64,000 bases of DNA from Clostridia bacterium. GTDB lineage: Bacteria > Bacillota > Clostridia > Lutisporales > Lutisporaceae. The notes below the pieces were generated by a model. The model ran no database searches and was not told the origin of the DNA. It saw only the letters and a list, made by a program, of their open reading frames with translations. The stretch lies in the NCBI GenBank assembly GCA_035628995.1, contig DASPIR010000022.1, positions 1 to 64,000 on the forward strand, read 5' to 3'. The position numbers were made by a program, and so were the translations under genes. Positions 1 to 64,000 of this stretch are shown piece after piece. Positions within the stretch are counted from its first letter, which is position 1, and every line of letters begins with the position of its first letter.

Positions 1-2
1 CA

Positions 3-140
3 GGAGCTACAGCTGGAGATGCTGGAACACCTGCTGGAACTAATGGATCTTACAGCTTTACAGTAACAATTGATAAAGGATTAGGAACCCAAGCAACATC
101 AGTAGAAAAAACAATGACGATTACAGCAACAGCATTTTAG
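3..140 (+). CDS. C-terminal end of a surface/adhesin-like protein (partial)
   Basis: An open frame enters from the left edge and ends at TAG 138-140, giving 45 residues. The tail is rich in Gly, Ala, Thr and Ser (start GATAGDAGTPAGTNG) and passes into alternating beta-strand-like residues (YSFTVTIDKG, KTMTITATAF). This composition is typical of Ig-like or S-layer-type repeat domains of secreted Gram-positive proteins. There is no LPXTG sorting signal, so anchoring would have to lie upstream. A hairpin/T-run follows at once, supporting a real gene end. Family assignment rests on composition only. Confidence 0.55.
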   Translation, partial: GATAGDAGTPAGTNGSYSFTVTIDKGLGTQATSVEKTMTITATAF

Positions 141-150
141 TTTATTGATA

Positions 151-214
151 AAACGCACCTCCAGTGGTAAGATATGTGTAACGCATTTTTTATTACAAAG
201 GGTGCGTTTTTTAT
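151..214 (+). terminator. Terminator after the partial surface gene
   Basis: AAACGCACC (151-159) pairs with GGTGCGTTT (201-209), followed by T residues. The long loop holds a second small hairpin (ATGTG-TAA-CGCAT) that runs directly into its own T-tract, so either stem could terminate. Confidence 0.5.
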
Positions 215-251
215 GGTAAGAAATTAGAACGGAAAGGTGGGTGATTCTCTG

Positions 252-569
252 ATGAACTGTGAAAGAAGCAAATCCTGCTGCACGGGAGAGTGTGCAGGAC
301 ATTGTCAAAATAACGATATTAGCGTGAATGAGATCAGTTTAAACACGATCGTTGAATTGGAAATACACTATAGCGAATCAAAAGAGAAAGACTATATATT
401 TGAAAGCTTATACTCTATAACAAATATTCAAAGAAAAGAATTAAAGCTAACCGGTTTGGAAGGGAACAGATATGATAGTCTTGAATTAATGAAATTGCAG
501 GTCGTTGATAATTCTTCTTGTGATTTATACGAAAATGTTGATGTTTTATATATTAGAGATGATGTTTAA
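252..569 (+). CDS. Small Cys-rich hypothetical protein
   Basis: A 105-residue protein I do not recognise. The first 17 residues carry five cysteines (Cys 3, 8, 9, 13, 17; MNCERSKSCCTGECAGHC), a spacing that could bind a metal or Fe-S centre. The remainder is acidic and mixed alpha/beta, with one further Cys (DNSSCDLYENVDVLYIRDDV). ATG 252 is chosen because AGGTGG lies at 235-240. A GTG at 237 in frame would add five residues but would overlap that ribosome site. There is no signal peptide or membrane segment. It stands alone between two terminators, so it is a monocistronic unit. Confidence 0.6.
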   Translation: MNCERSKSCCTGECAGHCQNNDISVNEISLNTIVELEIHYSESKEKDYIFESLYSITNIQRKELKLTGLEGNRYDSLELMKLQVVDNSSCDLYENVDVLYIRDDV

Positions 570-582
570 TAGAAATCATATT

Positions 583-616
583 AAAACCCCTGATGAGAAA
601 AATCGGGGGTTTTGTC
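583..616 (+). terminator. Rho-independent terminator
   Basis: AAAACCCCTGAT pairs with AATCGGGGGTTTT around a GAGAAA loop, followed by TTTTGTCATTTTTT. It closes the Cys-rich gene. Confidence 0.85.
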
Positions 617-636
617 ATTTTTTGAGTTAATTTGTA

Positions 637-665
637 ATGACTAGAAAGCCTTTTAATATTATAAT
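637..665 (+). promoter_or_regulatory. Possible sigma-A promoter for the glucosaminidase gene
   Basis: ATGACT (637-642, TTGACT-like) and a perfect TATAAT (660-665) are separated by 17 nt. The site lies between a terminator and the start at 724. Confidence 0.4.
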
Positions 666-723
666 TAAAATATATCCGTTATTAAGGTGTAATTTGCAAA
701 ATGCATAGGGGGTGAGGCAGATA

Positions 724-2055
724 ATGAAGCAGGTAGTCGACAATCTCAGGGAGCAGGAATTTGTTAATGCGGGTAACGTTGAGACTTTAAGAAAATATAT
801 AAGAGTCAAAAACCCCACCAGCTCGGGAGAAGAGATTTCTGCCGTATTTGCCGATGCGCTGCATAAGATCATTGATACACGGATATATCAGTTCGAAGAA
901 AAGCATAGAAAAAAGATAAAAGATGATGTATTGAGAAAGGCCATAAATAAAAAGGAGTTCTCAATAAATGCAGCGGAGGTATTTAGCTCCTGCCTGTCTC
1001 TTAAGCTTCATGAGGACAGCTACATAGACAGCTTTACCCTCTGGATAAATCAGAATCAGACTATTCCTGTCTCTGCCCAAAAGGTGGACAAGCTGGTTTC
1101 GAGTGTAGAAAAGTTTGAAGAGGAATACATAGAAAATAACCTGGATGACATAGTTTATGAATTCGAAGCAACCTGGGCGGAGGACGAGACGCTGGCCAGC
1201 CTTGGGTTAGGAATAGATGAAGTTTTGGAAGGCGCCCTTGAGTTTGAATACCAAGAAACTGTGCCGGAAAATGAAGTCTTAGAATTTAAGGAACAGGAAG
1301 CTTCGAACACCAAAAGGTTTGATTTTGGAGTGCTTCTTGAGTTCACCCGCAACCTAGCTCTCTTGGTTTTGAACAATCTGAAATATGTAAGGCCTTCTGT
1401 GAAGCTGGCACTTTCTGCAGCGGTGCCCTTGGTAATCATTACCGCTTTTGTTCTCACAAGCCTGTTTGGTGACAACAGGATACATGCGCTGCAGCATCAG
1501 GATCAGGGCAAATATGCAGATATAACCGAAGACCAGGTGGACAGGTATATGTCTTTGGAATCAAGGGTGCTGAAAAAACTCGAGGGATTAAAGGTTCAAA
1601 AGGACTTGGTGCTGCTTGACGGTCTTCATCAGGGGTTCAAATATGTGAGGGTTGACGAGAGCAAGCTTAAGAAGTGGCTTGATAAAAAGAACTCGATGCT
1701 TACAGAGGAGCCATATTTTACAGCTATACTTGCCACCTCAAAAAAATACGATATAAATCCGCTGCTTATGTTTGCTATTGTAGGACAAGAGCAATCCTTT
1801 GTCCCCAAAACAGGAGCAGCTGCAAAAAAAATTGCAAATAATCCCTTCAATGTGTATGGCAGCTGGGAGAGCTATAATACGAATATCTATGATTCTTCCA
1901 GCCTTGCAGCCGATACAATAATAAAGTCCAGCAGCAATAGGCCGGTATATATGAACACCATCAGATGGATTAATAGAAAATATGCAGAAGACCCGAATTG
2001 GTGGAATGGTGTGTCAAAGCTTTTTGCTCAGATGGAAAAGGATATAGCCAATTAA
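724..2055 (+). CDS. Membrane-anchored glucosaminidase-domain protein
   Basis: A 443-residue protein. Residues 1-210 are a charged, helix-rich region without a signal peptide. About residues 220-246 form one hydrophobic segment (LALSAAVPLVIITAFVLTSL), so the N-terminal half is predicted to be cytoplasmic. The C-terminal ~120 residues resemble the LytD/endo-beta-N-acetylglucosaminidase fold: a GQEQSF motif with a candidate catalytic Glu, then IANNPFNVYGSW, an aromatic substrate-groove signature. It would cut glycan strands outside the membrane. ATG 724 sits 8 nt after AGGGGGTGAGG; GTG 712 is possible. The neighbour is the ftsEX division module, which suggests a role in wall remodelling. The N-terminal domain is unassigned. 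Confidence 0.7.
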   Translation: MKQVVDNLREQEFVNAGNVETLRKYIRVKNPTSSGEEISAVFADALHKIIDTRIYQFEEKHRKKIKDDVLRKAINKKEFSINAAEVFSSCLSLKLHEDSYIDSFTLWINQNQTIPVSAQKVDKLVSSVEKFEEEYIENNLDDIVYEFEATWAEDETLASLGLGIDEVLEGALEFEYQETVPENEVLEFKEQEASNTKRFDFGVLLEFTRNLALLVLNNLKYVRPSVKLALSAAVPLVIITAFVLTSLFGDNRIHALQHQDQGKYADITEDQVDRYMSLESRVLKKLEGLKVQKDLVLLDGLHQGFKYVRVDESKLKKWLDKKNSMLTEEPYFTAILATSKKYDINPLLMFAIVGQEQSFVPKTGAAAKKIANNPFNVYGSWESYNTNIYDSSSLAADTIIKSSSNRPVYMNTIRWINRKYAEDPNWWNGVSKLFAQMEKDIAN

Positions 2056-2173
2056 AAATAAACTAGCATTTTAGAAGGATTTCTGGTTGTTTTTGTAGAA
2101 GTACAATATGTTCAGGTCGAATTTGCCCGGTATTTGTATTGCTATTTTTCCAAAAGGTAAGGGGTGTGATAGG

Positions 2174-2860
2174 TTGATACAGCTAAAAAATGTATTTATG
2201 GAATTCCAGGATGGGCATAAGGTATTGAACAATATCAATTTAACTATAAACAATGGCGAATTTGTTTTTCTTGTAGGCTCCAGCGGAGCAGGCAAGTCAA
2301 CTATTATAAAACTGCTGCTCAAGGAGATCGAGCCTTCATCGGGCAGTATAATTGTAAATGACAAGGATATTACAAAGTACAGAAGAAAAGAGATTCCTTT
2401 TCACAGGAGAAATATTGGAGTGGTTTTTCAGGACTTTAAACTGCTGCTGGAAAAGAATGTGTATGAGAATGTGGCTTTTGCTATGGAAGTCATTGAAGCT
2501 CCTCCAAAAGAGATAAGACGTCAGGTGCCTATTGTCCTTAGCATGGTTGGCCTGAGCAGGAAGGCCGGGCTTTATCCTCACCAGCTTTCGGGGGGGGAAC
2601 AGCAGAGAGTATCCTTGGCTAGAGCAATGGTTAATAGTCCATCAATTCTTATTGCAGATGAGCCTACTGGAAACCTGGATCCGGAAATGTCCTGGGATAT
2701 TATGAAAACACTAAGTGAGATAAACCAACGAGGGACTACCATACTGATGGCTACCCACGCCAGTGATATAGTGAATGGGATGAAGAAACGAGTAGTCGCA
2801 GTAGAAAATGGTGCGATTATCAGGGATGAAAAGCGAGGTGGGTACGGCGGTGAAGCTTAG
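2174..2860 (+). CDS. ftsE: Cell division ATP-binding protein FtsE
   Basis: FtsE is the cytoplasmic ATPase that, with FtsX, relays ATP hydrolysis to a periplasmic or extracellular peptidoglycan hydrolase. Visible motifs are Walker A GSSGAGKST (residues 35-43), the Q-loop VVFQDFKLL, the ABC signature LSGGEQQR, Walker B ILIADEPTGNLD and the H-loop MATHAS. The TTG at 2174 is preferred because AAGGGGTG precedes it and it gives 228 residues, the normal FtsE length. Upstream in-frame ATG 2108 would add 22 atypical residues. The 3' end overlaps ftsX by 11 nt, indicating translational coupling. Confidence 0.93.
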   Translation: MIQLKNVFMEFQDGHKVLNNINLTINNGEFVFLVGSSGAGKSTIIKLLLKEIEPSSGSIIVNDKDITKYRRKEIPFHRRNIGVVFQDFKLLLEKNVYENVAFAMEVIEAPPKEIRRQVPIVLSMVGLSRKAGLYPHQLSGGEQQRVSLARAMVNSPSILIADEPTGNLDPEMSWDIMKTLSEINQRGTTILMATHASDIVNGMKKRVVAVENGAIIRDEKRGGYGGEA

Positions 2861-3746
2861 AACAGGTAAGTTTTTTATCAGAGAAGGGCTTTCAAGCCTT
2901 AAGAGAAACAGAACGATGAGTGCTGCGGCAATAACCTCAGTAGTAGCAGCGCTCTTAGTTATAGGAATATTCTTGGTTATAGTGCTCAATATAGATTTTG
3001 CAGCTACTAAGCTGGAATCACAGATTGAGATGATGGTATATCTGAACGACGGACTGAGTGAGAACATTATAGATACTATGAATACTGAGATTAAATCAAT
3101 AAACGGAGTAAAATCTGCAGAGTTCATATCCAAAGCTGTAGCACTTAAGAATTTGGAGAAAAAATGGGGCGATAACTCCTATCTGCTGGAGGGCCTGGAT
3201 GGTGACAATCCGCTTCCGGATGCTTTCCTCATTACCCTGTCAGATCCAAATAAGGCATCCAGCGTAGCAATGTCGGTATCAGCAATTTCAAATATTGAAA
3301 AAGTAGTATATGGCAAGGAGGAGCTTGCAAAGCTCTTGAGTACAACCTATGTGTTGAGAATGAGCAGTGTTGTGATAATACTCATACTCCTGTTCATTTC
3401 AATATTCATAATAGCGAACACCATAAAGCTCACCCTATATGCCAGAAGGCGTGAGATAGGGATAATGAAATACGTAGGTGCCACAGACTGGTTTGTAAGG
3501 ATGCCATTTATCATTGAAGGGATAATGGTGGGCATAATTGGAGCCATAGCAGCCACTGCTATACTTGGAGGCGCCTACTTTTACTGTTCCAACCTTGTAA
3601 AAAACCAGATGATAGGCTTTATGTCCATATCCCTTATGCCTTTTAATCAGATTATAACAAGCATGATGGTGCTTTTGATAACTGTCGGTATAATAATCGG
3701 CGCAGCAGGAAGCCTTATTTCGGTAAGAAAGTTTATTAAAGTTTAG
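2850..3746 (+). CDS. ftsX: Cell division protein FtsX
   Basis: Permease-like partner of FtsE, 298 residues. It has an N-terminal TM (about 22-46, ITSVVAALLVIGIFLVIV), an extracellular loop of about 120 residues that in this family contacts the PcsB/CwlO-type hydrolase, and three C-terminal TMs. A charged stretch (YARRREIGIMKYVGAT) matches the FtsX coupling helix region. GTG 2850 is chosen because GAGGTGG lies about 9 nt upstream and the length fits the family. ATG 2826 and GTG 2838 are alternatives. The next gene is a coiled-coil M23 protein, the expected client. Confidence 0.92.
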   Translation: MKLRTGKFFIREGLSSLKRNRTMSAAAITSVVAALLVIGIFLVIVLNIDFAATKLESQIEMMVYLNDGLSENIIDTMNTEIKSINGVKSAEFISKAVALKNLEKKWGDNSYLLEGLDGDNPLPDAFLITLSDPNKASSVAMSVSAISNIEKVVYGKEELAKLLSTTYVLRMSSVVIILILLFISIFIIANTIKLTLYARRREIGIMKYVGATDWFVRMPFIIEGIMVGIIGAIAATAILGGAYFYCSNLVKNQMIGFMSISLMPFNQIITSMMVLLITVGIIIGAAGSLISVRKFIKV

Positions 3747-3838
3747 GCCCCTTCCAGGCGCAGCCTGTCAGCATTGAAGCTGCGCTTCAATGAATGGGCA
3801 AATTAAGGAATGTCTTAATAAATTAAAACTAGGAGGGG
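3747..3838 (+). promoter_or_regulatory. Structured leader element, copy 1
   Basis: The element begins right after the ftsX stop and ends in the ribosome site AGGAGGGG (3831-3838). Predicted stems: P1 GCCC (3747-3750)/GGGC (3796-3799); P2 AGGC (3756-3759)/GCCT (3763-3766); P3 CATTGAAGC (3772-3780)/GCTTCAATG (3784-3792), perfect 9 bp; P4 TTAAG (3803-3807)/CTTAA (3814-3818). A close relative lies at 21473-21570 upstream of a PspC gene. I could not match it to a known riboswitch class. Confidence 0.6.
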
Positions 3839-3843
3839 TAGAG

Positions 3844-4980
3844 TTGAAAAAAAGAATAGTTGCATTCTTACTAGCACTTATGCTTTCAATACCCTTTGCT
3901 AATGTTTATGCAAAGAGCCCTACTGAAGTTGACAAGCTTAAGCAGGAGCAGGATAAGCTGAATAGTCAGATACAGCAGACCCAAAAAACCATTAACGAGG
4001 TAAAGAAGGAGAAGAAAAATGTATCAAAGGCTATAGAAGACCTGGATCATAAGCTTAATCAAGCTGAGGATGAGCTTTCCAATGTCGAAAGCACGCTTTC
4101 CCAACTAGAGAATCAGATTGCAGTTACAACAAGGGAGCTTGAAAGAGCCTCTAGTGATGCCGGTAGTCAGAAGGAACTCTTGAAAAAGAGAGTAAGAGTC
4201 ATGTATGAAAACGGAAACGTTGGATATATGTCGGTAATATTGAACTCCACGAGCTTCTCGGATTTTATATCCAGACTAGATTTTCTCAAAAAGATTATCA
4301 ACTTTGATATGAATCTGTTAAGTAAAATGAAAAGTCACCGTGATTCGGTTGCAGATAAAAGAAATCAGCTGGGATCAGAGCTGAAGGAAAAAGAAAGGCT
4401 TAAGAATCAGATAGGCGAGAAAAAGGAGCAGGTTGCGACAGCTAAGGAGGATAGAGAGAAGACACTTAAGGACCTTACCAAAGACTTGAAAGAGCTGGAG
4501 CGACAAGAGGACAAGCTCTTGGCACAATCCGCCGAGATTGGGAAGAAGATAGTCTCACTGCAGTCCTCCAACAAATATATAGGAGGAAAGATAGGCTGGC
4601 CCGCACCGGGCTATTCCAGGATCACATCTCCTTATGGCTACAGGACTCACCCAATACTTAAGAAGAAAAAGCTGCACACGGGAATAGACATTGCAGTTCC
4701 AAGCGGCTCAACCATAGTTGCCGCAAACGCAGGAAAGGTCATATACTCAGGATATTATGGAGGCTATGGCAATACTGTAATCATAGACCATGGCGGTAAA
4801 ATATCTACGCTGTATGCTCATAACAGCAAGCTTCTTGTAAAGGTTGGAGATGAGGTTGAAAAGGGCAAAGCGATAACAAAATCCGGCAGCACAGGCCTTT
4901 CAACAGGACCACACCTTCACTTTGAGGTAAGAGAAAACGGGCAGCATGTAGATCCAATGAAGTATTTGACAGGCAAGTAG
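3844..4980 (+). CDS. Coiled-coil M23 murein hydrolase (PcsB/EnvC-like FtsEX client)
   Basis: A secreted 378-residue protein. It has a signal peptide (residues 1 to about 24, KKRIVAFLLALMLSIPFANVYA), a long Lys/Glu/Gln-rich coiled coil (about 28-245), and a C-terminal LytM/M23 domain (about 250-378). The zinc-site motifs of active M23 enzymes are present (HTGIDI, then HLHFEVRENG), so it may be catalytic rather than a degenerate activator. TTG 3844 follows AGGAGGGG by 5-6 nt. An upstream in-frame ATG (3790) would add an 18-residue charged extension before the signal peptide. Its position behind ftsEX fits an FtsX-regulated septal hydrolase. Confidence 0.85.
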   Translation: MKKRIVAFLLALMLSIPFANVYAKSPTEVDKLKQEQDKLNSQIQQTQKTINEVKKEKKNVSKAIEDLDHKLNQAEDELSNVESTLSQLENQIAVTTRELERASSDAGSQKELLKKRVRVMYENGNVGYMSVILNSTSFSDFISRLDFLKKIINFDMNLLSKMKSHRDSVADKRNQLGSELKEKERLKNQIGEKKEQVATAKEDREKTLKDLTKDLKELERQEDKLLAQSAEIGKKIVSLQSSNKYIGGKIGWPAPGYSRITSPYGYRTHPILKKKKLHTGIDIAVPSGSTIVAANAGKVIYSGYYGGYGNTVIIDHGGKISTLYAHNSKLLVKVGDEVEKGKAITKSGSTGLSTGPHLHFEVRENGQHVDPMKYLTGK

Positions 4981-5003
4981 GGGCGATTCACGAATCGCCC
5001 GTC
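4979..5003. repeat. GGGCGA-type palindrome
   Basis: GGGCGATT-cacg-AATCGCCC starts at the stop codon of the hydrolase gene. It resembles the palindrome at 42029-42054 and more loosely the one at 22612-22634. Confidence 0.55.
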
Positions 5004-5021
5004 CTATACAGGGTAGAGATT

Positions 5022-5052
5022 AAAAATACACCAATTTGGTGTATTTTTTTTA
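5022..5052 (+). terminator. Rho-independent terminator
   Basis: AAAAATACACC pairs with GGTGTATTTTT around AATTT, running into a long T-tract. It ends the ftsEX transcription unit. Confidence 0.85.
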
Positions 5053-5064
5053 TCCTTTGAATAA

Positions 5065-5094
5065 TTGACATGACATAAGACAATATTATACAAT
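5065..5094 (+). promoter_or_regulatory. Promoter of the zinc-transport operon
   Basis: TTGACA (5065-5070) with a -10 at TATACA (5087-5092, 16-nt spacer) or TACAAT (5089-5094, 18-nt spacer), directly upstream of the operator. Confidence 0.6.
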
Positions 5095-5099
5095 GTAAA

Positions 5100-5114
5100 T
5101 GCAAATTGTTTGCA
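5100..5114. promoter_or_regulatory. Predicted Zur/Fur-family operator
   Basis: A perfect inverted repeat TGCAAA-TTG-TTTGCA overlaps the expected transcription start of the operon. The operon's last gene encodes a Fur-family protein, so this is most simply its autoregulatory site. Confidence 0.65.
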
Positions 5115-5130
5115 AAAAGGGGAAGGATGA

Positions 5131-6099
5131 ATGAAAAAGGTAAAAACAGCATTAATCGTTTTACTACTGCTTAGTATGGTGCTGTCGGGCTGTGCAGGAG
5201 CTAGTGAAAAGCCTATAGACCGAAGTAATCAGAACGAGACAGATAAAGGCCGGATGAAAATATATGCCAGCTTTTACCCCATGTATTTTCTCGCGAGTGA
5301 GATAGCCGGGGATAAGGCAGAGGTAATATCCATGGTGCCTGCGGGAGCGGAACCCCATGATTGGGAGCCTAGCCCCAGGATGGTAATAGAGCTCAGTAAG
5401 GCTGACATGCTTATATATAACGGTGTGGGAATGGAGCCTTGGATTGATAAAATACTGCCCAATATCAACAGCGGTAAAACGAAAATAGTTGATGCCAGCG
5501 TAGGTATTGAACTCCTTAAATCTGAGAAACACGAGGAAGAGGAAGTACAAAATGGGGAAGACCACGAACATGGTATCTACGACCCTCATATATGGGTGAG
5601 TCCAAAAAGAGCGATGCAGCAGGCTCAGACCATTTGTCAGGCAATTGTGGAGATTGACCCTGAAAACTCTGAATATTATAGGAAGAATATGGCTGAACTG
5701 GATTCGAAGCTCGCTAAGCTGGATAAAGATATCAGTGATGCCTCCAAGTCTTTTAAGAGTAATGTGATTGTTGTTTCCCATGAAGCCTTCGGATACTTTG
5801 CAAAGGACTATAGGCTGGAGCAGATTGCTATCACGGGAATCAATCCTCAGGCAGAGATCAGTTCTTCAAAGATGATAGAGCTCACCAGGGTTTGCAAGGA
5901 AAAGAATGTCGAATACATATTCTTTGAAAAGCTTACAAGCCCCAAGCTCTCTGAAACCTTAGCAGGGGAAGTGGGCGCAGGAACGCTGGTGCTCAATGAT
6001 GCTGCAGGCTTGAACGAAGAAGATATTAAGTCTGGGAAGGACTATATTACAGTTATGTACGAGAATTTAGAAAACTTGAAAAAGGCGTTGGGTGATTAA
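5131..6099 (+). CDS. znuA: Zinc ABC transporter substrate-binding lipoprotein
   Basis: Cluster A-I metal-binding lipoprotein (TroA/ZnuA family), 322 residues. It captures the ion outside the membrane for the permease and ATPase that follow. It has a lipoprotein signal peptide with lipobox LSGC (Cys21). Metal-site regions are visible: GAEPHDWEPSP, the DPHIWVSP segment, and VVSHEAFGYFA. A short acidic/His loop (EKHEEEEVQNGEDHEHG) sits at about 135-151, as is common in zinc rather than manganese binders, though shorter than usual. ATG 5131 follows GGGGAAGGA. It is the first gene of a four-gene operon. Manganese specificity is the main alternative. Confidence 0.85.
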   Translation: MKKVKTALIVLLLLSMVLSGCAGASEKPIDRSNQNETDKGRMKIYASFYPMYFLASEIAGDKAEVISMVPAGAEPHDWEPSPRMVIELSKADMLIYNGVGMEPWIDKILPNINSGKTKIVDASVGIELLKSEKHEEEEVQNGEDHEHGIYDPHIWVSPKRAMQQAQTICQAIVEIDPENSEYYRKNMAELDSKLAKLDKDISDASKSFKSNVIVVSHEAFGYFAKDYRLEQIAITGINPQAEISSSKMIELTRVCKEKNVEYIFFEKLTSPKLSETLAGEVGAGTLVLNDAAGLNEEDIKSGKDYITVMYENLENLKKALGD

Positions 6100-6852
6100 A
6101 TGGGAGCAGATATTATAAAAATTGAGAACATAAGCTTCGGGTATGGCAGAATTAATGTGCTGGATGGAGTAAGTACTACCATCAAAGACGGAGATTTTTT
6201 GGGAATAGTAGGCCCCAATGGTTCGGGTAAAAGTACGCTGCTTAAGATTTTTCTGGGATTGCTAAAACCTCAGAAAGGGACTATAAAGGTTTTTGATACT
6301 GATATCAATAAATTCAACCAATGGGGCAAGATTGGATATATACCACAGAAAGCCACTTCCTTCAACCAAGGCTTTCCGGCAACTGTAGAGGAAGTGGTCT
6401 CGGCTAATCTTTATCCTATGGTAGGTTTGGCAGGGCGTACGGGTAAAATCCACCGGGAGAAGGTGGATGAAGCACTTCGGACTGTGGATATGCTGGAGTT
6501 TAAGAAAAGGATTATAGGAAGGCTTTCCGGAGGCCAGCAGCAGAGGGTATTCATAGCTAAATCCCTGGTCAGCAATCCACGGGTAATATTTATGGATGAA
6601 CCTACAGTCGGAATAGACCAGAAATCAGAGGAAAGCTTTTATGAGCTGATGGATTCTCTGAATAAAAACAGAGGAATTACGTTGGTAATTGTTACTCATG
6701 ATATAGGCGCTATTGATAAGAGAGTCAACAGGGTATTGTGCTTATCCGAGGGAAAACTTCTTGAGCATGACTGTGCAATAAATCAAGGTGCAGATATATT
6801 CAAAGAAGCCTATGAAAATCACAACAGGGCTCAAATAACTCACAGACATTAG
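6100..6852 (+). CDS. znuC: Zinc ABC transporter ATP-binding protein
   Basis: ATPase of the metal importer, 250 residues. It has Walker A (GPNGSGKST, about 38-46), Q-loop (YIPQKAT), signature (LSGGQQQR), Walker B (VIFMDEPTVGID) and H-loop (VTHDIG). The start codon follows the lipoprotein stop with no gap, and the ribosome site lies inside the preceding gene (GGGTGATT). The C-terminus ends in a short His-containing tail (THRH). It pairs with the permease encoded next. Confidence 0.88.
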   Translation: MGADIIKIENISFGYGRINVLDGVSTTIKDGDFLGIVGPNGSGKSTLLKIFLGLLKPQKGTIKVFDTDINKFNQWGKIGYIPQKATSFNQGFPATVEEVVSANLYPMVGLAGRTGKIHREKVDEALRTVDMLEFKKRIIGRLSGGQQQRVFIAKSLVSNPRVIFMDEPTVGIDQKSEESFYELMDSLNKNRGITLVIVTHDIGAIDKRVNRVLCLSEGKLLEHDCAINQGADIFKEAYENHNRAQITHRH

Positions 6853-6867
6853 GCGGGGGTAAGATAT

Positions 6868-7677
6868 ATGTTAGAATTGCTTAGTTTTGAATTCATGCAG
6901 AGGGCTTTTGCAGCGGGGCTCTTGGTAGCAGTGATATGTCCGCTTATTGGAACCTTTGTTGTTATGAGAAGGTTGTCCATGATAGGCGATACACTTTCCC
7001 ACGCATCTCTTGCCGGTATTGCCGCAGGTATGCTTGGAGGATTTTATCCTTTGTGGGGGGCACTGATTTTTTCTTTGGCTGCTGCTATAGGTGTTGAGCA
7101 ATTGAGAAAACGCTTTTCGCAATATGCGGAGCTTTCAATATCCATAGTGCTTTCGGCGAGCATAGGTCTGGCTGTTGTGTTAATCAGTCTTGCCAAATCC
7201 TTTAATGCAGATTTGCTAAGCTATCTGTTCGGCAGCATAATTGCGGTCACTATGCTTGATATATACACAATACTAGGTTTAAGTATCATCATACTGGTTT
7301 CGGTATGGCTGCTTTATAAGGAATTTTTCTATATGGCCTTTGATGAGGAGGGGGCGGAGCTTGCAGGAATACCTGTATCAACGCTGAATATATATTTTAC
7401 AGCACTCACAGCCATGACAATTGTGGTTTCCATGAGGGTTGTCGGAATACTTATGGTATCCTCACTTATGGTTGTCCCCGTAGCCTGCAGCTTATTGATA
7501 TCCAAAAGCTTTAAAAATACGATTTTCTTATCGGTGGTTTTTGCATTAATATCTGTGGTCGTAGGACTTTTTACATCCTACTATTTTGACCTTGCACCTG
7601 GAGGCTCTATCGTATTAACCTCTGTATTTATACTGCTTATTGTTTTGACTGTTAAAAAAATATTCAGAATGCAGTGA
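6868..7677 (+). CDS. znuB: Zinc ABC transporter permease
   Basis: Integral membrane permease of the ABC-3 family, 269 residues with about eight hydrophobic helices. The family hallmarks are visible: an N-terminal GTFVVMRRLSMIGDTLSHAS segment and a central FDEEGAELAGI coupling region. It forms the channel for the metal delivered by the lipoprotein. ATG 6868 is preceded by GGCGGGGG. The stop codon overlaps the upstream end of the regulator frame. Confidence 0.88.
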   Translation: MLELLSFEFMQRAFAAGLLVAVICPLIGTFVVMRRLSMIGDTLSHASLAGIAAGMLGGFYPLWGALIFSLAAAIGVEQLRKRFSQYAELSISIVLSASIGLAVVLISLAKSFNADLLSYLFGSIIAVTMLDIYTILGLSIIILVSVWLLYKEFFYMAFDEEGAELAGIPVSTLNIYFTALTAMTIVVSMRVVGILMVSSLMVVPVACSLLISKSFKNTIFLSVVFALISVVVGLFTSYYFDLAPGGSIVLTSVFILLIVLTVKKIFRMQ

Positions 7678-7700
7678 TCATGAAACAAGGAAGTGTAGAA

Positions 7701-8132
7701 ATGAAAGATTTGAGCAGGATTGAAGAGATGCTTAGAGGTAAGGGTTATAAGCTAACTGAGCAGAGAAGGCTTATTATTGAGGTTTTTAATGAAAGTCAGA
7801 GACATTATACTGCACAGGAGATATTTGATCTTGTGAGGGAAAAATTGAAGGGGATTAATTTTTCCACCATTTACAGGAACCTTGAATTATTAAGCTCATT
7901 GGAGATAATAAGCAAGCTGCACCTGGAAAGCGGTATAAGCCATTATGAGCTTTGTGGACTGGCGCACCACCACCATATAATTTGCAAGGAATGCGGAGCG
8001 ATGAAGGAAATTGATATTTGCCCTTATGCAAGCCTTGGGGAGGAGCAGCTAACGTCTATAGGCTTCAGAGCTACCGACCATAAATTCGAGATTTATGGCT
8101 ACTGCAGCAAATGTAGTCTGACAAAGGAGTAA
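7701..8132 (+). CDS. zur: Fur-family regulator, Zur-like
   Basis: A 143-residue repressor of the Fur superfamily. An N-terminal winged helix (LTEQRRLIIEVF; INFSTIYRNLELL as recognition region) is followed by a dimerisation domain. The latter has a His cluster (LAHHHHIICKECG) and two CxxC pairs (CKEC, CSKC) that in this family hold structural zinc. Its place at the end of a zinc-type importer operon, with a palindrome at the operon promoter, points to a Zur role. ATG 7701 has AAGGAAG 7 nt upstream; in-frame GTG 7674 and ATG 7680 lack one. PerR or Fur function cannot be fully excluded. Confidence 0.82.
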   Translation: MKDLSRIEEMLRGKGYKLTEQRRLIIEVFNESQRHYTAQEIFDLVREKLKGINFSTIYRNLELLSSLEIISKLHLESGISHYELCGLAHHHHIICKECGAMKEIDICPYASLGEEQLTSIGFRATDHKFEIYGYCSKCSLTKE

Positions 8133-8216
8133 ATTCAAATAGTGGTTTTGGATACTATATATAAGGTAATAGTAATATAATATACAGATTTAGATAAATT
8201 TTATGAGGTGAAATTG

Positions 8217-9419
8217 ATGATAAGTAAAAGGACAGCATTTTTGTGGGCAATAATATTAGTAATTGTTACAGCTTTCAGCACCTTTATCGCTGCGAATACG
8301 GTCGCTATAAGTATGGGGAACAAAGTAGTAATAGCAAAGGAAGATTTTCAAACGGTTAAAAGCATGGATAAGCTTTTGGGGCTTAAGGAATATATCAAGG
8401 GCAACTATGTTGAAGGAGCAGATGATGATAAGCTTATAGAGGGCGCAATCAAAGGAATGTTCGAATCCCTGAGCGACCCATATTCTGTGTATATGACCAA
8501 AGATGAATTCAAGAATTTCAATGAGTCTACCAAAGGCTCCTATGGTGGCATCGGAGTTATTGTCACCAGAAGTGAGGATGGTTATGTGACGGTTGTTGCT
8601 CCGATAGAGGATACTCCCGGAGAAAGAGCCGGACTTAAAACCAATGATAAGATTATAAAGGTTGATGATAAGGATATAATCGGGATTGAGTTGGAGGCAG
8701 CAGTTACTCTGATGAAGGGTAAAAAAGGCTCTCCGGTCACTTTGACTGTAATGAGGGATGACATAAAAGAACCTCAGGTGTTTAAGATAACAAGAGAAGA
8801 AATCATACTGAAAACAGTAAAAAGCAATATGATGGATAATAATGTCGGTTACATAAGGATAAGCATGTTCGATGAGGATACCGGCGGCGAGTTCAAGAAG
8901 GCTTTAACTGCTCTTGAGGAAAAGAAGATGAAGAGCTTGGTAATAGATTTGAGGCAGAATCCGGGAGGCTTCATAAATCAATGCGTTGAGGTAGCTGATG
9001 AACTGCTGGATGAGGGTTTAATAGTTTATACAGAGGATAAGAGTAAGAAAAGGGAAGATTACAAGTCCAAGAGCGGTAAGATTGATGTGCCCTTTGTTAT
9101 TCTAATAGATGAGGGGAGCGCCAGTGCATCTGAAATAGTGTCCGGAGCAGTAAAGGATAGGAAAGCAGGGCTTTTGATAGGTACAAAGAGCTTTGGCAAA
9201 GGTTTGGTCCAATCAATTGAACAGCTGAAGGACGGCTCAGGTATGAAGCTCACTACTCAGAAGTATTATACTCCCAACGGCATAAGCATCAATAAGATAG
9301 GAATACAGCCTGATATAGAGGTTAAAGCATTAGAGACAAGATCTGGTCAGAAGCCTGAGGAGGTAAAGGACGTACAGCTTGAAAGAGCTATAGAGGAGCT
9401 GCTCAAACAGACAAGGTGA
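8217..9419 (+). CDS. Carboxy-terminal processing protease (S41, CtpA/CtpB type)
   Basis: A 400-residue membrane-tethered serine protease. It has an N-terminal signal anchor (about 7-33), a PDZ domain (about 105-190, with GSYGGIGVIV and the GERAGLKTNDKI substrate loop) and an S41 catalytic domain. Ser303 in GSASASEI and Lys328 in GTKSFGKG are 25 residues apart, matching the Ser/Lys dyad spacing of the family. ATG 8217 follows GAGGTG. In Bacillus the equivalent CtpB processes a sporulation regulator, and the neighbouring MinJ-like gene and uvrBA are also syntenic. Substrate here is unknown. Confidence 0.9.
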   Translation: MISKRTAFLWAIILVIVTAFSTFIAANTVAISMGNKVVIAKEDFQTVKSMDKLLGLKEYIKGNYVEGADDDKLIEGAIKGMFESLSDPYSVYMTKDEFKNFNESTKGSYGGIGVIVTRSEDGYVTVVAPIEDTPGERAGLKTNDKIIKVDDKDIIGIELEAAVTLMKGKKGSPVTLTVMRDDIKEPQVFKITREEIILKTVKSNMMDNNVGYIRISMFDEDTGGEFKKALTALEEKKMKSLVIDLRQNPGGFINQCVEVADELLDEGLIVYTEDKSKKREDYKSKSGKIDVPFVILIDEGSASASEIVSGAVKDRKAGLLIGTKSFGKGLVQSIEQLKDGSGMKLTTQKYYTPNGISINKIGIQPDIEVKALETRSGQKPEEVKDVQLERAIEELLKQTR

Positions 9420-9432
9420 TTCGAGGTGCTTT

Positions 9433-10728
9433 ATGGTTACAATTCTTAAGATTGCCGGATTGGTATTCGAACAATTCGGCAATCTCTTGTTAGATGAGTT
9501 TTTCTGGATAATAATACTGGTTTTGATAGCAATATACAGGAAAAATGCTGGGATTGAGACAAGAATGCTGGGTACCAGCTATCCTATATTTTATAAAGTG
9601 TCGAGTTCTGTGCTGGTTGGGTTGGCTGGAGGACTTTTAGGCAGTCTTATTGTGATTCTTCTAGGTATCAGTATAGTGGATTATACAAGTGCAGGAGAAG
9701 GTTCACTAACGGATGCTATCACATATATCTGGATAATTGCTATCCTGCTTGCTGTGATAAACCCAAGATATTTGTGCTTTTCCTATGCCGGAGGCTTGGT
9801 AGCACTCTCAAACCTGATATTCGGCTTTCCGTCAGTAAATGTTCCAGGGCTGCTGGCACTTATCGGCGTACTCCATCTGGTTGAGAGCTTCTTAATCTGG
9901 CTGGACGGTTATACCTATTCTGTGCCTTTGTTCCTGAAAAGGCAGAAAGGGGATACGGTCGGGGGTTATGTCATGAATAAGGTATGGCCGATTCCTCTGG
10001 TAGTGTTTGCAGTTATGTTTGGCGGTGAAGGAGGCAGAATAAGCCTTGCCGAAATTATTGACATGCCATCTTGGTGGCCTTTTCTGAAGCATTCTGCAGC
10101 AGGAGGAATAAGGGACTTGGTATATATACCCCTTGTGGTGCCTGTTGTGCTGGGATATGGAGATATGGCAATAACAAAAATGCCTGACAGAAAGTGCAGA
10201 AGCTCTGCTGTTAGGCTGGCAGGCTACAGTCTGATACTTATTATACTTTCTATAATTGCTTCAAAGGTTAGAATATTTGCTTATGCAGCTGCTGTATTTG
10301 CTCCTCTCGCTCATGAAATGCTCATTATATATGGAGCAAAGGAGGAAGAGGAGGGAGAACCTTATTTTGCAAGCAAGGAGAACGGTATAAAAGTACTTTA
10401 TGTGCAGAAGGACTCTATTGCAGACAAAATGAACATAAGGCCGGGTGATACGATACTTAGAATCAACGGCATATCTGTATACAGCGAAAAGCATCTTACA
10501 GAGTTATTGAGCAGCTACCCCACTTTTATATGGCTTGATATTAAGAAGCCAGCAGGAAGTGTGATTACAGCAGAACATATGAATTATAGAACTGGAATCG
10601 GAAGCTTAGGGGCTCTTATAGTTCCTGGTAATACTGATTTCTATTATGAGATGAGCACAGGCAGTTCAGTAGCAAAGCGGCTGCTGCGGAGACTGAAAAG
10701 AAAACATAAAAGGGATATTGATGTATAA
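9433..10728 (+). CDS. PDZ-domain polytopic membrane protein (MinJ-like)
   Basis: A 431-residue protein with about eight to nine hydrophobic helices in the first 305 residues, then a PDZ domain (about 318-385; ENGIKVLYVQKDS, DKMNIRPGDTILRING) and a basic tail (LLRRLKRKHKRD). The architecture and position after a Ctp protease and before uvrB match Bacillus MinJ (YvjD), a topological division determinant that bridges DivIVA and MinD. Sequence identity cannot be judged here. The ribosome site AGGTG precedes ATG 9433. It is probably cotranscribed with the protease (13-nt gap). Confidence 0.65.
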   Translation: MVTILKIAGLVFEQFGNLLLDEFFWIIILVLIAIYRKNAGIETRMLGTSYPIFYKVSSSVLVGLAGGLLGSLIVILLGISIVDYTSAGEGSLTDAITYIWIIAILLAVINPRYLCFSYAGGLVALSNLIFGFPSVNVPGLLALIGVLHLVESFLIWLDGYTYSVPLFLKRQKGDTVGGYVMNKVWPIPLVVFAVMFGGEGGRISLAEIIDMPSWWPFLKHSAAGGIRDLVYIPLVVPVVLGYGDMAITKMPDRKCRSSAVRLAGYSLILIILSIIASKVRIFAYAAAVFAPLAHEMLIIYGAKEEEEGEPYFASKENGIKVLYVQKDSIADKMNIRPGDTILRINGISVYSEKHLTELLSSYPTFIWLDIKKPAGSVITAEHMNYRTGIGSLGALIVPGNTDFYYEMSTGSSVAKRLLRRLKRKHKRDIDV

Positions 10729-10733
10729 TTACT

Positions 10734-10757
10734 GTTACGCGTTTCGAGTTACGCGTA
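10734..10757. repeat. GTTACGCGTT-family intergenic repeat
   Basis: GTTACGCGTTTCGAGTTACG-type iterations directly after the MinJ-like stop codon. Relatives lie at 19447, 22577, 24074, 34261 and 41995. Confidence 0.5.
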
Positions 10758-10790
10758 TTAGGACAGGGCTTTGCAGGAAAAAATGGTTAC

Positions 10791-10841
10791 GGATAACACG
10801 GGATACACGGATGTTTCACGGAATGACACGGTATGGTTTAT
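10791..10841 (+). repeat. 51-bp CACGGAT repeat, direct copy
   Basis: A 51-bp stretch with four ACACGG/CACGGA iterations. Its reverse complement recurs at 13513-13563 with only a few differences. It bounds, with that copy, the segment holding the MsmX-type and PucR-type genes. Confidence 0.65.
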
Positions 10842-10882
10842 ATTTTTTGCCGTGTGTTCAGTGGATTTCAGTGTCTTCGGTG

Positions 10883-11065
10883 TTACACGTGGTTTTTGGG
10901 ATCTCTTCTGTTTTCAATTGAATAGTCCAGAAGCTCGCAGAAGGCATTTCGGTTTCTAATATTAGCTGTTTCAAAGCATTTGAAGACATCTATATACTCA
11001 TTCTCTTTTTCACTTTCGCTTTTCTCAAGTGGATTCTTATCACCTTCAATGGGTTTTCCTTCCAT
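10883..11065 (-). CDS. Small hypothetical protein (60 aa)
   Basis: A minus-strand frame of 60 residues in an otherwise gene-free 560-bp gap. Its ATG (11065-11063) is preceded by GCGAGGT at a suitable distance. The first half is highly charged (EGKPIEGDKNPLEKSESEKE). The second half looks helical, with two Cys (FKCFETANIRNRNAFCELL). There is no signal peptide. Its 3' end runs toward the CACGGAT repeat, and no terminator is clear. Function is unknown and it may not be a real gene. Confidence 0.4.
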   Translation of the reverse strand: MEGKPIEGDKNPLEKSESEKENEYIDVFKCFETANIRNRNAFCELLDYSIENRRDPKNHV

Positions 11066-11289
11066 AACTATACCTCGCTTTATATTTGTATATTTGGATA
11101 GCACATTTCCTGAATAGTGCATGTTAATATTTATCAATTGCTACAAAAATATAAATATACATTCATTATTTCTCCTAATGGAATTAGTATTCCCATTATT
11201 CTATACTTATATTAGCAATAACAACGGCAGGTTTTAAATTCTGTATTATTTGATATTATTAATTTTTGTTAGAGGGGAGCGGAATTCTA

Positions 11290-12399
11290 ATGGCAAATCT
11301 ATCCTTAAGACATGTAAAAAAGGTTTATCCTGGAAATGTGACAGCAGTTAAAGATTTCAGCGTGGAAATCGAGCATAAGGAGTTTATTGTTCTTGTTGGA
11401 CCATCAGGCTGTGGAAAGACAACAACCTTGAGAATGATAGCGGGACTTGAGGAGATTTCTGAAGGTGAGCTGTATATTGGTGACAAGCTGGTAAATGATG
11501 TTGCACCTAAAGACAGGGACATAGCAATGGTTTTCCAGAACTATGCACTTTATCCGCATATGACTGTTTATGAGAACATGGCCTTTGGTCTGAAGCTTAA
11601 GAAGGTTCCCAAGGCTGAGATAGACGAGAGAGTTAAAAAGGCTGCAACACTCCTTGAAATAGAGTCTCTGCTTGACAGAAGACCTAAAGCATTGTCAGGC
11701 GGGCAGAGGCAAAGGGTTGCCCTTGGAAGAGCAATGGTTAGAGAACCTAAAGTATTTCTCATGGATGAACCTCTTTCAAACCTTGATGCAAAGCTGAGGG
11801 TTCAGATGAGAACAGAGATATCAAAGCTTCATAAGAGACTGAATACCACCTTCATATATGTAACCCATGACCAGACTGAAGCCATGACAATGGGAACAAG
11901 AATAGTAATAATGAAGGATGGTGACATCCAACAGATAGACAGCCCGCAGAATGCATATGACAAGCCGACCAATCTTTTCGTTGCAGGCTTCATAGGCAGC
12001 CCGCAGATGAATATTTTCCGCGGTACTGTTGTCGAAGAAGGCGGTAAAGTTGCAATAAAGCTTACTGATGGCACTGTACTGGGCTTGACTGCTGAAGTGG
12101 CAGCAAAGCTTAAGGATAATGGCTATGTAACCAAGGAAGTGTATGCTGGAATCAGACCTGAGCATTTGCATGAAGCAGAGATAGATCCTCTAACAAATGA
12201 TTACTCTACTATTACTGGTAAGATTGAAGTTGCTGAGCTTATGGGTTCAGAGACATATCTGTATTTCACAAAGTGCGATAAGCAGGTTATTGCCAGAGTT
12301 GATGCAAAGACAAAAAAGAGATCCGGGGATACTGTAGAACTGCAGCTGCATTGGGATAAAATACACTTGTTTGATGTGGAGACTGAGAAAGCAATATAA
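11290..12399 (+). CDS. Sugar ABC transporter ATPase (MsmX/UgpC family)
   Basis: A 369-residue ATPase of the carbohydrate-uptake CUT1 class, which energises several different sugar permeases. It has Walker A (GPSGCGKTT), signature (LSGGQRQR), Walker B ([12 protein letters not shown]), H-loop ([10 protein letters not shown]), and the C-terminal regulatory/MalK-type OB domain (about 240-369, with GIRPEHL). ATG 11290 follows GAGGGGAGCGG; TTG 11266 would add eight residues. There are no permease genes beside it, the usual state for the shared MsmX ATPase of Firmicutes. A likely partner binding protein is encoded at 22716-24047. Confidence 0.85.
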
Positions 12400-12423
12400 A
12401 AAAACATTAAAATATGATAAAAT

Positions 12424-12452
12424 GTAAGCGAATGGCAAAACCATTCGCTTAT
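12424..12452 (+). terminator. Hairpin between the ATPase and PucR genes
   Basis: GTAAGCGAATGG pairs with CCATTCGCTTAT around CAAAA (12 bp, one G-U). The run after it (ACTTTAATT) is poor in T, so attenuation or mRNA processing is as likely as full termination. Confidence 0.5.
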
Positions 12453-12472
12453 ACTTTAATTGAGGTAAGAAT

Positions 12473-13474
12473 ATGGCTGACATGAGGATACTGCTTGAAC
12501 AGGCGGCAGAAATAACAAATAAGAGAATAGCTGTTATAATGCAGAATGAGAGTATAGTTTATCCAGAGGGTTCTGCCCTGGGCATAACCTATGAAGAGGC
12601 ATGCAAAGAAGCAGGAAAAAACTATAAAGGCTGCAATATATATAGGTTAGATGTTGGTGGAAACAAACATTTTGTATGTATCAGCTCGGACAAGTACTAT
12701 GAATCAGAAACCACCAATTTGGTAATGCTGCTTTTGGGTGCAGCAACAGAAAGCGATGGTTCTACTGCGACATTCCTAAAGAAAGCGGTAGAAGGCAAAT
12801 ATGATGAAGCTGAGCTTGCAAAGCTGGAAGAGAATTTGAAGTCCTATTTGCCGGGATATATGCTGCTCGTTGATGATTTTGGGGATTATAAGAATGAGGT
12901 TCTTGAAATCCTGATAAACACAATGGATATTAGAGCAAGACTCGAATATGGCAATAGGATAATCGCTGTTGCTAATGAGGAAAATATTATTGAAGCGTGC
13001 AGCAGCTTCGTAAAGAACGTATTGAGCGAACTATTGATTGAATGTAAGGTAGTTTTAGGTGGAAGCGCAGTTTGTGCAAAAGAGCTGCAAGGGATGTACG
13101 GTAACTGCATAGAGGCATTATGCCTGAAGCAAATATACGGCTTGGGGGACAGCGTCCTGGATTACGAGGGCATGTATGGCTACAGGATAGCACACAATCT
13201 GGATCCAAAGCTTAAGGAATTCATAAGCAGGAGAGTATTCACACCTGAATTCAAGGAGATGCTGAACGGGGAGCTGGGAATTACTATAGAAGAGTTTTTT
13301 AAGAATAACCTGAATCTTACAGATACAGCTGCAAAGCTATATATTCACAGGAACACTCTGCTTTACAGACTTGACAAGATAAATAAAAGCACAGGCTTTG
13401 ATATTAAGAAGTTTGAGGACAGCTGGCTTTTCAAGCTGGCATGGATGATACATAAGGAGAAAAGAAAAGAATAA
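12473..13474 (+). CDS. PucR/CdaR-type transcriptional regulator
   Basis: A 333-residue protein. The C-terminal region (about 275-325; NLNLTDTAAKLYIHRNTLLYR, then a KINKSTGFDIKK wing) is a PucR-type helix-turn-helix of the family that includes CdaR. The N-terminal and central parts lack an obvious catalytic motif and probably act as sensory domains. ATG 12473 has GAGGTAAG just upstream. It lies 73 nt behind the sugar-ATPase gene, from which it is separated only by a hairpin, so it may regulate carbohydrate uptake; that is inference from position. Confidence 0.72.
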   Translation: MADMRILLEQAAEITNKRIAVIMQNESIVYPEGSALGITYEEACKEAGKNYKGCNIYRLDVGGNKHFVCISSDKYYESETTNLVMLLLGAATESDGSTATFLKKAVEGKYDEAELAKLEENLKSYLPGYMLLVDDFGDYKNEVLEILINTMDIRARLEYGNRIIAVANEENIIEACSSFVKNVLSELLIECKVVLGGSAVCAKELQGMYGNCIEALCLKQIYGLGDSVLDYEGMYGYRIAHNLDPKLKEFISRRVFTPEFKEMLNGELGITIEEFFKNNLNLTDTAAKLYIHRNTLLYRLDKINKSTGFDIKKFEDSWLFKLAWMIHKEKRKE

Positions 13475-13512
13475 TAAGATTCTTCGTAAACTCAGAATGA
13501 CATAGGTAAAGC

Positions 13513-13563
13513 ATAAACCATGCCGTGTGATTCCGTGGAACATCCGTGTATTCAGTGTTATCC
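13513..13563 (-). repeat. 51-bp CACGGAT repeat, inverted copy
   Basis: Reverse complement of the element at 10791-10841, with conserved CCGTG(T/G) iterations. Just before it, 13479-13503 carries the motif ATTCTTCGTAAACTCAGAA, a separate common intergenic repeat type. Confidence 0.65.
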
Positions 13564-13580
13564 CGAACTCTGTTGTTAAG

Positions 13581-13603
13581 AGGCTTCACTAGAAGCCTTT
13601 TTT
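13581..13603 (+). terminator. Rho-independent terminator
   Basis: AGGCTTC pairs with GAAGCCT around ACTA, followed by TTTTTTA. It lies just upstream of the uvrBA promoter. Confidence 0.8.
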
Positions 13604-13613
13604 ATATTCGCTG

Positions 13614-13642
13614 TTGACAGCAAAAGATATAAATTATAAAAT
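13614..13642 (+). promoter_or_regulatory. uvrBA sigma-A promoter
   Basis: TTGACA (13614-13619), a 17-nt spacer and TAAAAT (13637-13642), located 120 nt before uvrB. Confidence 0.75.
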
Positions 13643-13647
13643 AGTTA

Positions 13648-13661
13648 CGAACAGGTGTTCT
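13648..13661. promoter_or_regulatory. LexA (SOS) box
   Basis: CGAACaggtGTTCT matches the Gram-positive LexA consensus CGAAC-N4-GTTCG at all but the last base. It sits just downstream of the -10 element, where LexA would block initiation of uvrBA. Confidence 0.85.
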
Positions 13662-13764
13662 AATTATTTTACATAAATTAGTGAAAATATATAAATATTG
13701 CATTTATGTATACTAGAAACTAGTGTGGTATAATTCTAATGTATCCTTAAAAGAAGGTGTTAAA

Positions 13765-15747
13765 ATGGATAGGTTTAAGCTTGTATCAGATTACGTGCCT
13801 ACGGGGGACCAGCCAGAGGCAATTGAAAAGCTGACAAAAGGAATATTGGCAGGAGACAGGTATCAGACGCTGCTCGGGGTAACAGGCTCGGGAAAAACCT
13901 TTACTGTTGCCAATGTCATCGAGAAGGTTCAGAAACCCACTCTTGTGCTGGCACACAATAAAACTCTGGCAGCTCAATTATGCGAAGAGTTTAAAGAATT
14001 CTTCCCCGATAATTGTGTAGAATACTTTGTCAGCTACTACGATTATTACCAGCCGGAAGCTTATGTTGCTCGTTCTGATACTTATATAGAAAAAGAAGCG
14101 GATATAAATGATGAGATTGATAAGCTGAGACACTCAGCGACAGCTGCGTTGTTTGAAAGAAAAGATGTTATAATTGTTGCCAGCGTTTCCTGCATATACG
14201 GCCTTGGAGATCCTGAGGATTACAGGTCTCTTGTGCTTTCCTTGAGAAAGGGTATGGTCAAGGATAGGGACGAGGTACTTAGAAAGCTCATTGATATCCA
14301 ATATGACAGAAACGATATAAATTTTGTGAGGGGTACCTTTAGGGTAAGAGGAGATATAGTAGATATTTTCCCAGCTGCATCCTCAGATAAAGCAATCAGG
14401 GTTGAGTATTTCGGAGACGAAATCGAAAGAATCCTTGAGATAGATTCATTAACGGGCAATATCATAGGCGAGAGGCAGCATGCTTACATATACCCAGCTT
14501 CCCACTTCGCCACCACCCAAGCCAAGCTGGAGGCTGCAATCAATACAATAGAGATAGAACTGGAGCAGCGGGTAAAGGAATTGAAGGAGCAGGACAAACT
14601 GGTGGAAGCCCAGAGACTTTTGCAAAGAACCAATTATGATATTGAGATGATGAAGGAAGTAGGCTACTGCTCCGGAATAGAGAACTATTCAAGACATATC
14701 AGCGGCAGACCACCGGGAAGTGCGCCCTTCACGCTATTGGACTTTTTCCCTGAGGATTACCTTCTGGTAGTTGATGAATCACATGTTTCAATACCTCAGG
14801 TCAGAGGCATGTACTTTGGAGACAGAGCGAGGAAAGAGTCCCTTGTTGATTATGGCTTCAGACTGCCTTCTGCTTTTGATAACAGGCCATTGAATTTTGA
14901 AGAGTTTGAGCAGCGGCTTAATCAAGTGCTCTATATAAGTGCCACACCGGCTAAGTATGAGCTTGAGCGAAGCGCTCGTGTGGCGGAACAGATTATAAGG
15001 CCTACCGGACTGGTGGACCCTGAGATAGAAGTGAAGCCTGTAAAGGGACAGATAGATCATCTCATAGGGGAAGTACATGAAAGGGTTCAGAAGAACCAAA
15101 GAATTCTTGTTACTACTCTTACGAAAAAGATGGCAGAGGATTTAACCGCATATATGAAGGAATTGGATATCAGAGTACGATACCTGCATTCGGATATTCT
15201 TACCATGGAGAGAATGAAGATACTCAGAAGTCTTAGGTTGGGTGAGTTTGATGTACTTGTTGGCATAAACCTCCTAAGGGAGGGATTGGACCTTCCGGAA
15301 GTATCGCTGGTTGCTATATTGGATGCAGATAAAGAAGGATTTTTAAGGTCGGAGACCTCTCTAATCCAGACAATCGGCAGAGCAGCGAGGAATGTGGATG
15401 GAAAGGTAATGATGTATGCTGATAAAATTACCGAATCCATGAAGAAGGCTATAAGTGAAACCAACAGAAGAAGAAGAATACAGATAGATTATAATGAAGA
15501 GCATGGAATCGAGCCTCAGACCATAAGAAAGGCGATACATGATGTCATCGAAGCCACTACTGTTGCAGAAGAGTCTGCAAAGTACGGTGTGAAGGATGAT
15601 ATAGAACATTTGAGGAAAGAGGATATAGTAAGACTTATATCTGCTTTAGAAGAAGAGATGAAGGACTGTGCAAGAGCTATGCAGTATGAACGGGCTGCTG
15701 AGCTTAGAGACAAAATAGTTGAGCTGAGACAGAAGGTTAAGAAATAA
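13765..15747 (+). CDS. uvrB: Excinuclease ABC subunit UvrB
   Basis: UvrB, 660 residues, the damage-verifying helicase-like subunit of nucleotide excision repair. Motifs are Walker A ([10 protein letters not shown]), the beta-hairpin region ([11 protein letters not shown]), the DEAD-like box (VVDESHVS), motif V/VI ([24 protein letters not shown]) and a C-terminal UVR coiled coil (about 620-655, [18 protein letters not shown]) that binds UvrC. ATG 13765 has AGAAGGTG upstream; an in-frame ATG at 13723 overlaps the leader and lacks a ribosome site. It is followed 10 nt later by uvrA under a LexA-controlled promoter. Confidence 0.97.
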
Positions 15748-15757
15748 GGGGTGTATG

Positions 15758-18598
15758 ATGGCTAAGGATAAAATCATTATTAAGGGTGCCAGAGAGCATA
15801 ACCTTAAAAACATAGATATAGAAATACCAAGGGACAAGTTTGTCGTAGTGACAGGCTTAAGCGGCTCCGGTAAGTCTTCACTTGCTTTTGACACAATATA
15901 TGCGGAGGGACAGAGGCGCTATGTGGAGTCTCTTTCCGCCTATGCAAGGCAGTTCCTGGGGCAGATGGAGAAGCCCGATGTGGATTATATAGAGGGTCTG
16001 TCTCCGGCCATATCCATAGATCAGAAGACTACCAACAGGAATCCTCGTTCCACGGTGGGTACTGTAACAGAAATATATGACTATCTTAGACTTCTTTTTG
16101 CAAGGATAGGGACACCTCACTGCCATGTGTGCGGCAAAGAAATAACTCAGCAGACAGTGGATCAGATGGTTGATTATATTAAAACTCTTGAGCCGGGAAC
16201 GAAGGTACAGCTCATGGCCCCTGTTATCAGAGGGAAGAAGGGGGAGCACCAGAAGCTTCTGGAGGATATAAAAAAGAGCGGATATGTAAGGGCGAGAATT
16301 GACGGTGAGACTATGGATCTTAATGAGGAAGTCAAGCTGGAAAAGAATAAAAAGCATACTATTGAAGTAATTGTTGACAGAGTAGTAGTAAAGGAAGGCG
16401 CCAGTAAAAGGCTGACCGATTCTTTGGAGACAGTCCTGAAGCTTTCCGGAGGTACAGCACTTATTGATATAGTAGGTAAAGAGGAAAGACTGTTCAGCCA
16501 GAACTTCGCATGTGTAGAATGTGGAATAAGCATAGAGGATCCCGCCCCAAGGATGTTCTCCTTCAACAGTCCCTTCGGGAAATGCCCTGTATGTGACGGT
16601 TTGGGGGAGCTCCGCAGGATAGACCCCGATCTTGTAATACCTGACAGGACAAAATCAATAGCTGAGGGAGCCATAGAGCCTTGGAGGAATTTTGACGAAG
16701 ATACCTGGTATTACAATATATTAGATGCAGCGTCCAGACACTATGGTTTTAGCATGGACTCTCCTGTCTGTGAATTGGATGAAAAGATTGTAGACATGTT
16801 GTTAAACGGCAACGGCGGAGAAAAGATAAAAGTAAGGTATGAGAGGGAGTACGGCAAGGGAGAAGTGATGGTGTCCATTGAGGGGGTCGTGAACAACCTT
16901 GATAGACGCTACAAGGAGACCAAGTCTGATTACATGAGGAATGAAATAGAAAAATACATGTCTTCCATACCTTGTCCCGATTGTAAGGGGACCAGGCTCA
17001 GGAAAGAAAGTCTTGCGATTAAGATAGGCGGTCTTTCAATTGCTGAGGTATGTGATATGTCTATTTATAAAATAAAGGACTTTTTTGATCAGGTTCAGCT
17101 CTCGGAAAAACACAAGTTAATATCCAAGTTGGTTTTAAAAGAAGTAAGGGATCGTCTGGAGTTCCTTCTAAATGTGGGCTTGGAGTATCTTACACTTTCC
17201 CGTACGGCAGGAACCTTGTCAGGGGGAGAGGCTCAGAGAATAAGGCTTGCAACACAAATAGGCTCAAGTCTTGTCGGAGTATTGTATATACTTGACGAAC
17301 CCAGTATAGGGCTTCATCAGAGGGATAACGACAAGCTTCTGAAAACGCTCCGCAATCTTACGAACCTGGGAAATACTCTGCTGGTAGTAGAGCATGACGA
17401 GGATACAATGCATGCAGCAGATTATATTATAGATATGGGGCCGGGGGCTGGAGTCCACGGAGGCGAGGTTGTAGCAGCAGGATCTCTCGACACTATATTA
17501 GCCTGTGAAGAATCCATCACAGGACAGTATCTGAGTGGTAAAAAAGTAATCCCTGTACCTGAGAAGCGGAGAAAACCCAATGGCAAATGGCTTGAAATAA
17601 AAGGGGCTAATGAGAATAACCTTAAGAACCTGGATGTCAAAATACCCTTGGGAGTTTTTACCTGTGTAACGGGGGTATCCGGTTCTGGAAAAAGCACTCT
17701 GGTCAATGAGATACTGTATAAAGAGCTTGCACATAGGCTATACAGATCGAGGCAGAAGGCGGGAGAGCATAAAAGCATAAAAGGATTGGAGCATATTGAC
17801 AAGGTTATCGACATAGACCAATCACCTATAGGAAGAACACCCAGGTCTAACCCTGCTACCTATACGGGGGTCTTTGATATTATAAGAGAAGTGTTCTCCT
17901 CAACTCCTGAGGCAAAAATGAGAGGCTACAAGAACGGCAGGTTCAGCTTCAATGTAAGAGGTGGAAGGTGTGAGGCCTGTAAGGGTGACGGAATCATTAA
18001 GATTGAGATGCAGTTCTTACCAGATGTGTATGTTCCATGCGAGGTATGCAAGGGCAAGAGATATAACAGGGAGACACTGGAGGTAAGGTATAAGGGAAAG
18101 AATATTTCTGATGTACTGGACATGACAGTGGAGGATGCCCTTGGATTCTTTGAGAATATACCAAGAGTGCAGAAAAAGATTCAGACCTTGTATGATGTAG
18201 GCTTAGGATATGTTAAGCTGGGGCAGCCTTCGACAGAGTTGTCCGGTGGAGAAGCTCAGAGGATAAAGCTGGCCTATGAGCTTTCAAAAAGAAGCACGGG
18301 TAAGACGGTGTATATTTTGGATGAGCCTACCACAGGCCTTCATATTGCGGATATACACAAGCTGCTTGGAATACTTGACAGACTTGTGGATGCAGGCAAC
18401 AGCATCATTGTAATAGAACATAACCTGGATGTGATAAAAAGGTCAGATTATATTATAGACCTTGGCCCGGAAGGCGGAGACAGAGGTGGTACAATTATAG
18501 GACAAGGTACCCCTGAGGATATATGCAAAATTGATGCTTCATACACCGGACACTTCCTGACGAAGATACTTGACAGGGATAAAGGCAGGTTCGAGTAA
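15758..18598 (+). CDS. uvrA: Excinuclease ABC subunit UvrA
   Basis: UvrA, 946 residues, the damage-sensing dimeric ATPase that loads UvrB. It has two ABC modules: Walker [10 protein letters not shown] near residue 31 and GVSGSGKST near residue 640; two LSGGEAQR signatures; and zinc-binding CxxC pairs ([31 protein letters not shown]) including the C-terminal zinc finger. ATG 15758 gives the usual MAKDKI start; ATG 15755 is 3 nt earlier. It is cotranscribed with uvrB. Confidence 0.97.
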
Positions 18599-18603
18599 AA
18601 GCT

Positions 18604-18628
18604 AAAAAAAGACCCTTATGGGTCTTTT
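18604..18628. terminator. Bidirectional terminator between convergent genes
   Basis: AAAAGACCC-TTAT-GGGTCTTTT has A-runs and T-runs on both sides, serving uvrA on the plus strand and the membrane-protein gene on the minus strand. Confidence 0.85.
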
Positions 18629-18632
18629 CCTT

Positions 18633-19307
18633 TTAATATCTTCTTTCGGGTATCTTCTTTGAAACCAATAGTCCTTTTATCTGCTTAACTTCATCTTCAC
18701 TGCATTCCAATGCAATGACTCCCATATCGTAAGTCTGGTATAAAAGCACCTTGCTGCTTAGGGCCAAGTAGTTCTCTATTCTTTCGAAGGGGTACCAGCC
18801 TACTGCATTGGAATAGCTGAAGGGGATGGAAAGCTCCAGCCTGAAGTCTATACCGTTTATTGCAAAGCCTTTATCAGTTACATAGGCTTTGAGAGTTCTG
18901 CTGTTAATCAGGAAAAGTACTTCAATAATGAGTGCGAAAACAGCCAAGTAAGCTATAGACCAAAGGTTTTCTGCGGTAACCTCGCGTTTCCTTACCATTG
19001 GCATGAAGATTGCGATAATGGGAAGAGCCAATATTATAAGTCTGTCACGCATTTCAAAGGACTTTGCAGGAAGGGCCTTTATAATATTCAAGGCTTTCAT
19101 GCGGTTTTTTGTATACAAATACTTCATAAATGCCTGGGAATACATTGCTGTAATATAGGCTGCGATATAAAGCAGGGCTGCAAGCAGAGCGGCATTTGGA
19201 GAATCCAATATCACCTCCGGGGCGATTATTGTATTAATAAGGATAAAAAATAACAGGAAAGTAAAAAGGGATACTATAAAAATAATTGTTTTCATTGTAT
19301 TGCTCAT
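18633..19307 (-). CDS. Four-helix membrane protein with soluble C-terminal domain
   Basis: A 224-residue protein I cannot assign to a named family. There are four hydrophobic segments (about 6-28, 38-62, 90-105, 115-133). The cytoplasmic C-terminal ~85 residues (YVTDKGFAINGIDFRLELSI, then YPFERIENYLALSSKVLLYQ) resemble small bacterial PH-like beta domains found in DUF membrane proteins. The start has AGTGAGG on the minus strand. It is the only sizeable minus-strand gene in the window, and faces uvrA with a shared terminator. Confidence 0.7.
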   Translation of the reverse strand: MSNTMKTIIFIVSLFTFLLFFILINTIIAPEVILDSPNAALLAALLYIAAYITAMYSQAFMKYLYTKNRMKALNIIKALPAKSFEMRDRLIILALPIIAIFMPMVRKREVTAENLWSIAYLAVFALIIEVLFLINSRTLKAYVTDKGFAINGIDFRLELSIPFSYSNAVGWYPFERIENYLALSSKVLLYQTYDMGVIALECSEDEVKQIKGLLVSKKIPERRY

Positions 19308-19446
19308 ATATTTTCCTCACTTCTATATATTTTGCGGAATATTTTGGCTTTGATATGAATTTTATCCATATACAGTATAAATTATATCAAATCTTTATTA
19401 AAAAGCAATTTAATGTATAATATAAATAAGTGCTAAAGTACTTACT

Positions 19447-19533
19447 GGTTACGAGTTGCGTGTTACGAGAACCCGAGTGGGACTTCGAAGAATTTACTCA
19501 ATTCGCGTAACCCGAAACACGAAACGCGAAACC
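19447..19533. repeat. GTTACG-family repeat, long inverted form
   Basis: The left arm GGTTACGAGTTGCGTGTTACG and the right arm, ending GAAACGCGAAACC, are imperfect inverted repeats of the same degenerate unit. They flank a core with GACTTCGAAGAATTT. It occupies the leader just upstream of uvrC. A closely similar arrangement is at 24074-24159. Confidence 0.6.
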
Positions 19534-19555
19534 AGATGTTTGGAGGAATAATCCC

Positions 19556-21418
19556 ATGTTATCTTTGGACGATAAGCTTAAGAATCTCCCGGAGAACCCC
19601 GGGGTATATATAATGCTCGATGAATATAATGAAATAATATATGTCGGCAAGGCAATAAACCTGAAGAACAGAGTAAGACAGTACTTCCAATCCTCAAAGA
19701 ACCAGCATCCCAAGGTTGCCGCCATGGTTGAGAGAATAACGGATCTGGAATACATTATAACCGACTCAGAGCTAGAGGCGCTTATACTGGAGTGTAATCT
19801 CATAAAAAAACATCGTCCTAAATACAATATCATGCTTAAAGATGATAAGCACTACCCGTATATAAAAATGACAATAAACGAGGAATACCCCAGATTGCTT
19901 ATTGTGAGGGAGATTAAGAAGGACGGGGCAAAATATTTTGGGCCTTATACCGATGTCACTGCTGTAAACAGAACCATTGAACTTATGAAAAGCTTATTTC
20001 CTATAAGATACTGCAACAAAAACATCAGCAAGATAATGGGCAAGGAGAGACCTTGTCTCAATTACCACATAAAGAAATGCGTTGCTCCATGCCAGGGGAA
20101 TGTCAGCAAAGAACAATACAGGGAACTGATTGACTCAATGATAATGATGCTGGAAGGTAAGCAGGAGGAGGTTTTGAAGCGGCTGGAAAAGAAAATGCAC
20201 GAAGCGGCTGAGGACCTGGATTTTGAAAAGGCGGCTGAAATCAGGGATAATATGAACTCTCTGATAAAGATAGCTGAAAAGCAGAAAATCATATCCTCTG
20301 CACCGGTTGACCAAGATATTATAGCCTTTGCAGTGGATCAATCAGAGTCCTGCATACAGGTTTTCTTTGTTAGAGGTGGAAAGCTTATCGGAAGAGAGCA
20401 TTTCATTATTGAGGATACCAAGCTGAGCGATTCCAAGGAGATATTGAGCAGCTTCATAAAACAGTTCTATGAATCGGATACCCTTATACCGAAGGAAATA
20501 ATTCTCCAGGAAGAGATTGATGAATTAAGCATCATAGAACGTTGGCTGAGCGATAAAAGAGGAGGCCGCGTCAAGCTGATCGTACCGCAGAGGGGAGAAA
20601 AGCAGAAGCTTATTGAAATGGTAAGCAAGAATGCGGAGGACACCTTAAGACTCATTGTAGAAAAGCAGAAAAGCGATGAAGAGAGGACAATGGGGGCTTG
20701 CAAAGAACTGAAGGATATACTGGGACTCGCAGATATTCCGGTGCGGATTGAAGCTTTTGATATTTCGCACCTTCAGGGAGTCCTGAATGTCGGGTCCATG
20801 ATAGTTTTTGAAAAGGGCAAACCCAACAACAGGAACTACAGACGATTCAGGATAAAATCCGTGGAAGGTGCAAATGATTATGAGAGCATGCGAGAAATAA
20901 TGGAGAGAAGATTTATCCACGGCATCAAGGAGAGGGATGAGCTGACTGCAGAAGGCAAGGACTTGGAGCTAGGCAAATTTTCAGTATTCCCGGACCTTAT
21001 TATGCTGGATGGAGGTTTAGGGCAGATAAATGCTGTATTGCCGGTGATTAAGGAGTATGCGTCCAGCATACCTGTGTGTGGAATGGTTAAGGATGACAAG
21101 CACAGAACCAGGGGGCTGATTTATGGTGGCGAAGAAATCGCAATACCCATTAATTCCAAGGCTTTCAGGCTTATAACCAATATTCAGGATGAAGCTCACA
21201 GATTTGCAATTAACTATCATAAGAGCTTAAGGAGCAAAACAATTGTAGAATCGGCATTGGATGGCATACCTGGAATAGGGCCTGCCAGAAGAACAGCGCT
21301 TCTGAAGCATTTTGGCAGTCTGAAAAATATTAAGAGGGCTGCTTTGGAAGAAATAAGTGAAGTTGAGGGCATGAACAAAAAAACAGCAGAAGTTGTATTT
21401 AATTTTTTTAAATCATAA
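19556..21418 (+). CDS. uvrC: Excinuclease ABC subunit UvrC
   Basis: UvrC, 620 residues, the dual-incision nuclease. It has an N-terminal GIY-YIG domain (GVYIMLDEYNEIIYVGKA), a Cys-rich region (CNKN, CLNYHIKKCVAPCQG), a UVR motif (about 205-235), an RNase H-like endonuclease domain (about 370-540, EAFDISHLQG and MLDGGLGQ) and C-terminal tandem HhH motifs (GIPGIGPARRTALL). TGGAGGAAT precedes ATG 19556. It is not part of the uvrBA operon and no LexA box was seen upstream. Confidence 0.96.
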   Translation: MLSLDDKLKNLPENPGVYIMLDEYNEIIYVGKAINLKNRVRQYFQSSKNQHPKVAAMVERITDLEYIITDSELEALILECNLIKKHRPKYNIMLKDDKHYPYIKMTINEEYPRLLIVREIKKDGAKYFGPYTDVTAVNRTIELMKSLFPIRYCNKNISKIMGKERPCLNYHIKKCVAPCQGNVSKEQYRELIDSMIMMLEGKQEEVLKRLEKKMHEAAEDLDFEKAAEIRDNMNSLIKIAEKQKIISSAPVDQDIIAFAVDQSESCIQVFFVRGGKLIGREHFIIEDTKLSDSKEILSSFIKQFYESDTLIPKEIILQEEIDELSIIERWLSDKRGGRVKLIVPQRGEKQKLIEMVSKNAEDTLRLIVEKQKSDEERTMGACKELKDILGLADIPVRIEAFDISHLQGVLNVGSMIVFEKGKPNNRNYRRFRIKSVEGANDYESMREIMERRFIHGIKERDELTAEGKDLELGKFSVFPDLIMLDGGLGQINAVLPVIKEYASSIPVCGMVKDDKHRTRGLIYGGEEIAIPINSKAFRLITNIQDEAHRFAINYHKSLRSKTIVESALDGIPGIGPARRTALLKHFGSLKNIKRAALEEISEVEGMNKKTAEVVFNFFKS

Positions 21419-21472
21419 GACTTTTTTAAAAATGTTCCGTATTATATATAGAACGCAACAAAATGAAGATAA

Positions 21473-21570
21473 TATGTCCCTTCCAGGCAAAGTATTGCCT
21501 GTCAGCATTGAAGCTGCGCATAAATGAATGGACATATTAAGGAATGTTTTAACAAATTAAAACTAGGAGG
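21473..21570 (+). promoter_or_regulatory. Structured leader element, copy 2
   Basis: Second copy of the 3747-3838 element. P1 TATGTCC (21473-21479)/GGACATA (21530-21536); P2 AGGCAA (21485-21490)/TTGCCT (21495-21500); P3 CATTGAAGC/GCATAAATG, partly mismatched; P4 TTAAG/TTTAA; then the ribosome site AGGAGG (21565-21570). The C-G to U-A change inside P1 keeps pairing. Confidence 0.6.
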
Positions 21571-21577
21571 TAAAAAG

Positions 21578-21835
21578 ATGTATAAAAAATTATATAAATC
21601 CAGAACAGTCAAAACAATAGCAGGTGTATGCGGAGGTTTAGAGGAATATTTCAATATTGATGTTACTATAATAAGACTTGTTTGGGTTGCGCTTACAATT
21701 GCTACAGGTATATTTCCCGGGGTATTCGCTTATGTGGCTGCAGCACTTATAATCCCTGATGAGCCTGTCGGATATAGCAAGGACTATAGCTCAAGCCAGA
21801 ACCCGGAATACAAGATTGATAAAGACGAGCAATAA
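21578..21835 (+). CDS. PspC-domain membrane protein
   Basis: An 85-residue PspC-family protein with the hallmark N-terminus (RTVKTIAGVCGGLEEYF, then DVTIIRLVWV) and one strong membrane helix with an adjacent hydrophobic segment (about 33-63). A polar, Asp/Lys-rich tail follows. PspC proteins act in envelope stress sensing in proteobacteria; in Firmicutes the role is less clear. ATG 21578 follows AGGAGG. It is preceded by the structured leader also found ahead of the PcsB-like hydrolase, suggesting shared envelope-linked control. Confidence 0.85.
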   Translation: MYKKLYKSRTVKTIAGVCGGLEEYFNIDVTIIRLVWVALTIATGIFPGVFAYVAAALIIPDEPVGYSKDYSSSQNPEYKIDKDEQ

Positions 21836-21850
21836 GAAGAGGGTGTTTTG

Positions 21851-22576
21851 TTGAAGTTCTTAGTGGATACTCATTGTCATACCATATCAAGTGGTCATGC
21901 ATACAGCACAATCTCAGAAGTTGCTGAAACGGCGGGAGAAAAAGGTTTGAAGCTTATAGCAATGACCGATCACGGACCTGCCATGCCGGGAGGTCCTTCA
22001 ATATTACATATAGGCAACTTGAGGATTATACCTGATTATATCAAAGGTGTAAGAGTACTTAAGGGTGTAGAGGCCAATATTATGGATTTTGACGGCGGTC
22101 TTGATTTGCCTGAAAAATACTTGAAAAACCTGGAGATAGTCATTGCCTCCTTCCATGATGTGTGTATAGCTCCGGGAAGTGTGGAGGAGAATACAAGGGC
22201 ACTTATCGGGGCAATGAAAAACCCCAATGTGAATATCATAGCGCATCCGGGTAACCCCTATTATCCCATTGACATAGACAGGCTTATACAGTGTGCTTAC
22301 GATACTGGAACATTAATAGAAATAAACAACAGTTCCTTTATAGGAAGCCGCTTGGGAAGTGCTGAAAACTGCAGAAGCATAGCAGCCAAAGCTAAGGAAA
22401 AGGGTATTAAATTGGTAGCAGGCAGCGATTGTCACATTTGCTACGATGTAGGGAAATTCAATAAGGTTGAAGAGATATTCGAAGATATTGGGATGCCGGA
22501 AGAGCTTGTCATAAACACTGACCCTCAGAAGCTTATTGACTATCTGAATAAAAATGGCAGAAAGGTAAGTTTATAG
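21851..22576 (+). CDS. PHP-domain phosphatase (YcdX-like)
   Basis: A PHP-superfamily metal-dependent phosphoesterase, 241 residues. Metal-ligand motifs are in the expected order: DTHCHT at the start, MTDHGP, a central GVEANI, ASFH, AHPGN and the C-terminal GSDCH. The length and layout match YcdX-type single-domain proteins rather than histidinol phosphatase. TTG 21851 follows AGAGGGTG; TTG 21848 is one codon earlier. It lies 12-15 nt after the PspC gene, so probably in its operon. Substrate is unknown. Confidence 0.82.
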   Translation: MKFLVDTHCHTISSGHAYSTISEVAETAGEKGLKLIAMTDHGPAMPGGPSILHIGNLRIIPDYIKGVRVLKGVEANIMDFDGGLDLPEKYLKNLEIVIASFHDVCIAPGSVEENTRALIGAMKNPNVNIIAHPGNPYYPIDIDRLIQCAYDTGTLIEINNSSFIGSRLGSAENCRSIAAKAKEKGIKLVAGSDCHICYDVGKFNKVEEIFEDIGMPEELVINTDPQKLIDYLNKNGRKVSL

Positions 22577-22640
22577 TTTACGGGGTTGCGGGGTTACGAG
22601 GTTCCGGGGAGTAGGGAGCGCATTGCATGCGTTCCGCAGT
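22577..22640. repeat. GTTACGGGGTT repeat plus GGGAGCGCAT palindrome
   Basis: G-rich iterations of the GTTACG family (22577-22604) are followed by the hairpin GGAGCGCAT-TGC-ATGCGTTCC. No gene is visible before 22716. Confidence 0.5.
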
Positions 22641-22715
22641 AAGGGCGACCATTGCCGTAATATTCATACACAAACCGAATATACATAGAGTAAAAGCCAG
22701 TTTGGAGGGATACAA

Positions 22716-24047
22716 ATGACCTTTAAAAGAGCCTTTACTCTTTTTTTATGCGCTATTTTAGCAGTTTATATATTTGCAGGGCCATCTTTGCTGGAACGGA
22801 TGAAAAGCGATTATAAGAAAAGTCTGGAGCCAATACATAAAAATACAGAATGGACAGGTGTAATAACCTTATGGGACTACCCCAGGCTTGATATAAGAAA
22901 TGGAACCCGTTTCAGCTGGATTAAGAGCAAGATCAGGCAGTTTGAGAAGCAGAACCCGGGAGTGTATATTGAATTCCGGGAGTTGGACTGGAAGGACGGT
23001 CCTACCTTTCTGAAGGCTGCTGCAAAGACCGGAGCAAATCCTGATATTGCCCCAATAGGCAGTGATTATTTTTTCATGTCCAAGGGGTACTTGGAGGAAC
23101 TGGACAGTTTCATAAGCCTTGCGGAAAAGGCTGACATCATAGACAGCATACTTGATACCGCAACCTATAATGGTAAAATCTATGGAATACCCTGGATGAT
23201 GACAGGCTATACGATGCTTCTGAATACAGATAAATTTAATGAGAGAAATATCAGTCTTCCGGAAAACGGGGAATGGACCTATGAGCAGTTCGTAGAAGCT
23301 TTAAAACAGCTTACCTATGACAGCAGCGGCAGGGGCAAACCTAATGTATTCGGCTTCAACTCCTTTGTGGAGCCCGGCTATTATAACACCTTCGGGTTGA
23401 TAATGAGCGACGGTGCGCAAATAATAGATGAAGCAACAGGAAAGTATATCTTCAACACCCCGGAGGCCTTGTCAGGACTCACTAAGCTGTGTGACCTCAA
23501 ATTCAAATATAAAGTTACCCATCCTGGCTTTGGAACCATGAACGAAAACCAAGCCTGGTCCACGTTTTTGAATGGAGAAGCGGCGGTTTATATAGGAGGT
23601 TCCTGGACTGTACCGCTGCTCAGAAATTCTCAGGACAGCAGCGGAATAAGCTTTGCGGTAGCTAAGTATCCTGCCGGGAAGTCAGATGTACCTTTGTCGA
23701 TAAGCTCGACGACATGCTCATATGCTGTTTTTAAGCAGAAGGAGGCCGGGAAAAGGAAGGTTTGTACTGATTTTATAAAATTCATCACCGCTGCAGAGAC
23801 ACAAAGCGAATTGGCCAATTTCGGGTATTTTCCGGTCAGAAAATCAGGGAAACATCTGTACGAAAATGACAAAGAGTTGTATACTATACAGCAGAGCTTA
23901 TATTTTGCTGAACAGCTGCCAAAAGTGAATAACTGGAGTGAAATCGACCTTATATTGCAGACTAAGATAAAAGAAGCACTGCAGGGGGATATTAGCCCGG
24001 AGCAAGCTCTGAAGGATGCCGAAAGGCTAATTGAACAACGCAGATGA
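22716..24047 (+). CDS. Extracellular sugar-binding protein (ABC, family 1)
   Basis: A 443-residue solute-binding protein of the carbohydrate family. The N-terminus is hydrophobic (about 5-23, AFTLFLCAILAVYIFAG) with no lipobox Cys at the usual place, so it looks membrane-anchored by an uncleaved helix. The family pattern ENGEWTYEQFVEALKQLT and IYGIPWMMTGYTMLLNTDKF is clear, as is the C-terminal SPEQALKDAERLI. ATG 22716 follows GGAGGG. No permease or ATPase gene is adjacent, which is unusual for an importer component. The MsmX-type ATPase at 11290 could serve it if permeases exist elsewhere. Confidence 0.82.
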   Translation: MTFKRAFTLFLCAILAVYIFAGPSLLERMKSDYKKSLEPIHKNTEWTGVITLWDYPRLDIRNGTRFSWIKSKIRQFEKQNPGVYIEFRELDWKDGPTFLKAAAKTGANPDIAPIGSDYFFMSKGYLEELDSFISLAEKADIIDSILDTATYNGKIYGIPWMMTGYTMLLNTDKFNERNISLPENGEWTYEQFVEALKQLTYDSSGRGKPNVFGFNSFVEPGYYNTFGLIMSDGAQIIDEATGKYIFNTPEALSGLTKLCDLKFKYKVTHPGFGTMNENQAWSTFLNGEAAVYIGGSWTVPLLRNSQDSSGISFAVAKYPAGKSDVPLSISSTTCSYAVFKQKEAGKRKVCTDFIKFITAAETQSELANFGYFPVRKSGKHLYENDKELYTIQQSLYFAEQLPKVNNWSEIDLILQTKIKEALQGDISPEQALKDAERLIEQRR

Positions 24048-24073
24048 CTTGTTCTAGGTATTCTTATAGGGAT

Positions 24074-24159
24074 GGTTACGAGTTACGAGTTACTAGTTGC
24101 GCGCATGAAAGAAAGGCTTCGAAGAAATTGCTTGAATCGCGTAACACGAAACGCGTAAC
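24074..24159. repeat. GTTACG-family repeat, long inverted form
   Basis: Three left-arm iterations (GGTTACGAGTTACGAGTT), a core with GGCTTCGAAGAAATT and a right arm (GCGTAACACGAAACGCGTAAC reading as an inverted unit). The core TTCGAAGAA matches the repeat before uvrC. Confidence 0.6.
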
Positions 24160-24257
24160 AACATACATTGTCTATGTGTTTTAGTATTGAATAAAACATC
24201 TAAATATGGACACATTTCAACTAGTGAATAATACAAAAGCAAGCGGAGGAGAGTTGT

Positions 24258-24962
24258 ATGACTGAGGTTAAGAGCACAAAGAAAGAAAAGAAACCGATAA
24301 TCGAATATAATGGAAAGAAGTACATAAGGATACCGGTAAAGACACACGTGATAACCAGGGAAGACAGCATTGTCGACGTTGTGAAAAAATATGCCCAGGA
24401 AACTGTAAAGGAAAAGGATATAGTATTTATCAGCGAAAAGGCGGTTGCAATTACACAGGGCAGGGCTTATCCCATGAGCGAGATTAAACCAAGGCCATTG
24501 GCAAAGCTCCTCTCAAAATATGTAACAAAGACTCCCTCGGGTATTGGTCTTGGAATACCGGAGACTATGGAAATGGCACTGAGAGAATGCGGCGTACTGA
24601 GAATTATTTTTGCTGCAGTTGTTAGCTTTTTAGGAAAGCTAATCGGGCGCAAAGGGGACTTCTACAGGGTAGCCGGCTACAAAGCTTCTTCAATAGACGG
24701 TCCTACGCCTAATACATTGCCGCCGTATAACAAATATGTTGTACTTGGACCGGCAAACCCGGACGAAATAGCAAAAAAGATAAGCGAGGGCATAAAAGCA
24801 GAAGTTGCAATAGTGGATATTAACGATTTAGGCGGGAATATTCTAGGAACCTCAAAACCGACCATGGATAGGAAAGCTTTAGTTGGAATACTGAGGGATA
24901 ACCCTTTGGGGCAGGGCAGTGAGCAGACACCTATGGGGATAATAAGAAGCGCTGCAGAATAG
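24258..24962 (+). CDS. F420-0:gamma-glutamyl ligase-family protein
   Basis: A 234-residue protein of the CofE-like superfamily. Signature segments are IPVKTHVITREDSIVDVV, the KDIVFISEKAVAITQGR strand-loop and IVDINDLGGNILG near the C-terminus. In methanogens and actinomycetes the family adds glutamate to coenzyme F420. In Clostridia lacking F420 the substrate is unknown. No other F420 genes are seen here. It overlaps closely with murB (stop at 24962, next start 24986), so the pair is likely cotranscribed, hinting at an envelope or glutamate-ligation role. Confidence 0.75.
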   Translation: MTEVKSTKKEKKPIIEYNGKKYIRIPVKTHVITREDSIVDVVKKYAQETVKEKDIVFISEKAVAITQGRAYPMSEIKPRPLAKLLSKYVTKTPSGIGLGIPETMEMALRECGVLRIIFAAVVSFLGKLIGRKGDFYRVAGYKASSIDGPTPNTLPPYNKYVVLGPANPDEIAKKISEGIKAEVAIVDINDLGGNILGTSKPTMDRKALVGILRDNPLGQGSEQTPMGIIRSAAE

Positions 24963-24985
24963 ATATGAAAGGGGACAGCAGAGTA

Positions 24986-25897
24986 ATGCAGAATTGCTGT
25001 AGAAGCTATGCTTCAGTAAAACTTGATATAGACAACATATTATATAATGAGCCTATGAAGAATCATACCTCTTTCAAACTGGGGGGGCCTGCAGACATAT
25101 TCATTGAGCCTGATAACATCGAAGAGTTGTCTAAAGCGATAAAAAGCTTGAAAGACCGCTCCATACCATATTATATAATAGGTAATGGAAGCAATCTTCT
25201 GGTATCTGACAAAGGTCTCAGATGTGCAATAGTAAAGATAGGCGAGAAGTTTGGAAGTGCAGATATTGATGGAGATAGGGTAATAGCAGAGTGCGGTATT
25301 TTGCTTTCTACTTTATCCAAAATGGCAGCTAAGAGCAACCTTACCGGCATGGAGTTTGCCAGCGGCATTCCAGGAGCTCTGGGAGGAGCAGTTACTATGA
25401 ATGCAGGAGCTTACGGCGGTGAAATGAAGGACATAGTAGAGTGGGTGGAAGTTTTGGATCAGGACCTCCAGTTGAAAAGGCTGAAAAACACTGAAATGGA
25501 GTTTGGATACAGGAAAAGCGTAGTAGAACCCAGAAAATATATAGTCATAAGGTGCTGCTTAAGGTTGAAAAAAGGGAATCCCGATGAGATTAACAGCATA
25601 ATGGCAGACCTTACCGAAAAGAGGAGAACCAAGCAGCCGTTGCACCTGCCAAGCGCAGGGAGCACCTTCAAGAGACCGGAGGGTTACTTTGCCGGCAAGC
25701 TCATAGACGATGCAGGCCTAAGAGGTTTTTCCATGGGTGGAGCACAGGTATCGACATTGCACTGCGGCTTTGTGGTGAATAATGGTGGTGCAACAGCACA
25801 GGATGTATATAATCTTATAAGGCATGTACAGAAAACTGTAAATGAGAAGTTCAATGTGAAAATTGAACCGGAAGTAAAAATATTAGGCGAGTTTTAA
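24986..25897 (+). CDS. murB: UDP-N-acetylenolpyruvoylglucosamine reductase MurB
   Basis: A type II MurB of 303 residues that reduces UDP-GlcNAc-enolpyruvate to UDP-MurNAc in the cytoplasm. It has an FAD-binding PCMH fold (NHTSFKLGGPAD, IIGNGSNLLVSD, GIPGALGGAVTMNAGAYG) and the C-terminal catalytic region with the Ser motif (LPSAGSTFKRPEG) and the catalytic Glu in IEPEVKILGEF. ATG 24986 follows AAAGGGG by 11 nt. ATG 24965 gives seven more residues but has no clear ribosome site. Confidence 0.95.
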   Translation: MQNCCRSYASVKLDIDNILYNEPMKNHTSFKLGGPADIFIEPDNIEELSKAIKSLKDRSIPYYIIGNGSNLLVSDKGLRCAIVKIGEKFGSADIDGDRVIAECGILLSTLSKMAAKSNLTGMEFASGIPGALGGAVTMNAGAYGGEMKDIVEWVEVLDQDLQLKRLKNTEMEFGYRKSVVEPRKYIVIRCCLRLKKGNPDEINSIMADLTEKRRTKQPLHLPSAGSTFKRPEGYFAGKLIDDAGLRGFSMGGAQVSTLHCGFVVNNGGATAQDVYNLIRHVQKTVNEKFNVKIEPEVKILGEF

Positions 25898-25899
25898 TG

Positions 25900-25938
25900 A
25901 AGGCGTATGACTATATCAGTCATACGCCTTTTTATTTT
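25900..25938 (+). terminator. Rho-independent terminator after murB
   Basis: AAGGCGTATGAC pairs perfectly with GTCATACGCCTT around TATATCA, followed by TTTATTTTT. Confidence 0.9.
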
Positions 25939-25959
25939 TCCATATTTTCATGAAAATAA

Positions 25960-25988
25960 TTGACATTCGAAAACCATCGAAATATAAT
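25960..25988 (+). promoter_or_regulatory. Sigma-A promoter with embedded operator
   Basis: Perfect TTGACA (25960-25965), 17-nt spacer and TATAAT (25983-25988). The spacer holds TTCGA-AAACCA-TCGAAA, an imperfect version of the TTTCGAT/ATCGAAA palindrome at 27113, so repression by the downstream regulator is likely. Confidence 0.8.
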
Positions 25989-26021
25989 AATGTTAGAAGA
26001 TAACGAAAGGAGGCAGTGGTT

Positions 26022-27095
26022 ATGGGTGTAATGGATAAGATAATAATACATCATTCAACTGCATATGACTTCTTGGCAGGAATGTACAGGCTGAACAACA
26101 ATGAAAAGCTGATAGCTGCTAAAGAAGAACTTGAATTGGGTGAAAAAGTAAAGTTTAATGAAGACATACTAAACTGGGTGAAAGCAAGTAGAATGAATCT
26201 GCCTCAGGAAATCAAGGACGGACTTGATCTATTCTTCAACTACGAGAGTTTTTTTGGAATATGTCTTATGAATGATATAGCAGATAAAGATATTAAGAAT
26301 GCTGTGGGATTCATTAGCCACATAGAAAAGCTCTCTTATGCTTCTATTCTGAGTAGTTTTTTGGAAACGGGCTACAACAGTGACGAATTAACAATAGAAC
26401 AGGTGGAGGAGATGCTGGGAAGCCATAAGGAAGCCATTTCCTTCATAGAGAAAACTATTACACTGCCCTCTAAGCAGAAATGGGAGCTGCTGCAGTTCTT
26501 TCTTGACCCCGAAGGCATGAGGAATCGTTTTCTAGAGCTTCTTAGATGGTATAATGCAAATATATTCATGCATGCAGAAAAAAATGCTGAAGCTGTTGTG
26601 CTTAAACAGGAGAAGGAACTTGAGAAAAAGCTCGGGGTTTACGGTGAAAGCTATCTGAAGCTTTTAGTTGACATTGATTACAGCAAGAGTAAGGAAAGAA
26701 GGCTTGTTATTGCGTTATCATACTACTATGAGGTTAGCAATCTGCGTTCCATCAGGGAATGTAAAGGTGTTGACCTGCATTTGCTCGGTTACAGGTATCC
26801 GGAGCTTATAGCTGAAGGAAAACATGCCCTTCTGTCTAACGTAAGCATATTCAAAGCACTAGCGGATGAAACCAGGCTCAATATTATTAAGCTTCTGAGT
26901 GAACGGCCTTGGTATGGAAATGAACTGGCGCAGAAGCTGAAGCTTTCAAACTCAACAATCTCCTATCACATGTCCATGCTGACAATGAATGGCTTAGTCG
27001 AGACTGTGAGGGAGGACAATAAGTATTATTTTAGCCTTAATATGGATAATGTCAAGAAAACACTGTGCGATGCACTGGATAACATGGTGAAGTAA
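26022..27095 (+). CDS. ArsR-type regulator with long N-terminal domain
   Basis: A 357-residue protein. The last ~85 residues form an ArsR-type winged helix (IFKALADETRLNIIKLLSERP, NELAQKLKLSNSTISYHMSML). The first ~265 residues are helical, without recognised enzyme motifs. ArsR proteins with long helical N-termini next to an MFS gene are a recurring Firmicutes pair. There is no CxC metal motif in the DNA-binding helix, so ligand sensing by the N-terminal domain is more likely than metal sensing. ATG 26022 lies 8 nt after AAAGGAGG. Operators at its own promoter and at 27113 suggest control of itself and the exporter. Confidence 0.8.
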   Translation: MGVMDKIIIHHSTAYDFLAGMYRLNNNEKLIAAKEELELGEKVKFNEDILNWVKASRMNLPQEIKDGLDLFFNYESFFGICLMNDIADKDIKNAVGFISHIEKLSYASILSSFLETGYNSDELTIEQVEEMLGSHKEAISFIEKTITLPSKQKWELLQFFLDPEGMRNRFLELLRWYNANIFMHAEKNAEAVVLKQEKELEKKLGVYGESYLKLLVDIDYSKSKERRLVIALSYYYEVSNLRSIRECKGVDLHLLGYRYPELIAEGKHALLSNVSIFKALADETRLNIIKLLSERPWYGNELAQKLKLSNSTISYHMSMLTMNGLVETVREDNKYYFSLNMDNVKKTLCDALDNMVK

Positions 27096-27112
27096 TTTTT
27101 TTTGATCATATG

Positions 27113-27130
27113 TTTCGATATATATCGAAA
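27113..27130. promoter_or_regulatory. Operator palindrome before the MFS gene
   Basis: TTTCGATATATATCGAAA is a perfect 18-bp palindrome between the regulator stop and the MFS start, sharing half-sites with the regulator's own promoter. Confidence 0.75.
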
Positions 27131-27169
27131 TTACACAAATCTTGATTATATGAAGGCGGGGTTGAATGT

Positions 27170-28402
27170 ATGAAGAAATTAGATGAAAAGAGCATATTCA
27201 GGAACAGGAATTTTGTACTTTTGTGGTTAGGTCAGCTGGTGTCATTATTGGGGAATAGGTTCCATGAGGTGGCTTCGATGTGGTATATCTATCAGGTGAC
27301 CGGCTCACCGCTGAAAATGGGCATAACACTTGTGTTTTCCACACTGCCTGCAGTTATACTGGGTCCATTTGCCGGAGCAGTTGCAGACAGGTATGACAGA
27401 AAGAAAATTATAGTACTCTCCGACTTTATAAACGGAGGTATTGTAGGCGTCATTACAATACTCATGTATATGGGCAATTTAGAGATCTGGATGCTGTACC
27501 TGCTGGCGGGACTCAGGTCTGCGGCGTCTACGTTCTTCGGACCTGCAGTGTCAGCTATTACACCTTCTATAGTACAAAAGGAGCAGCTCTTAAAGGCTAA
27601 CTCAATGAATCAGCTTTCCAGGGATTTTACAGGCATATTGGGGTATGCGGCTGGAGGTGCAATGATTGCTATTATGGGTATATCGGGGTTGTTTCTTTTT
27701 GACAGCATTTCCTTCACACTTTCAGCAATATCTGAAACCTTTATCAACGTGCCAAAGGTCAGGAAGGAGGCTGTGGAGAAGAAATGTATGAGAAGTGAGA
27801 TTTTGGAAAGCATTTACTTTATTATAAAGAAAAAAGAGTTATTACATTTTGTAATTGTAGGAGGCTTGGTAATTAACTTTTTCCTTGCACCCTTGGAGAT
27901 TTATATAACACTGTTCGCAGGACATAGGCTTAATATGGACAGTGGGGGATTTGGTATTCTACTTGCGGCAATAACAGTCGGGAGCATTTGCATGACTCTA
28001 TTGATGCCTGCTATAGGGAGAAGGTTAGGCTACTATACGCTGACATTCATAGGACTTACATTGGAAGGGCTACTTATGATGTTGTTCGGAGTATCTGGAA
28101 GCTTTTATACTTCATTGGTCATTCTCGCTTTAATGGGGGCATCCATATGCATATGTAATGTGTCACTGAGTACAATATTCCAGAACCTGATACCCAATGA
28201 AATGATGGGAAGGGTAGGCGGCATACTGGGGACAATATGCCAGGCCACTATTCCGTTAGGATATTTCATCGGTGGTATGGTTACTGAAAAATTTGATTTG
28301 ACTGCTGTTTTGGTAACAAGCGGCTTAATAGTTGCACTTTCGGGGTTATCTACCTTTAGAATAGCCAGGGCTTCTGAGCCGTATTTGAAATCATCGCTTT
28401 AG
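27170..28402 (+). CDS. Major facilitator superfamily exporter
   Basis: A 410-residue, 12-helix MFS transporter of the macrolide-efflux (MFS_3/MefA-like) type. The N-terminal FVLLWLGQLVSLLGNRFHEVA, motif A (GAVADRYDRKKIIVLSD) and the loop LLKANSMNQLSRDFTGILG are characteristic. Motif-A Asp and Arg are intact. It probably extrudes a drug or metabolite, with expression gated by the ArsR-type protein. Start ATG 27170 has AAGGCGGGG upstream. Confidence 0.85.
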   Translation: MKKLDEKSIFRNRNFVLLWLGQLVSLLGNRFHEVASMWYIYQVTGSPLKMGITLVFSTLPAVILGPFAGAVADRYDRKKIIVLSDFINGGIVGVITILMYMGNLEIWMLYLLAGLRSAASTFFGPAVSAITPSIVQKEQLLKANSMNQLSRDFTGILGYAAGGAMIAIMGISGLFLFDSISFTLSAISETFINVPKVRKEAVEKKCMRSEILESIYFIIKKKELLHFVIVGGLVINFFLAPLEIYITLFAGHRLNMDSGGFGILLAAITVGSICMTLLMPAIGRRLGYYTLTFIGLTLEGLLMMLFGVSGSFYTSLVILALMGASICICNVSLSTIFQNLIPNEMMGRVGGILGTICQATIPLGYFIGGMVTEKFDLTAVLVTSGLIVALSGLSTFRIARASEPYLKSSL

Positions 28403-28454
28403 TATGACAAATGGCATTTTGATAATAATAATGATATTATTAAGAAGTAAACCA

Positions 28455-28582
28455 TTTATTGAATTAAGCAGAATACTCTGCCTAATTCAATAAAGCCTCC
28501 GGCGGATGCACACGGTTTTGTAACGGAAATTGTCACGCAAACGTGACCAAAACCGGCGCGCAAATTCGTCGAGACGAATTTG
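28455..28582. repeat. Cluster of four consecutive hairpins
   Basis: H1 TTTATTGAATTA/GCAGA-atac-TCTGC/TAATTCAATAAA (28455-28494, 17 bp, one mismatch). H2 GCcTCC-ggc-GGAtGC (28495-28509). H3 CGGTTTTG...GTCACG-caaa-CGTGAC-CAAAACCG (28513-28555) with an 11-nt bulge. H4 CAAATTCGTC/GACGAATTTG (28561-28582). There is no T-run after any of them. Confidence 0.6.
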
Positions 28583-28601
28583 AATATATGAGGTGAGACT
28601 A

Positions 28602-29336
28602 TTGATAAAGCTCTATGCAGATTACCATACCCATACGGTTTACAGCCATGGTACAGGAGAAATAATGGATAATGTCATGGCGGCAAGAAAGAAGGGACTG
28701 ACAGAGATTGCAATAACGGACCATGGCATTAGGCACTTTGCTTACGGGGTTAGACGCAAGGATATTGCAAGGATGAGGGATGAAATAGACAGGATAAATG
28801 ATAATGCAGAGGGTATAAAGGTGCTTTTAGGGATGGAGTGCAATATCATAAGCACTGATGGGGATATTGACATGGATGACGGGATACGCAAATATCTTGA
28901 CATACTTCTGGTAGGCTTTCATATGATGGTATTACCGAAGTCTGCAAAGGACGTAATCAATATATACGGCAGAAATTATATGTCTAAAATATTCCATCTG
29001 GGCACAGAAGGAATTAGGGAGACAAATACCGAATCAATGATTAAAGCTATAAGGAAGCATAAGATTGATATCATAACACATCCAGGCGCCCGTATTCCTC
29101 TCGATACTACCCTTATTGCAAGAGAAGCCGCCAAAGCCGGTACAGCTCTTGAGATAAATTCACACAGCAGTTATATGAGGGCAGAGCATGTCATTGCAGG
29201 AGCAAGAGAAGGGGCGAAGTTTGTGATTGATAGTGACGCCCATTCCCCTCAAGATGTGGGGAACCTGCAGAATGGGCTTGATATTGCCATAGAAGCCGGT
29301 CTAACCAGCGAACAAATAATTAATGCAGTAAAGTAG
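28602..29336 (+). CDS. PHP-domain phosphoesterase
   Basis: A second PHP protein, 244 residues, with metal-ligand motifs [33 protein letters not shown] and DSDAHSP. It is more distant from the first PHP protein and contains an extra loop ([20 protein letters not shown]). This gene commonly precedes rapZ in Clostridia, as here (14-nt gap). TTG 28602 follows AGGTGAG; GTG 28593 is inside that ribosome site. Substrate unknown. Confidence 0.82.
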
Positions 29337-29350
29337 GGGGAATTATACAA

Positions 29351-30217
29351 ATGAAGTTCTTGATTGTTACAGGCTTATCGGGTGCTGGTAAAAGCCAATC
29401 CATTAAATTTCTCGAGGATTTGGGCTATTTTTGCGTAGACAACCTGCCCCCGGCTTTAATCAGCAAATTTGCAGAAATGTGCGCAGATAGCAAGGACGCC
29501 ATAGACAAGGCAGCCATTGTAATAGACATCAGGGTTGGCAAATTCTTCGATCAGCTTTCTGGAAGTCTTGATGAGCTTAGAGCGACAGGCAATACATATG
29601 ATGTACTTTTTCTGGAGGCTTCTGACGAAACTCTCATTAAACGCTTCAAATCCAGTAGAAGGATGCATCCTCTTGCAGCAGACGGCAGAATAATAAAAGG
29701 GATTAAGGCTGAGAGGAGAAAGCTTCAGGAGATAAAATCCAAAGCCACGAATATCATAGATACAACAAACATGAGCCCATCAGAGCTAAAGGGTGAGATA
29801 ATCCATCTTTTTGTAGAAGGGGGCAAGTCTGAGGGACTTATAATCAACATACTGTCCTTCGGCTTCAAATACGGCATTCCCTTGGACTCTGACATGGTGT
29901 TCGATGTAAGATTTCTTCCCAATCCATACTATGTAGAGAACTTGAAAAAATACAGCGGAACTGATGAAGGCGTAAGGAACTATGTGATGCAATGGCCTGC
30001 AGCAGTGGAGTTTATGAATAAGCTTACAGATATGGTGGAGTTCCTGATTCCGCATTTCATTAAGGAAGGCAAATCACAGCTTGTTATTGCCATAGGTTGT
30101 ACCGGTGGGCGGCATAGATCCGTCACAATGGTCAATATGCTGAGCCAGAAGCTCAAAGAGAACAACCACAGGGTCATAGTAGAACATAGAGATATAGAAG
30201 AAGAGAATTATAGGTAA
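29351..30217 (+). CDS. rapZ: RNase adapter / nucleotide-binding protein RapZ
   Basis: A 288-residue P-loop protein (YvcJ in Bacillus) with Walker A GLSGAGKS (8-15), VDNLPP, and the C-terminal domain ending in the conserved [11 protein letters not shown] and VEHRDIE segments. In E. coli RapZ controls GlmS synthesis through small RNAs; in Firmicutes the role is less defined but linked to envelope sugar metabolism. It is the first strongly conserved gene of the rapZ-glmR-lepB-whiA run. Confidence 0.94.
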
Positions 30218-30242
30218 CATATCCGTTTTAGGGGGGTTACAC

Positions 30243-31331
30243 TTGAAAAGCAATTCTATAAAGAATATTTTGTATGAGAAGGGGATAATATCAGGAGGTC
30301 CAAACATTGTAGCAATAGGAGGAGGTACTGGACTTTCAGTGCTTCTTAGAGGATTGAAGAAGTATACTGCCAATATAACTGCAATTGTAACAGTATCAGA
30401 TGATGGAGGCGGCTCGGGGCTGCTTAGGGAGGACATGGGCATGCTTCCTCCCGGAGATATCAGAAACTGCATAGTTTCTCTGGCTAATACCGAGCCTATA
30501 ATGGAGCAGCTTATGCAGTACAGGTTCAAAGAGGGATCCCTGAAGGGACAAAGCTTCGGGAACCTTTTTATTGCTGCAATGAATGACATCTGCGGCAGCT
30601 TTGATTCTGCAATTAAGGAAGTAAGCAGCGTATTGGCTGTGACCGGAAAGGTTTTGCCGGTAACTCTTGAAAATGTAGTGCTGTATGCGGAGCTTGAAGA
30701 TGGTACGGTAATAAAAGGGGAATCTCAGATACCCATCAAACAGCAGGCAGCAAATAAAAGAATAAAGAAAGTATTCCTAAAGCCTGGCAATTGCAAGCCC
30801 ATACCCGAGGCATTGAAGGAAATAGCTGATGCCGATGTAATTATACTGGGTCCTGGAAGCCTCTACACCAGTATCATACCCAATGTACTTGTGAAAAATA
30901 TAGCCAAAGCCATTAACAGCTCTGGTGCTTTGAAGATATATGTAAGCAATATAATGACGCAGCAGGGTGAAACTGTAGGATACAGTCTTTCCGAACATAT
31001 TAAGGCAATAAATGATCATGGAAATAAGCTTCTCATAGATTATGCTATTGCGAATACAGGAAAAGTCCCTCAATCACTGCTGGATAAATACAAAACTGAG
31101 GATGCTTCTCCTGTTTTGATAGACTATGATATAATAGCTGATATGGGAATTAAAGTCCTTGATGGAAATTATGTAAGCATCGAAAACGGATATCTGAGGC
31201 ATGATTTTGACGCGCTGGCGAAGCGGATATTTAAGCTTATAAGTGAAGAGAAGCCTCAAAAGGATAAAAAGAGACTGCTGGATCATTATTTTATGAACGG
31301 TATATTAAAGAAGAGCAAAAGAAATAAGTAA
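30243..31331 (+). CDS. glmR: Gluconeogenesis factor GlmR (YvcK)
   Basis: A 362-residue protein of the YvcK/CofD-like family. It has the N-terminal dinucleotide/UDP-GlcNAc-binding motif (VAIGGGTGLSVLLRGL), VTVSDDGGGSG, PPGDIRNC and the LGPGSLYTSIIPN loop. In Bacillus it binds UDP-GlcNAc and stimulates glucosamine synthesis. TTG 30243 follows AGGGGGG. It lies between rapZ and lepB on the same transcript. Confidence 0.94.
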   Translation: MKSNSIKNILYEKGIISGGPNIVAIGGGTGLSVLLRGLKKYTANITAIVTVSDDGGGSGLLREDMGMLPPGDIRNCIVSLANTEPIMEQLMQYRFKEGSLKGQSFGNLFIAAMNDICGSFDSAIKEVSSVLAVTGKVLPVTLENVVLYAELEDGTVIKGESQIPIKQQAANKRIKKVFLKPGNCKPIPEALKEIADADVIILGPGSLYTSIIPNVLVKNIAKAINSSGALKIYVSNIMTQQGETVGYSLSEHIKAINDHGNKLLIDYAIANTGKVPQSLLDKYKTEDASPVLIDYDIIADMGIKVLDGNYVSIENGYLRHDFDALAKRIFKLISEEKPQKDKKRLLDHYFMNGILKKSKRNK

Positions 31332-31344
31332 AGGGGAGATAAGA

Positions 31345-31869
31345 TTGAATGAAAATGTGAAAACAGAGATAATATCATGGATAAAGCTGATATTATCAGC
31401 GTTTGTCATTGCTTTTATACTAAAGACCTATATTTTCCAGGTGGCACTTGTAAATCAGATTTCAATGGAACCAACACTGCACGAAGGCCAAGTGCTGATA
31501 ATTGCGAAGGTTAACTATCTATTCAAAGACCCCGCGAGAGGCGAAATAGTAGTATTGAAGGATGAGCTGGAGAACAAGTATTTGATAAAGAGGGTAATAG
31601 GGCTTCCTGGAGAAGTCATAGATATAAAAAATGATAAGGTTTATATAAATGGGGAGGAGCTAAAGCCTGATTATACTGAGGTACCGACTCAGGACAACGG
31701 CTTCCTAGAATCTAAAGTGCCTGAGGGCAAGTACTTTGTGATGGGGGATAACAGGCTGCACAGCAGGGACAGCAGATCGGACACGGTGGGTTTTGTTAGC
31801 CGCAGCAATATCGTGGGCAAGGCAGTGTTTAGAGTCTGGCCCTTAAGCAAAATCGGAATCGTAAAATAA
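31345..31869 (+). CDS. lepB: Signal peptidase I
   Basis: Type I signal peptidase of the short Gram-positive (SipS) class, 174 residues with a single N-terminal membrane helix (about 12-32). Catalytic Ser40 lies in ISMEPTL and Lys82 in YLIKRVIGLPGE. Box E is present as MGDNRLHSRDSR. It would remove signal peptides such as that of the 49-residue peptide encoded at 60334. TTG 31345 follows AAGGGGAG by 6 nt. Its insertion between glmR and whiA is less common than direct glmR-whiA adjacency. Confidence 0.93.
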   Translation: MNENVKTEIISWIKLILSAFVIAFILKTYIFQVALVNQISMEPTLHEGQVLIIAKVNYLFKDPARGEIVVLKDELENKYLIKRVIGLPGEVIDIKNDKVYINGEELKPDYTEVPTQDNGFLESKVPEGKYFVMGDNRLHSRDSRSDTVGFVSRSNIVGKAVFRVWPLSKIGIVK

Positions 31870-31881
31870 AGAGGTGCTCTT

Positions 31882-32838
31882 ATGACTTTCTCATCCGTAA
31901 CTAAAAATGAAATATCCAAGATTGCCATAACAAATAAGTGCTGTCAGCTGGCTTTGCTGTCAGCACTTATTAAAATGACCGGAACAGTTCAGATACATGG
32001 AGTAAACAAGATAGGAGTCAGGCTTTCCACCGAGAATGCTTCTATAGCAAGAATGCTCTTCTCACTGCTTAAGAGCTGTTTTGAAATCAGCACCAGGGTT
32101 GTTGTCAGGAAAAACAAACATCTTAAGAAAAACAATAATTACACTTTATATATTGACTCCGATATGGGTTCCCAGGAAATACTCAAGGCGGTAGGTATAC
32201 TGCAGGAAGGTGACAAAGGCATAAAATTCAACTATAAGCTGCCCCATAACCTGCTAAGAAAAGCTTGCTGCAGGAAAGCCTATCTAAGGGGAGTTTTTCT
32301 AGGCGGCGGCTCAATAAGCGACCCCGAGAAGACCTATCATCTTGAATTGGTAACAAACAGTGAGGATTTTGCTGAAGACATAAAGGAGCTCTTGAATCAC
32401 TATGAGCTTGGAGCAAAGGTGGTAGCGAGGAAGGGAAATTATGTGGTCTATATAAAGGAAGGGGAACACATCGTGAACTTCTTAAATATAATTGGTGGAC
32501 ATAATGCTCTCCTAAGCTTGGAGAACGTTAGAATATACAAGGAAATGCGTAACAATGTCAACAGGATTGTGAATTGTGAGACTGCCAACCTGGATAAGAC
32601 CTTAAATGCTGCTATGAGACAGATTGAGAATATCAGATATATTAAGAATACAATTGGTGTTGATAAGCTCCCGGCAGGACTTGCTGAAATTGCTGAGCTT
32701 AGGCTGGAATATAAAGAAGCAAGCCTTAAGGAACTGGGTGAAATGATGAACCCTGTAGTAGGGAAATCAGGAGTCAACCATAGACTTAGGAAGCTGGACC
32801 AAATAGCTGAGAATCTTAAGGACAGACACAAAGAATAG
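31882..32838 (+). CDS. whiA: WhiA-family DNA-binding regulator
   Basis: A 318-residue protein with the degenerate LAGLIDADG homing-endonuclease-like fold (about 1-200; CCRKAYLRGVFLGGGSISDP) and a C-terminal helix-turn-helix (about 225-310; ASLKELGEMMNPVVGKSGVNHRLRKL). WhiA acts in sporulation and division control in actinomycetes and affects division in Bacillus. ATG 31882 has GAGGTG upstream. It ends the rapZ operon, followed by a terminator. Confidence 0.95.
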   Translation: MTFSSVTKNEISKIAITNKCCQLALLSALIKMTGTVQIHGVNKIGVRLSTENASIARMLFSLLKSCFEISTRVVVRKNKHLKKNNNYTLYIDSDMGSQEILKAVGILQEGDKGIKFNYKLPHNLLRKACCRKAYLRGVFLGGGSISDPEKTYHLELVTNSEDFAEDIKELLNHYELGAKVVARKGNYVVYIKEGEHIVNFLNIIGGHNALLSLENVRIYKEMRNNVNRIVNCETANLDKTLNAAMRQIENIRYIKNTIGVDKLPAGLAEIAELRLEYKEASLKELGEMMNPVVGKSGVNHRLRKLDQIAENLKDRHKE

Positions 32839-32901
32839 TTTTATAACGAATAGGAAAGTATAAATTTCCTTAGTGTACCACTTTCCGTAAATGAGTTTCA
32901 T

Positions 32902-32946
32902 AAAAGGCTTCCTTAGTTGTTAAATATTTCAATAGAAGCCTTTTAT
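32902..32946 (+). terminator. Terminator after whiA
   Basis: AAAAGGCTTC pairs with GAAGCCTTTT across a 23-nt loop. Confidence 0.65.
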
Positions 32947-32968
32947 ACATAAGTATTTCCATTTGTGC

Positions 32969-32974
32969 TATAAT
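32969..32974 (+). promoter_or_regulatory. Probable -10 of the HD-GYP transcript
   Basis: TATAAT at 32969 with no good -35 17 nt upstream. A start near 32981 would place the tandem hairpin units at the very 5' end of the mRNA. Confidence 0.4.
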
Positions 32975-32988
32975 TATGATTAAATAAT

Positions 32989-33161
32989 GTGCCTCTTTAA
33001 TGTAAGAAATTCTAATTCTGCAGAGGCACAACATCAAGGAAGTGCGTTTTCAACACTTGAATAGATGAAAATATGTTGTGTTGAAAAGCACTTGTGCCTC
33101 TTTAATGTAAGAAATTCTAATCCTGCAGAGGCACAACATCAAGGAAGTGCGTTGAAAGCAC
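32989..33161 (+). repeat. Two tandem two-hairpin units in the HD-GYP leader
   Basis: Unit A (32989-33091) and unit B (33094-33161) share a 59-nt segment with one difference. Each has hairpin 1 GTGCCTC/GAGGCAC, the linker AACATCAAGGAA and hairpin 2 GTGC.../...GCAC. Unit A's hairpin 2 is long (GTGCGTTTTCAACAC with GTGTTGAAAAGCAC); unit B's is a short GTGCGTTGAAAGCAC form. This leader fills the 354-nt gap after whiA together with the terminator. Confidence 0.7.
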
Positions 33162-33192
33162 TGGTACAAGCCTTCATTTGGGGGGATAAAGC

Positions 33193-34260
33193 ATGAGAAA
33201 GATTCTGGTTGAAAAATTAAAAGAAGGAATGGTCCTTGCCCGGACCCTGCACACTTATGACGGAAATATACTGTTAAACGCTGGTATCGTGCTTAAAAAC
33301 TCTTATATCCTGAAGCTCAAGGATTTAGGTATAAGAGAACTGTATATTGAGGATGAAATAAGCCATGACATTGTAGTCAAAGATGTTGTATCTGAAGAAA
33401 CAAGATTTGAAGCCAGGATAAATATCAAAAATGCTATGGACAGCATAAGGTATGGAAGCTCCCTTGATGTTAAGCCGGTCAGGGACAGTGTGTGCAAAAT
33501 GATAGATGAGCTTATGAATGTCAAGGACACAATGGTTAACATGCAGGACTTGAAGAGCACTGACTTATATACCTTCAGCCATAGTGTCAATGTATGCGTA
33601 CTATCTCTTATTACAGGCATATCCATGAACTATGATGAGGAAAAGCTTAGAGAGCTTGGAATTGGGGCAATGCTGCACGATGTAGGCAAGACAAGGGTAC
33701 CCAATGAAATATTAAATAAGGCCGGAAGTCTGACGTCGGAAGAGTTTGAAATAATCAAGAAGCATACAAACTATGGCTATGAGCTGCTTAAGAAAAGCAA
33801 GGTGCTGAGTACCTACGCAAGCTATATAGCCCTAACTCATCATGAGAGATATGACGGAGAAGGGTATCCGCTGGGACTCAGAGGTGAAGAAATACATGAG
33901 TTTGCCAGGATAGTATCCATCGCTGATGTATATGATGCAATTACCTCGGATAGGGTATATAAGAGGAGAATCAATGTAAATGAAGCTGTTGAGTATTTAA
34001 TTGGAATGGGAGACCACCAATTTGACTACAATATAGTAAGGAATTTTATTGAGCATATAACCATATATCCACCGGGAACCTGCGTGCTTTTAAACGATGG
34101 GGAGAAAGCAATAGTAGTGGATGTCAATAAGAGATACCCCAACAGGCCGATAATTAGAATACTTATGGACAGTGAGGGACAGATACCCAGAGAACCTAAA
34201 GAAATTGACCTTACCAAGAACAACACCCTCTTGATCAATGAAATAGTAGATGATATATAA
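33193..34260 (+). CDS. HD-GYP domain phosphodiesterase
   Basis: A 355-residue cytoplasmic protein. It has an N-terminal ~130-residue region with DUF3391-like beta character (KLKEGMVLARTLHTYDGNILL) and a full HD-GYP domain: MLHDVGK (HD), KKHTNYGYELL, ALTHHERYDGEGYP (HHE and GYP), IADVYDAITSDR. Family members hydrolyse cyclic di-GMP, and all visible metal ligands are present. A C-terminal ~70-residue beta domain (TCVLLNDGEKAIVVDVNKRYP) follows. ATG 33193 is preceded by GGGGGGA. Its leader is the tandem hairpin region. Confidence 0.9.
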   Translation: MRKILVEKLKEGMVLARTLHTYDGNILLNAGIVLKNSYILKLKDLGIRELYIEDEISHDIVVKDVVSEETRFEARINIKNAMDSIRYGSSLDVKPVRDSVCKMIDELMNVKDTMVNMQDLKSTDLYTFSHSVNVCVLSLITGISMNYDEEKLRELGIGAMLHDVGKTRVPNEILNKAGSLTSEEFEIIKKHTNYGYELLKKSKVLSTYASYIALTHHERYDGEGYPLGLRGEEIHEFARIVSIADVYDAITSDRVYKRRINVNEAVEYLIGMGDHQFDYNIVRNFIEHITIYPPGTCVLLNDGEKAIVVDVNKRYPNRPIIRILMDSEGQIPREPKEIDLTKNNTLLINEIVDDI

Positions 34261-34325
34261 GTTTGGGTTGCGGGGTTTGGGGTTCGAGGTTCGTGGTTCG
34301 TGGATTGAGAAAAGTCTTCGAAGAT
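34261..34325. repeat. GTTACG-family repeat, G-rich form
   Basis: Iterations of GG(T)TTCG(A/T)GG directly after the HD-GYP stop, then GTCTTCGAAGATA, the same TTCGAAGA core seen before uvrC and at 24115. Confidence 0.5.
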
Positions 34326-34343
34326 ATATTTGGAGGTGCAGCA

Positions 34344-35294
34344 ATGTTAGTCGGAATTGACTTGGGTGGTACGGCAATTAAAGCAGGCTTGGTAGACCGG
34401 GATGGAAGGATACTTATCCAATCCTCAATAGATACCAAGGCAGGAAGAGATTACAGACTCATAATTAAGGATATGGAAAAACAGATAGAAAAGCTTCTAA
34501 AAGATTATGGAAGCGGAGTTGAGGATATAGAGTCCATAGGCATTGGTGCCCCGGGACTTATGAATTACAAGAGCGGACATGTTATATACTGTACAAATTT
34601 ATTCTGGAACAACATTCCTTTGGGTGTAGAGCTGAAGGAGTATTTCAAGAAACCGGTGTATATTGAAAATGATGCTACAGTAGCAGGCTTGGCTGAAAGC
34701 TTATTCGGTTCCACAAGAAATGTGGATAATTCGGTATTTATTACAATCGGAACTGGTATAGGCTCGGGCATCATAATCAATCATAAGGTTTATAGCGGAA
34801 GCCATTTTGCAGGCTCTGAGATAGGACACATGATAATTGGGGACAACTTTTATAAATGCAACTGCGGCAATAACGGTTGTCTTGAGACTTTTGCATCGGC
34901 AACTGCAATGATAAAATATGCAATACACAGGCTTGAAAAAGACAAGTTGAAGTCGACAATTCTGGATAGGGCTGCCGGTAAAACAGAGAATATCAATGCA
35001 AAGATGATTTTTGACGCTGCCAAGGAAGGAGATCAGCTTGGCAAGGAAACAGTAGAAAGGATGATCAAATACCTTTCCATTGGAATAATAAACGTATGCA
35101 ACATATTGGACCCTGAAATAATTGCAATAGGCGGCGGGGTATCCAGGGCTGGGGACTATCTGATTGAACGGTTAAAGGTTGAAGTAGGTAAGATGTTCTT
35201 TACGCCCAATATAAAGTATGGGGATATTGTGCTGGCACAGCTGGGAAATGAAGCAGGCATACTGGGAGCGGCCTTCCTTGGAAATAATATGTAG
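34344..35294 (+). CDS. glcK: ROK-family glucokinase
   Basis: A 316-residue ROK sugar kinase that phosphorylates glucose with ATP in the cytoplasm. It has the phosphate-binding motif VGIDLGGTAIKAG at the start, the catalytic segment ENDATVAGLAE, the glucose-binding GSEIGHM and the ROK zinc motif CNCGNNGCLETFAS. ATG 34344 follows GGAGGTG; reading from the upstream TTG/ATG would pass through the repeat. The next gene encodes glucose-6-phosphate isomerase, consistent with glycolytic function. Confidence 0.9.
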   Translation: MLVGIDLGGTAIKAGLVDRDGRILIQSSIDTKAGRDYRLIIKDMEKQIEKLLKDYGSGVEDIESIGIGAPGLMNYKSGHVIYCTNLFWNNIPLGVELKEYFKKPVYIENDATVAGLAESLFGSTRNVDNSVFITIGTGIGSGIIINHKVYSGSHFAGSEIGHMIIGDNFYKCNCGNNGCLETFASATAMIKYAIHRLEKDKLKSTILDRAAGKTENINAKMIFDAAKEGDQLGKETVERMIKYLSIGIINVCNILDPEIIAIGGGVSRAGDYLIERLKVEVGKMFFTPNIKYGDIVLAQLGNEAGILGAAFLGNNM

Positions 35295-35302
35295 TATATT
35301 TC

Positions 35303-35334
35303 AAGATAGTGATTCGATGTCGCTATCTTTTTTA
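35303..35334 (+). terminator. Terminator after glcK
   Basis: AAGATAG pairs with CTATCTT across TGATTCGATGTCG, with partial inner pairing, then TTTTTT. Confidence 0.75.
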
Positions 35335-35451
35335 ATTTGTAGACTTTTATAACTAATCGCACAATTTCCAGTAAATTATTATTATGGAAATTGCATATCA
35401 TATCCAGTATAATGATTCTGATGAGAAAGTATTGGCGGAGGCGAAATTATT

Positions 35452-36795
35452 ATGAAAAAACTTGGTTTTGATTATTCAAACTCTATGGTTAAGGACCATG
35501 AGATTGCATATTTAGGAGAATATGTGAAGTCTGCCCATAATATGCTCCATGGGAAGACAGGAGCGGGAAATGACTTTCTAGGCTGGGTGGACTATCCAAA
35601 AAATTACGATAAGGATGAACTTGACAGGATATTGAAGGCAGCTCAGAGGATAAGGGATTTCTCAGAGGTGCTGCTTGTAATAGGCATCGGCGGCTCATAT
35701 CTAGGCGCAAGGGCTGCGGTAGAACTGCTGGGACATTCCTTTCACAACCTGCTGCCTAAAAATAAGAGAAATGCTCCTGAGATATATTTCCTCGGCAACA
35801 ATATAAGCGGAGCATATTTCAAGCAGCTTATGGAAGCTATAGAAGGGAAAAGCGTCAGTGCATGTGTAGTCTCAAAGTCTGGAACTACTACAGAGCCTGC
35901 AATAGCCTTCAGATTTGTGAAGGCATATTTGGAGGAGAAGTATGGAAGGACTGAAGCAGCTAAGAGGATTTATGCTATTACAGATGCTTCCAGGGGTGCG
36001 CTTAAAAAGCTTGCAACTGCAGAAGGGTATGAGACCTTTGTAATAGCGGATGATATAGGGGGCAGGTACTCAGTGCTTACTCCAGTGGGACTCCTGCCTG
36101 TAGCAGCAGCAGGAATTGATGTGAAGAGCATACTTGAAGGGGCCAGAGATGCTTGGGAAGAGTACTATGAGCCGGAGTTGGAAAAAAACCCATGCTACCA
36201 GTATGCGGCTGTAAGAAGCGCACTTGGCAGAAAAGGCAAAGCCATAGAAGTCATGATAAACTATGAGCCTTCTATGCACTTTTTTGCTGAGTGGTGGAAG
36301 CAGCTTTACGGAGAAAGCGAAGGGAAGGACGGGAAGGGTATATTCCCTGCTTCGATGGATTTCTCTACTGATTTGCATTCCTTGGGACAGTTCCTGCAGG
36401 ATGGTACCAGAAATATGTTTGAAACCATCCTCAATGTGGAAAAACCTAAGCTGGAGGTAGAGATAATCAATGATGAGGAAAACCTGGATGGCCTGAATTT
36501 TGTAAGTGGAAAGACTATGGACTACGTCAACAAGAAGGCCTATCAGGGCACTATGCTTGCCCACATGGATGGAGGCGTGCCTATAAATATATTGAACATA
36601 CCAGAAGTCAATGAACACTACTTTGGGAAAATGGTATATTTCTTTGAAAAGGCATGCGGCATAAGCGGCTATTTGCTTGGGGTGAATCCTTTTGATCAGC
36701 CGGGAGTTGAGGAATACAAGAAGAATATGTTTGCGCTTCTGGGCAAGTCAGGCTACGAAAAGCTGGGTGAAGAGCTAAACAAAAGATTGAAGTAA
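35452..36795 (+). CDS. pgi: Glucose-6-phosphate isomerase
   Basis: A 447-residue Pgi interconverting glucose-6-P and fructose-6-P. It has two SIS folds with [26 protein letters not shown], the catalytic Glu region [12 protein letters not shown], and the signature [18 protein letters not shown]. Length is normal for the Gram-positive type (about 450). The ribosome site GGAGG lies before ATG 35452. Confidence 0.96.
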
Positions 36796-36846
36796 AGGGG
36801 ATTTTGTAATATCATAGTATTATAGTGACTATATAGAGAGAATACA

Positions 36847-36876
36847 GGCGCATATGTTATCATATGTGCTTTTTTC
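36847..36876 (+). terminator. Terminator after pgi
   Basis: GCGCATATG-TTAT-CATATGTGC (one G-U) followed by TTTTTTC. Confidence 0.75.
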
Positions 36877-36894
36877 AAAATAGGAGAAATAATG

Positions 36895-39800
36895 ATGAAA
36901 AACTTTGTTCATCTTCATGTGCATACAGAGTACAGTCTGTTAGATGGAGCAGGCAGGGTAGAAGGCCTTGTTGCAAAAGCTAAAGAGCTGGGCATGGAAT
37001 CGGTAGCGATTACTGACCATGGTGTTATGTATGGCGTGGTGGATTTTTACAAGCAGGCAAAAAAGCAAGGCATAAAGCCTGTGATAGGCTGTGAGGTATA
37101 TGTTGCTCCAAGAACAATGCGGGATAGGGACCCAAAGCAAGACAGCAGTCAATATCATCTGGTGCTGCTTGTAAAGGATGAAGAAGGCTACAGTAATCTT
37201 ATCAAGCTTGTATCCATGGCCTTTACTGAGGGCTTTTACTATAAGCCGAGAGTGGACATGGAAGCACTGCGAAAATATTCAGGGGGACTTATTGCATTAA
37301 GCGCCTGCCTTGCAGGAGCAATACCCGGTCGTATAATGGATGGAAACTATGAAGCTGCTAAAAGTGCGGCGTTGTCTTATAATGAGATTTTCGGTGAGGG
37401 AAACTTCTATCTGGAGCTTCAGGATCATGGGATAAAGGAACAGTCATTAGTAAACCAGGAGGTCATAAAACTCTCCAGGGAAACAGGAATACCTTTGGTT
37501 GCTACAAATGATGTCCACTATGTGGAAAAGGAAGATTCTGTGGCACAGGACATATTGCTGTGCATTCAGACAGGAAAGACAGTTGAAGATGAGGGCAGAC
37601 TCAAATTTCAGGGGCAGGAGTTCTATTTGAAAACTGCTGATGAGATGTACGAGCTTTTCAAATATATTCCGGAGGCTTTGGAAAATACAATAAAAGTTGC
37701 AGATAAATGCAGCATGGACTTTGATTTTGGACAAGTGCATCTGCCGTCTTTTGAGGTTCCTGAAAGTTATACCTCCGATACCTATATCAGGAAGCTTTGC
37801 TATGACGGCTTGGAGAAGAAATATATAGAGATATCGGATGAACTTAGGGAAAGAGCGGAATACGAGCTATCTGTCATAACGAAGATGGGGTATGCTGATT
37901 ATTATCTTATTGTCTGGGATTATGTAAAGTTTGCTAAAGACAACGGTATAATGGTAGGGCCAGGCAGGGGCTCGGGAGCTGGGAGTCTCGTGGCATACTG
38001 TCTTGGTATAACAAATATTGACCCGATTAAGTACAATCTTATATTTGAGAGGTTCTTAAATCCTGAAAGGGTAAGCATGCCGGACTTCGACGTTGACTTC
38101 TGCTATGAGAGGCGCCAGGAAGTTATTGATTATGTTGTAGGAAAGTATGGTAAGGACAGGGTGGCTCAGATAATTACTTTTGGTACAATGGCTGCAAGGG
38201 CTGCCATAAGGGATGTGGGCAGAGCTTTAAACATTCCATATGCACAAGTGGATTTGATTGCAAAGAAGATTCCATTTGAGATTGGGATGACGATAGGCAG
38301 GGCGCTGGAGATAAGCGCTGAGTTAAAAACGCTGTATGAAGAGGATGAGAGCGCCAGGCATCTGATTGACATGTCAAAGGCAGTGGAGGGAATGCCAAGA
38401 CACAGCTCCACCCACGCAGCGGGAGTGGTTATTTCCAAGAAAGCAGTGACGGAATATGTGCCGCTGCAAATGAATGATGATGTAATAACAACTCAGTTCA
38501 CCATGGGAACCTTGGAAGAGCTGGGACTTTTGAAAATGGACTTTCTGGGGCTCAGAACCCTCACGGTAATAAGAGACACCCTTGAGCTTATGAGGGCAAG
38601 GGGAATAGAAGTACCAGACATAGATAATATGGACTATGATGATCCTGGCGTATACAAGATGATATCACAGGGTGAAACCTACGGTGTGTTTCAGCTGGAA
38701 AGCGGAGGTATGACACAGTGCATGAAGGAGCTGAAGCCTAATTGCCTGGAGGATATAATAGCCGGAATATCTCTGTATAGACCTGGAGCTATGGATCAGA
38801 TTCCTAAATATATAAGAAACAAGCACAATCCTGACGAGCTTCAGTATATGCACCCGACCTTGGAGCATATACTGGATGTTACCTACGGCTGCATCATATA
38901 TCAGGAGCAGGTAATGCAGATAGTGAGGGACTTGGGTGGTTATTCCATGGGCAGATCCGACCTTGTGAGAAGGGCTATGGGAAAAAAGAAGGCCGATGTA
39001 ATGGCAAAGGAAAGGGAGAACTTCATTAATGGTATAGTTGATGAAGATGGAAATATTATAGTGGCAGGCTGTGTCAGAAATGGCATTCCAGCTCAGATCG
39101 CGGCAGATATTTTTGACGAGGTGGCTAAGTTCGCCGGTTATGGCTTCAATAAGTCCCATGCGGCTGCATATGCTATAATCGCTTATCAGACAGCATGGCT
39201 CAAGTATTATTATCCGGTTGAATTTACTGCAGCGCTGATAACCAGTTTCATGGGCAGCAGTAAAAAGGTAGCTGAGTATATCCAGCACTGTAAATCAATG
39301 GGTATAGAAGTGCTTCCCCCTGATGTGAATGAAAGCACCGTAAGCTTTACCGTAAAAGAGAACAAGATAAGATTTGGGTTGGCAGCTGTAAAAAATGTCG
39401 GCATCAATGCAATTCTGTCCATAATTAGAGCAAGGCAGGAAAAGGGTCGGTTTGAGGGACTTTATGATTTCCTGCAGAAAGTTGATTACGGTGTAATAAA
39501 CAAGAGAACAGTAGAGAGCCTTATAAAGTGCGGCGCTTTTGACTGCTTCAATGTATACAGGAGTCGGATGCTGGCAGTATACGAAAAGCTTATGGAGAGC
39601 ATACAAGGACTGAAGAAAAGCAATGTGGAAGGCCAGATTTCATTTTTTGATACAATGGAAGATAGTGAGGACATAGTTGGAAATATTTATCCTGAAATAA
39701 ACGAATACCCGCAGAGAAACCTGCTGGCAATGGAAAAAGAGATGTTGGGGCTGTATATCAGCGGGCATCCTCTTGAAGAATATAAGTTAGAGCTAGAAGC

Positions 39801-40380
39801 ATCAGTCACAATGACTACGGCGGAGCTCACAACCGACACTGAGGCTGAAGCACCGGAGACCGGGGACAACTTTGAGTTGGACGGCAAGAGGGTAACAATG
39901 GGGGGCATTATAGTATCTGTGAAGCAGAAGACCACAAAAACCAATAATATGATGGCATTTGTGGAACTGGAAGACTTATATGGAACTATTGAAATAATTA
40001 TTTTCCCCAAAATATATGAAAGGTGCAAGAATCTGCTTATTCAGGATACAATAGTACTGGTTGAAGGCAGAATCAGCCAGAAGGAAGAGGAAGCTGCAAA
40101 AATAATATGTGACACTGTAAAACCTATAAAAAAATATGCGGGCAAGAAGCTTTATATAAAGATCAACACTGAGCTTCAGCCTGAGATAATGGATAAATTG
40201 AAAAGAGTACTGTGTGAATATAAAGGTATACAGCCGGTGATTTTAGTAAACGAGGCTAGCAAGACAAATGGGAAAAGCTTGGTAATGAAAGCTGACAGCA
40301 GTATTTGGGTTGATATAGATGACAAGCTGCTGGTTGATTTGAAAGAGGTTGCAGGTTCTGATTGCGTAGCGGTCAAGTAA
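36895..40380 (+). CDS. dnaE: DNA polymerase III subunit alpha (DnaE)
   Basis: A 1161-residue replicative polymerase of the DnaE1 type. It has an N-terminal PHP domain (HLHVHTEYSLLDG, ITDHGVMYG), a palm with catalytic Asp residues in MPDFDVDFC, a PGRGSGAGSLVAY fingers motif, GYGFNKSHAAAYA, the HhH region (about 830-900) and a C-terminal OB fold (about 985-1060, VTMGGIIVSVKQKTTKTNN). ATG 36895 is 8 nt after AGGAG; ATG 36892 is one codon earlier. Clostridia usually also carry PolC elsewhere. Confidence 0.96.
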   Translation: MKNFVHLHVHTEYSLLDGAGRVEGLVAKAKELGMESVAITDHGVMYGVVDFYKQAKKQGIKPVIGCEVYVAPRTMRDRDPKQDSSQYHLVLLVKDEEGYSNLIKLVSMAFTEGFYYKPRVDMEALRKYSGGLIALSACLAGAIPGRIMDGNYEAAKSAALSYNEIFGEGNFYLELQDHGIKEQSLVNQEVIKLSRETGIPLVATNDVHYVEKEDSVAQDILLCIQTGKTVEDEGRLKFQGQEFYLKTADEMYELFKYIPEALENTIKVADKCSMDFDFGQVHLPSFEVPESYTSDTYIRKLCYDGLEKKYIEISDELRERAEYELSVITKMGYADYYLIVWDYVKFAKDNGIMVGPGRGSGAGSLVAYCLGITNIDPIKYNLIFERFLNPERVSMPDFDVDFCYERRQEVIDYVVGKYGKDRVAQIITFGTMAARAAIRDVGRALNIPYAQVDLIAKKIPFEIGMTIGRALEISAELKTLYEEDESARHLIDMSKAVEGMPRHSSTHAAGVVISKKAVTEYVPLQMNDDVITTQFTMGTLEELGLLKMDFLGLRTLTVIRDTLELMRARGIEVPDIDNMDYDDPGVYKMISQGETYGVFQLESGGMTQCMKELKPNCLEDIIAGISLYRPGAMDQIPKYIRNKHNPDELQYMHPTLEHILDVTYGCIIYQEQVMQIVRDLGGYSMGRSDLVRRAMGKKKADVMAKERENFINGIVDEDGNIIVAGCVRNGIPAQIAADIFDEVAKFAGYGFNKSHAAAYAIIAYQTAWLKYYYPVEFTAALITSFMGSSKKVAEYIQHCKSMGIEVLPPDVNESTVSFTVKENKIRFGLAAVKNVGINAILSIIRARQEKGRFEGLYDFLQKVDYGVINKRTVESLIKCGAFDCFNVYRSRMLAVYEKLMESIQGLKKSNVEGQISFFDTMEDSEDIVGNIYPEINEYPQRNLLAMEKEMLGLYISGHPLEEYKLELEASVTMTTAELTTDTEAEAPETGDNFELDGKRVTMGGIIVSVKQKTTKTNNMMAFVELEDLYGTIEIIIFPKIYERCKNLLIQDTIVLVEGRISQKEEEAAKIICDTVKPIKKYAGKKLYIKINTELQPEIMDKLKRVLCEYKGIQPVILVNEASKTNGKSLVMKADSSIWVDIDDKLLVDLKEVAGSDCVAVK

Positions 40381-40410
40381 TGTAATAGTGAAAAATGGGA
40401 AGAATAACAG

Positions 40411-40530
40411 GTGCCCTGTAATAGAATTAATATCTGGCAGCAGGGCACAACATCAATGAAGTGCATTATTAACATTTTGATTGAATAGAAAGCTGATATG
40501 TTAATAAGCACTAGTGCCCTGTAATAGAAC
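40411..40530 (+). repeat. Two-hairpin unit plus partial second unit after dnaE
   Basis: Hairpin 1 GTGCCCTG (40411-40418)/CAGGGCAC (40441-40448), linker AACATCAATGAA and hairpin 2 GTGCATTATTAACAT/ATGTTAATAAGCAC (40461-40511). A second unit begins at 40514 (GTGCCCTGTAATAGAAC) and breaks off. It is a diverged relative of the 32989 units with a compensated stem. The rest of the 328-nt gap to 40709 holds only a small AAGAAT/ATTCTT hairpin and the ribosome site. Confidence 0.65.
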
Positions 40531-40708
40531 TCATGTGCTATTTGAAGAATTGTGATTCTTTGAGGCAAATTTACCAATATATTGTATATAATAGGCTTGA
40601 TATTAAAGGGCATTTCATTTAAAATTATCACTAGAAATAGAATTTACTTGCATATCGATATACGATGGATTGAACGTGCCAGGGGTTTCAATAAAGGAGG
40701 CAGCAAGT

Positions 40709-40906
40709 ATGTGGACAGTTGTATACTTGGCAAAGAACAAGAGAATCGCTGATAAGGTCAGCGAGTTAATGACAAACGAAGGTGTTCTTGTAAGACAGCA
40801 GCCAGTGAGCAAGAACACTGGTGATGAGGATAGCTATTTTGAAATATTGGTACTTGAATCAGAAGTGGAGGAAGCACACAATATACTTTACGAGCTAGGT
40901 TATTAA
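40709..40906 (+). CDS. Small DUF2007-like protein
   Basis: A 65-residue cytoplasmic protein (start MWTVVYLAKNKRIADKVSEL). The beta-alpha-beta-alpha pattern and C-terminal EVEEAHNILYELGY resemble small putative signal-transducing proteins of the DUF2007 type. AAAGGAGG precedes ATG 40709. In Clostridia a gene of this kind is often found between dnaE and pfkA. Function is unknown. Confidence 0.75.
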   Translation: MWTVVYLAKNKRIADKVSELMTNEGVLVRQQPVSKNTGDEDSYFEILVLESEVEEAHNILYELGY

Positions 40907-40999
40907 TAACTTGGTTGGCTATGAATATTATAGCGGAGAATTTTTTTATACAATATTGGGACGCATTATGGCCATGCAGGACAAAAAGGGGGAATGAGT

Positions 41000-41968
41000 A
41001 TGAAGAATATTGCAGTATTGACAAGCGGAGGGGACGCACCGGGAATGAATGCCGCTGTACGTGCGGTTGTAAGAATGGGCATACATAAGGGGTTCGATGT
41101 CTTTGGGGTGAGAAAAGGTTATAGGGGACTTATTAACGGCGATTTCGTTAAAATGGACGAGTCTTCTGTTTCAGATATAGTACATAGAGGCGGTACCATA
41201 CTGCAGACAGCAAGAAGCGAGGAGTTCAAGACGGAAGAGGGACAGTGCAGGGCGGCTAATATGGCGAAGATATTTAATATTGAGGGTCTTGTAGTAATAG
41301 GAGGGGATGGCTCCTTTGCAGGTGCCAAAAGGCTTTCAGAAAAAGGTATTGCATGTATAGGGGTGCCCGGTACAATTGACAACGATTTAGCCTATACAGA
41401 CTATACAATTGGCTTTGATACAGCTGTAAACAATGTGCTGGATGCTATAAATAAAATCAGAGACACCTCTACCTCCCACGAAAGGGTCAGTATCATAGAA
41501 GTTATGGGTAGGAATTCAGGTGATATAGCCTTGTACGCAGGCTTGGCCGGAGGGGCTGAAGGCATAATTGTACCTGAAGTGAAATTCAAGCTTGAAAATA
41601 TATGCAAGCTGCTGGTGGAGAGAAAGAACAAGGGCAAACTGCACAGCATCATAATTCTGGCTGAAGGGGTAGGAGACGCAAAACAGCTAGAGAAGCAGAT
41701 AATGGATAATATTGATATAGAGGTAAGGGCAACTATACTTGGATATATACAAAGAGGCGGAAACACAACTGCCTTTGACAGAGTGCTGGCAAGCAGGCTT
41801 GGAGCAAGAGCTGTCGAGCTGTTAGCAGAAGAAAAGTCAAGCAGGGTAGTGGGATTAAAGAATAATAAAATTATAGACATGGAAATCGGAGAAGCCTTAA
41901 GTCTGAAAAAGGAGTTTCAGAGTGAGCTTTATGAGCTTGCGGCGGACTTGTCCAGCAGCTCGGTATAA
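41000..41968 (+). CDS. pfkA: ATP-dependent 6-phosphofructokinase
   Basis: A 322-residue bacterial Pfk of the E. coli type converting fructose-6-P to fructose-1,6-bisphosphate. It has [15 protein letters not shown], the ATP-type motif [10 protein letters not shown], the catalytic PGTIDNDL (Gly where PPi enzymes have Lys), MGRNSGDIA and [11 protein letters not shown] 41000 is about 7 nt from the AAAAGGGGG ribosome site; ATG 40994 is two codons earlier. It is followed by a PPi-type homologue and pyruvate kinase. Confidence 0.95.
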
Positions 41969-41994
41969 ATATTACTGTAGGGCTCTGTGGAAAT

Positions 41995-42054
41995 GGTTAC
42001 GCGTTACGGGTTTCGAGTTGCGCGCGGGTAGGGGCGAACAGTGTTCGCCCGTAC
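41995..42054. repeat. GTTACG-family repeat fused to GGGCGAAC palindrome
   Basis: GGTTACGCGTTACGGGTTTCG iterations are followed by TAGGGGCGAAC-AGT-GTTCGCCC. This joins two of the repeat types seen separately elsewhere in the window. Confidence 0.6.
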
Positions 42055-42094
42055 AATAATATAACATATATATTTGAAGAAGGAGAGATTTTTT

Positions 42095-43366
42095 ATGACT
42101 ACATTAAAGGGAAATTGCTTGGTTGCACAGTCTGGGGGACCAACCTCTGTAATAAATGCAAGCGCTTGCGGGGTTATACAGGAGGCCTTCAAATCGGGGG
42201 AGATTGATAAGGTTTATGGTGCGCTCCATGGCGTATTCGGAATACTTAATGAGGACCTTTTTCTATTCAATGACGAATCGCCGGAGGAGATAGAGCTGAT
42301 GAAGGTTACACCTGCATCTGCCCTTGGATCCTGCAGATATAAGCTGAAATCAATAGAGGCAAGTGAAAAGGATTATAGAAGGATTATAGATGTATTTGAA
42401 GCACATGATATAAAATATTTCTTCTATATAGGCGGTAACGACTCGATGGATACGGCGAACAAGGTCAGCCAATACGCCAGGAGAGTTGGATATGAGCTTA
42501 GAGCTGTAGGGGTACCCAAGACTATAGATAATGATTTGCCTATTACAGACCATACTCCTGGATTCGGAAGTGCTGCAAAGTTTATTGCAACATCAATAAA
42601 AGAGGTTGGCCTCGATGCTAGAGTATATGATTATCCTACAGTTACAATATGCGAGCTGATGGGAAGAAATGCAGGCTGGATTACTGCATCCTCCGCGTTG
42701 GCAAAGGAATTTGAAGATGATGCTCCTCATTTCATATATTTGCCGGAAGTACCTTTTTCATTGGAGAAATTCGGCGAAGACGTTAAGTCGGCAATACAGA
42801 AATATGACTATGCAGTGGTTGCTGTATCTGAAGGCATCAGGACAAAGGAAGGGAAATATATTTCCGAAATGGGAACTCCAAATGCAATTAAAGACGCCTT
42901 CGGACATGTTCAGCTTGGAGGAGCTAGTGAAGTGCTTCAGCAGTACATAACAGAGAATGTATGCAAGAAAGTCAGAATAGTAAATTACAGCAGTATACAG
43001 AGATGCGCTGCTCACTGGGCATCCCTCACAGACAATGAGGAAAGCTTCTTGTGCGGTCAAATGGCTGTTAGATACGCTATAGAAGGCCATACTGGCAAGA
43101 TGGTCGGGATGGCAAGGGGCAAGGGCAAGGAGTACACCTGCGAAACACAGCTTATTGACCTTAATGATGTTGCCAATATAGAGAAGAAGATTCCTGCTGA
43201 ATGGATGAATGAAGAGGGAAATTTTGTTAAGCAACCGCTAATAGACTATATGAGGCCTTTAATAATGGGGGAAGTCAAGATTCGTATGGAAAATGGACTC
43301 CCGAGATATGCAAGACTTCAAAAAAAGCTCATAGAAAAGAAGCTTGAGAAATGGAATGTAAAATAG
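42095..43366 (+). CDS. pfp: Pyrophosphate-dependent phosphofructokinase (PPi-PFK)
   Basis: A 423-residue Pfk-superfamily enzyme. Two diagnostic residues favour pyrophosphate over ATP: IGGNDSMDT, where the ATP enzyme has GGDGS, and VPKTIDNDLP, with Lys where the ATP enzyme has Gly. MGRNAGWITA is also present. This would allow reversible, PPi-driven glycolytic flux. ATG 42095 follows AAGGAGAG; an in-frame ATG 42074 lies inside the leader. The gene is directly followed (1 nt) by pyk. Confidence 0.85.
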   Translation: MTTLKGNCLVAQSGGPTSVINASACGVIQEAFKSGEIDKVYGALHGVFGILNEDLFLFNDESPEEIELMKVTPASALGSCRYKLKSIEASEKDYRRIIDVFEAHDIKYFFYIGGNDSMDTANKVSQYARRVGYELRAVGVPKTIDNDLPITDHTPGFGSAAKFIATSIKEVGLDARVYDYPTVTICELMGRNAGWITASSALAKEFEDDAPHFIYLPEVPFSLEKFGEDVKSAIQKYDYAVVAVSEGIRTKEGKYISEMGTPNAIKDAFGHVQLGGASEVLQQYITENVCKKVRIVNYSSIQRCAAHWASLTDNEESFLCGQMAVRYAIEGHTGKMVGMARGKGKEYTCETQLIDLNDVANIEKKIPAEWMNEEGNFVKQPLIDYMRPLIMGEVKIRMENGLPRYARLQKKLIEKKLEKWNVK

Positions 43367-43367
43367 T

Positions 43368-45119
43368 ATGAGGAAAACTAAGATTGTATGTACTATAGGT
43401 CCGGTGACCGAAAGCGAAGAAATGATTGAGCAGCTCATCACAGCAGGGATGAATGTTGCAAGACTCAATTTTTCTCATGGAGATCACGCTGAGCATAAGA
43501 AAAGGATTGATGCGATTAAGAAGGTCAGAGAGAGGCTTGAAATACCCATTGCAATCATGCTGGATACAAAAGGGCCTGAAGTAAGGCTTGGATGTTTCAA
43601 GGATGGAAAAGCAGAGTTGGAGAAGGGCCAGAAATTTACTCTGACAATAAAAGATGTGCAGGGTGACAACGCACAGTGCAGCATAACCTATAAAGAGCTG
43701 CCCAGAGAAGTGTCAATCGGCTCAAGAATACTCATAGCAGACGGAGTTATAGAGCTTAAGGTACTGGAGAAAAATGACACTGATGTAATTTGCGAGGTAG
43801 TAAACGGTGGCACATTGGGGGACAGGAAAAATGTAAACATACCAGGTGCCACATCAAAACTGCCGGCAATTACAGAGAAGGACATTGCAGACCTTATTTT
43901 TGGAATAGAAAATGATGTGGACTTTATCGCTGCGTCTTTCATAAGAAAGGCCACTGATGTGCTGGAGATTAGAAAAGTGCTTGAGCAGAACGGTGCAAAG
44001 CATATAAAGATAATTGCAAAGATAGAAAACCAAGAGGGCGTAGACAACCTGGAGGATATTCTCAGAGTATGTGATGGGCTTATGGTTGCAAGAGGAGACC
44101 TTGGGGTTGAGATACCTACTGAGGAAATGCCCATGATTCAGAAGCTCCTGATTAGGAGAACCAATGAAATGGGGAAGCCGGTTATAACAGCAACTCAGAT
44201 GCTGGATTCTATGATAAGAAACCCGCGACCGACACGAGCTGAAGTGACTGACGTAGCGAACTCAATAATTGATGGAACTGATGCGATAATGCTTTCTGGG
44301 GAGACTGCAGCCGGCAAATATCCTATAGAAACGGTGCGGACTATGTCGTCAATAGCTGAGAGAACTGAGAGAGAGCTGGACTACGATAAAAGCCTGCATA
44401 GTTTTTCTGGAAGAAAAATCACAGTGGCAACTGCCATCAGCCATAGCTCCTGTACGACAGCCTTTGAGCTTCAGGCAGCAGCAATAATAACTCCCACCGA
44501 TTCGGGCTCTACACCAAGGATGGTATCAAAATTCAGGCCTAAGGCGCCGATAATTGCTGCAACCTCTAACAAAGATGTAATGCGCAAGCTCTGTCTGAGC
44601 TTCGGGGTGTATCCCGTAAGTGTGCCCCAATCAGACGTAACAGATGAAATAATTGAGCTCTCGGTAAATGCAGCTGTCACAGCTGAGCTTATAAAGAGCG
44701 GAGATCTCGTTGTAATAACTGCAGGGATACCTTCCGGGGTAGCTGGAACTACCAATCTGATAAAGGTTCATATCGTCGGAGAGATATTGGCAAAAGGAAT
44801 AGGAATAGGCGATAAGTCGGTTACTGGAAAGATAACAGTGGTAGATGATATCGAGAAGGATTGCCATAAGCTCCAGGAAGGCGACATACTGGTTACGAGG
44901 TCAACAGACAAGGATATGGTACCGCTGATGGAAAAGGCTTCTGCGTTCATTGTGGAAGAAGGCGGAATAACGTCTCATGCAGCTATTGTAGGTATTGTCC
45001 TTGGGAAACCGGTAATTGTCGGTGTAGAAGATGCGATGAAACTCTTGAAAGACGGACAGCTGGTAACCATGGATACGGCACGGGGTATTATATACAGCGG
45101 TGTTACAAAGGTTTTATAA
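43368..45119 (+). CDS. pyk: Pyruvate kinase with C-terminal phosphohistidine domain
   Basis: Pyruvate kinase, 583 residues. The barrel has TKIVCTIGP, the catalytic IIAKIENQEGVDN, MVARGDLGVEIP and the signature TATQMLDSM. Residues about 500-583 form the extra PEP-utiliser-like domain with GGITSHAAIVGIVLGKP, whose T-S-H motif corresponds to the phosphohistidine site of PEP synthase. This extra C-terminal sequence is known from Bacillus/Geobacillus enzymes. It is translationally close to the PPi-PFK gene, forming a glycolytic operon ended by the terminator at 45136. Confidence 0.95.
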   Translation: MRKTKIVCTIGPVTESEEMIEQLITAGMNVARLNFSHGDHAEHKKRIDAIKKVRERLEIPIAIMLDTKGPEVRLGCFKDGKAELEKGQKFTLTIKDVQGDNAQCSITYKELPREVSIGSRILIADGVIELKVLEKNDTDVICEVVNGGTLGDRKNVNIPGATSKLPAITEKDIADLIFGIENDVDFIAASFIRKATDVLEIRKVLEQNGAKHIKIIAKIENQEGVDNLEDILRVCDGLMVARGDLGVEIPTEEMPMIQKLLIRRTNEMGKPVITATQMLDSMIRNPRPTRAEVTDVANSIIDGTDAIMLSGETAAGKYPIETVRTMSSIAERTERELDYDKSLHSFSGRKITVATAISHSSCTTAFELQAAAIITPTDSGSTPRMVSKFRPKAPIIAATSNKDVMRKLCLSFGVYPVSVPQSDVTDEIIELSVNAAVTAELIKSGDLVVITAGIPSGVAGTTNLIKVHIVGEILAKGIGIGDKSVTGKITVVDDIEKDCHKLQEGDILVTRSTDKDMVPLMEKASAFIVEEGGITSHAAIVGIVLGKPVIVGVEDAMKLLKDGQLVTMDTARGIIYSGVTKVL

Positions 45120-45135
45120 TCAATAGTATTTAGAT

Positions 45136-45165
45136 AAGCTCTATGGATAACATAGGGCTTTTTTG
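45136..45165 (+). terminator. Rho-independent terminator after pyk
   Basis: AAGCTCTATG-GATAA-CATAGGGCTT followed by TTTTTG. Confidence 0.88.
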
Positions 45166-45237
45166 TTTGCTTTAGCTGTGTAAAGGGGTATAATAAATGT
45201 TATGAAAAAGGCGCAGAATCAAAAGGATGGTGAGGAT

Positions 45238-45663
45238 ATGCATACGCATGATACAATACTTAGGACCAGATATGGTGAGACTGATCAGATGGGGATAATA
45301 TATCACCCCAATTACTATATATATTTTGAAATGGGCAGGACTGAATTCCTGCGTGAGGCAACCGGCATGTCGTACAAGGAAATGGAGGAGGCTGGAGTAA
45401 TGCTTCCATTGTCCGAGACTCATTGCAAATACCGTAGTCCTGCAGTATATGACGATGAGCTTGTTGTAAGGACTTCTATAAAGGGAATAACTGTTGCACG
45501 AATAACTTTCACATATAAACTATTGAGGAATGCAGATGGGGTTATACTTGCAGAAGGAGAAACAATGCACGCCTTTACTAACCTGCAGGGAAGACCGATA
45601 AACTTGAAAAAGACAAATATAGTGCTTTATGAAATGTTCAACAGTATGGTTGACGCTGATTGA
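45238..45663 (+). CDS. Acyl-CoA thioesterase (YbgC/FadM, 4HBT family)
   Basis: A 141-residue hot-dog fold thioesterase. The active-site segment is RYGETDQMGIIYHPNYYIYFEMGRTEFLR, with the catalytic Asp in TDQMG. It likely hydrolyses short or medium acyl-CoA thioesters; substrate is not determinable. ATG 45238 has AAAGGATGGTGAGG upstream and gives the usual family length; ATG 45202 would add 12 polar residues. Confidence 0.87.
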   Translation: MHTHDTILRTRYGETDQMGIIYHPNYYIYFEMGRTEFLREATGMSYKEMEEAGVMLPLSETHCKYRSPAVYDDELVVRTSIKGITVARITFTYKLLRNADGVILAEGETMHAFTNLQGRPINLKKTNIVLYEMFNSMVDAD

Positions 45664-45697
45664 TATTTTGTGAGTTAGGTATGAGGCTTAATTTAAC

Positions 45698-45726
45698 GTG
45701 CATATGAGATTTGATTATTGTATAAT
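45698..45726 (+). promoter_or_regulatory. Possible promoter of the sigma-54 activator gene
   Basis: TATAAT at 45721-45726 with a weak -35 (GTGCAT) 17 nt upstream. Confidence 0.35.
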
Positions 45727-45809
45727 TATTCCATAAATATTTATTGAAATAGAAAAGGATAATAGCTGTAAACCGGATGCATTCATCAAATAGTATGGAG
45801 TAGACTTGA

Positions 45810-47234
45810 TTGCTGGGAGGGATTTATACGGGGTATGCTAATAGAAGTGTTCCGGATATTAGTGTGACGGAGTGGGAATCTGTATTGGATTCTACACAAG
45901 ATGCCATTTTTATCGACGACATGAATGGGAATACTCAGTGGATCAATAGAGCCTGTGAAATTCTTTATGAAGTTAAAAGAGAAGATGTTATAGGCAAAAG
46001 TATTGATGCTTTGGAAAAGAGCGGTATTTTTTCCCCTTCTGTAGCAAAGTTGGTTTTTAGGAGTAAGGAGCAGGCTACTATATTGCATAGCAATAAGTCG
46101 GGGAAAAAAATACTTACTACTGGAACTCCTATATTTGGTGAAAGCGGAAACATATATAAAGTAATAAGTACCTCCCGGGATATCACTGAATTAGTATATT
46201 TGAGAAACCAACTGGAGGATTTTCAGAACAAGCTGGGTGAGCTTCGGGAGGAGCAGCTTGAGAACATAGGCAATTTCATAGTCAAAAGTGAGAAGATGAA
46301 GGAAGTCGCATATCTTGCCAAGCGGCTGGCTCAAATAGATTCAACCGTTTTGATTACGGGGGAATCCGGTGTAGGTAAAGGGGAAATAGCAAAGTACATA
46401 CATATGTCTGGTGACAGGAGTGATATGCCATTCGTTAAGGTTAACTGCGGGGCTATACCTGAAGCACTTTTGGAATCAGAGCTTTTCGGGTATGAGTATG
46501 GTGCATTCACAGGCTCCAGAAAACAAGGAAAGCTAGGCTTGTTTCAACTGGCTCAGCACGGAACGATATTTCTGGATGAAATTGGGGAGCTTCCTTTGAA
46601 TCTGCAGGTAAAGATACTGCATGTCATACAAGACAAAGAAATCAAAATGGTTGGAGGATTGAAAGACATCACTGTTGATGTACGAATAATAGCTGCAACC
46701 AATCGTGATCTAATGAGCATGGTAAAGGAAAAAAAGTTCAGGGAGGATTTATTCTACAGGCTGAATGTAGTACCTATACATATACAGGCTCTTAGGGAAC
46801 GGACTGAAGATATTATACCTTTGACAAGGTATTTCCTCGAAAAGTATAATAAAAAATTCAATGTAGAAAAAAGAATTGATCCGAATACCATGGCAACCCT
46901 TATGAAATATTCCTGGCCTGGAAATGTGAGAGAGCTGGAGAATATAATCGAAAGGCTGATAATCATCACTCATGATGATACAATTCTGCCGCAGAACCTT
47001 CCAAACTATATACTGAACAAAATAGACAATTCCCTGGATATTGCAATCCCCTCAGTTATGAGCCTGAAGGATGCAACCGAGGAAGTGGAAAGACAGATTA
47101 TTCTAAATGCAGTTAAGAAATATAAGACTACAAGGGAGGTGGCAAAGGCGTTGAAAGTCAGCCAGCCTACCATTGTAAGGAAGATGAGCAAATATCATGT
47201 ACATAATACAGATATGAATCTAGTAGATCAATAA
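45810..47234 (+). CDS. PAS-AAA+-Fis sigma-54-dependent activator
   Basis: A 474-residue enhancer-binding protein. It has a PAS sensor (about 20-128, WESVLDSTQDAIFIDDMNG), a coiled linker, and an AAA+ module (about 155-395) with Walker A GESGVGKGE (184-192), the sigma-54 contact loop GAFTGS (231-236; GAFTGA is usual), Walker B GTIFLDEIGE and the R-finger region FREDLFYRLNVVP. A TyrR/Fis-like HTH closes it (KTTREVAKALKVSQPTIVRKM). TTG 45810 is used with GGAG 9 nt upstream; no ATG fits. It directly precedes two operons with sigma-54 promoters and is their obvious activator, with the PAS domain perhaps sensing a pyrimidine or intermediate. Confidence 0.88.
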   Translation: MLGGIYTGYANRSVPDISVTEWESVLDSTQDAIFIDDMNGNTQWINRACEILYEVKREDVIGKSIDALEKSGIFSPSVAKLVFRSKEQATILHSNKSGKKILTTGTPIFGESGNIYKVISTSRDITELVYLRNQLEDFQNKLGELREEQLENIGNFIVKSEKMKEVAYLAKRLAQIDSTVLITGESGVGKGEIAKYIHMSGDRSDMPFVKVNCGAIPEALLESELFGYEYGAFTGSRKQGKLGLFQLAQHGTIFLDEIGELPLNLQVKILHVIQDKEIKMVGGLKDITVDVRIIAATNRDLMSMVKEKKFREDLFYRLNVVPIHIQALRERTEDIIPLTRYFLEKYNKKFNVEKRIDPNTMATLMKYSWPGNVRELENIIERLIIITHDDTILPQNLPNYILNKIDNSLDIAIPSVMSLKDATEEVERQIILNAVKKYKTTREVAKALKVSQPTIVRKMSKYHVHNTDMNLVDQ

Positions 47235-47249
47235 ATACTATTTGAATTC

Positions 47250-47279
47250 AAGCCCCGCAAAAATTTTGCGGGGCTTTTT
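47250..47279 (+). terminator. Rho-independent terminator after the activator gene
   Basis: AAGCCCCGCAAAA pairs perfectly with TTTTGCGGGGCTT, followed by TTTC. It insulates the sigma-54 promoter 20 nt downstream. Confidence 0.92.
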
Positions 47280-47297
47280 CTATCCCTTCGAGGGCTT

Positions 47298-47313
47298 TGG
47301 CACGGGAATTGCA
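47298..47313 (+). promoter_or_regulatory. Sigma-54 promoter of the aldehyde dehydrogenase/aminotransferase operon
   Basis: TGGCACGGGAATTGCA matches the -24/-12 consensus (TGGCACG-N4-TTGCA) exactly, 110 nt before the first gene. Confidence 0.92.
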
Positions 47314-47422
47314 AATATATTAGAGCGAAACTATTGAGTATGTCTAATAGGAAGATCAGGTTTCTTAATTAAACAGTATTCTTAATATTATATATTCAAC
47401 TAATATTTAAGGAGGAAGTAAA

Positions 47423-48820
47423 ATGAGCAATGTAGTAAACCTGAATGCAGCAGAATATGTTGCGGGGCTCGTCAATAGGGCCAGAGCGGCACAGGATGCG
47501 ATTGACAACTACACACAGGAGCAGGTAGACAGGTTGGTCAAAGCGGTAGTGTGGAATATTGTAAAGGATGGACCTGCGCAGGAAATTTCCAGGCTGGCGG
47601 TAGAAGAATCGGGCATGGGCAATTATGAAGGAAAATACAACAAGCTTATGGCTAAAGGAAAAGGCTGTGTCCGAGATATGCTCGGTAAGAAATCTGTGGG
47701 TGTTATAGAAATTGATGAAGAAAAACAGATAATGAAAATAGCAAAGGCAGTAGGCGTTATAGGTGCACTTTGTCCATGTACGAATCCGGAAGTTACACCT
47801 ACAGTCAAGGTTGCCAGCGCATTGAAGGGAAGAAATGCAATAATCCTTGCGCCGCATCCGCGTACTAAAAAGACAAATACATTTATCGTAAATTTAATGA
47901 GAGAAACCTTAAAAAAATACGGAGCGCCTGAGGATCTGGTAATAGGGATAGAAGAGCCGACAATGGATATAAGCGGAGAGCTCATGAAGCAATGTGACCT
48001 AATAATGGCAACAGGGGGAGCGCCGATGGTAAAGGCTGCATATTCATCTGGAACACCGGCATATGGCGTAGGTGCGGGTAATGCTGTAGTGGTGGTAGAT
48101 GAGACAGCAGACCTCAAGGACGCTGCAAACAAAATAAAGAGCAGTAAGACTTTTGACTTTGCAACCAGCTGTTCGGCAGAAAACTCACTGATTATACAGC
48201 AGAGCATATACGAAGATTTCGTCGAAGCCCTTAAAGCTGAAGGCGGCTATATGGCAAATGCTGAAGAGACGGAAAAGCTGCAGAGCGCAGTATGGGTGGA
48301 TGGACATTTGAATCCTAAGATAATCGCACAGTCAGCCCAAGTCATAGCAAAGGTTGCGGGTATAAGCATTCCTGGTGGCACGACCTTTATAATGGTAGAG
48401 GAAACAGGCGTAGGCGCAGAGCATCCTTTCTCGGGTGAAAAGCTATCAGTAGTCCTGGCGCTGTATAAATACAACAAGTTCGAAGAAGCAGTAAAAATGG
48501 TGAATGATATAACCAAATATCAGGGTATGGGCCATTCCTGCGGAATCCACTCCTTCAATGAGGAGCATATAATGGAGCTTGCGCTTAAAACAAAAGTAAG
48601 CCGTATGAATGTACGTCAGGGTCATGCCCTTGCAAATACAGGCAACTGGTTCAACGGGCTCCCGTTTACAACAAGTCTCGGCTGTGGATCCTGGGGAGGG
48701 AATATTGTATCTGAGAATATCACCTGGAAGCATCTAATTAATACTACCTGGGTTTCAAGACCCTTCCCGCCGGTCAAACCTACTGATGAAGAATTGTTCG
48801 GAGATGTAATGAACGACTAA
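47423..48820 (+). CDS. Aldehyde dehydrogenase, CoA-acylating type
   Basis: A 465-residue aldehyde dehydrogenase-superfamily enzyme related to the acylating branch (AdhE N-terminal, EutE/PduP, sulfoacetaldehyde dehydrogenase). The catalytic Cys is Cys250 in DFATSCSAENS. The glutamate general base of hydrolytic ALDHs is not evident, and GAGNAVVVVDETAD is typical of acylating members. Given the downstream aminotransferase and pyrimidine genes, the likely substrate is malonate semialdehyde, giving malonyl-CoA or acetyl-CoA plus CO2 and regenerating NADH. Sulfoacetaldehyde is the main alternative. The ribosome site AAGGAGG precedes ATG 47423. Confidence 0.8.
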   Translation: MSNVVNLNAAEYVAGLVNRARAAQDAIDNYTQEQVDRLVKAVVWNIVKDGPAQEISRLAVEESGMGNYEGKYNKLMAKGKGCVRDMLGKKSVGVIEIDEEKQIMKIAKAVGVIGALCPCTNPEVTPTVKVASALKGRNAIILAPHPRTKKTNTFIVNLMRETLKKYGAPEDLVIGIEEPTMDISGELMKQCDLIMATGGAPMVKAAYSSGTPAYGVGAGNAVVVVDETADLKDAANKIKSSKTFDFATSCSAENSLIIQQSIYEDFVEALKAEGGYMANAEETEKLQSAVWVDGHLNPKIIAQSAQVIAKVAGISIPGGTTFIMVEETGVGAEHPFSGEKLSVVLALYKYNKFEEAVKMVNDITKYQGMGHSCGIHSFNEEHIMELALKTKVSRMNVRQGHALANTGNWFNGLPFTTSLGCGSWGGNIVSENITWKHLINTTWVSRPFPPVKPTDEELFGDVMND

Positions 48821-48884
48821 ATGAAGTCATTAGGAAAATAAATATAAAAGACTCGGATTGGATTATCTTTAAGGAGGAGAAAAA

Positions 48885-50228
48885 ATGGATCAGAATGTTA
48901 TTGATTACGGCAATAAGGTAAAGCTCGATGATTTGGCATACAACCTGCACTCATGGAGTGCGCAGGGTTCATTAAATCCATTGGTTGTAACAAAAGCAGA
49001 GGGGGTATACTTCTGGGATGCGGACGGGAAAAGATATACTGATATGTCCTCCCAGCTGGTGAACCTGAATATAGGCCATGGAAACAGGAAAGTCATAGAA
49101 GCTATAAAGGAACAGGCGGATAAAATGGCTTTCATGGGGCCATCCTTCGCATTTGATTGCAAGTCTGAAGCAGCGAGGAAGATAATCGAAGTAGCTCCGG
49201 ACAATATGGGCAAAGTATTTTTCACCAATGCAGGAGCAGAAGCAAATGAGAATGCAATAAAAATAGCCAAGATGTACACGGGCAAGTACAAGATATTCTC
49301 AAGATATCGCTCCTACCATGGTGCTTCGTATGGGGCGGCTAACCTTACGGGTGAGCAGAGAAGGTTTCCCAGTGAACCCGGAATCCCCGGCTTTGTAAAA
49401 TTCTTTGATCCATATTTGTATAGGGCTCCATTCCCATTCAAGTATGACAAGGAAGCAACAAAGTACTATATAGGGCAGCTTAGGGAGCAGATACTGTACG
49501 AAGGACCAGAGCAAGTGGCAGCAATATTCATGGAGACTGTAACGGGCAGCAACGGCATTATAATCCCGCCGGACGGATACCTGCAGGGAGTGAGAGACCT
49601 GTGTGATGAGTTTGAGATTGTTATGGTATGTGATGAGGTTATGGCAGGCTGGGGAAGAACTGGAGAATGGTTTGCTGTCAACAATTGGAACGTAAAACCG
49701 GACCTTATTACCTTTGCGAAGGGCTCGACCTGCGGATATGTACCGCTGGGCGGAGTAATAGTAAGCAAGAAAATTTCAAAGCACTTCGACCAGAACACAC
49801 TGTGGTGCGGATTGACCTACAGCGGACATCCTCTGGCATGTGCAGCAGCGTGTGCAACCCTTGATGTATACAAGGAAGATAAGCTTATAGAAAACAGTAA
49901 GAATATGGGCAAGGTGCTTGGGGAGATACTCGAGAATCTGAAAGCAAAGCACTCCTCTGTCGGAGATGTAAGATATATAGGCCTTTTCTCCGGCATAGAG
50001 CTTGTCAGGGACAAGGCAACAAAGGCGCCTCTGGTAGAGTATGGCAAAGACCCGGAGAAAATAATGAAGAAGATACTGGGAATGCTTATAAGCGAAGGGT
50101 TCTGGACATATACCCATGAGAACATCATTGTTGTAGCTCCTCCGCTGATAATAAACGAAAAGCAGCTTCGTGACGCGATGGTGATTATGGATAAAGTGTT
50201 GGATTTTGTTGATAACGTAATTAAATAG
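48885..50228 (+). CDS. Class III aminotransferase (beta-alanine/omega-amino acid type)
   Basis: A 447-residue PLP enzyme, fold type I, class III. Features are GHGNRKVIEAI, FFTNAGAEANENAIKIAK, the PLP-pyridine Asp250 in VMVCDEVMAGWGRTGEW and the Schiff-base Lys279 in TFAKGSTCGYVPLGG. Members act on omega-amino groups: GABA, beta-alanine, taurine. In this setting beta-alanine (or 3-aminoisobutyrate from thymine) is the expected donor and malonate semialdehyde the product. Taurine transaminase is an alternative. AAGGAGGAG precedes ATG 48885; operon with the dehydrogenase. Confidence 0.83.
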   Translation: MDQNVIDYGNKVKLDDLAYNLHSWSAQGSLNPLVVTKAEGVYFWDADGKRYTDMSSQLVNLNIGHGNRKVIEAIKEQADKMAFMGPSFAFDCKSEAARKIIEVAPDNMGKVFFTNAGAEANENAIKIAKMYTGKYKIFSRYRSYHGASYGAANLTGEQRRFPSEPGIPGFVKFFDPYLYRAPFPFKYDKEATKYYIGQLREQILYEGPEQVAAIFMETVTGSNGIIIPPDGYLQGVRDLCDEFEIVMVCDEVMAGWGRTGEWFAVNNWNVKPDLITFAKGSTCGYVPLGGVIVSKKISKHFDQNTLWCGLTYSGHPLACAAACATLDVYKEDKLIENSKNMGKVLGEILENLKAKHSSVGDVRYIGLFSGIELVRDKATKAPLVEYGKDPEKIMKKILGMLISEGFWTYTHENIIVVAPPLIINEKQLRDAMVIMDKVLDFVDNVIK

Positions 50229-50245
50229 TTAATAGTAATTTATAT

Positions 50246-50309
50246 AAAAAAGCCTCACTTTGGTTTGGTTGATCTTTAAGAGAAATCATTCCACGGGGAG
50301 GCCTTTTTA
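50246..50309 (+). terminator. Terminator closing the first sigma-54 operon
   Basis: AAAAAAGCCTC pairs with GAGGCCTTTTT (one bulge) over a long, partly paired loop. The rest of the 556-nt gap up to 50785 holds AT-rich DNA and the second sigma-54 promoter; no gene is supported there. Confidence 0.65.
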
Positions 50310-50612
50310 ATTTGCAGCCGGGGCACAAAGATTCTCTGGATATTATTATAATTCGACCCAAAATACCTTTTACTATGAACGCTAGATGGAATATTCTGAA
50401 AGTTGATAATTCCTTAAATCAATTGATGCGGTAATGAATCTAAAAAACAAGATGCATGAATGCTTATATAATATGAATATAGCGGTAATTGATAAATTTT
50501 TGGCATACTTATTTGATTCAACTCCAAATCGCGATTTTTATCATAATTTGCATTGTACATATGTTAGTTCCTGCAAATCACGCAGGAGAGCATATTTCAT
50601 TATTCTGTGGAA

Positions 50613-50628
50613 TGGCACGATAGTTGCA
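50613..50628 (+). promoter_or_regulatory. Sigma-54 promoter of the pyrimidine-degradation operon
   Basis: TGGCACGATAGTTGCA matches the -24/-12 consensus. It lies 156 nt before the hydrolase start. About 300 nt of AT-rich DNA upstream could hold activator sites. Confidence 0.92.
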
Positions 50629-50784
50629 TATACAAAATAGTTAGACTCTTTAAATTATTTAAACAATTGGTTGAAATTTTGACAGTACTGCAAACTTAAT
50701 CTTATATATATATTAATTAAGGGAGTGATGCTTAATACCAAAGCTTTGGAACTAAAACTATTTATAAAAGGGAGTGTTGGGAAA

Positions 50785-52008
50785 ATGCTAACTTGCAGCA
50801 AAGACAGAGCACAAAACAAATTAGAAACTTTTGCTAAATTTGGCGATGCCGGACATGGCGGTATCACAAGATTTTCTTTGTCAGAAGAAGCGCTTCAGGC
50901 AAGAGCAGAATTCGTTAAGCGAATGAAGGCGGCTGGTGCTGAAATCGTAACCGATGATATGGCGAATATGTATGCAACTCTACCCGGAACAGAAGCAGGT
51001 CTTCAAAGGATCGTAATGGCATCACATGTTGATTCTGTTAGAAATGGCGGCAACTACGATGGTATTCTTGGAGTTATAACAGCAATGGAAGTAGTTGAAA
51101 CAATTGCTTTAGAAAAGGTTCCTCATAGGCATCCGATCACAGCTATGATTTGGACCAACGAAGAAGGATCACTTTATCCACCGGCAATGATGTCCTCAGG
51201 TGTTATTTGCGGTAAGTTTGACAAGGCTAAGATGCTGGCTTCAAAAAGTGCTGAAGGAAAAACCTTCGGCGAGGCTTTGAAACAGAGCGGATATGCAGGC
51301 GACGAAGCGAACAGACTCAATTCTAAAGACTACATGGCCATGTTAGAGCTGCATATTGAGCAGGGTCCTGTACTTGAAGCTGAAAAGAAGCAAATTGGTG
51401 TTGTAGAGGGCGTTGTAGGAATGGTTAACTACAGAATCAGGACTTATGGACAGACTGACCACGCAGGAACTACGCCAATGCCATACAGAAGAGATGCCCT
51501 TTTGGCTGCCGCCTCTGCCCTAAAGTATTTACATGCAGAGCTTGACAAGCTTGATAGTAATCTCGTTTACACAACAGGCGAAATCCTTTGCCATCCATGT
51601 ATACACACTTGTATTCCCGACTTGGTTGACTTCTCATTGGATGCAAGACATAAGGATCCCGAAGTCATTAAACAGGTTGTGGAAATTATCAAGAATATGC
51701 CTAAGGAATTTGACAAGTGTGAAGTGAAGTATCAGGAAGCGTGGGCACGTAAAACAATTGAATTCAACGAAGAATTAGTTGGTTTCGTTCAGAAGAGTGC
51801 AGATGCATATGGCTATACAAGTAAAAAAATGTACAGTGGAGCAGGACATGATGCACAGTATGTTGCTGACATGATGCCTACTACTATGATTTTCGTTCCA
51901 AGTAAGGATGGACACAGCCACTGCGAACCGGAATTCACATCTGTTGAGGAGTGCTGGAGAGGTATAAACGTAGCTCTGCAGACAGTTTTGGAGATTGATA
52001 AGAAATAA
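50785..52008 (+). CDS. N-carbamoyl-amino-acid hydrolase (beta-ureidopropionase-type, M20)
   Basis: A 407-residue member of the M20/hydantoinase-carbamoylase family. Metal-site motifs are ASHVDSVRNGGNYDG (His, Asp) and IWTNEEGS (Glu), then ELHIEQGPVLE and the dimerisation-domain DHAGTTPMPYRRDAL, GAGHDAQYVA and a late His (SHCEPE). It would split N-carbamoyl-beta-alanine to beta-alanine, CO2 and ammonia. Allantoate amidohydrolase and L-carbamoylase are relatives. ATG 50785 follows AAGGGAGTG by 8 nt and gives the family's usual N-terminus; a GTG at 50725 would add 20 residues. First gene of the second operon. Confidence 0.82.
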   Translation: MLTCSKDRAQNKLETFAKFGDAGHGGITRFSLSEEALQARAEFVKRMKAAGAEIVTDDMANMYATLPGTEAGLQRIVMASHVDSVRNGGNYDGILGVITAMEVVETIALEKVPHRHPITAMIWTNEEGSLYPPAMMSSGVICGKFDKAKMLASKSAEGKTFGEALKQSGYAGDEANRLNSKDYMAMLELHIEQGPVLEAEKKQIGVVEGVVGMVNYRIRTYGQTDHAGTTPMPYRRDALLAAASALKYLHAELDKLDSNLVYTTGEILCHPCIHTCIPDLVDFSLDARHKDPEVIKQVVEIIKNMPKEFDKCEVKYQEAWARKTIEFNEELVGFVQKSADAYGYTSKKMYSGAGHDAQYVADMMPTTMIFVPSKDGHSHCEPEFTSVEECWRGINVALQTVLEIDKK

Positions 52009-52148
52009 AGCCAGGGGACAATTTCACTTAATTTTGATAGCGGGTAAAACTATATGATAAAGGGGTGAGGTCAAGGCAAGCAGACCAGAGGCACTTGGGA
52101 ATGGGCTTTCCGGAATTGTTCTATAAAAGTAATGGAGGTGTTTTCTTA

Positions 52149-53654
52149 ATGGCAGGTAAAGTAAAGACTCAGAGAGAGGTTAACGGACTTTTTGAATTAA
52201 CTGATAACGCACGTAAAAACCTTAAAAACAATCCATATTACAATGACGACTTGGCACCAACCAAGCTAAGTGAAAGAACATGGGGTACATATCACATAGC
52301 TGCACTTTGGATAGGGATGTCGGTTTGCATACCTACTTATATGATGGCATCCAGCCTTATGGCAGCGGGGCTTTCCTGGCTTCAGGCGATTATAAATATA
52401 GCATTGGGAAATCTGATAATCCTTATTCCTATGCAGTTGAATTCCCACGCCGGAACAAAATATGGTATTCCATATCCTGTATTTGCACGTTTATCCTTCG
52501 GAGTAAAGGGTGCGCACATTGCTTCAATAGCCCGTGCGATAATTGCTGCAGGCTGGTTTGGCATACAGTGCTGGATAGGCGGCGGAGCAATAAATGCGGT
52601 CATAGGCGTATTGAGTCCTGATTGGGCAGTTTGGGCCGGCGGGATATGGGTTTCCTTCTTCCTGTTCTGGGCTTGTAATGTATGGATTGCATACAAGGGT
52701 TCAGAAGCTATAAAGTTTATGGAATCATGGGGAGCTCCTATATTAGGTATTCTTTCTCTCGGATTGATGATTTGGGCTGTGGCAGGAGTTAATGCCATGG
52801 GGAAAGGTATACCCGACATATTAAGCGCAAAGGCAACTTATGCGCCTGGCAAGTTCTGGTCAATATTCCTTCCTGGCTTGACAGCAAATATAGCATTCTG
52901 GGCAACGCTCGCTCTTAATATCCCTGATTTCAGCCGCTATGCAAAAACTCAGAAGGACCAGTTCATGGGTCAGCTTCTCGGCTTGCCTACAACAATGGCA
53001 GCATTTGCCTTCGTTGGGGTATTTGTAACTGGCGCTACTGGTATAATGTACGGCGAATTCATTTGGGACCCGGTAGTTGTTATTTCTAAGATAGGCAGCC
53101 CGATTGCAGCTATTCTTGGCGCAATTGGCATCATAGTTGCGACTTTGACTACTAATATTGCCGCTAACGTAGTTGCCCCGGCAAACGGAATCTCCAACCT
53201 GAGCCCAAAGAAAATCAGCTATAAAATGGGCACACTGATTACTGGTGTTGCAGGCGTAGTAATAATGCCTTGGAAGCTTCTGGAGACTGCCGGCGCATAC
53301 CTTTTCGGCTGGTTGGGGACATATGGATTGTTCCTTGGACCTCTTGCAGGTATATATGTAGCTGACTATTATATTTATAGAAAGAAATCACTCGATCTGG
53401 ATGACCTTTTCAGAGGCTCGGAAGGACGCTATTGGTACGGAAACGGCTACAATATGAAAGCGGTGTGGACTTGGATAATATCCGGTATTCTTCCATTACT
53501 CGGCAAATTTATTCCATCCCTTGGTTTCTTCACAGAAAACGGCTGGATGATTGGATTCCTCATCTCTTTAATTGTTTACCCGATACTTATGAAGAGCGAA
53601 AACACTTCCTTGGTATTAGGAACTGAAAGCAAAGAAATTACAATGGGAGCTTAA
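52149..53654 (+). CDS. NCS1-family nucleobase/hydantoin permease
   Basis: A 501-residue, 12-helix transporter of the NCS1 (cytosine/uracil/allantoin/hydantoin) family. The N-terminal LSERTWGTYHIAALWIGMSV and GIPYPVFARLSFGVKGAH segments, the IPDFSRYAKTQKDQFMGQ loop and the C-terminal VADYYIYRKKSLDLDDL are characteristic. It probably imports uracil, thymine or a hydantoin by ion coupling. ATG 52149 lies 9 nt after GGAGGTG; the longer reading from 52065 lacks a ribosome site. Confidence 0.87.
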   Translation: MAGKVKTQREVNGLFELTDNARKNLKNNPYYNDDLAPTKLSERTWGTYHIAALWIGMSVCIPTYMMASSLMAAGLSWLQAIINIALGNLIILIPMQLNSHAGTKYGIPYPVFARLSFGVKGAHIASIARAIIAAGWFGIQCWIGGGAINAVIGVLSPDWAVWAGGIWVSFFLFWACNVWIAYKGSEAIKFMESWGAPILGILSLGLMIWAVAGVNAMGKGIPDILSAKATYAPGKFWSIFLPGLTANIAFWATLALNIPDFSRYAKTQKDQFMGQLLGLPTTMAAFAFVGVFVTGATGIMYGEFIWDPVVVISKIGSPIAAILGAIGIIVATLTTNIAANVVAPANGISNLSPKKISYKMGTLITGVAGVVIMPWKLLETAGAYLFGWLGTYGLFLGPLAGIYVADYYIYRKKSLDLDDLFRGSEGRYWYGNGYNMKAVWTWIISGILPLLGKFIPSLGFFTENGWMIGFLISLIVYPILMKSENTSLVLGTESKEITMGA

Positions 53655-53670
53655 CAATAAAAGAAAAGCT

Positions 53671-53706
53671 GGGAGAAGGGGTCGGCAGATGCCTATCCCT
53701 TTTCCC
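53671..53706 (+). terminator. Hairpin between permease and dihydropyrimidinase genes
   Basis: GGGAGAAGGGGT pairs with ATCCCTTTTCCC (12 bp, two G-U). The following CCCTTTATT is a weak tract, so partial termination or mRNA stabilisation is likely. Confidence 0.5.
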
Positions 53707-53776
53707 CCTTTATTGGATGCATAACATAAACACCTGATTATTTGCATGGAAAAAATATTCTTAGGGGGTTTATATA

Positions 53777-55144
53777 ATGGATATCATCATTAAGAATGGC
53801 ACAGTTATAACGGCAAGGGATACATATGCCGCAGATATTGCAGTTAAAGACGGCAAGGTTGTAATGATAGGTCAGCACATTGATGCCGAAGGAGCAGAAG
53901 TGATTGACGCTGCGGGAAAGTATATACTGCCTGGAGCTATTGATGCGCATACTCATTTACAGATGCCTTTCGGAGGGACTACATCTGCCGACAGTTATGA
54001 AGGCGGAACACGTGCTGCTGCTTGTGGCGGTGTTACAACAGTGTTTGATTTCGTAATTCAGAGGAAAGGTCAGGGTTTGATTGAAGCTGTTGAAGGAAGG
54101 AAATCATTATGTGCACCACAAGCATGTGTAGACTATGCCTTCCATACGGCTATAACTGATCTTACACCGGCGGTGCTGGAGGAGTTCGGAGCTTCTGCCG
54201 AATATGGGGTACCAAGCTTCAAGCTTTTTATGGTCTATAAAAAAGAAGGAATGATGGTAGATGACGGAGTATTAGCTGCAGCATTGGAAAAGTCCAAAGA
54301 GACTGGAACTCTGGTTCAGGTGCATGCAGAAAATCCGGATCTCATTGATATGAGAATTGCAAAATTTCTTGCAGAAGGAAAAACCTCTGCTTGGTATCAC
54401 TATGAGAGCCGTCCTGAATTTGTAGAAGCTGAGGCTGATAAGCGTGCCATTCATTGGGCAAAAGCTTTCAATGCACCTCTTTATATAGTTCACCTTGCTA
54501 ATGCGGATGGCATGAACGAAGTCACAAAGGCCAGGGATGAAGGCTATGAGATATATGCAGAAACCTGCCCGCAGTATCTGCACTTCACAAACGAAGTTTA
54601 CAAGCGTGAAGATGGCAGAAATTGGGTATGTTCGCCTCCAATAAAAGGGAAAGAAAGTCAGGATGCATTGTGGGATGGCATAAAGCGTGGAGATATCGAT
54701 ACAGTCGCAACTGACCACTGCCCCTTCCAATCCTATGAGAAGGATTGGGGGAAAGAGAATTTCACTAAAATTCCAAACGGCTGCATGGGTATAGAAAACC
54801 TTTATCCGTATATGCTTAGCGAAGCAAACAAAGGCCGTATAACCTTCAACAAAGTAGTTGAATTATGCTCTGCAAATGTTGCCAGAATCTTCGGGTGTGC
54901 TCCTGAAAAGGGTACAGTTGCAGTCGGCACAGATGCTGACCTGGTAATATACGATCCGAATAAGGAGTTTGTTGTTTCAAAGAATAACATGCACTCTGAC
55001 GTTGACCATACAATTTGGGAAGGGGTAGAGCTAAAAGGATATCCGGTAATGACATTCTCACGCGGCAAGCTTGTCTTCAATGACGGTGAGTTTGTAGGTG
55101 AGCCAGGTTGGGGCAAGTTTGTAAAATGCCGACCCCGCAAATAA
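53777..55144 (+). CDS. hydA: Dihydropyrimidinase (D-hydantoinase)
   Basis: A 455-residue cyclic amidohydrolase that opens dihydrouracil to N-carbamoyl-beta-alanine. The binuclear metal site is visible: His58 and His60 in DAHTHLQMPFGG, the carbamylated Lys149 in SFKLFMVYK, His ligands in QVHAENPD and VHLANA, and Asp in VATDHCPF. GITSGTTSAD-type loops give the D-hydantoinase character. It is encoded between the permease and preT, with the ribosome site AGGGGG before ATG 53777. Confidence 0.9.
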   Translation: MDIIIKNGTVITARDTYAADIAVKDGKVVMIGQHIDAEGAEVIDAAGKYILPGAIDAHTHLQMPFGGTTSADSYEGGTRAAACGGVTTVFDFVIQRKGQGLIEAVEGRKSLCAPQACVDYAFHTAITDLTPAVLEEFGASAEYGVPSFKLFMVYKKEGMMVDDGVLAAALEKSKETGTLVQVHAENPDLIDMRIAKFLAEGKTSAWYHYESRPEFVEAEADKRAIHWAKAFNAPLYIVHLANADGMNEVTKARDEGYEIYAETCPQYLHFTNEVYKREDGRNWVCSPPIKGKESQDALWDGIKRGDIDTVATDHCPFQSYEKDWGKENFTKIPNGCMGIENLYPYMLSEANKGRITFNKVVELCSANVARIFGCAPEKGTVAVGTDADLVIYDPNKEFVVSKNNMHSDVDHTIWEGVELKGYPVMTFSRGKLVFNDGEFVGEPGWGKFVKCRPRK

Positions 55145-55168
55145 ATGCTTTTTAAGGAGGAATGTAGA

Positions 55169-56515
55169 TTGAAGGAGAAGGAGTATTTAATCGAGTCAGG
55201 AAAAGCATATTCACCCTTGAACGCAATCGAAGAGGCTTCAAGATGCCTGCTTTGCCATGATGCACCCTGCAGTAAAGCCTGTCCTGCAGGAACGAATCCG
55301 GAAAAATTTATAAGGTCAATTCGTTTCAGGAATGTAAAGGGTGCAATAGAGACAATAAGAGAAGCGAATATTCTCGGTGGAACCTGCTCAAGAGTTTGTC
55401 CCTATGAGAAGCTTTGCGAAGAAGCTTGCTCAAGAACAGGCATCGACAGGACAATAGATATTGGCGGATTGCAGAGATATGCAATGGACTTTGAAAAAGC
55501 TTGCGGAATGAAGGTGCTTGTTGCTCCTCCGGCAACTCTCGGAGAGATTGCAATTATAGGAGCCGGTCCTGCAGGGCTTGCAGCAGCAGCTGGGTTGGCT
55601 ATGAAGGGCTGTAAGGCGACGATATTTGAAGCGAAAGAAAAGGCCGGAGGTTGGCTGACCTATGGTATCGTTCCTTCAAGATTACCTCAGGACATAGTGG
55701 ATTATGAGGTAGATTATGTGAAGAGTCTTGGTGTTGAATTCAAATTCAATATCAAAGTCGGCAAGGATATAACAATTGACCAGCTAAAAGCCCAGGGCTT
55801 TGATGCAATATGTGTTGCGGTGGGTCTTCAAGGCGCAGCAGCTTTGGATATTCCAGGGGCTGACCTTAAAGGTGTGAAAACAGCAGCTGAGTTCTTGTCA
55901 GCTGCAAAGCCTGCAAATGGAAATGTTGAAATACCAATAAATGTAGTAGTAATAGGCGGCGGAGATGTTGCAATGGACTGTGCTACCACTGCCAAGCAGC
56001 TGGGAGCAAGGAATGTGACTATAGTATATCGCAGAACTATAGCAGAAATGCCCGCCAGCAAGACTGAACTCGAATTTGTGCAGAAGCTGGGTGTGAGCAT
56101 AATTCCAAGCTTCAAACCTGCAGAGGTCATCGGAGAGAACGGCAAGGTAAAGGCCCTTAGGGCAATCGGTCTTGATTGGAAGGATAGGAATACTTCAGAG
56201 GAGGTGACCGATTCTGTTATACAGCTCAAAGCAGAGCTTGTCATTCAAGCAATCGGACAGACGCCTGAGGACATCTCCTTTACAGGACTCAAGGCGGTCG
56301 GTAAAGGACTTGTTATTGCAGACAACGAAACAGGCAAGACGGATATAGAAGGAATATTTGCATTCGGCGATATAGTAAACGGAGGCAAGACAGTTGTAGA
56401 GGCTGTTGCCAGAGGTAAAGCAGCAGCAGAAGCCGTTGAAGGTTATCTTAGGAGCAAGGGAATTGGAAGCAGTACCCAAAAAGAGGCAGCTGCAGTGAAA
56501 GAAGGTGAAAGATAG
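55169..56515 (+). CDS. preT: NAD(P)H-dependent dihydropyrimidine dehydrogenase subunit PreT
   Basis: A 448-residue flavin/Fe-S protein of the GltD-like family. It passes electrons from NAD(P)H to PreA. It has an N-terminal four-Cys-rich Fe-S domain ([34 protein letters not shown]), the FAD site [14 protein letters not shown] and the NAD(P) site [13 protein letters not shown], with a C-terminal [23 protein letters not shown] 55169 follows AAGGAGGAA; the ATG 55145 frame would include that ribosome site. The stop overlaps the preA leader. Confidence 0.92.
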
Positions 56516-56516
56516 T

Positions 56517-57773
56517 ATGGCAAAACGTAAAGATTTATCTTTGGATTTTTGTGGTATAAAATGTGAGAACCCGTTTTTCCTATCTTCTTCACCGGTAGGC
56601 AGTAACTATGACATGTGTAAAAAGGCATTGGAAAGCGGTTGGGGCGGAATATTCTACAAAACAGTAGGCTACTGGATTCCTCAGGAATGCTCGCCTCGTT
56701 TTGATGCTACCCGTAAAGAGGGAACTCCTTTCATAGGCTTTAAGAACATGGAAATGATATCGGATAAGCCAACCGAGAAAAACCTTGAAATGATAGCAAA
56801 GCTAAAAAAAGACTTCCCTGATAAGGTAATAGCGGTATCTATCATGGGTGAAAACGAAGAAGAATGGTCTAAATTGTCCAAGGTCGTTACAGAAGCAGGG
56901 GCAGATATTCTTGAATGCAACTTTTCCTGTCCGCAGATGACCACAAGTGCAATGGGCTCAGATGTCGGAACAAATACAGAATTGGTTGAGAAGTACTCTG
57001 CAGCTGTTAAAAATGCGACAAATCTTCCGGTATTGGCAAAAATGACACCGAACATCACTACAATGGAAGTCGCTGCTCATGCTGCAATGAGAGGCGGTGC
57101 AACGGGTATTGCAGCTATAAATACAATTAAGAGCATTACTGAAGTAGATTTAGACAATTTCACATGCCTTCCAATAGTAAACGGAAAGTCATCTATATCA
57201 GGTTATTCAGGAAAGGCTATAAAGCCCATCGCACTTAGATTTATAGCACAGATGGCCAAGGATTCTGCGCTTAAGGGTGTGCCGCTAAGCGGTATAGGCG
57301 GGATTGAAACCTGGGAAGATGCCCTTGAATTCTTACTTGTAGGAGCATCCAATATTCAGGTAACAACTGCGATAATGCAGTATGGCTATAGGATTGTTGA
57401 AGACATGATCATCGGATTATCCTATTGGATGGAGGAAAAGGACATTAGCAATCTCTCGGAAATTGTTGGTGCAGCGTTGCCGAATATTATTCCGGCAGAA
57501 GAGATAGAACGTGACTTTAAGGTTTTTCCGAAATACAGCAATGAAAAATGTATCGGCTGCGGGCGCTGCTATATTTCCTGCTATGATGGCGGACATCAGG
57601 CCATAGACTGGGATGGTGACAACAGGAAGCCTCTGCTTAACGAGGAGAAGTGCGTAGGCTGCGGTCTTTGCTGGATAGTATGCCCAATCGAAAAGTGTGT
57701 AACACCTGACAAGCGTCAGTTCCATAGCTTCGGCATACCACGGGAAATAAATGTAATAGCAAAGAAGCTATGA
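56517..57773 (+). CDS. preA: NAD(P)H-dependent dihydropyrimidine dehydrogenase subunit PreA
   Basis: A 418-residue FMN/Fe-S subunit that reduces uracil or thymine. It has a dihydroorotate-dehydrogenase-like barrel (about 1-310; [43 protein letters not shown]) and two C-terminal 4Fe-4S clusters ([15 protein letters not shown] and [12 protein letters not shown]). The active-site loop position held by the catalytic Cys of mammalian DPD appears to be Val150 here, as I recall for E. coli PreA. ATG 56517 follows AAGGTG. Last gene of the operon. Confidence 0.92.
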
Positions 57774-57878
57774 ACCAGGTACTCCAGTCCTAAAATGAAC
57801 TAAAGTTACTATGGAATGTATAAAATAGAAAATAGTAGTCAATAATAGAAAGAAAACATGAGAACTGATTCATTTTAT

Positions 57879-57905
57879 TTACCCCTTTGGGGGTAATTTT
57901 TTTTG
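57879..57905 (+). terminator. Rho-independent terminator after preA
   Basis: TTACCCC-TTTG-GGGGTAA followed by eight T residues. Confidence 0.88.
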
Positions 57906-57913
57906 TCAATCAA

Positions 57914-57942
57914 TTGCCATATTATGCTAAGTAGATTATAAT
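57914..57942 (+). promoter_or_regulatory. Sigma-A promoter of the M29 aminopeptidase gene
   Basis: TTGCCA, 17-nt spacer, TATAAT. It makes the aminopeptidase independent of the sigma-54 operon. Confidence 0.8.
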
Positions 57943-58007
57943 AAAGCAAGAATTATAAGGTGACTATAAAATTTTATAAGCGTTTAATATTGGAGGAGTA
58001 TGGTATT

Positions 58008-59072
58008 ATGAAGGATCAAAGGCTTAGTAAACTAGCAGATGTGCTATTGGAGCACTCTTTAAATGTCAGAGAGGGCGAGAATGTAGTTATACGCTCCGGA
58101 TATCTTGCAAAGCCTCTTATTGATGAGTTTTACAAGAAATCAATCGACAAAGGCGCAAATGCGTTTGTCCATATATTAGATGACGTCCATAAGAAATACC
58201 TGATGGAAAACGCAAGCGGGAAACAGCTTAAAAATGCTAATGTGCTTTATGAGGATATTTATAAGAAGGCGGATGCTGTACTGGTAATAGAAGCCCCAGA
58301 GAATACCAAGTACCTCTCAAATGTTGACCCAAAGAAGAATATGGAGAACAATAAAACCCTTGCCCCTGTGCTTAAGGAAATAACGAGCAAAAGATGGGTT
58401 CTGACAAACTATCCTGTTGAGGCCTTTGCACAGGATGCCTGTATGTCATTGGAGGAATATGAAGATTTCATGTTTGATGCTGTACTGGTAGACTATAAGA
58501 AGATGGATCAGGAAATGGACAAAATTATCAATGTGTTTGATGCATCGGATTCTATTAGAATAGTAGGCCGTGATACAGACCTGACCTTCAGCATACGAGG
58601 GAGGAAAGGTACGAAATGCAGCGGTCAGAACAACGTACCTGATGGAGAGGTATACTATGCTCCAGTCACAAACTCCGCAAATGGATATATCTATTACGAG
58701 TTCCCTGCAATCAGATATGGCAATCAGGTAGATGGTGCAAGACTGGAATTCAAGGATGGGAAAATAGTCAGTGCAAAAGCTGACATAAATGAACAATTCT
58801 TAAACCAGATGCTTGATGTCGATGAAGGCGCAAGATATCTGGGAGAGTTTGGAATAGGATTGAATTACGGTATAAAGAAATTTATAAAGAATATACTGTT
58901 TGACGAGAAAATAGGTGGAACCATACATCTTGCAGCCGGAAATGCCTATGAGCATTCAGGCGGGGATAACCGTTCAGTCCTTCATTGGGATATGATCAAA
59001 GAACTGCGAGATGTCGGAGAGATATATGCAGATGGTAAGCTAGTCCAGAAAAACGGAATATACCTTTTCTAA
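58008..59072 (+). CDS. M29-family aminopeptidase
   Basis: A 354-residue cytoplasmic metallo-aminopeptidase of the AmpS/thermophilic (M29) family. It has the family's VREGENVVIRSGYLAKPLIDEFYK start region, the metal-binding Glu-rich segment NVPDGEVYYAPV, GNAYEHSGGDNRSVLHWDMI with the conserved His residues, and a C-terminal EIYADGKLVQKNGIYL. It would trim N-terminal residues from short peptides. ATG 58008 follows GGAGGAG by 11 nt. Own promoter and terminator. Confidence 0.87.
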   Translation: MKDQRLSKLADVLLEHSLNVREGENVVIRSGYLAKPLIDEFYKKSIDKGANAFVHILDDVHKKYLMENASGKQLKNANVLYEDIYKKADAVLVIEAPENTKYLSNVDPKKNMENNKTLAPVLKEITSKRWVLTNYPVEAFAQDACMSLEEYEDFMFDAVLVDYKKMDQEMDKIINVFDASDSIRIVGRDTDLTFSIRGRKGTKCSGQNNVPDGEVYYAPVTNSANGYIYYEFPAIRYGNQVDGARLEFKDGKIVSAKADINEQFLNQMLDVDEGARYLGEFGIGLNYGIKKFIKNILFDEKIGGTIHLAAGNAYEHSGGDNRSVLHWDMIKELRDVGEIYADGKLVQKNGIYLF

Positions 59073-59079
59073 ACATAAG

Positions 59080-59112
59080 GACCAAGGGAGATTTATTATC
59101 CCTTGGTCTTTT
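59080..59112 (+). terminator. Rho-independent terminator after the M29 gene
   Basis: GACCAAGGGA pairs with TCCCTTGGTC around GATTTATTA, followed by TTTTAAT. Confidence 0.88.
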
Positions 59113-59251
59113 AATATCATTATATGAACTGCAAAGAAATGCCACAATAGTGCAGTTTATATAATATAAGATACCATTTAGCAAATGGAACCAAAATATG
59201 TAAAAAAAGTGATATAATATTTATAAACATTGAAAAATGGCGGTGAAATTG

Positions 59252-60313
59252 TTGAAACTGACAGCAGATAATATTACAGTTATGTCAGAGCACCAACAAA
59301 TATCAGATAACGTTGAACTAGTCACAAAAAATATCAGAGAGTATAAGAAGGAAGACGATCTCGCTGTTTTGGAAAACTTAAAAGACCTTTGCATAAAGGA
59401 AAGTATGACAGTAGAAATAGCAAAAATGTATAGGAATATTGGTATGTACCATTTCTATACAAACAATTTTGGCAATGCAATAATATCAATGCAGTTGGCT
59501 GTAGATCTGCTGAGAAGGGAAAACTGTACAAGCCTGCTTATCGAATACTATTCTGAGTTAGGGCTGGTGTATTTCTATAATCATGAGTACTTATATTCCA
59601 AAAGATATTATGAGGATGCTGAAGAACTCCTTCTGCAAGCTTCTGATATGAATAAGAATATAATATATTCTCACTATTTAAGATATGGGATACTGCTCAG
59701 CAATATGCAAGATTATTTCCGCTCAAAATTAAAACTCGAAAAGGCATTGCTGTTTGCAGAAGACGATAAGGATACTGGATTGGTAATAATGAACATCGGT
59801 CTTTTGTTTAAAAGGCAGAAGGATTTAAAAGCTGCTCTCAGGTATTACAGTAAAGCACTTTGCCTGATGGATGAAAATAATATTAAGACAAAGGGCATAG
59901 TGTACAACAATATTGCAGAGGTTTATAAGATACTTGGTCAGTATGGGAAGGCGCTTAGTTATATTGATAAAGCGTTTAACTGCATAACGGACAATGATCT
60001 GTCCAGGATGTTCATCTTCTTCAATACATTTACAGAAATCAAGATATTAATAGGGGAAAGAGAATCAGTACTTGATGAGTTTCTGGGACTTTTGGCCAGG
60101 GTAAAGGATTTTCACCTGTATAAAAGCCTTATAATAGAAGGTATAAGAAATATGATTGTGATAGGGTGTGAGGACAGGAATATACTTAAAAGACTTGAAG
60201 ATGCCATAGTTAAGCTTATAGAGAGTAATACTTATGATAATGAGGAATATATAAAAGAACTTAAGGTATGCCTTGGAAATATACGATTATCTGTTAGAGA
60301 ACTGAAAAACTAA
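59252..60313 (+). CDS. Rap-like TPR receptor candidate (RRNPP type)
   Basis: A 353-residue all-helical protein made of tandem tetratricopeptide repeats. Clear units are MYRNIGMYHFYTNNFGNAI, YYSELGLVYFYNHEYLYSK, MNIGLLFKRQKDLKAALRY, YNNIAEVYKILGQYGKALS. No N-terminal helix-turn-helix is visible, so it is built like Rap or an aspartyl-phosphatase regulator rather than like PlcR/NprR. A TATAAT lies at 59213. TTG 59252 follows GGCGGTG; ATG 59237 has no ribosome site. It is followed 20 nt later by a gene for a secreted 49-residue peptide, the standard layout of a peptide-sensing pair. Binding of that peptide to the TPR groove is inference. Confidence 0.72.
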   Translation: MKLTADNITVMSEHQQISDNVELVTKNIREYKKEDDLAVLENLKDLCIKESMTVEIAKMYRNIGMYHFYTNNFGNAIISMQLAVDLLRRENCTSLLIEYYSELGLVYFYNHEYLYSKRYYEDAEELLLQASDMNKNIIYSHYLRYGILLSNMQDYFRSKLKLEKALLFAEDDKDTGLVIMNIGLLFKRQKDLKAALRYYSKALCLMDENNIKTKGIVYNNIAEVYKILGQYGKALSYIDKAFNCITDNDLSRMFIFFNTFTEIKILIGERESVLDEFLGLLARVKDFHLYKSLIIEGIRNMIVIGCEDRNILKRLEDAIVKLIESNTYDNEEYIKELKVCLGNIRLSVRELKN

Positions 60314-60333
60314 TTTGAAAGGTGGTGTTTTAC

Positions 60334-60483
60334 ATGAAGAAAACATTAATATGCCTGCTACTTTCATTAACACTTATCCTGTCAACAACCGCAGCAGTAT
60401 TCGCAGTAGATGATGTAGGACTAATAATTAAAGCTAAAGATACAGTAATTGTAAAACCAATGGTAGATGACGTAGGTTTGTAA
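60334..60483 (+). CDS. Putative secreted pro-pheromone (49 aa) with duplicated VDDVGL
   Basis: A 49-residue peptide with Lys-Lys start, a hydrophobic core (LICLLLSLTLILS) and a signal-peptidase site AVFA before residue 25. The mature part is 25 residues. The hexapeptide VDDVGL occupies residues 25-30, directly after the cleavage site, and again residues 44-49, the extreme C-terminus. Codons differ (GTA GAT GAT GTA GGA CTA against GTA GAT GAC GTA GGT TTG), all changes synonymous. AAAGGTGG precedes ATG 60334. It lies 20 nt behind the TPR gene and before a strong terminator. The layout matches Phr/PapR-type pheromone precursors; the identity of the active peptide is inferred. Confidence 0.75.
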   Translation: MKKTLICLLLSLTLILSTTAAVFAVDDVGLIIKAKDTVIVKPMVDDVGL

Positions 60484-60498
60484 TAGTAGTAGAATGGT

Positions 60499-60552
60499 AC
60501 AGCAATAAAGCAGGGGAGCGAAACGACTCCCCTGCTTTATTGCTGTATATTT
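60499..60552 (+). terminator. 20-bp perfect hairpin after the pheromone gene
   Basis: ACAGCAATAAAG...GGGGAG (60499-60518) pairs without mismatch to 60527-60546 around CGAAACGA, then ATATTTT. The T-tract is weak but the stem is exceptionally stable. Confidence 0.75.
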
Positions 60553-60602
60553 TGCATGTGCATACGCAAAAATACATACAAAAAGTATTGGGGAGTGTGA
60601 CT

Positions 60603-61175
60603 ATGGATAAAGATGACCTGAAGGACTTGATAATCTCCGATGAAGCAGAAAGGGAGAATCAGATTCATGAGCTTATTAAGGGGAAGCGGTCATTGAACAT
60701 TAATAAGGAGCTCTGCAAAACACTGACTCTTGGTGAAAGGATGGCTGACAAGATAGCCAAATTTGCTGGAAGCTGGTCCTTTCTTATAGTGTTCGGGGGT
60801 GTTATTTTAATCTGGACTATAGTAAACACCAAATTCATACTTGATGGGCCTTTCGATCCTTACCCATATGTATTTTTGAATCTTATACTTGCCTGTATAT
60901 CATCAGTGCAGGCACCAATAATCATGATGAGCCAGAACAGGGAATCACAAAAAGAAAGACTTCGCTCAGAAAATGACTATCTCATTAACCTCAAATCCGA
61001 AATAATACTTGAGGATCTGCATATTAAGATAGACGAAATAATAAAGGAGCAAGGCCTATTGAAAAACGAGCTCAAAGATATTAAGATGGAAATGGATAAG
61101 ACTAATGGAAGGTTGTGTAATGATACTAATGGGAAAAGCGATACCAGTGGAAAAGAACCAGGACTATACAGTTGA
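60603..61175 (+). CDS. DUF1003 membrane protein
   Basis: A 190-residue protein of the DUF1003 family. A polar N-terminus (ERMADKIAKFAGSWSFLIVFG) leads into two membrane helices (about 57-78, 87-110) with the family's FDPYPYVFLNLILACISSVQAPIIMMSQNR between and after them. A charged helical tail follows (KERLRSENDYLINLKSE). Function is unknown. ATG 60603 follows GGGGAGTG. Its last 56 bp overlap the methyltransferase gene in another frame. Confidence 0.83.
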   Translation: MDKDDLKDLIISDEAERENQIHELIKGKRSLNINKELCKTLTLGERMADKIAKFAGSWSFLIVFGGVILIWTIVNTKFILDGPFDPYPYVFLNLILACISSVQAPIIMMSQNRESQKERLRSENDYLINLKSEIILEDLHIKIDEIIKEQGLLKNELKDIKMEMDKTNGRLCNDTNGKSDTSGKEPGLYS

Positions 61176-62496
61176 GATAACAGGACTTACCAGTGAAGGT
61201 CTTGGAGTAGCAAGAATAGAAGGCTTTACAGTGTTCGTTGAGGGAGCACTCCCTGAAGAGCAGGTAGAGATAAGAATAGTGAAGCTGCTTAAAAATTACG
61301 GCTTCGGCAAACTCTTGAGGACGTTAAAGGCCTCACCCGGCAGGATTGAACCCGCTTGCGGCGTAGTTAAAAGATGCGGGGGCTGTCAGCTGCAGCATAT
61401 GAGCTATGAGACACAGCTGCAATATAAGACACGCCAGGTTAAGGATGCAATGGAACATTTAGGCGGTTTTAAAGATGTTGTAATTCATGATACTATAGGA
61501 ATGGATAACCCTTGGCGCTACAGAAATAAAGCCCAATTCCCCGTGGGAATGGATGGGGATGTTGCCATTGGCTTTTATGCAAACAGGAGCCATGAGATTA
61601 TAAATACCCCCCAATGCTCCATTCAAGATGAAATCAACGATAATGTAATACAGACAGTAAGGGAATTTATTAAGAAATATAATATCAGCACGTATGATGA
61701 GAATACAGGTGAAGGTCTAGTAAGGCATATAGTAACCAGAAAGGGCTTCAGGACAGGGGAAGTGATGGTATGCATAGTGATTAACGGAAATGCCATTCCC
61801 AGTGACAAAGCCTTGGTAGATATGCTCTTGGGCAGTGTAGAGAATTTGAAAAGTGTAGTGCTGAATATTAATAAAACGAAGACTAACGTAATTCTAGGTG
61901 ATAGAAACATCGTAATATATGGTGAAGAAGCAATATATGATTACATAGGAGAGTTCAAATTTAGAATTTCTCCCCTTTCTTTCTTTCAGGTGAATCCCAT
62001 TCAGACAGAGGTTTTGTACAGCAAAGCATTGGAGTATGCGGATCTGAAAGGTGATGAGATAGTATTTGACGCATATTGCGGTATAGGTACAATATCACTT
62101 TTCTTGAGCAAAAAGGCAAAAAAGGTATATGGAGTAGAAATAGTCGAGCAGGCTATTGAAAATGCAATCGAAAACGCCAAGTTGAACGGTATCAGTAATG
62201 CAGAATTTATAGTAGGCGAATCTGAGACGGTAATACCTGAGATGTATGATAAAGGCATCAAGGCAGATGTTATTGTAGTTGATCCTCCCAGAAAGGGCTG
62301 CGATGAAAAGCTTCTAGATGTGATTGTACGTATGGGTCCTGATAGGGTAGTTTATGTCTCCTGCAACCCCGCAACCCTGGCTCGTGACTTGAAGTACCTA
62401 TCTGAGAGAGGATACCGGGTGAAGGAGATTCAGCCTGTTGATATGTTTCCACAAACGGTTCATGTGGAGTGCGTTTGTTGCCTGCAAAGAGTGTAG
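61120..62496 (+). CDS. rlmD: 23S rRNA (uracil-C5)-methyltransferase, RlmD/RlmCD type
   Basis: A 458-residue TrmA-family RNA methyltransferase. It has an N-terminal TRAM domain (about 14-75, ITGLTSEGLGVARIEGFTVFV), a 4Fe-4S site (CGVVKRCGGCQLQHMS), the SAM site FDAYCGIGTISLFLSKKAKKV and VDPPRKGCDEKLL. The catalytic Cys lies in VYVSCNPATLARDL. Firmicutes enzymes of this group may modify two uracils. ATG 61120 follows GGAAGG; ATG 61105 is five codons upstream. Confidence 0.9.
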   Translation: MILMGKAIPVEKNQDYTVEITGLTSEGLGVARIEGFTVFVEGALPEEQVEIRIVKLLKNYGFGKLLRTLKASPGRIEPACGVVKRCGGCQLQHMSYETQLQYKTRQVKDAMEHLGGFKDVVIHDTIGMDNPWRYRNKAQFPVGMDGDVAIGFYANRSHEIINTPQCSIQDEINDNVIQTVREFIKKYNISTYDENTGEGLVRHIVTRKGFRTGEVMVCIVINGNAIPSDKALVDMLLGSVENLKSVVLNINKTKTNVILGDRNIVIYGEEAIYDYIGEFKFRISPLSFFQVNPIQTEVLYSKALEYADLKGDEIVFDAYCGIGTISLFLSKKAKKVYGVEIVEQAIENAIENAKLNGISNAEFIVGESETVIPEMYDKGIKADVIVVDPPRKGCDEKLLDVIVRMGPDRVVYVSCNPATLARDLKYLSERGYRVKEIQPVDMFPQTVHVECVCCLQRV

Positions 62497-62502
62497 GCAA
62501 CA
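62476..62502 (+). terminator. Hairpin at the end of rlmD
   Basis: TGTTGCCTGC pairs with GTAGGCAACA around AAAGAGT, overlapping the stop codon. No T-run follows. Confidence 0.5.
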
Positions 62503-62518
62503 TGAACGGACCATGTAT

Positions 62519-62532
62519 GTGGAGACGGTACT
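62519..62532 (+). repeat. GTGGAGACGGTACT direct repeat, left copy
   Basis: GTGGAGACGGTACT followed by TTT. A near copy with two inserted G lies at 63813 on the other side of the radical SAM gene. Confidence 0.55.
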
Positions 62533-62601
62533 TTTATTAAAAAGCATAACAAGAAGATTTGAATTGAGTCTTCAGGAGGATGAATTAGAGGAGGACACGT
62601 T

Positions 62602-63729
62602 ATGAAAATTTCAAAGAATGATGCGTTGATATGGTTTGATTTTTTTTCACAATTGACTGAGAAAGAGGAAATCAGTACAAAACATCAAGAAATCATTTAC
62701 TCTACCTTTGCACAAATTGAGGCAGCGGTCGACCATAGAAATGATACGTTAATGTCGAAAATTAGAAGTTTGAAAACTTTGGAGAATAGAACTTTTTTTG
62801 TGGGAAATGAAAACAAATTCCCAAAAGGATGTCGTTCTTGTCTGTTGGGCACTGGTTTGAGTGCAATTAGGAAAACGAACAAATGTAACTTAGAGTGTAA
62901 GTTCTGTTATAATTATGGACAACTAGAGGATATTCCGCCAGTTGGCGAAGATATGTGGGAAATTGGGGGCACCAAATTTTATGAGAAGGATATTGATTTA
63001 CTTCTTTCCATCCACCAGAAACCCACTGGCATTTCCTACGTTTTTTTAGAGCCATTCATGGAAATTGAAAAATACTATTCGGTTATAAAGAAATTTAGTG
63101 ATGCTCAAATTCATCAACATTTATACACAAATGGCACTTTAGCTAGGTCAGAGACATTGAAAGCATTAGGCGAAGCCGGTCTTAACGAGATACGTTTCAA
63201 CCTGGGTGCTTCTAAGTGTTCAGATAAAGTTATTGAAAATATTGGAATAGCGAAAAAATATATTAAAAATGTAGGTATTGAAACTCCAATGACTCCTGAG
63301 TTTTTTGAAGCATTTTTTAAGAAAAAGCAAGCGATCTTTGAGACAAAACTCGATTTTATCAATTGTGCAGAATTACATTTAAATGAGAATAACATAGACA
63401 ATTATTATGGGGAAAACATGTATATTTCCAGACATGGCTATATATCTCCAATTTGGAGTAGGGAATTAACTCTGAAATTCATGAAAATAGCCGATGAAGA
63501 AAACTGGGATTTAGCAGTTCATGATTGCTCAAACTATACAAAATTTGCTAGAGGTTTAAATTTGAGCAGCAAAGAGGGTATGTGGTTCGGAGCCAATAGT
63601 AATTATGCCTGTGAGTTTTCGAGGATTCCATACGAAGTATTTTTACCAATACTGAATGATGACAATTTCAAATTTTTAAGTGAAGAAGAATTGCCTGACG
63701 ACTATAAACCAGTATTGGTGAATTATTAG
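62602..63729 (+). CDS. Radical SAM protein
   Basis: A 375-residue radical SAM enzyme. The cluster motif CNLECKFCYN lies near residue 98, preceded by an extra Cys pair (GCRSCLLGTG). The barrel continues with ISYVFLEPFME, HLYTNGTLARSETLKALGEAGLNEIRFNLG and GIETPMTPEF. Substrate is unknown; the Cys pair before the cluster may hold an auxiliary site or contact a peptide. Base composition and codon use are more AT-rich than in neighbouring genes. ATG 62602 follows GAGGAGG. It is bracketed by short direct repeats, so it may be a later acquisition. Confidence 0.83.
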   Translation: MKISKNDALIWFDFFSQLTEKEEISTKHQEIIYSTFAQIEAAVDHRNDTLMSKIRSLKTLENRTFFVGNENKFPKGCRSCLLGTGLSAIRKTNKCNLECKFCYNYGQLEDIPPVGEDMWEIGGTKFYEKDIDLLLSIHQKPTGISYVFLEPFMEIEKYYSVIKKFSDAQIHQHLYTNGTLARSETLKALGEAGLNEIRFNLGASKCSDKVIENIGIAKKYIKNVGIETPMTPEFFEAFFKKKQAIFETKLDFINCAELHLNENNIDNYYGENMYISRHGYISPIWSRELTLKFMKIADEENWDLAVHDCSNYTKFARGLNLSSKEGMWFGANSNYACEFSRIPYEVFLPILNDDNFKFLSEEELPDDYKPVLVNY

Positions 63730-63812
63730 AGTGTCTTGTCAATTATGAGTGTTGCATTGCTGCATGGGATACTGGGTTGGTTGTCAGAGACATTTTTGTC
63801 TCCTCAAGGCAC

Positions 63813-63829
63813 GTGGAGACGGTGGTACT
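63813..63829 (+). repeat. GTGGAGACGGT-TACT direct repeat, right copy
   Basis: GTGGAGACGGTGGTACT, a variant of the copy at 62519. A GAGAC/GTCTC hairpin lies just before it at 63787-63802. Confidence 0.55.
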
Positions 63830-63877
63830 ATTGCAGAAAATATAATTTCATTGGGAAATAATGATGGAGGTATAATA

Positions 63878-64000
63878 GTGGGGAATACTGATAAGTTTGA
63901 AATGATAGCGAATATTTATGATACTTCTGAAAGAGTCCAAATTGCAAAGGTATCCTCCGATGCCATCCGAGAATATTTGGTTGACGCAAAAAGTAAGGAT
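63878..64000 (+). CDS. SAM-dependent methyltransferase, N-terminal fragment
   Basis: A GTG start 8 nt after GGAGG opens a frame of 41 codons that runs off the window. The sequence (KFEMIANIYDTSERVQIAKV, then SSDAIREYLVDAKSKD) resembles the region just before the SAM-binding motif of class I methyltransferases that act on small molecules. The motif itself is beyond the edge, so the call is provisional. Confidence 0.6.
   Translation, partial: MGNTDKFEMIANIYDTSERVQIAKVSSDAIREYLVDAKSKD

Follow-up and report, generated by a model that had tools for sequence, protein, structure and literature searches.

In the window, by which we mean the whole stretch of 64,000 nucleotides that was analysed, a gene for a TPR receptor is followed at short distance by a small open reading frame, whose predicted secreted product carries the hexapeptide VDDVGL at either end of its mature part. 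The features of the locus, all on the forward strand, are as follows:

59237–60313, forward: TPR receptor gene, 358 aa (Pfam TPR_12, 8e-13; homologues; AF2 model; structural matches to NprR and Rap)
59300–59305, forward: approximate junction of the loss of an HTH domain relative to the same-position receptor L005, placed by alignments; the exact breakpoint would lie around ...SEHQQI/SDNVELV...
60318–60325, forward: Shine-Dalgarno-like AAAGGTGG of the propeptide gene, 8 nt before the ATG
60334–60483, forward: propeptide gene, 49 codons plus stop, encoding MKKTLICLLLSLTLILSTTAAVFA followed by VDDVGLIIKAKDTVIVKPMVDDVGL
60334–60405, forward: predicted signal peptide MKKTLICLLLSLTLILSTTAAVFA, which resembles propeptide leaders of the phage contig L141
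60406–60423, forward: first VDDVGL copy, at the mature N-terminus, in the position of the relatives' xDxxDP
60424–60462, forward: spacer IIKAKDTVIVKPM between the VDDVGL copies
60463–60480, forward: second VDDVGL copy, at the C-terminus
60499–60546, forward: intrinsic terminator with a 20-pair stem, closing the receptor-propeptide unit

The propeptide gene has the position, length, start, stop and sequence that a sequence-only reading of this DNA had given, and its full product is MKKTLICLLLSLTLILSTTAAVFAVDDVGLIIKAKDTVIVKPMVDDVGL. Its ATG lies 20 nt 3' of the receptor stop codon; this distance, the spacing of the Shine-Dalgarno-like element and the terminator make translation plausible, and the two genes are probably a single transcription unit. 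Judging from the sequence of the leader (Lys-Lys, a hydrophobic core and AVFA) and its resemblance to the leaders of relatives, we took the start of the propeptide to be a signal peptide. The small protein as a whole gave no family match.

The receptor starts at ATG 59237, with TTG 59249 or 59252 also possible. Its AF2 model is an all-helical TPR superhelix (mean pLDDT 88.6) with low confidence in residues 1–13. In structural comparisons it aligned to NprR after the HTH of the latter (Z 23.6) and to Rap (Z 20–22.5), of which the alignments span only a part. Both limits bear on the N-terminal three-helix bundle through which Rap proteins bind response regulators, a counterpart of which in the window receptor would be conjectural. 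TPR superhelices are common, and the eukaryotic protein LGN scored as high as NprR against the model. By the working definition of an RRNPP/RRNPPA pair, a receptor of 250–500 aa with TPR repeats adjoins a propeptide of 10–100 aa with a Sec signal and a ribosome-binding site; the window receptor lies within this range, as does the 49-aa product beside it, its Sec signal being assigned by sequence and homology. The genome also encodes 10 family-5 (oligopeptide-type) binding proteins and Spo0A.

Between the two hexapeptide copies, GTAGATGATGTAGGACTA and GTAGATGACGTAGGTTTG, there are four base differences, all of them silent, as the earlier reading had pointed out. Among the four-change neighbours of the first copy, 487 of 247,860 (0.2%) still encode VDDVGL, a naive figure in that all changes are counted as equally likely. 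Identical six-residue ends arose twice in 2,000,000 shuffles of the 25-residue mature part, and the only places in the 3.65-Mb genome that fit a degenerate DNA pattern coding for VDDVGL are these two.

Propeptides of related receptors

Small peptides with a Sec-like leader and, right behind it, the hexapeptide motif xDxxDP lie after about 28 of the 34 receptors that have readable downstream DNA. Some of the 38 peptides that we aligned had first been chosen with a motif filter, so the fair figure is that of a motif-blind scan, which took the 34 receptors that had 200 nt or more of DNA downstream. It found a signal-peptide-like ORF 3' of 25 of them, with an acidic-Pro motif in all 25, and the reverse-strand control gave ORFs in 5 regions and the motif in none. 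The window, L019 and L088 were dropped by the scan's own filters, yet such ORFs exist there; several receptors have two propeptide genes in tandem behind them. Thus the pairing of a TPR receptor with a predicted secreted peptide, which the sequence-only reading had claimed for the window, holds for most of its relatives, and we consider it very likely that the two window genes encode a receptor and its pheromone. By its sequence, ORF 60334–60483 is also a good candidate, with somewhat less assurance, for the pheromone precursor of a quorum-sensing pair of the RRNPP type.

In the 38 aligned peptides the motif x-D-x-x-D-P-x-G stands directly after the leader, which mostly ends in FA; position 6 is occupied by Pro in 36 peptides, position 5 by Asp or Asn in 35 and position 8 by Gly in 23. 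VDDVGL fills the six positions of xDxxDP, with Gly-Leu in place of the usual Asp-Pro, and on this alignment it is a divergent form of the relatives' hexapeptide that is repeated C-terminally. The sequence-only reading had put VDDVGL forward as the signal, with conserved (V)DDVG(L) ends to be sought in related genomes. In position and length the hexapeptide does coincide with the one conserved block of the family; its sequence is not conserved, VDDVGL being absent from all of the relatives' propeptides compared. Likewise, the suggestion of a C-terminal pheromone of the Phr type agrees with the place of the second copy and conflicts with that of the family's conserved block, which is the mature N-terminus.

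The two-ended layout recurs in the same genome. The propeptide of its second receptor, the paralogue L009, reads VHDTTPD...VHDTDPD, and it and the window peptide are the only 2 of the 38 in which the first six residues recur (6/6 in the window; 5/6 in L009, VHDTTP and VHDTDP), taking a match of at least 3 of 6 residues as a repeat. In both the second copy is C-terminal. These layouts incline us to see the active core in VDDVGL itself or in a peptide longer by a few residues that includes it. An active signal longer than the hexapeptide, such as the whole uncut 25-mer or 8–12 residues from its N-terminus, with the C-terminal copy a by-product or decoy, would suit most of the relatives, whose motif stands at the mature N-terminus only, and a conservation that extends to position 8. 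We think it unlikely, however, since the repeated stretch ends after 6–7 residues in both the window and L009, with nothing around it repeated, and known RRNPPA pheromones have 5–10 residues (PMC11343458). The precursor would be exported by Sec, signal peptidase would set the N-terminus of the first copy and the stop codon the C-terminus of the second, so that, one end of each copy being preset, a single further cut could yield VDDVGL.

Two minor observations concern other propeptides. That of L079 (G009:C210) has a loose internal repeat, VHDPYNPNIIMP / IIDDPYNSTRVVP. The second receptor-peptide pair of the window's genome (L093:242-2887, minus strand) is followed by genes for an FRG-domain protein and a histidine-kinase-like ATPase. 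The pattern FA.D..DP found no orphan precursors in this genome, and its matches in G005, G008:C13, G011, G016 and G021 were dismissed as chance.

The receptor family was seen only in one Clostridia family and on two phage contigs. Homologues occur in 6 of the 22 genomes examined of the order, with at least 32 receptor genes (E <= 1e-25) in a single 4.7-Mb genome, G009 (loci L006, L011, L013, L015-L031 and L079-L090), most of them accompanied by a propeptide of their own and several by propeptide genes in tandem. A class sample of 391 genomes, searched at 1e-20, contained no receptor outside that Clostridia family, and a phylum sample of 398 genomes at 1e-35 gave matches in the window's own genome only. 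Named records with homologues are uncultured Clostridia, Bacillota MAGs and one labelled 'Calditrichales bacterium MX18-03'; phage GenBank records held none, and plasmids distant TPR proteins only.

Probable loss of the HTH domain and history of the locus

Most relatives of the receptor are about 420 aa long and align with an additional N-terminal domain of some 65 residues, which is missing from the window receptor, from its congener L004 (65% identical) and from the paralogues L009 and L010. Modelled alone, the domain of the relatives has five helices (mean pLDDT 86.8). Nearly all of its Foldseek neighbours, matched with high probability and weak E-values, belong to the XRE/lambda type of repressor (SinR, ImmR, P22 c2, 434 and HipB), and its Pfam match is marginal (HTH_3, E 0.07). 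As far as the model goes, it is a DNA-binding HTH of the XRE type.

The receptor L005 (G008), in the same place before a DUF1003 gene, retains the HTH, and in G006, G012 and G013 an M29 peptidase gene is directly followed by DUF1003, with no receptor between them. Hence a receptor probably arrived at the M29 peptidase/DUF1003 place and later, within the genus of the window, lost its HTH at a junction near two similar Gln-Gln-Ile stretches. In a tree of the TPR part, which contained no Rap sequence, the window receptor and L004 group with L005 (support 99/94 without phage rows and 85/76 with phage receptors added), and L009 and L010 are placed apart from these three. This arrangement suggests two separate HTH losses, with independence the favoured history at a level where a tree holding all HTH-less receptors together, phage receptors included, was not rejected (p-AU 0.10). 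Because the HTH was lost from a receptor whose kin mostly have an XRE-type domain, the window pair is Rap/Phr-like in architecture rather than by demonstrated common descent, and 'Phr-type' is used of it by analogy.

Lacking an HTH, the receptor would exert its effect through binding to a second protein. By analogy with established RRNPP biology, which is the source of every step after secretion (how the peptide is trimmed, imported, bound in the TPR groove and used to control a protein target), the peptide would re-enter the cell through an oligopeptide permease and bind the receptor on the concave side of its TPR superhelix. As with Rap, the partner might be a response regulator, the Spo0A pathway or another regulator, and the peptide would switch its binding to the receptor, although the target and the direction of the switch are guesses. 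We rate a Rap-like, protein-binding output as an evenly balanced proposition. The HTH-less receptor could also serve other receptors as a dominant-negative partner or peptide sink, as might be expected of an otherwise full receptor that has shed its HTH in a genome with a second such receptor. This reading seems doubtful to us, more so than that of a longer signal, for at 1e-25 no HTH-bearing receptor of the family was found in the genome and there is thus no evident partner.

Some receptors stand without a matching peptide. The sequence-only reading had named, as evidence that would tell against it, relatives that keep the TPR gene and have no peptide ORF, and one relative is of this kind: G003, which among congeners with a complete receptor is the nearest (65% identical), has DUF1003 directly after the receptor and no peptide gene. 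In a gapped alignment G003 retains AATTTGAAGGATGG (in the window AATTTGAAAGGTGG, the ribosome-binding site of the peptide), after which the terminator and the greater part of the peptide gene are gone; the receptor stop codon has gone too, through a lost base. On this one MAG contig the absence looks like a later deletion. No evident propeptide was found at other receptors with readable flanks, such as L006, L011, L015 and the phage receptor L140. Downstream of L005 (G008:C8, about 312,900) there is an unrelated 39-aa ORF with no evident Sec leader (MIKRAAVILQKMIPWLGKAMGKMIEDIEPYDVLKYALHA).

That the window ORF is a decaying relic, its Asp-Pro lost and its sister species without the gene, could account for the deviation of its hexapeptide from the family motif and for the loss in G003; we consider this quite improbable, given that the frame is open, the ribosome-binding site and leader are intact and both copies are identical in protein despite their four silent differences. 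Still less probable is a secreted effector, bacteriocin-like or of another sort, with no tie to the receptor. A small, predicted secreted protein that matches no family might pass for one, but its relatives sit behind receptor genes, are short and share one acidic-Pro hexapeptide, and no immunity or maturation gene adjoins it in the window.

Relation to known signalling systems and to phages

With a pheromone precursor remaining our reading of the ORF, the pair can be set beside the known systems. It shares with Rap-Phr of Bacillus an HTH-less TPR receptor, a downstream propeptide with a Sec leader (here a predicted one) and carriage by phages, and the Phr precursor of phage phi105 likewise has two identical copies of a hexapeptide, ERPVGT (PMC11343458). 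However, the phi105 copies are 4 residues apart whereas those of the window occupy the two termini of the mature part, the block conserved in the window's family is N-terminal, the nearest kin of the window receptor bear an XRE-type HTH, and binding of Spo0F or ComA as by Rap would be an analogy only. NprR of the NprR-NprX system (Bacillus cereus group) is the top bacterial structural match to the receptor, and large NprX precursors with repeated pheromones have been reported (PMC9765709), but NprR has an N-terminal HTH and the window receptor none. The NprX motif SKPDIVG is unrelated to xDxxDP or VDDVGL; no motif like it occurs in the peptide family, and the resemblance to NprX that the earlier reading had mentioned was therefore rejected as unsupported. 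QsrB-QspB and the other Qss systems of Clostridium acetobutylicum are likewise clostridial, with a small peptide encoded behind a TPR receptor; the peptide is exported in Qss, and its active region can be internal (PMC7376267). The Qsr proteins, however, have an HTH, and in Qsp the conserved residues (Leu, Pro and Trp) lie towards the C-terminus. Loss of an ancestral HTH is reported to have founded RRNPPA subfamily 17 (Anoxybacter fermentans), as well as Rap (PMC12700828), a described history that resembles the one proposed for the window receptor.

Since repeated-pheromone precursors are established in Rap, NprR, PlcR and AimR systems (PMC9765709, PMC11343458) and HTH loss has already been reported, the finding is a variation within known RRNPP signalling, and the receptor and peptide look like an undescribed branch of this bacterial cell-to-cell system. 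More tentatively, the receptors and peptides may make up an RRNPP subfamily in its own right, new and peculiar to one uncultured Clostridia family and the phages of that family, with an N-terminal hexapeptide pheromone whose first residue is set by signal peptidase, with at least two HTH losses, and with two-ended precursors at both HTH-less receptors of the window's genome. Such a branch adds to peptide quorum sensing beyond cultured Bacilli and Clostridium. The more than 30 receptors of G009, most with a peptide variant of their own, make receptor-peptide specificity directly testable, the same-position receptor that retains its HTH offers a before-and-after comparison for the origin of a Rap-like receptor, and the two-ended precursor gives a sharp prediction of the exact signal.

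Phage-borne Rap-Phr pairs are already known (PMC11343458). In the present family, two IMG/VR contigs with terminase genes (L140 and L141) bear HTH-less receptors, the first found of which is 42% identical to the window receptor; the two phage receptors are 71% identical to each other. That phages have pairs of the same kind suggests host-phage cross-talk. One of the two receptors on L141 is followed by two propeptides (GNYSDPDNIAKYAEEQVIPK and GNYINPLNIARDTVEQVMP), the leaders of which share 16–17 of 24 residues with that of the window, and the other by GIDKDPLSIVRYAAEQVMP. On the related phage contig, a receptor stands without a propeptide (L140:9959-11071) and is a possible listener to the signals of others. 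On L141 (9893-18460), two receptor-propeptide modules in a row precede genes for radical SAM/SPASM, MFS and oligopeptide-binding proteins.
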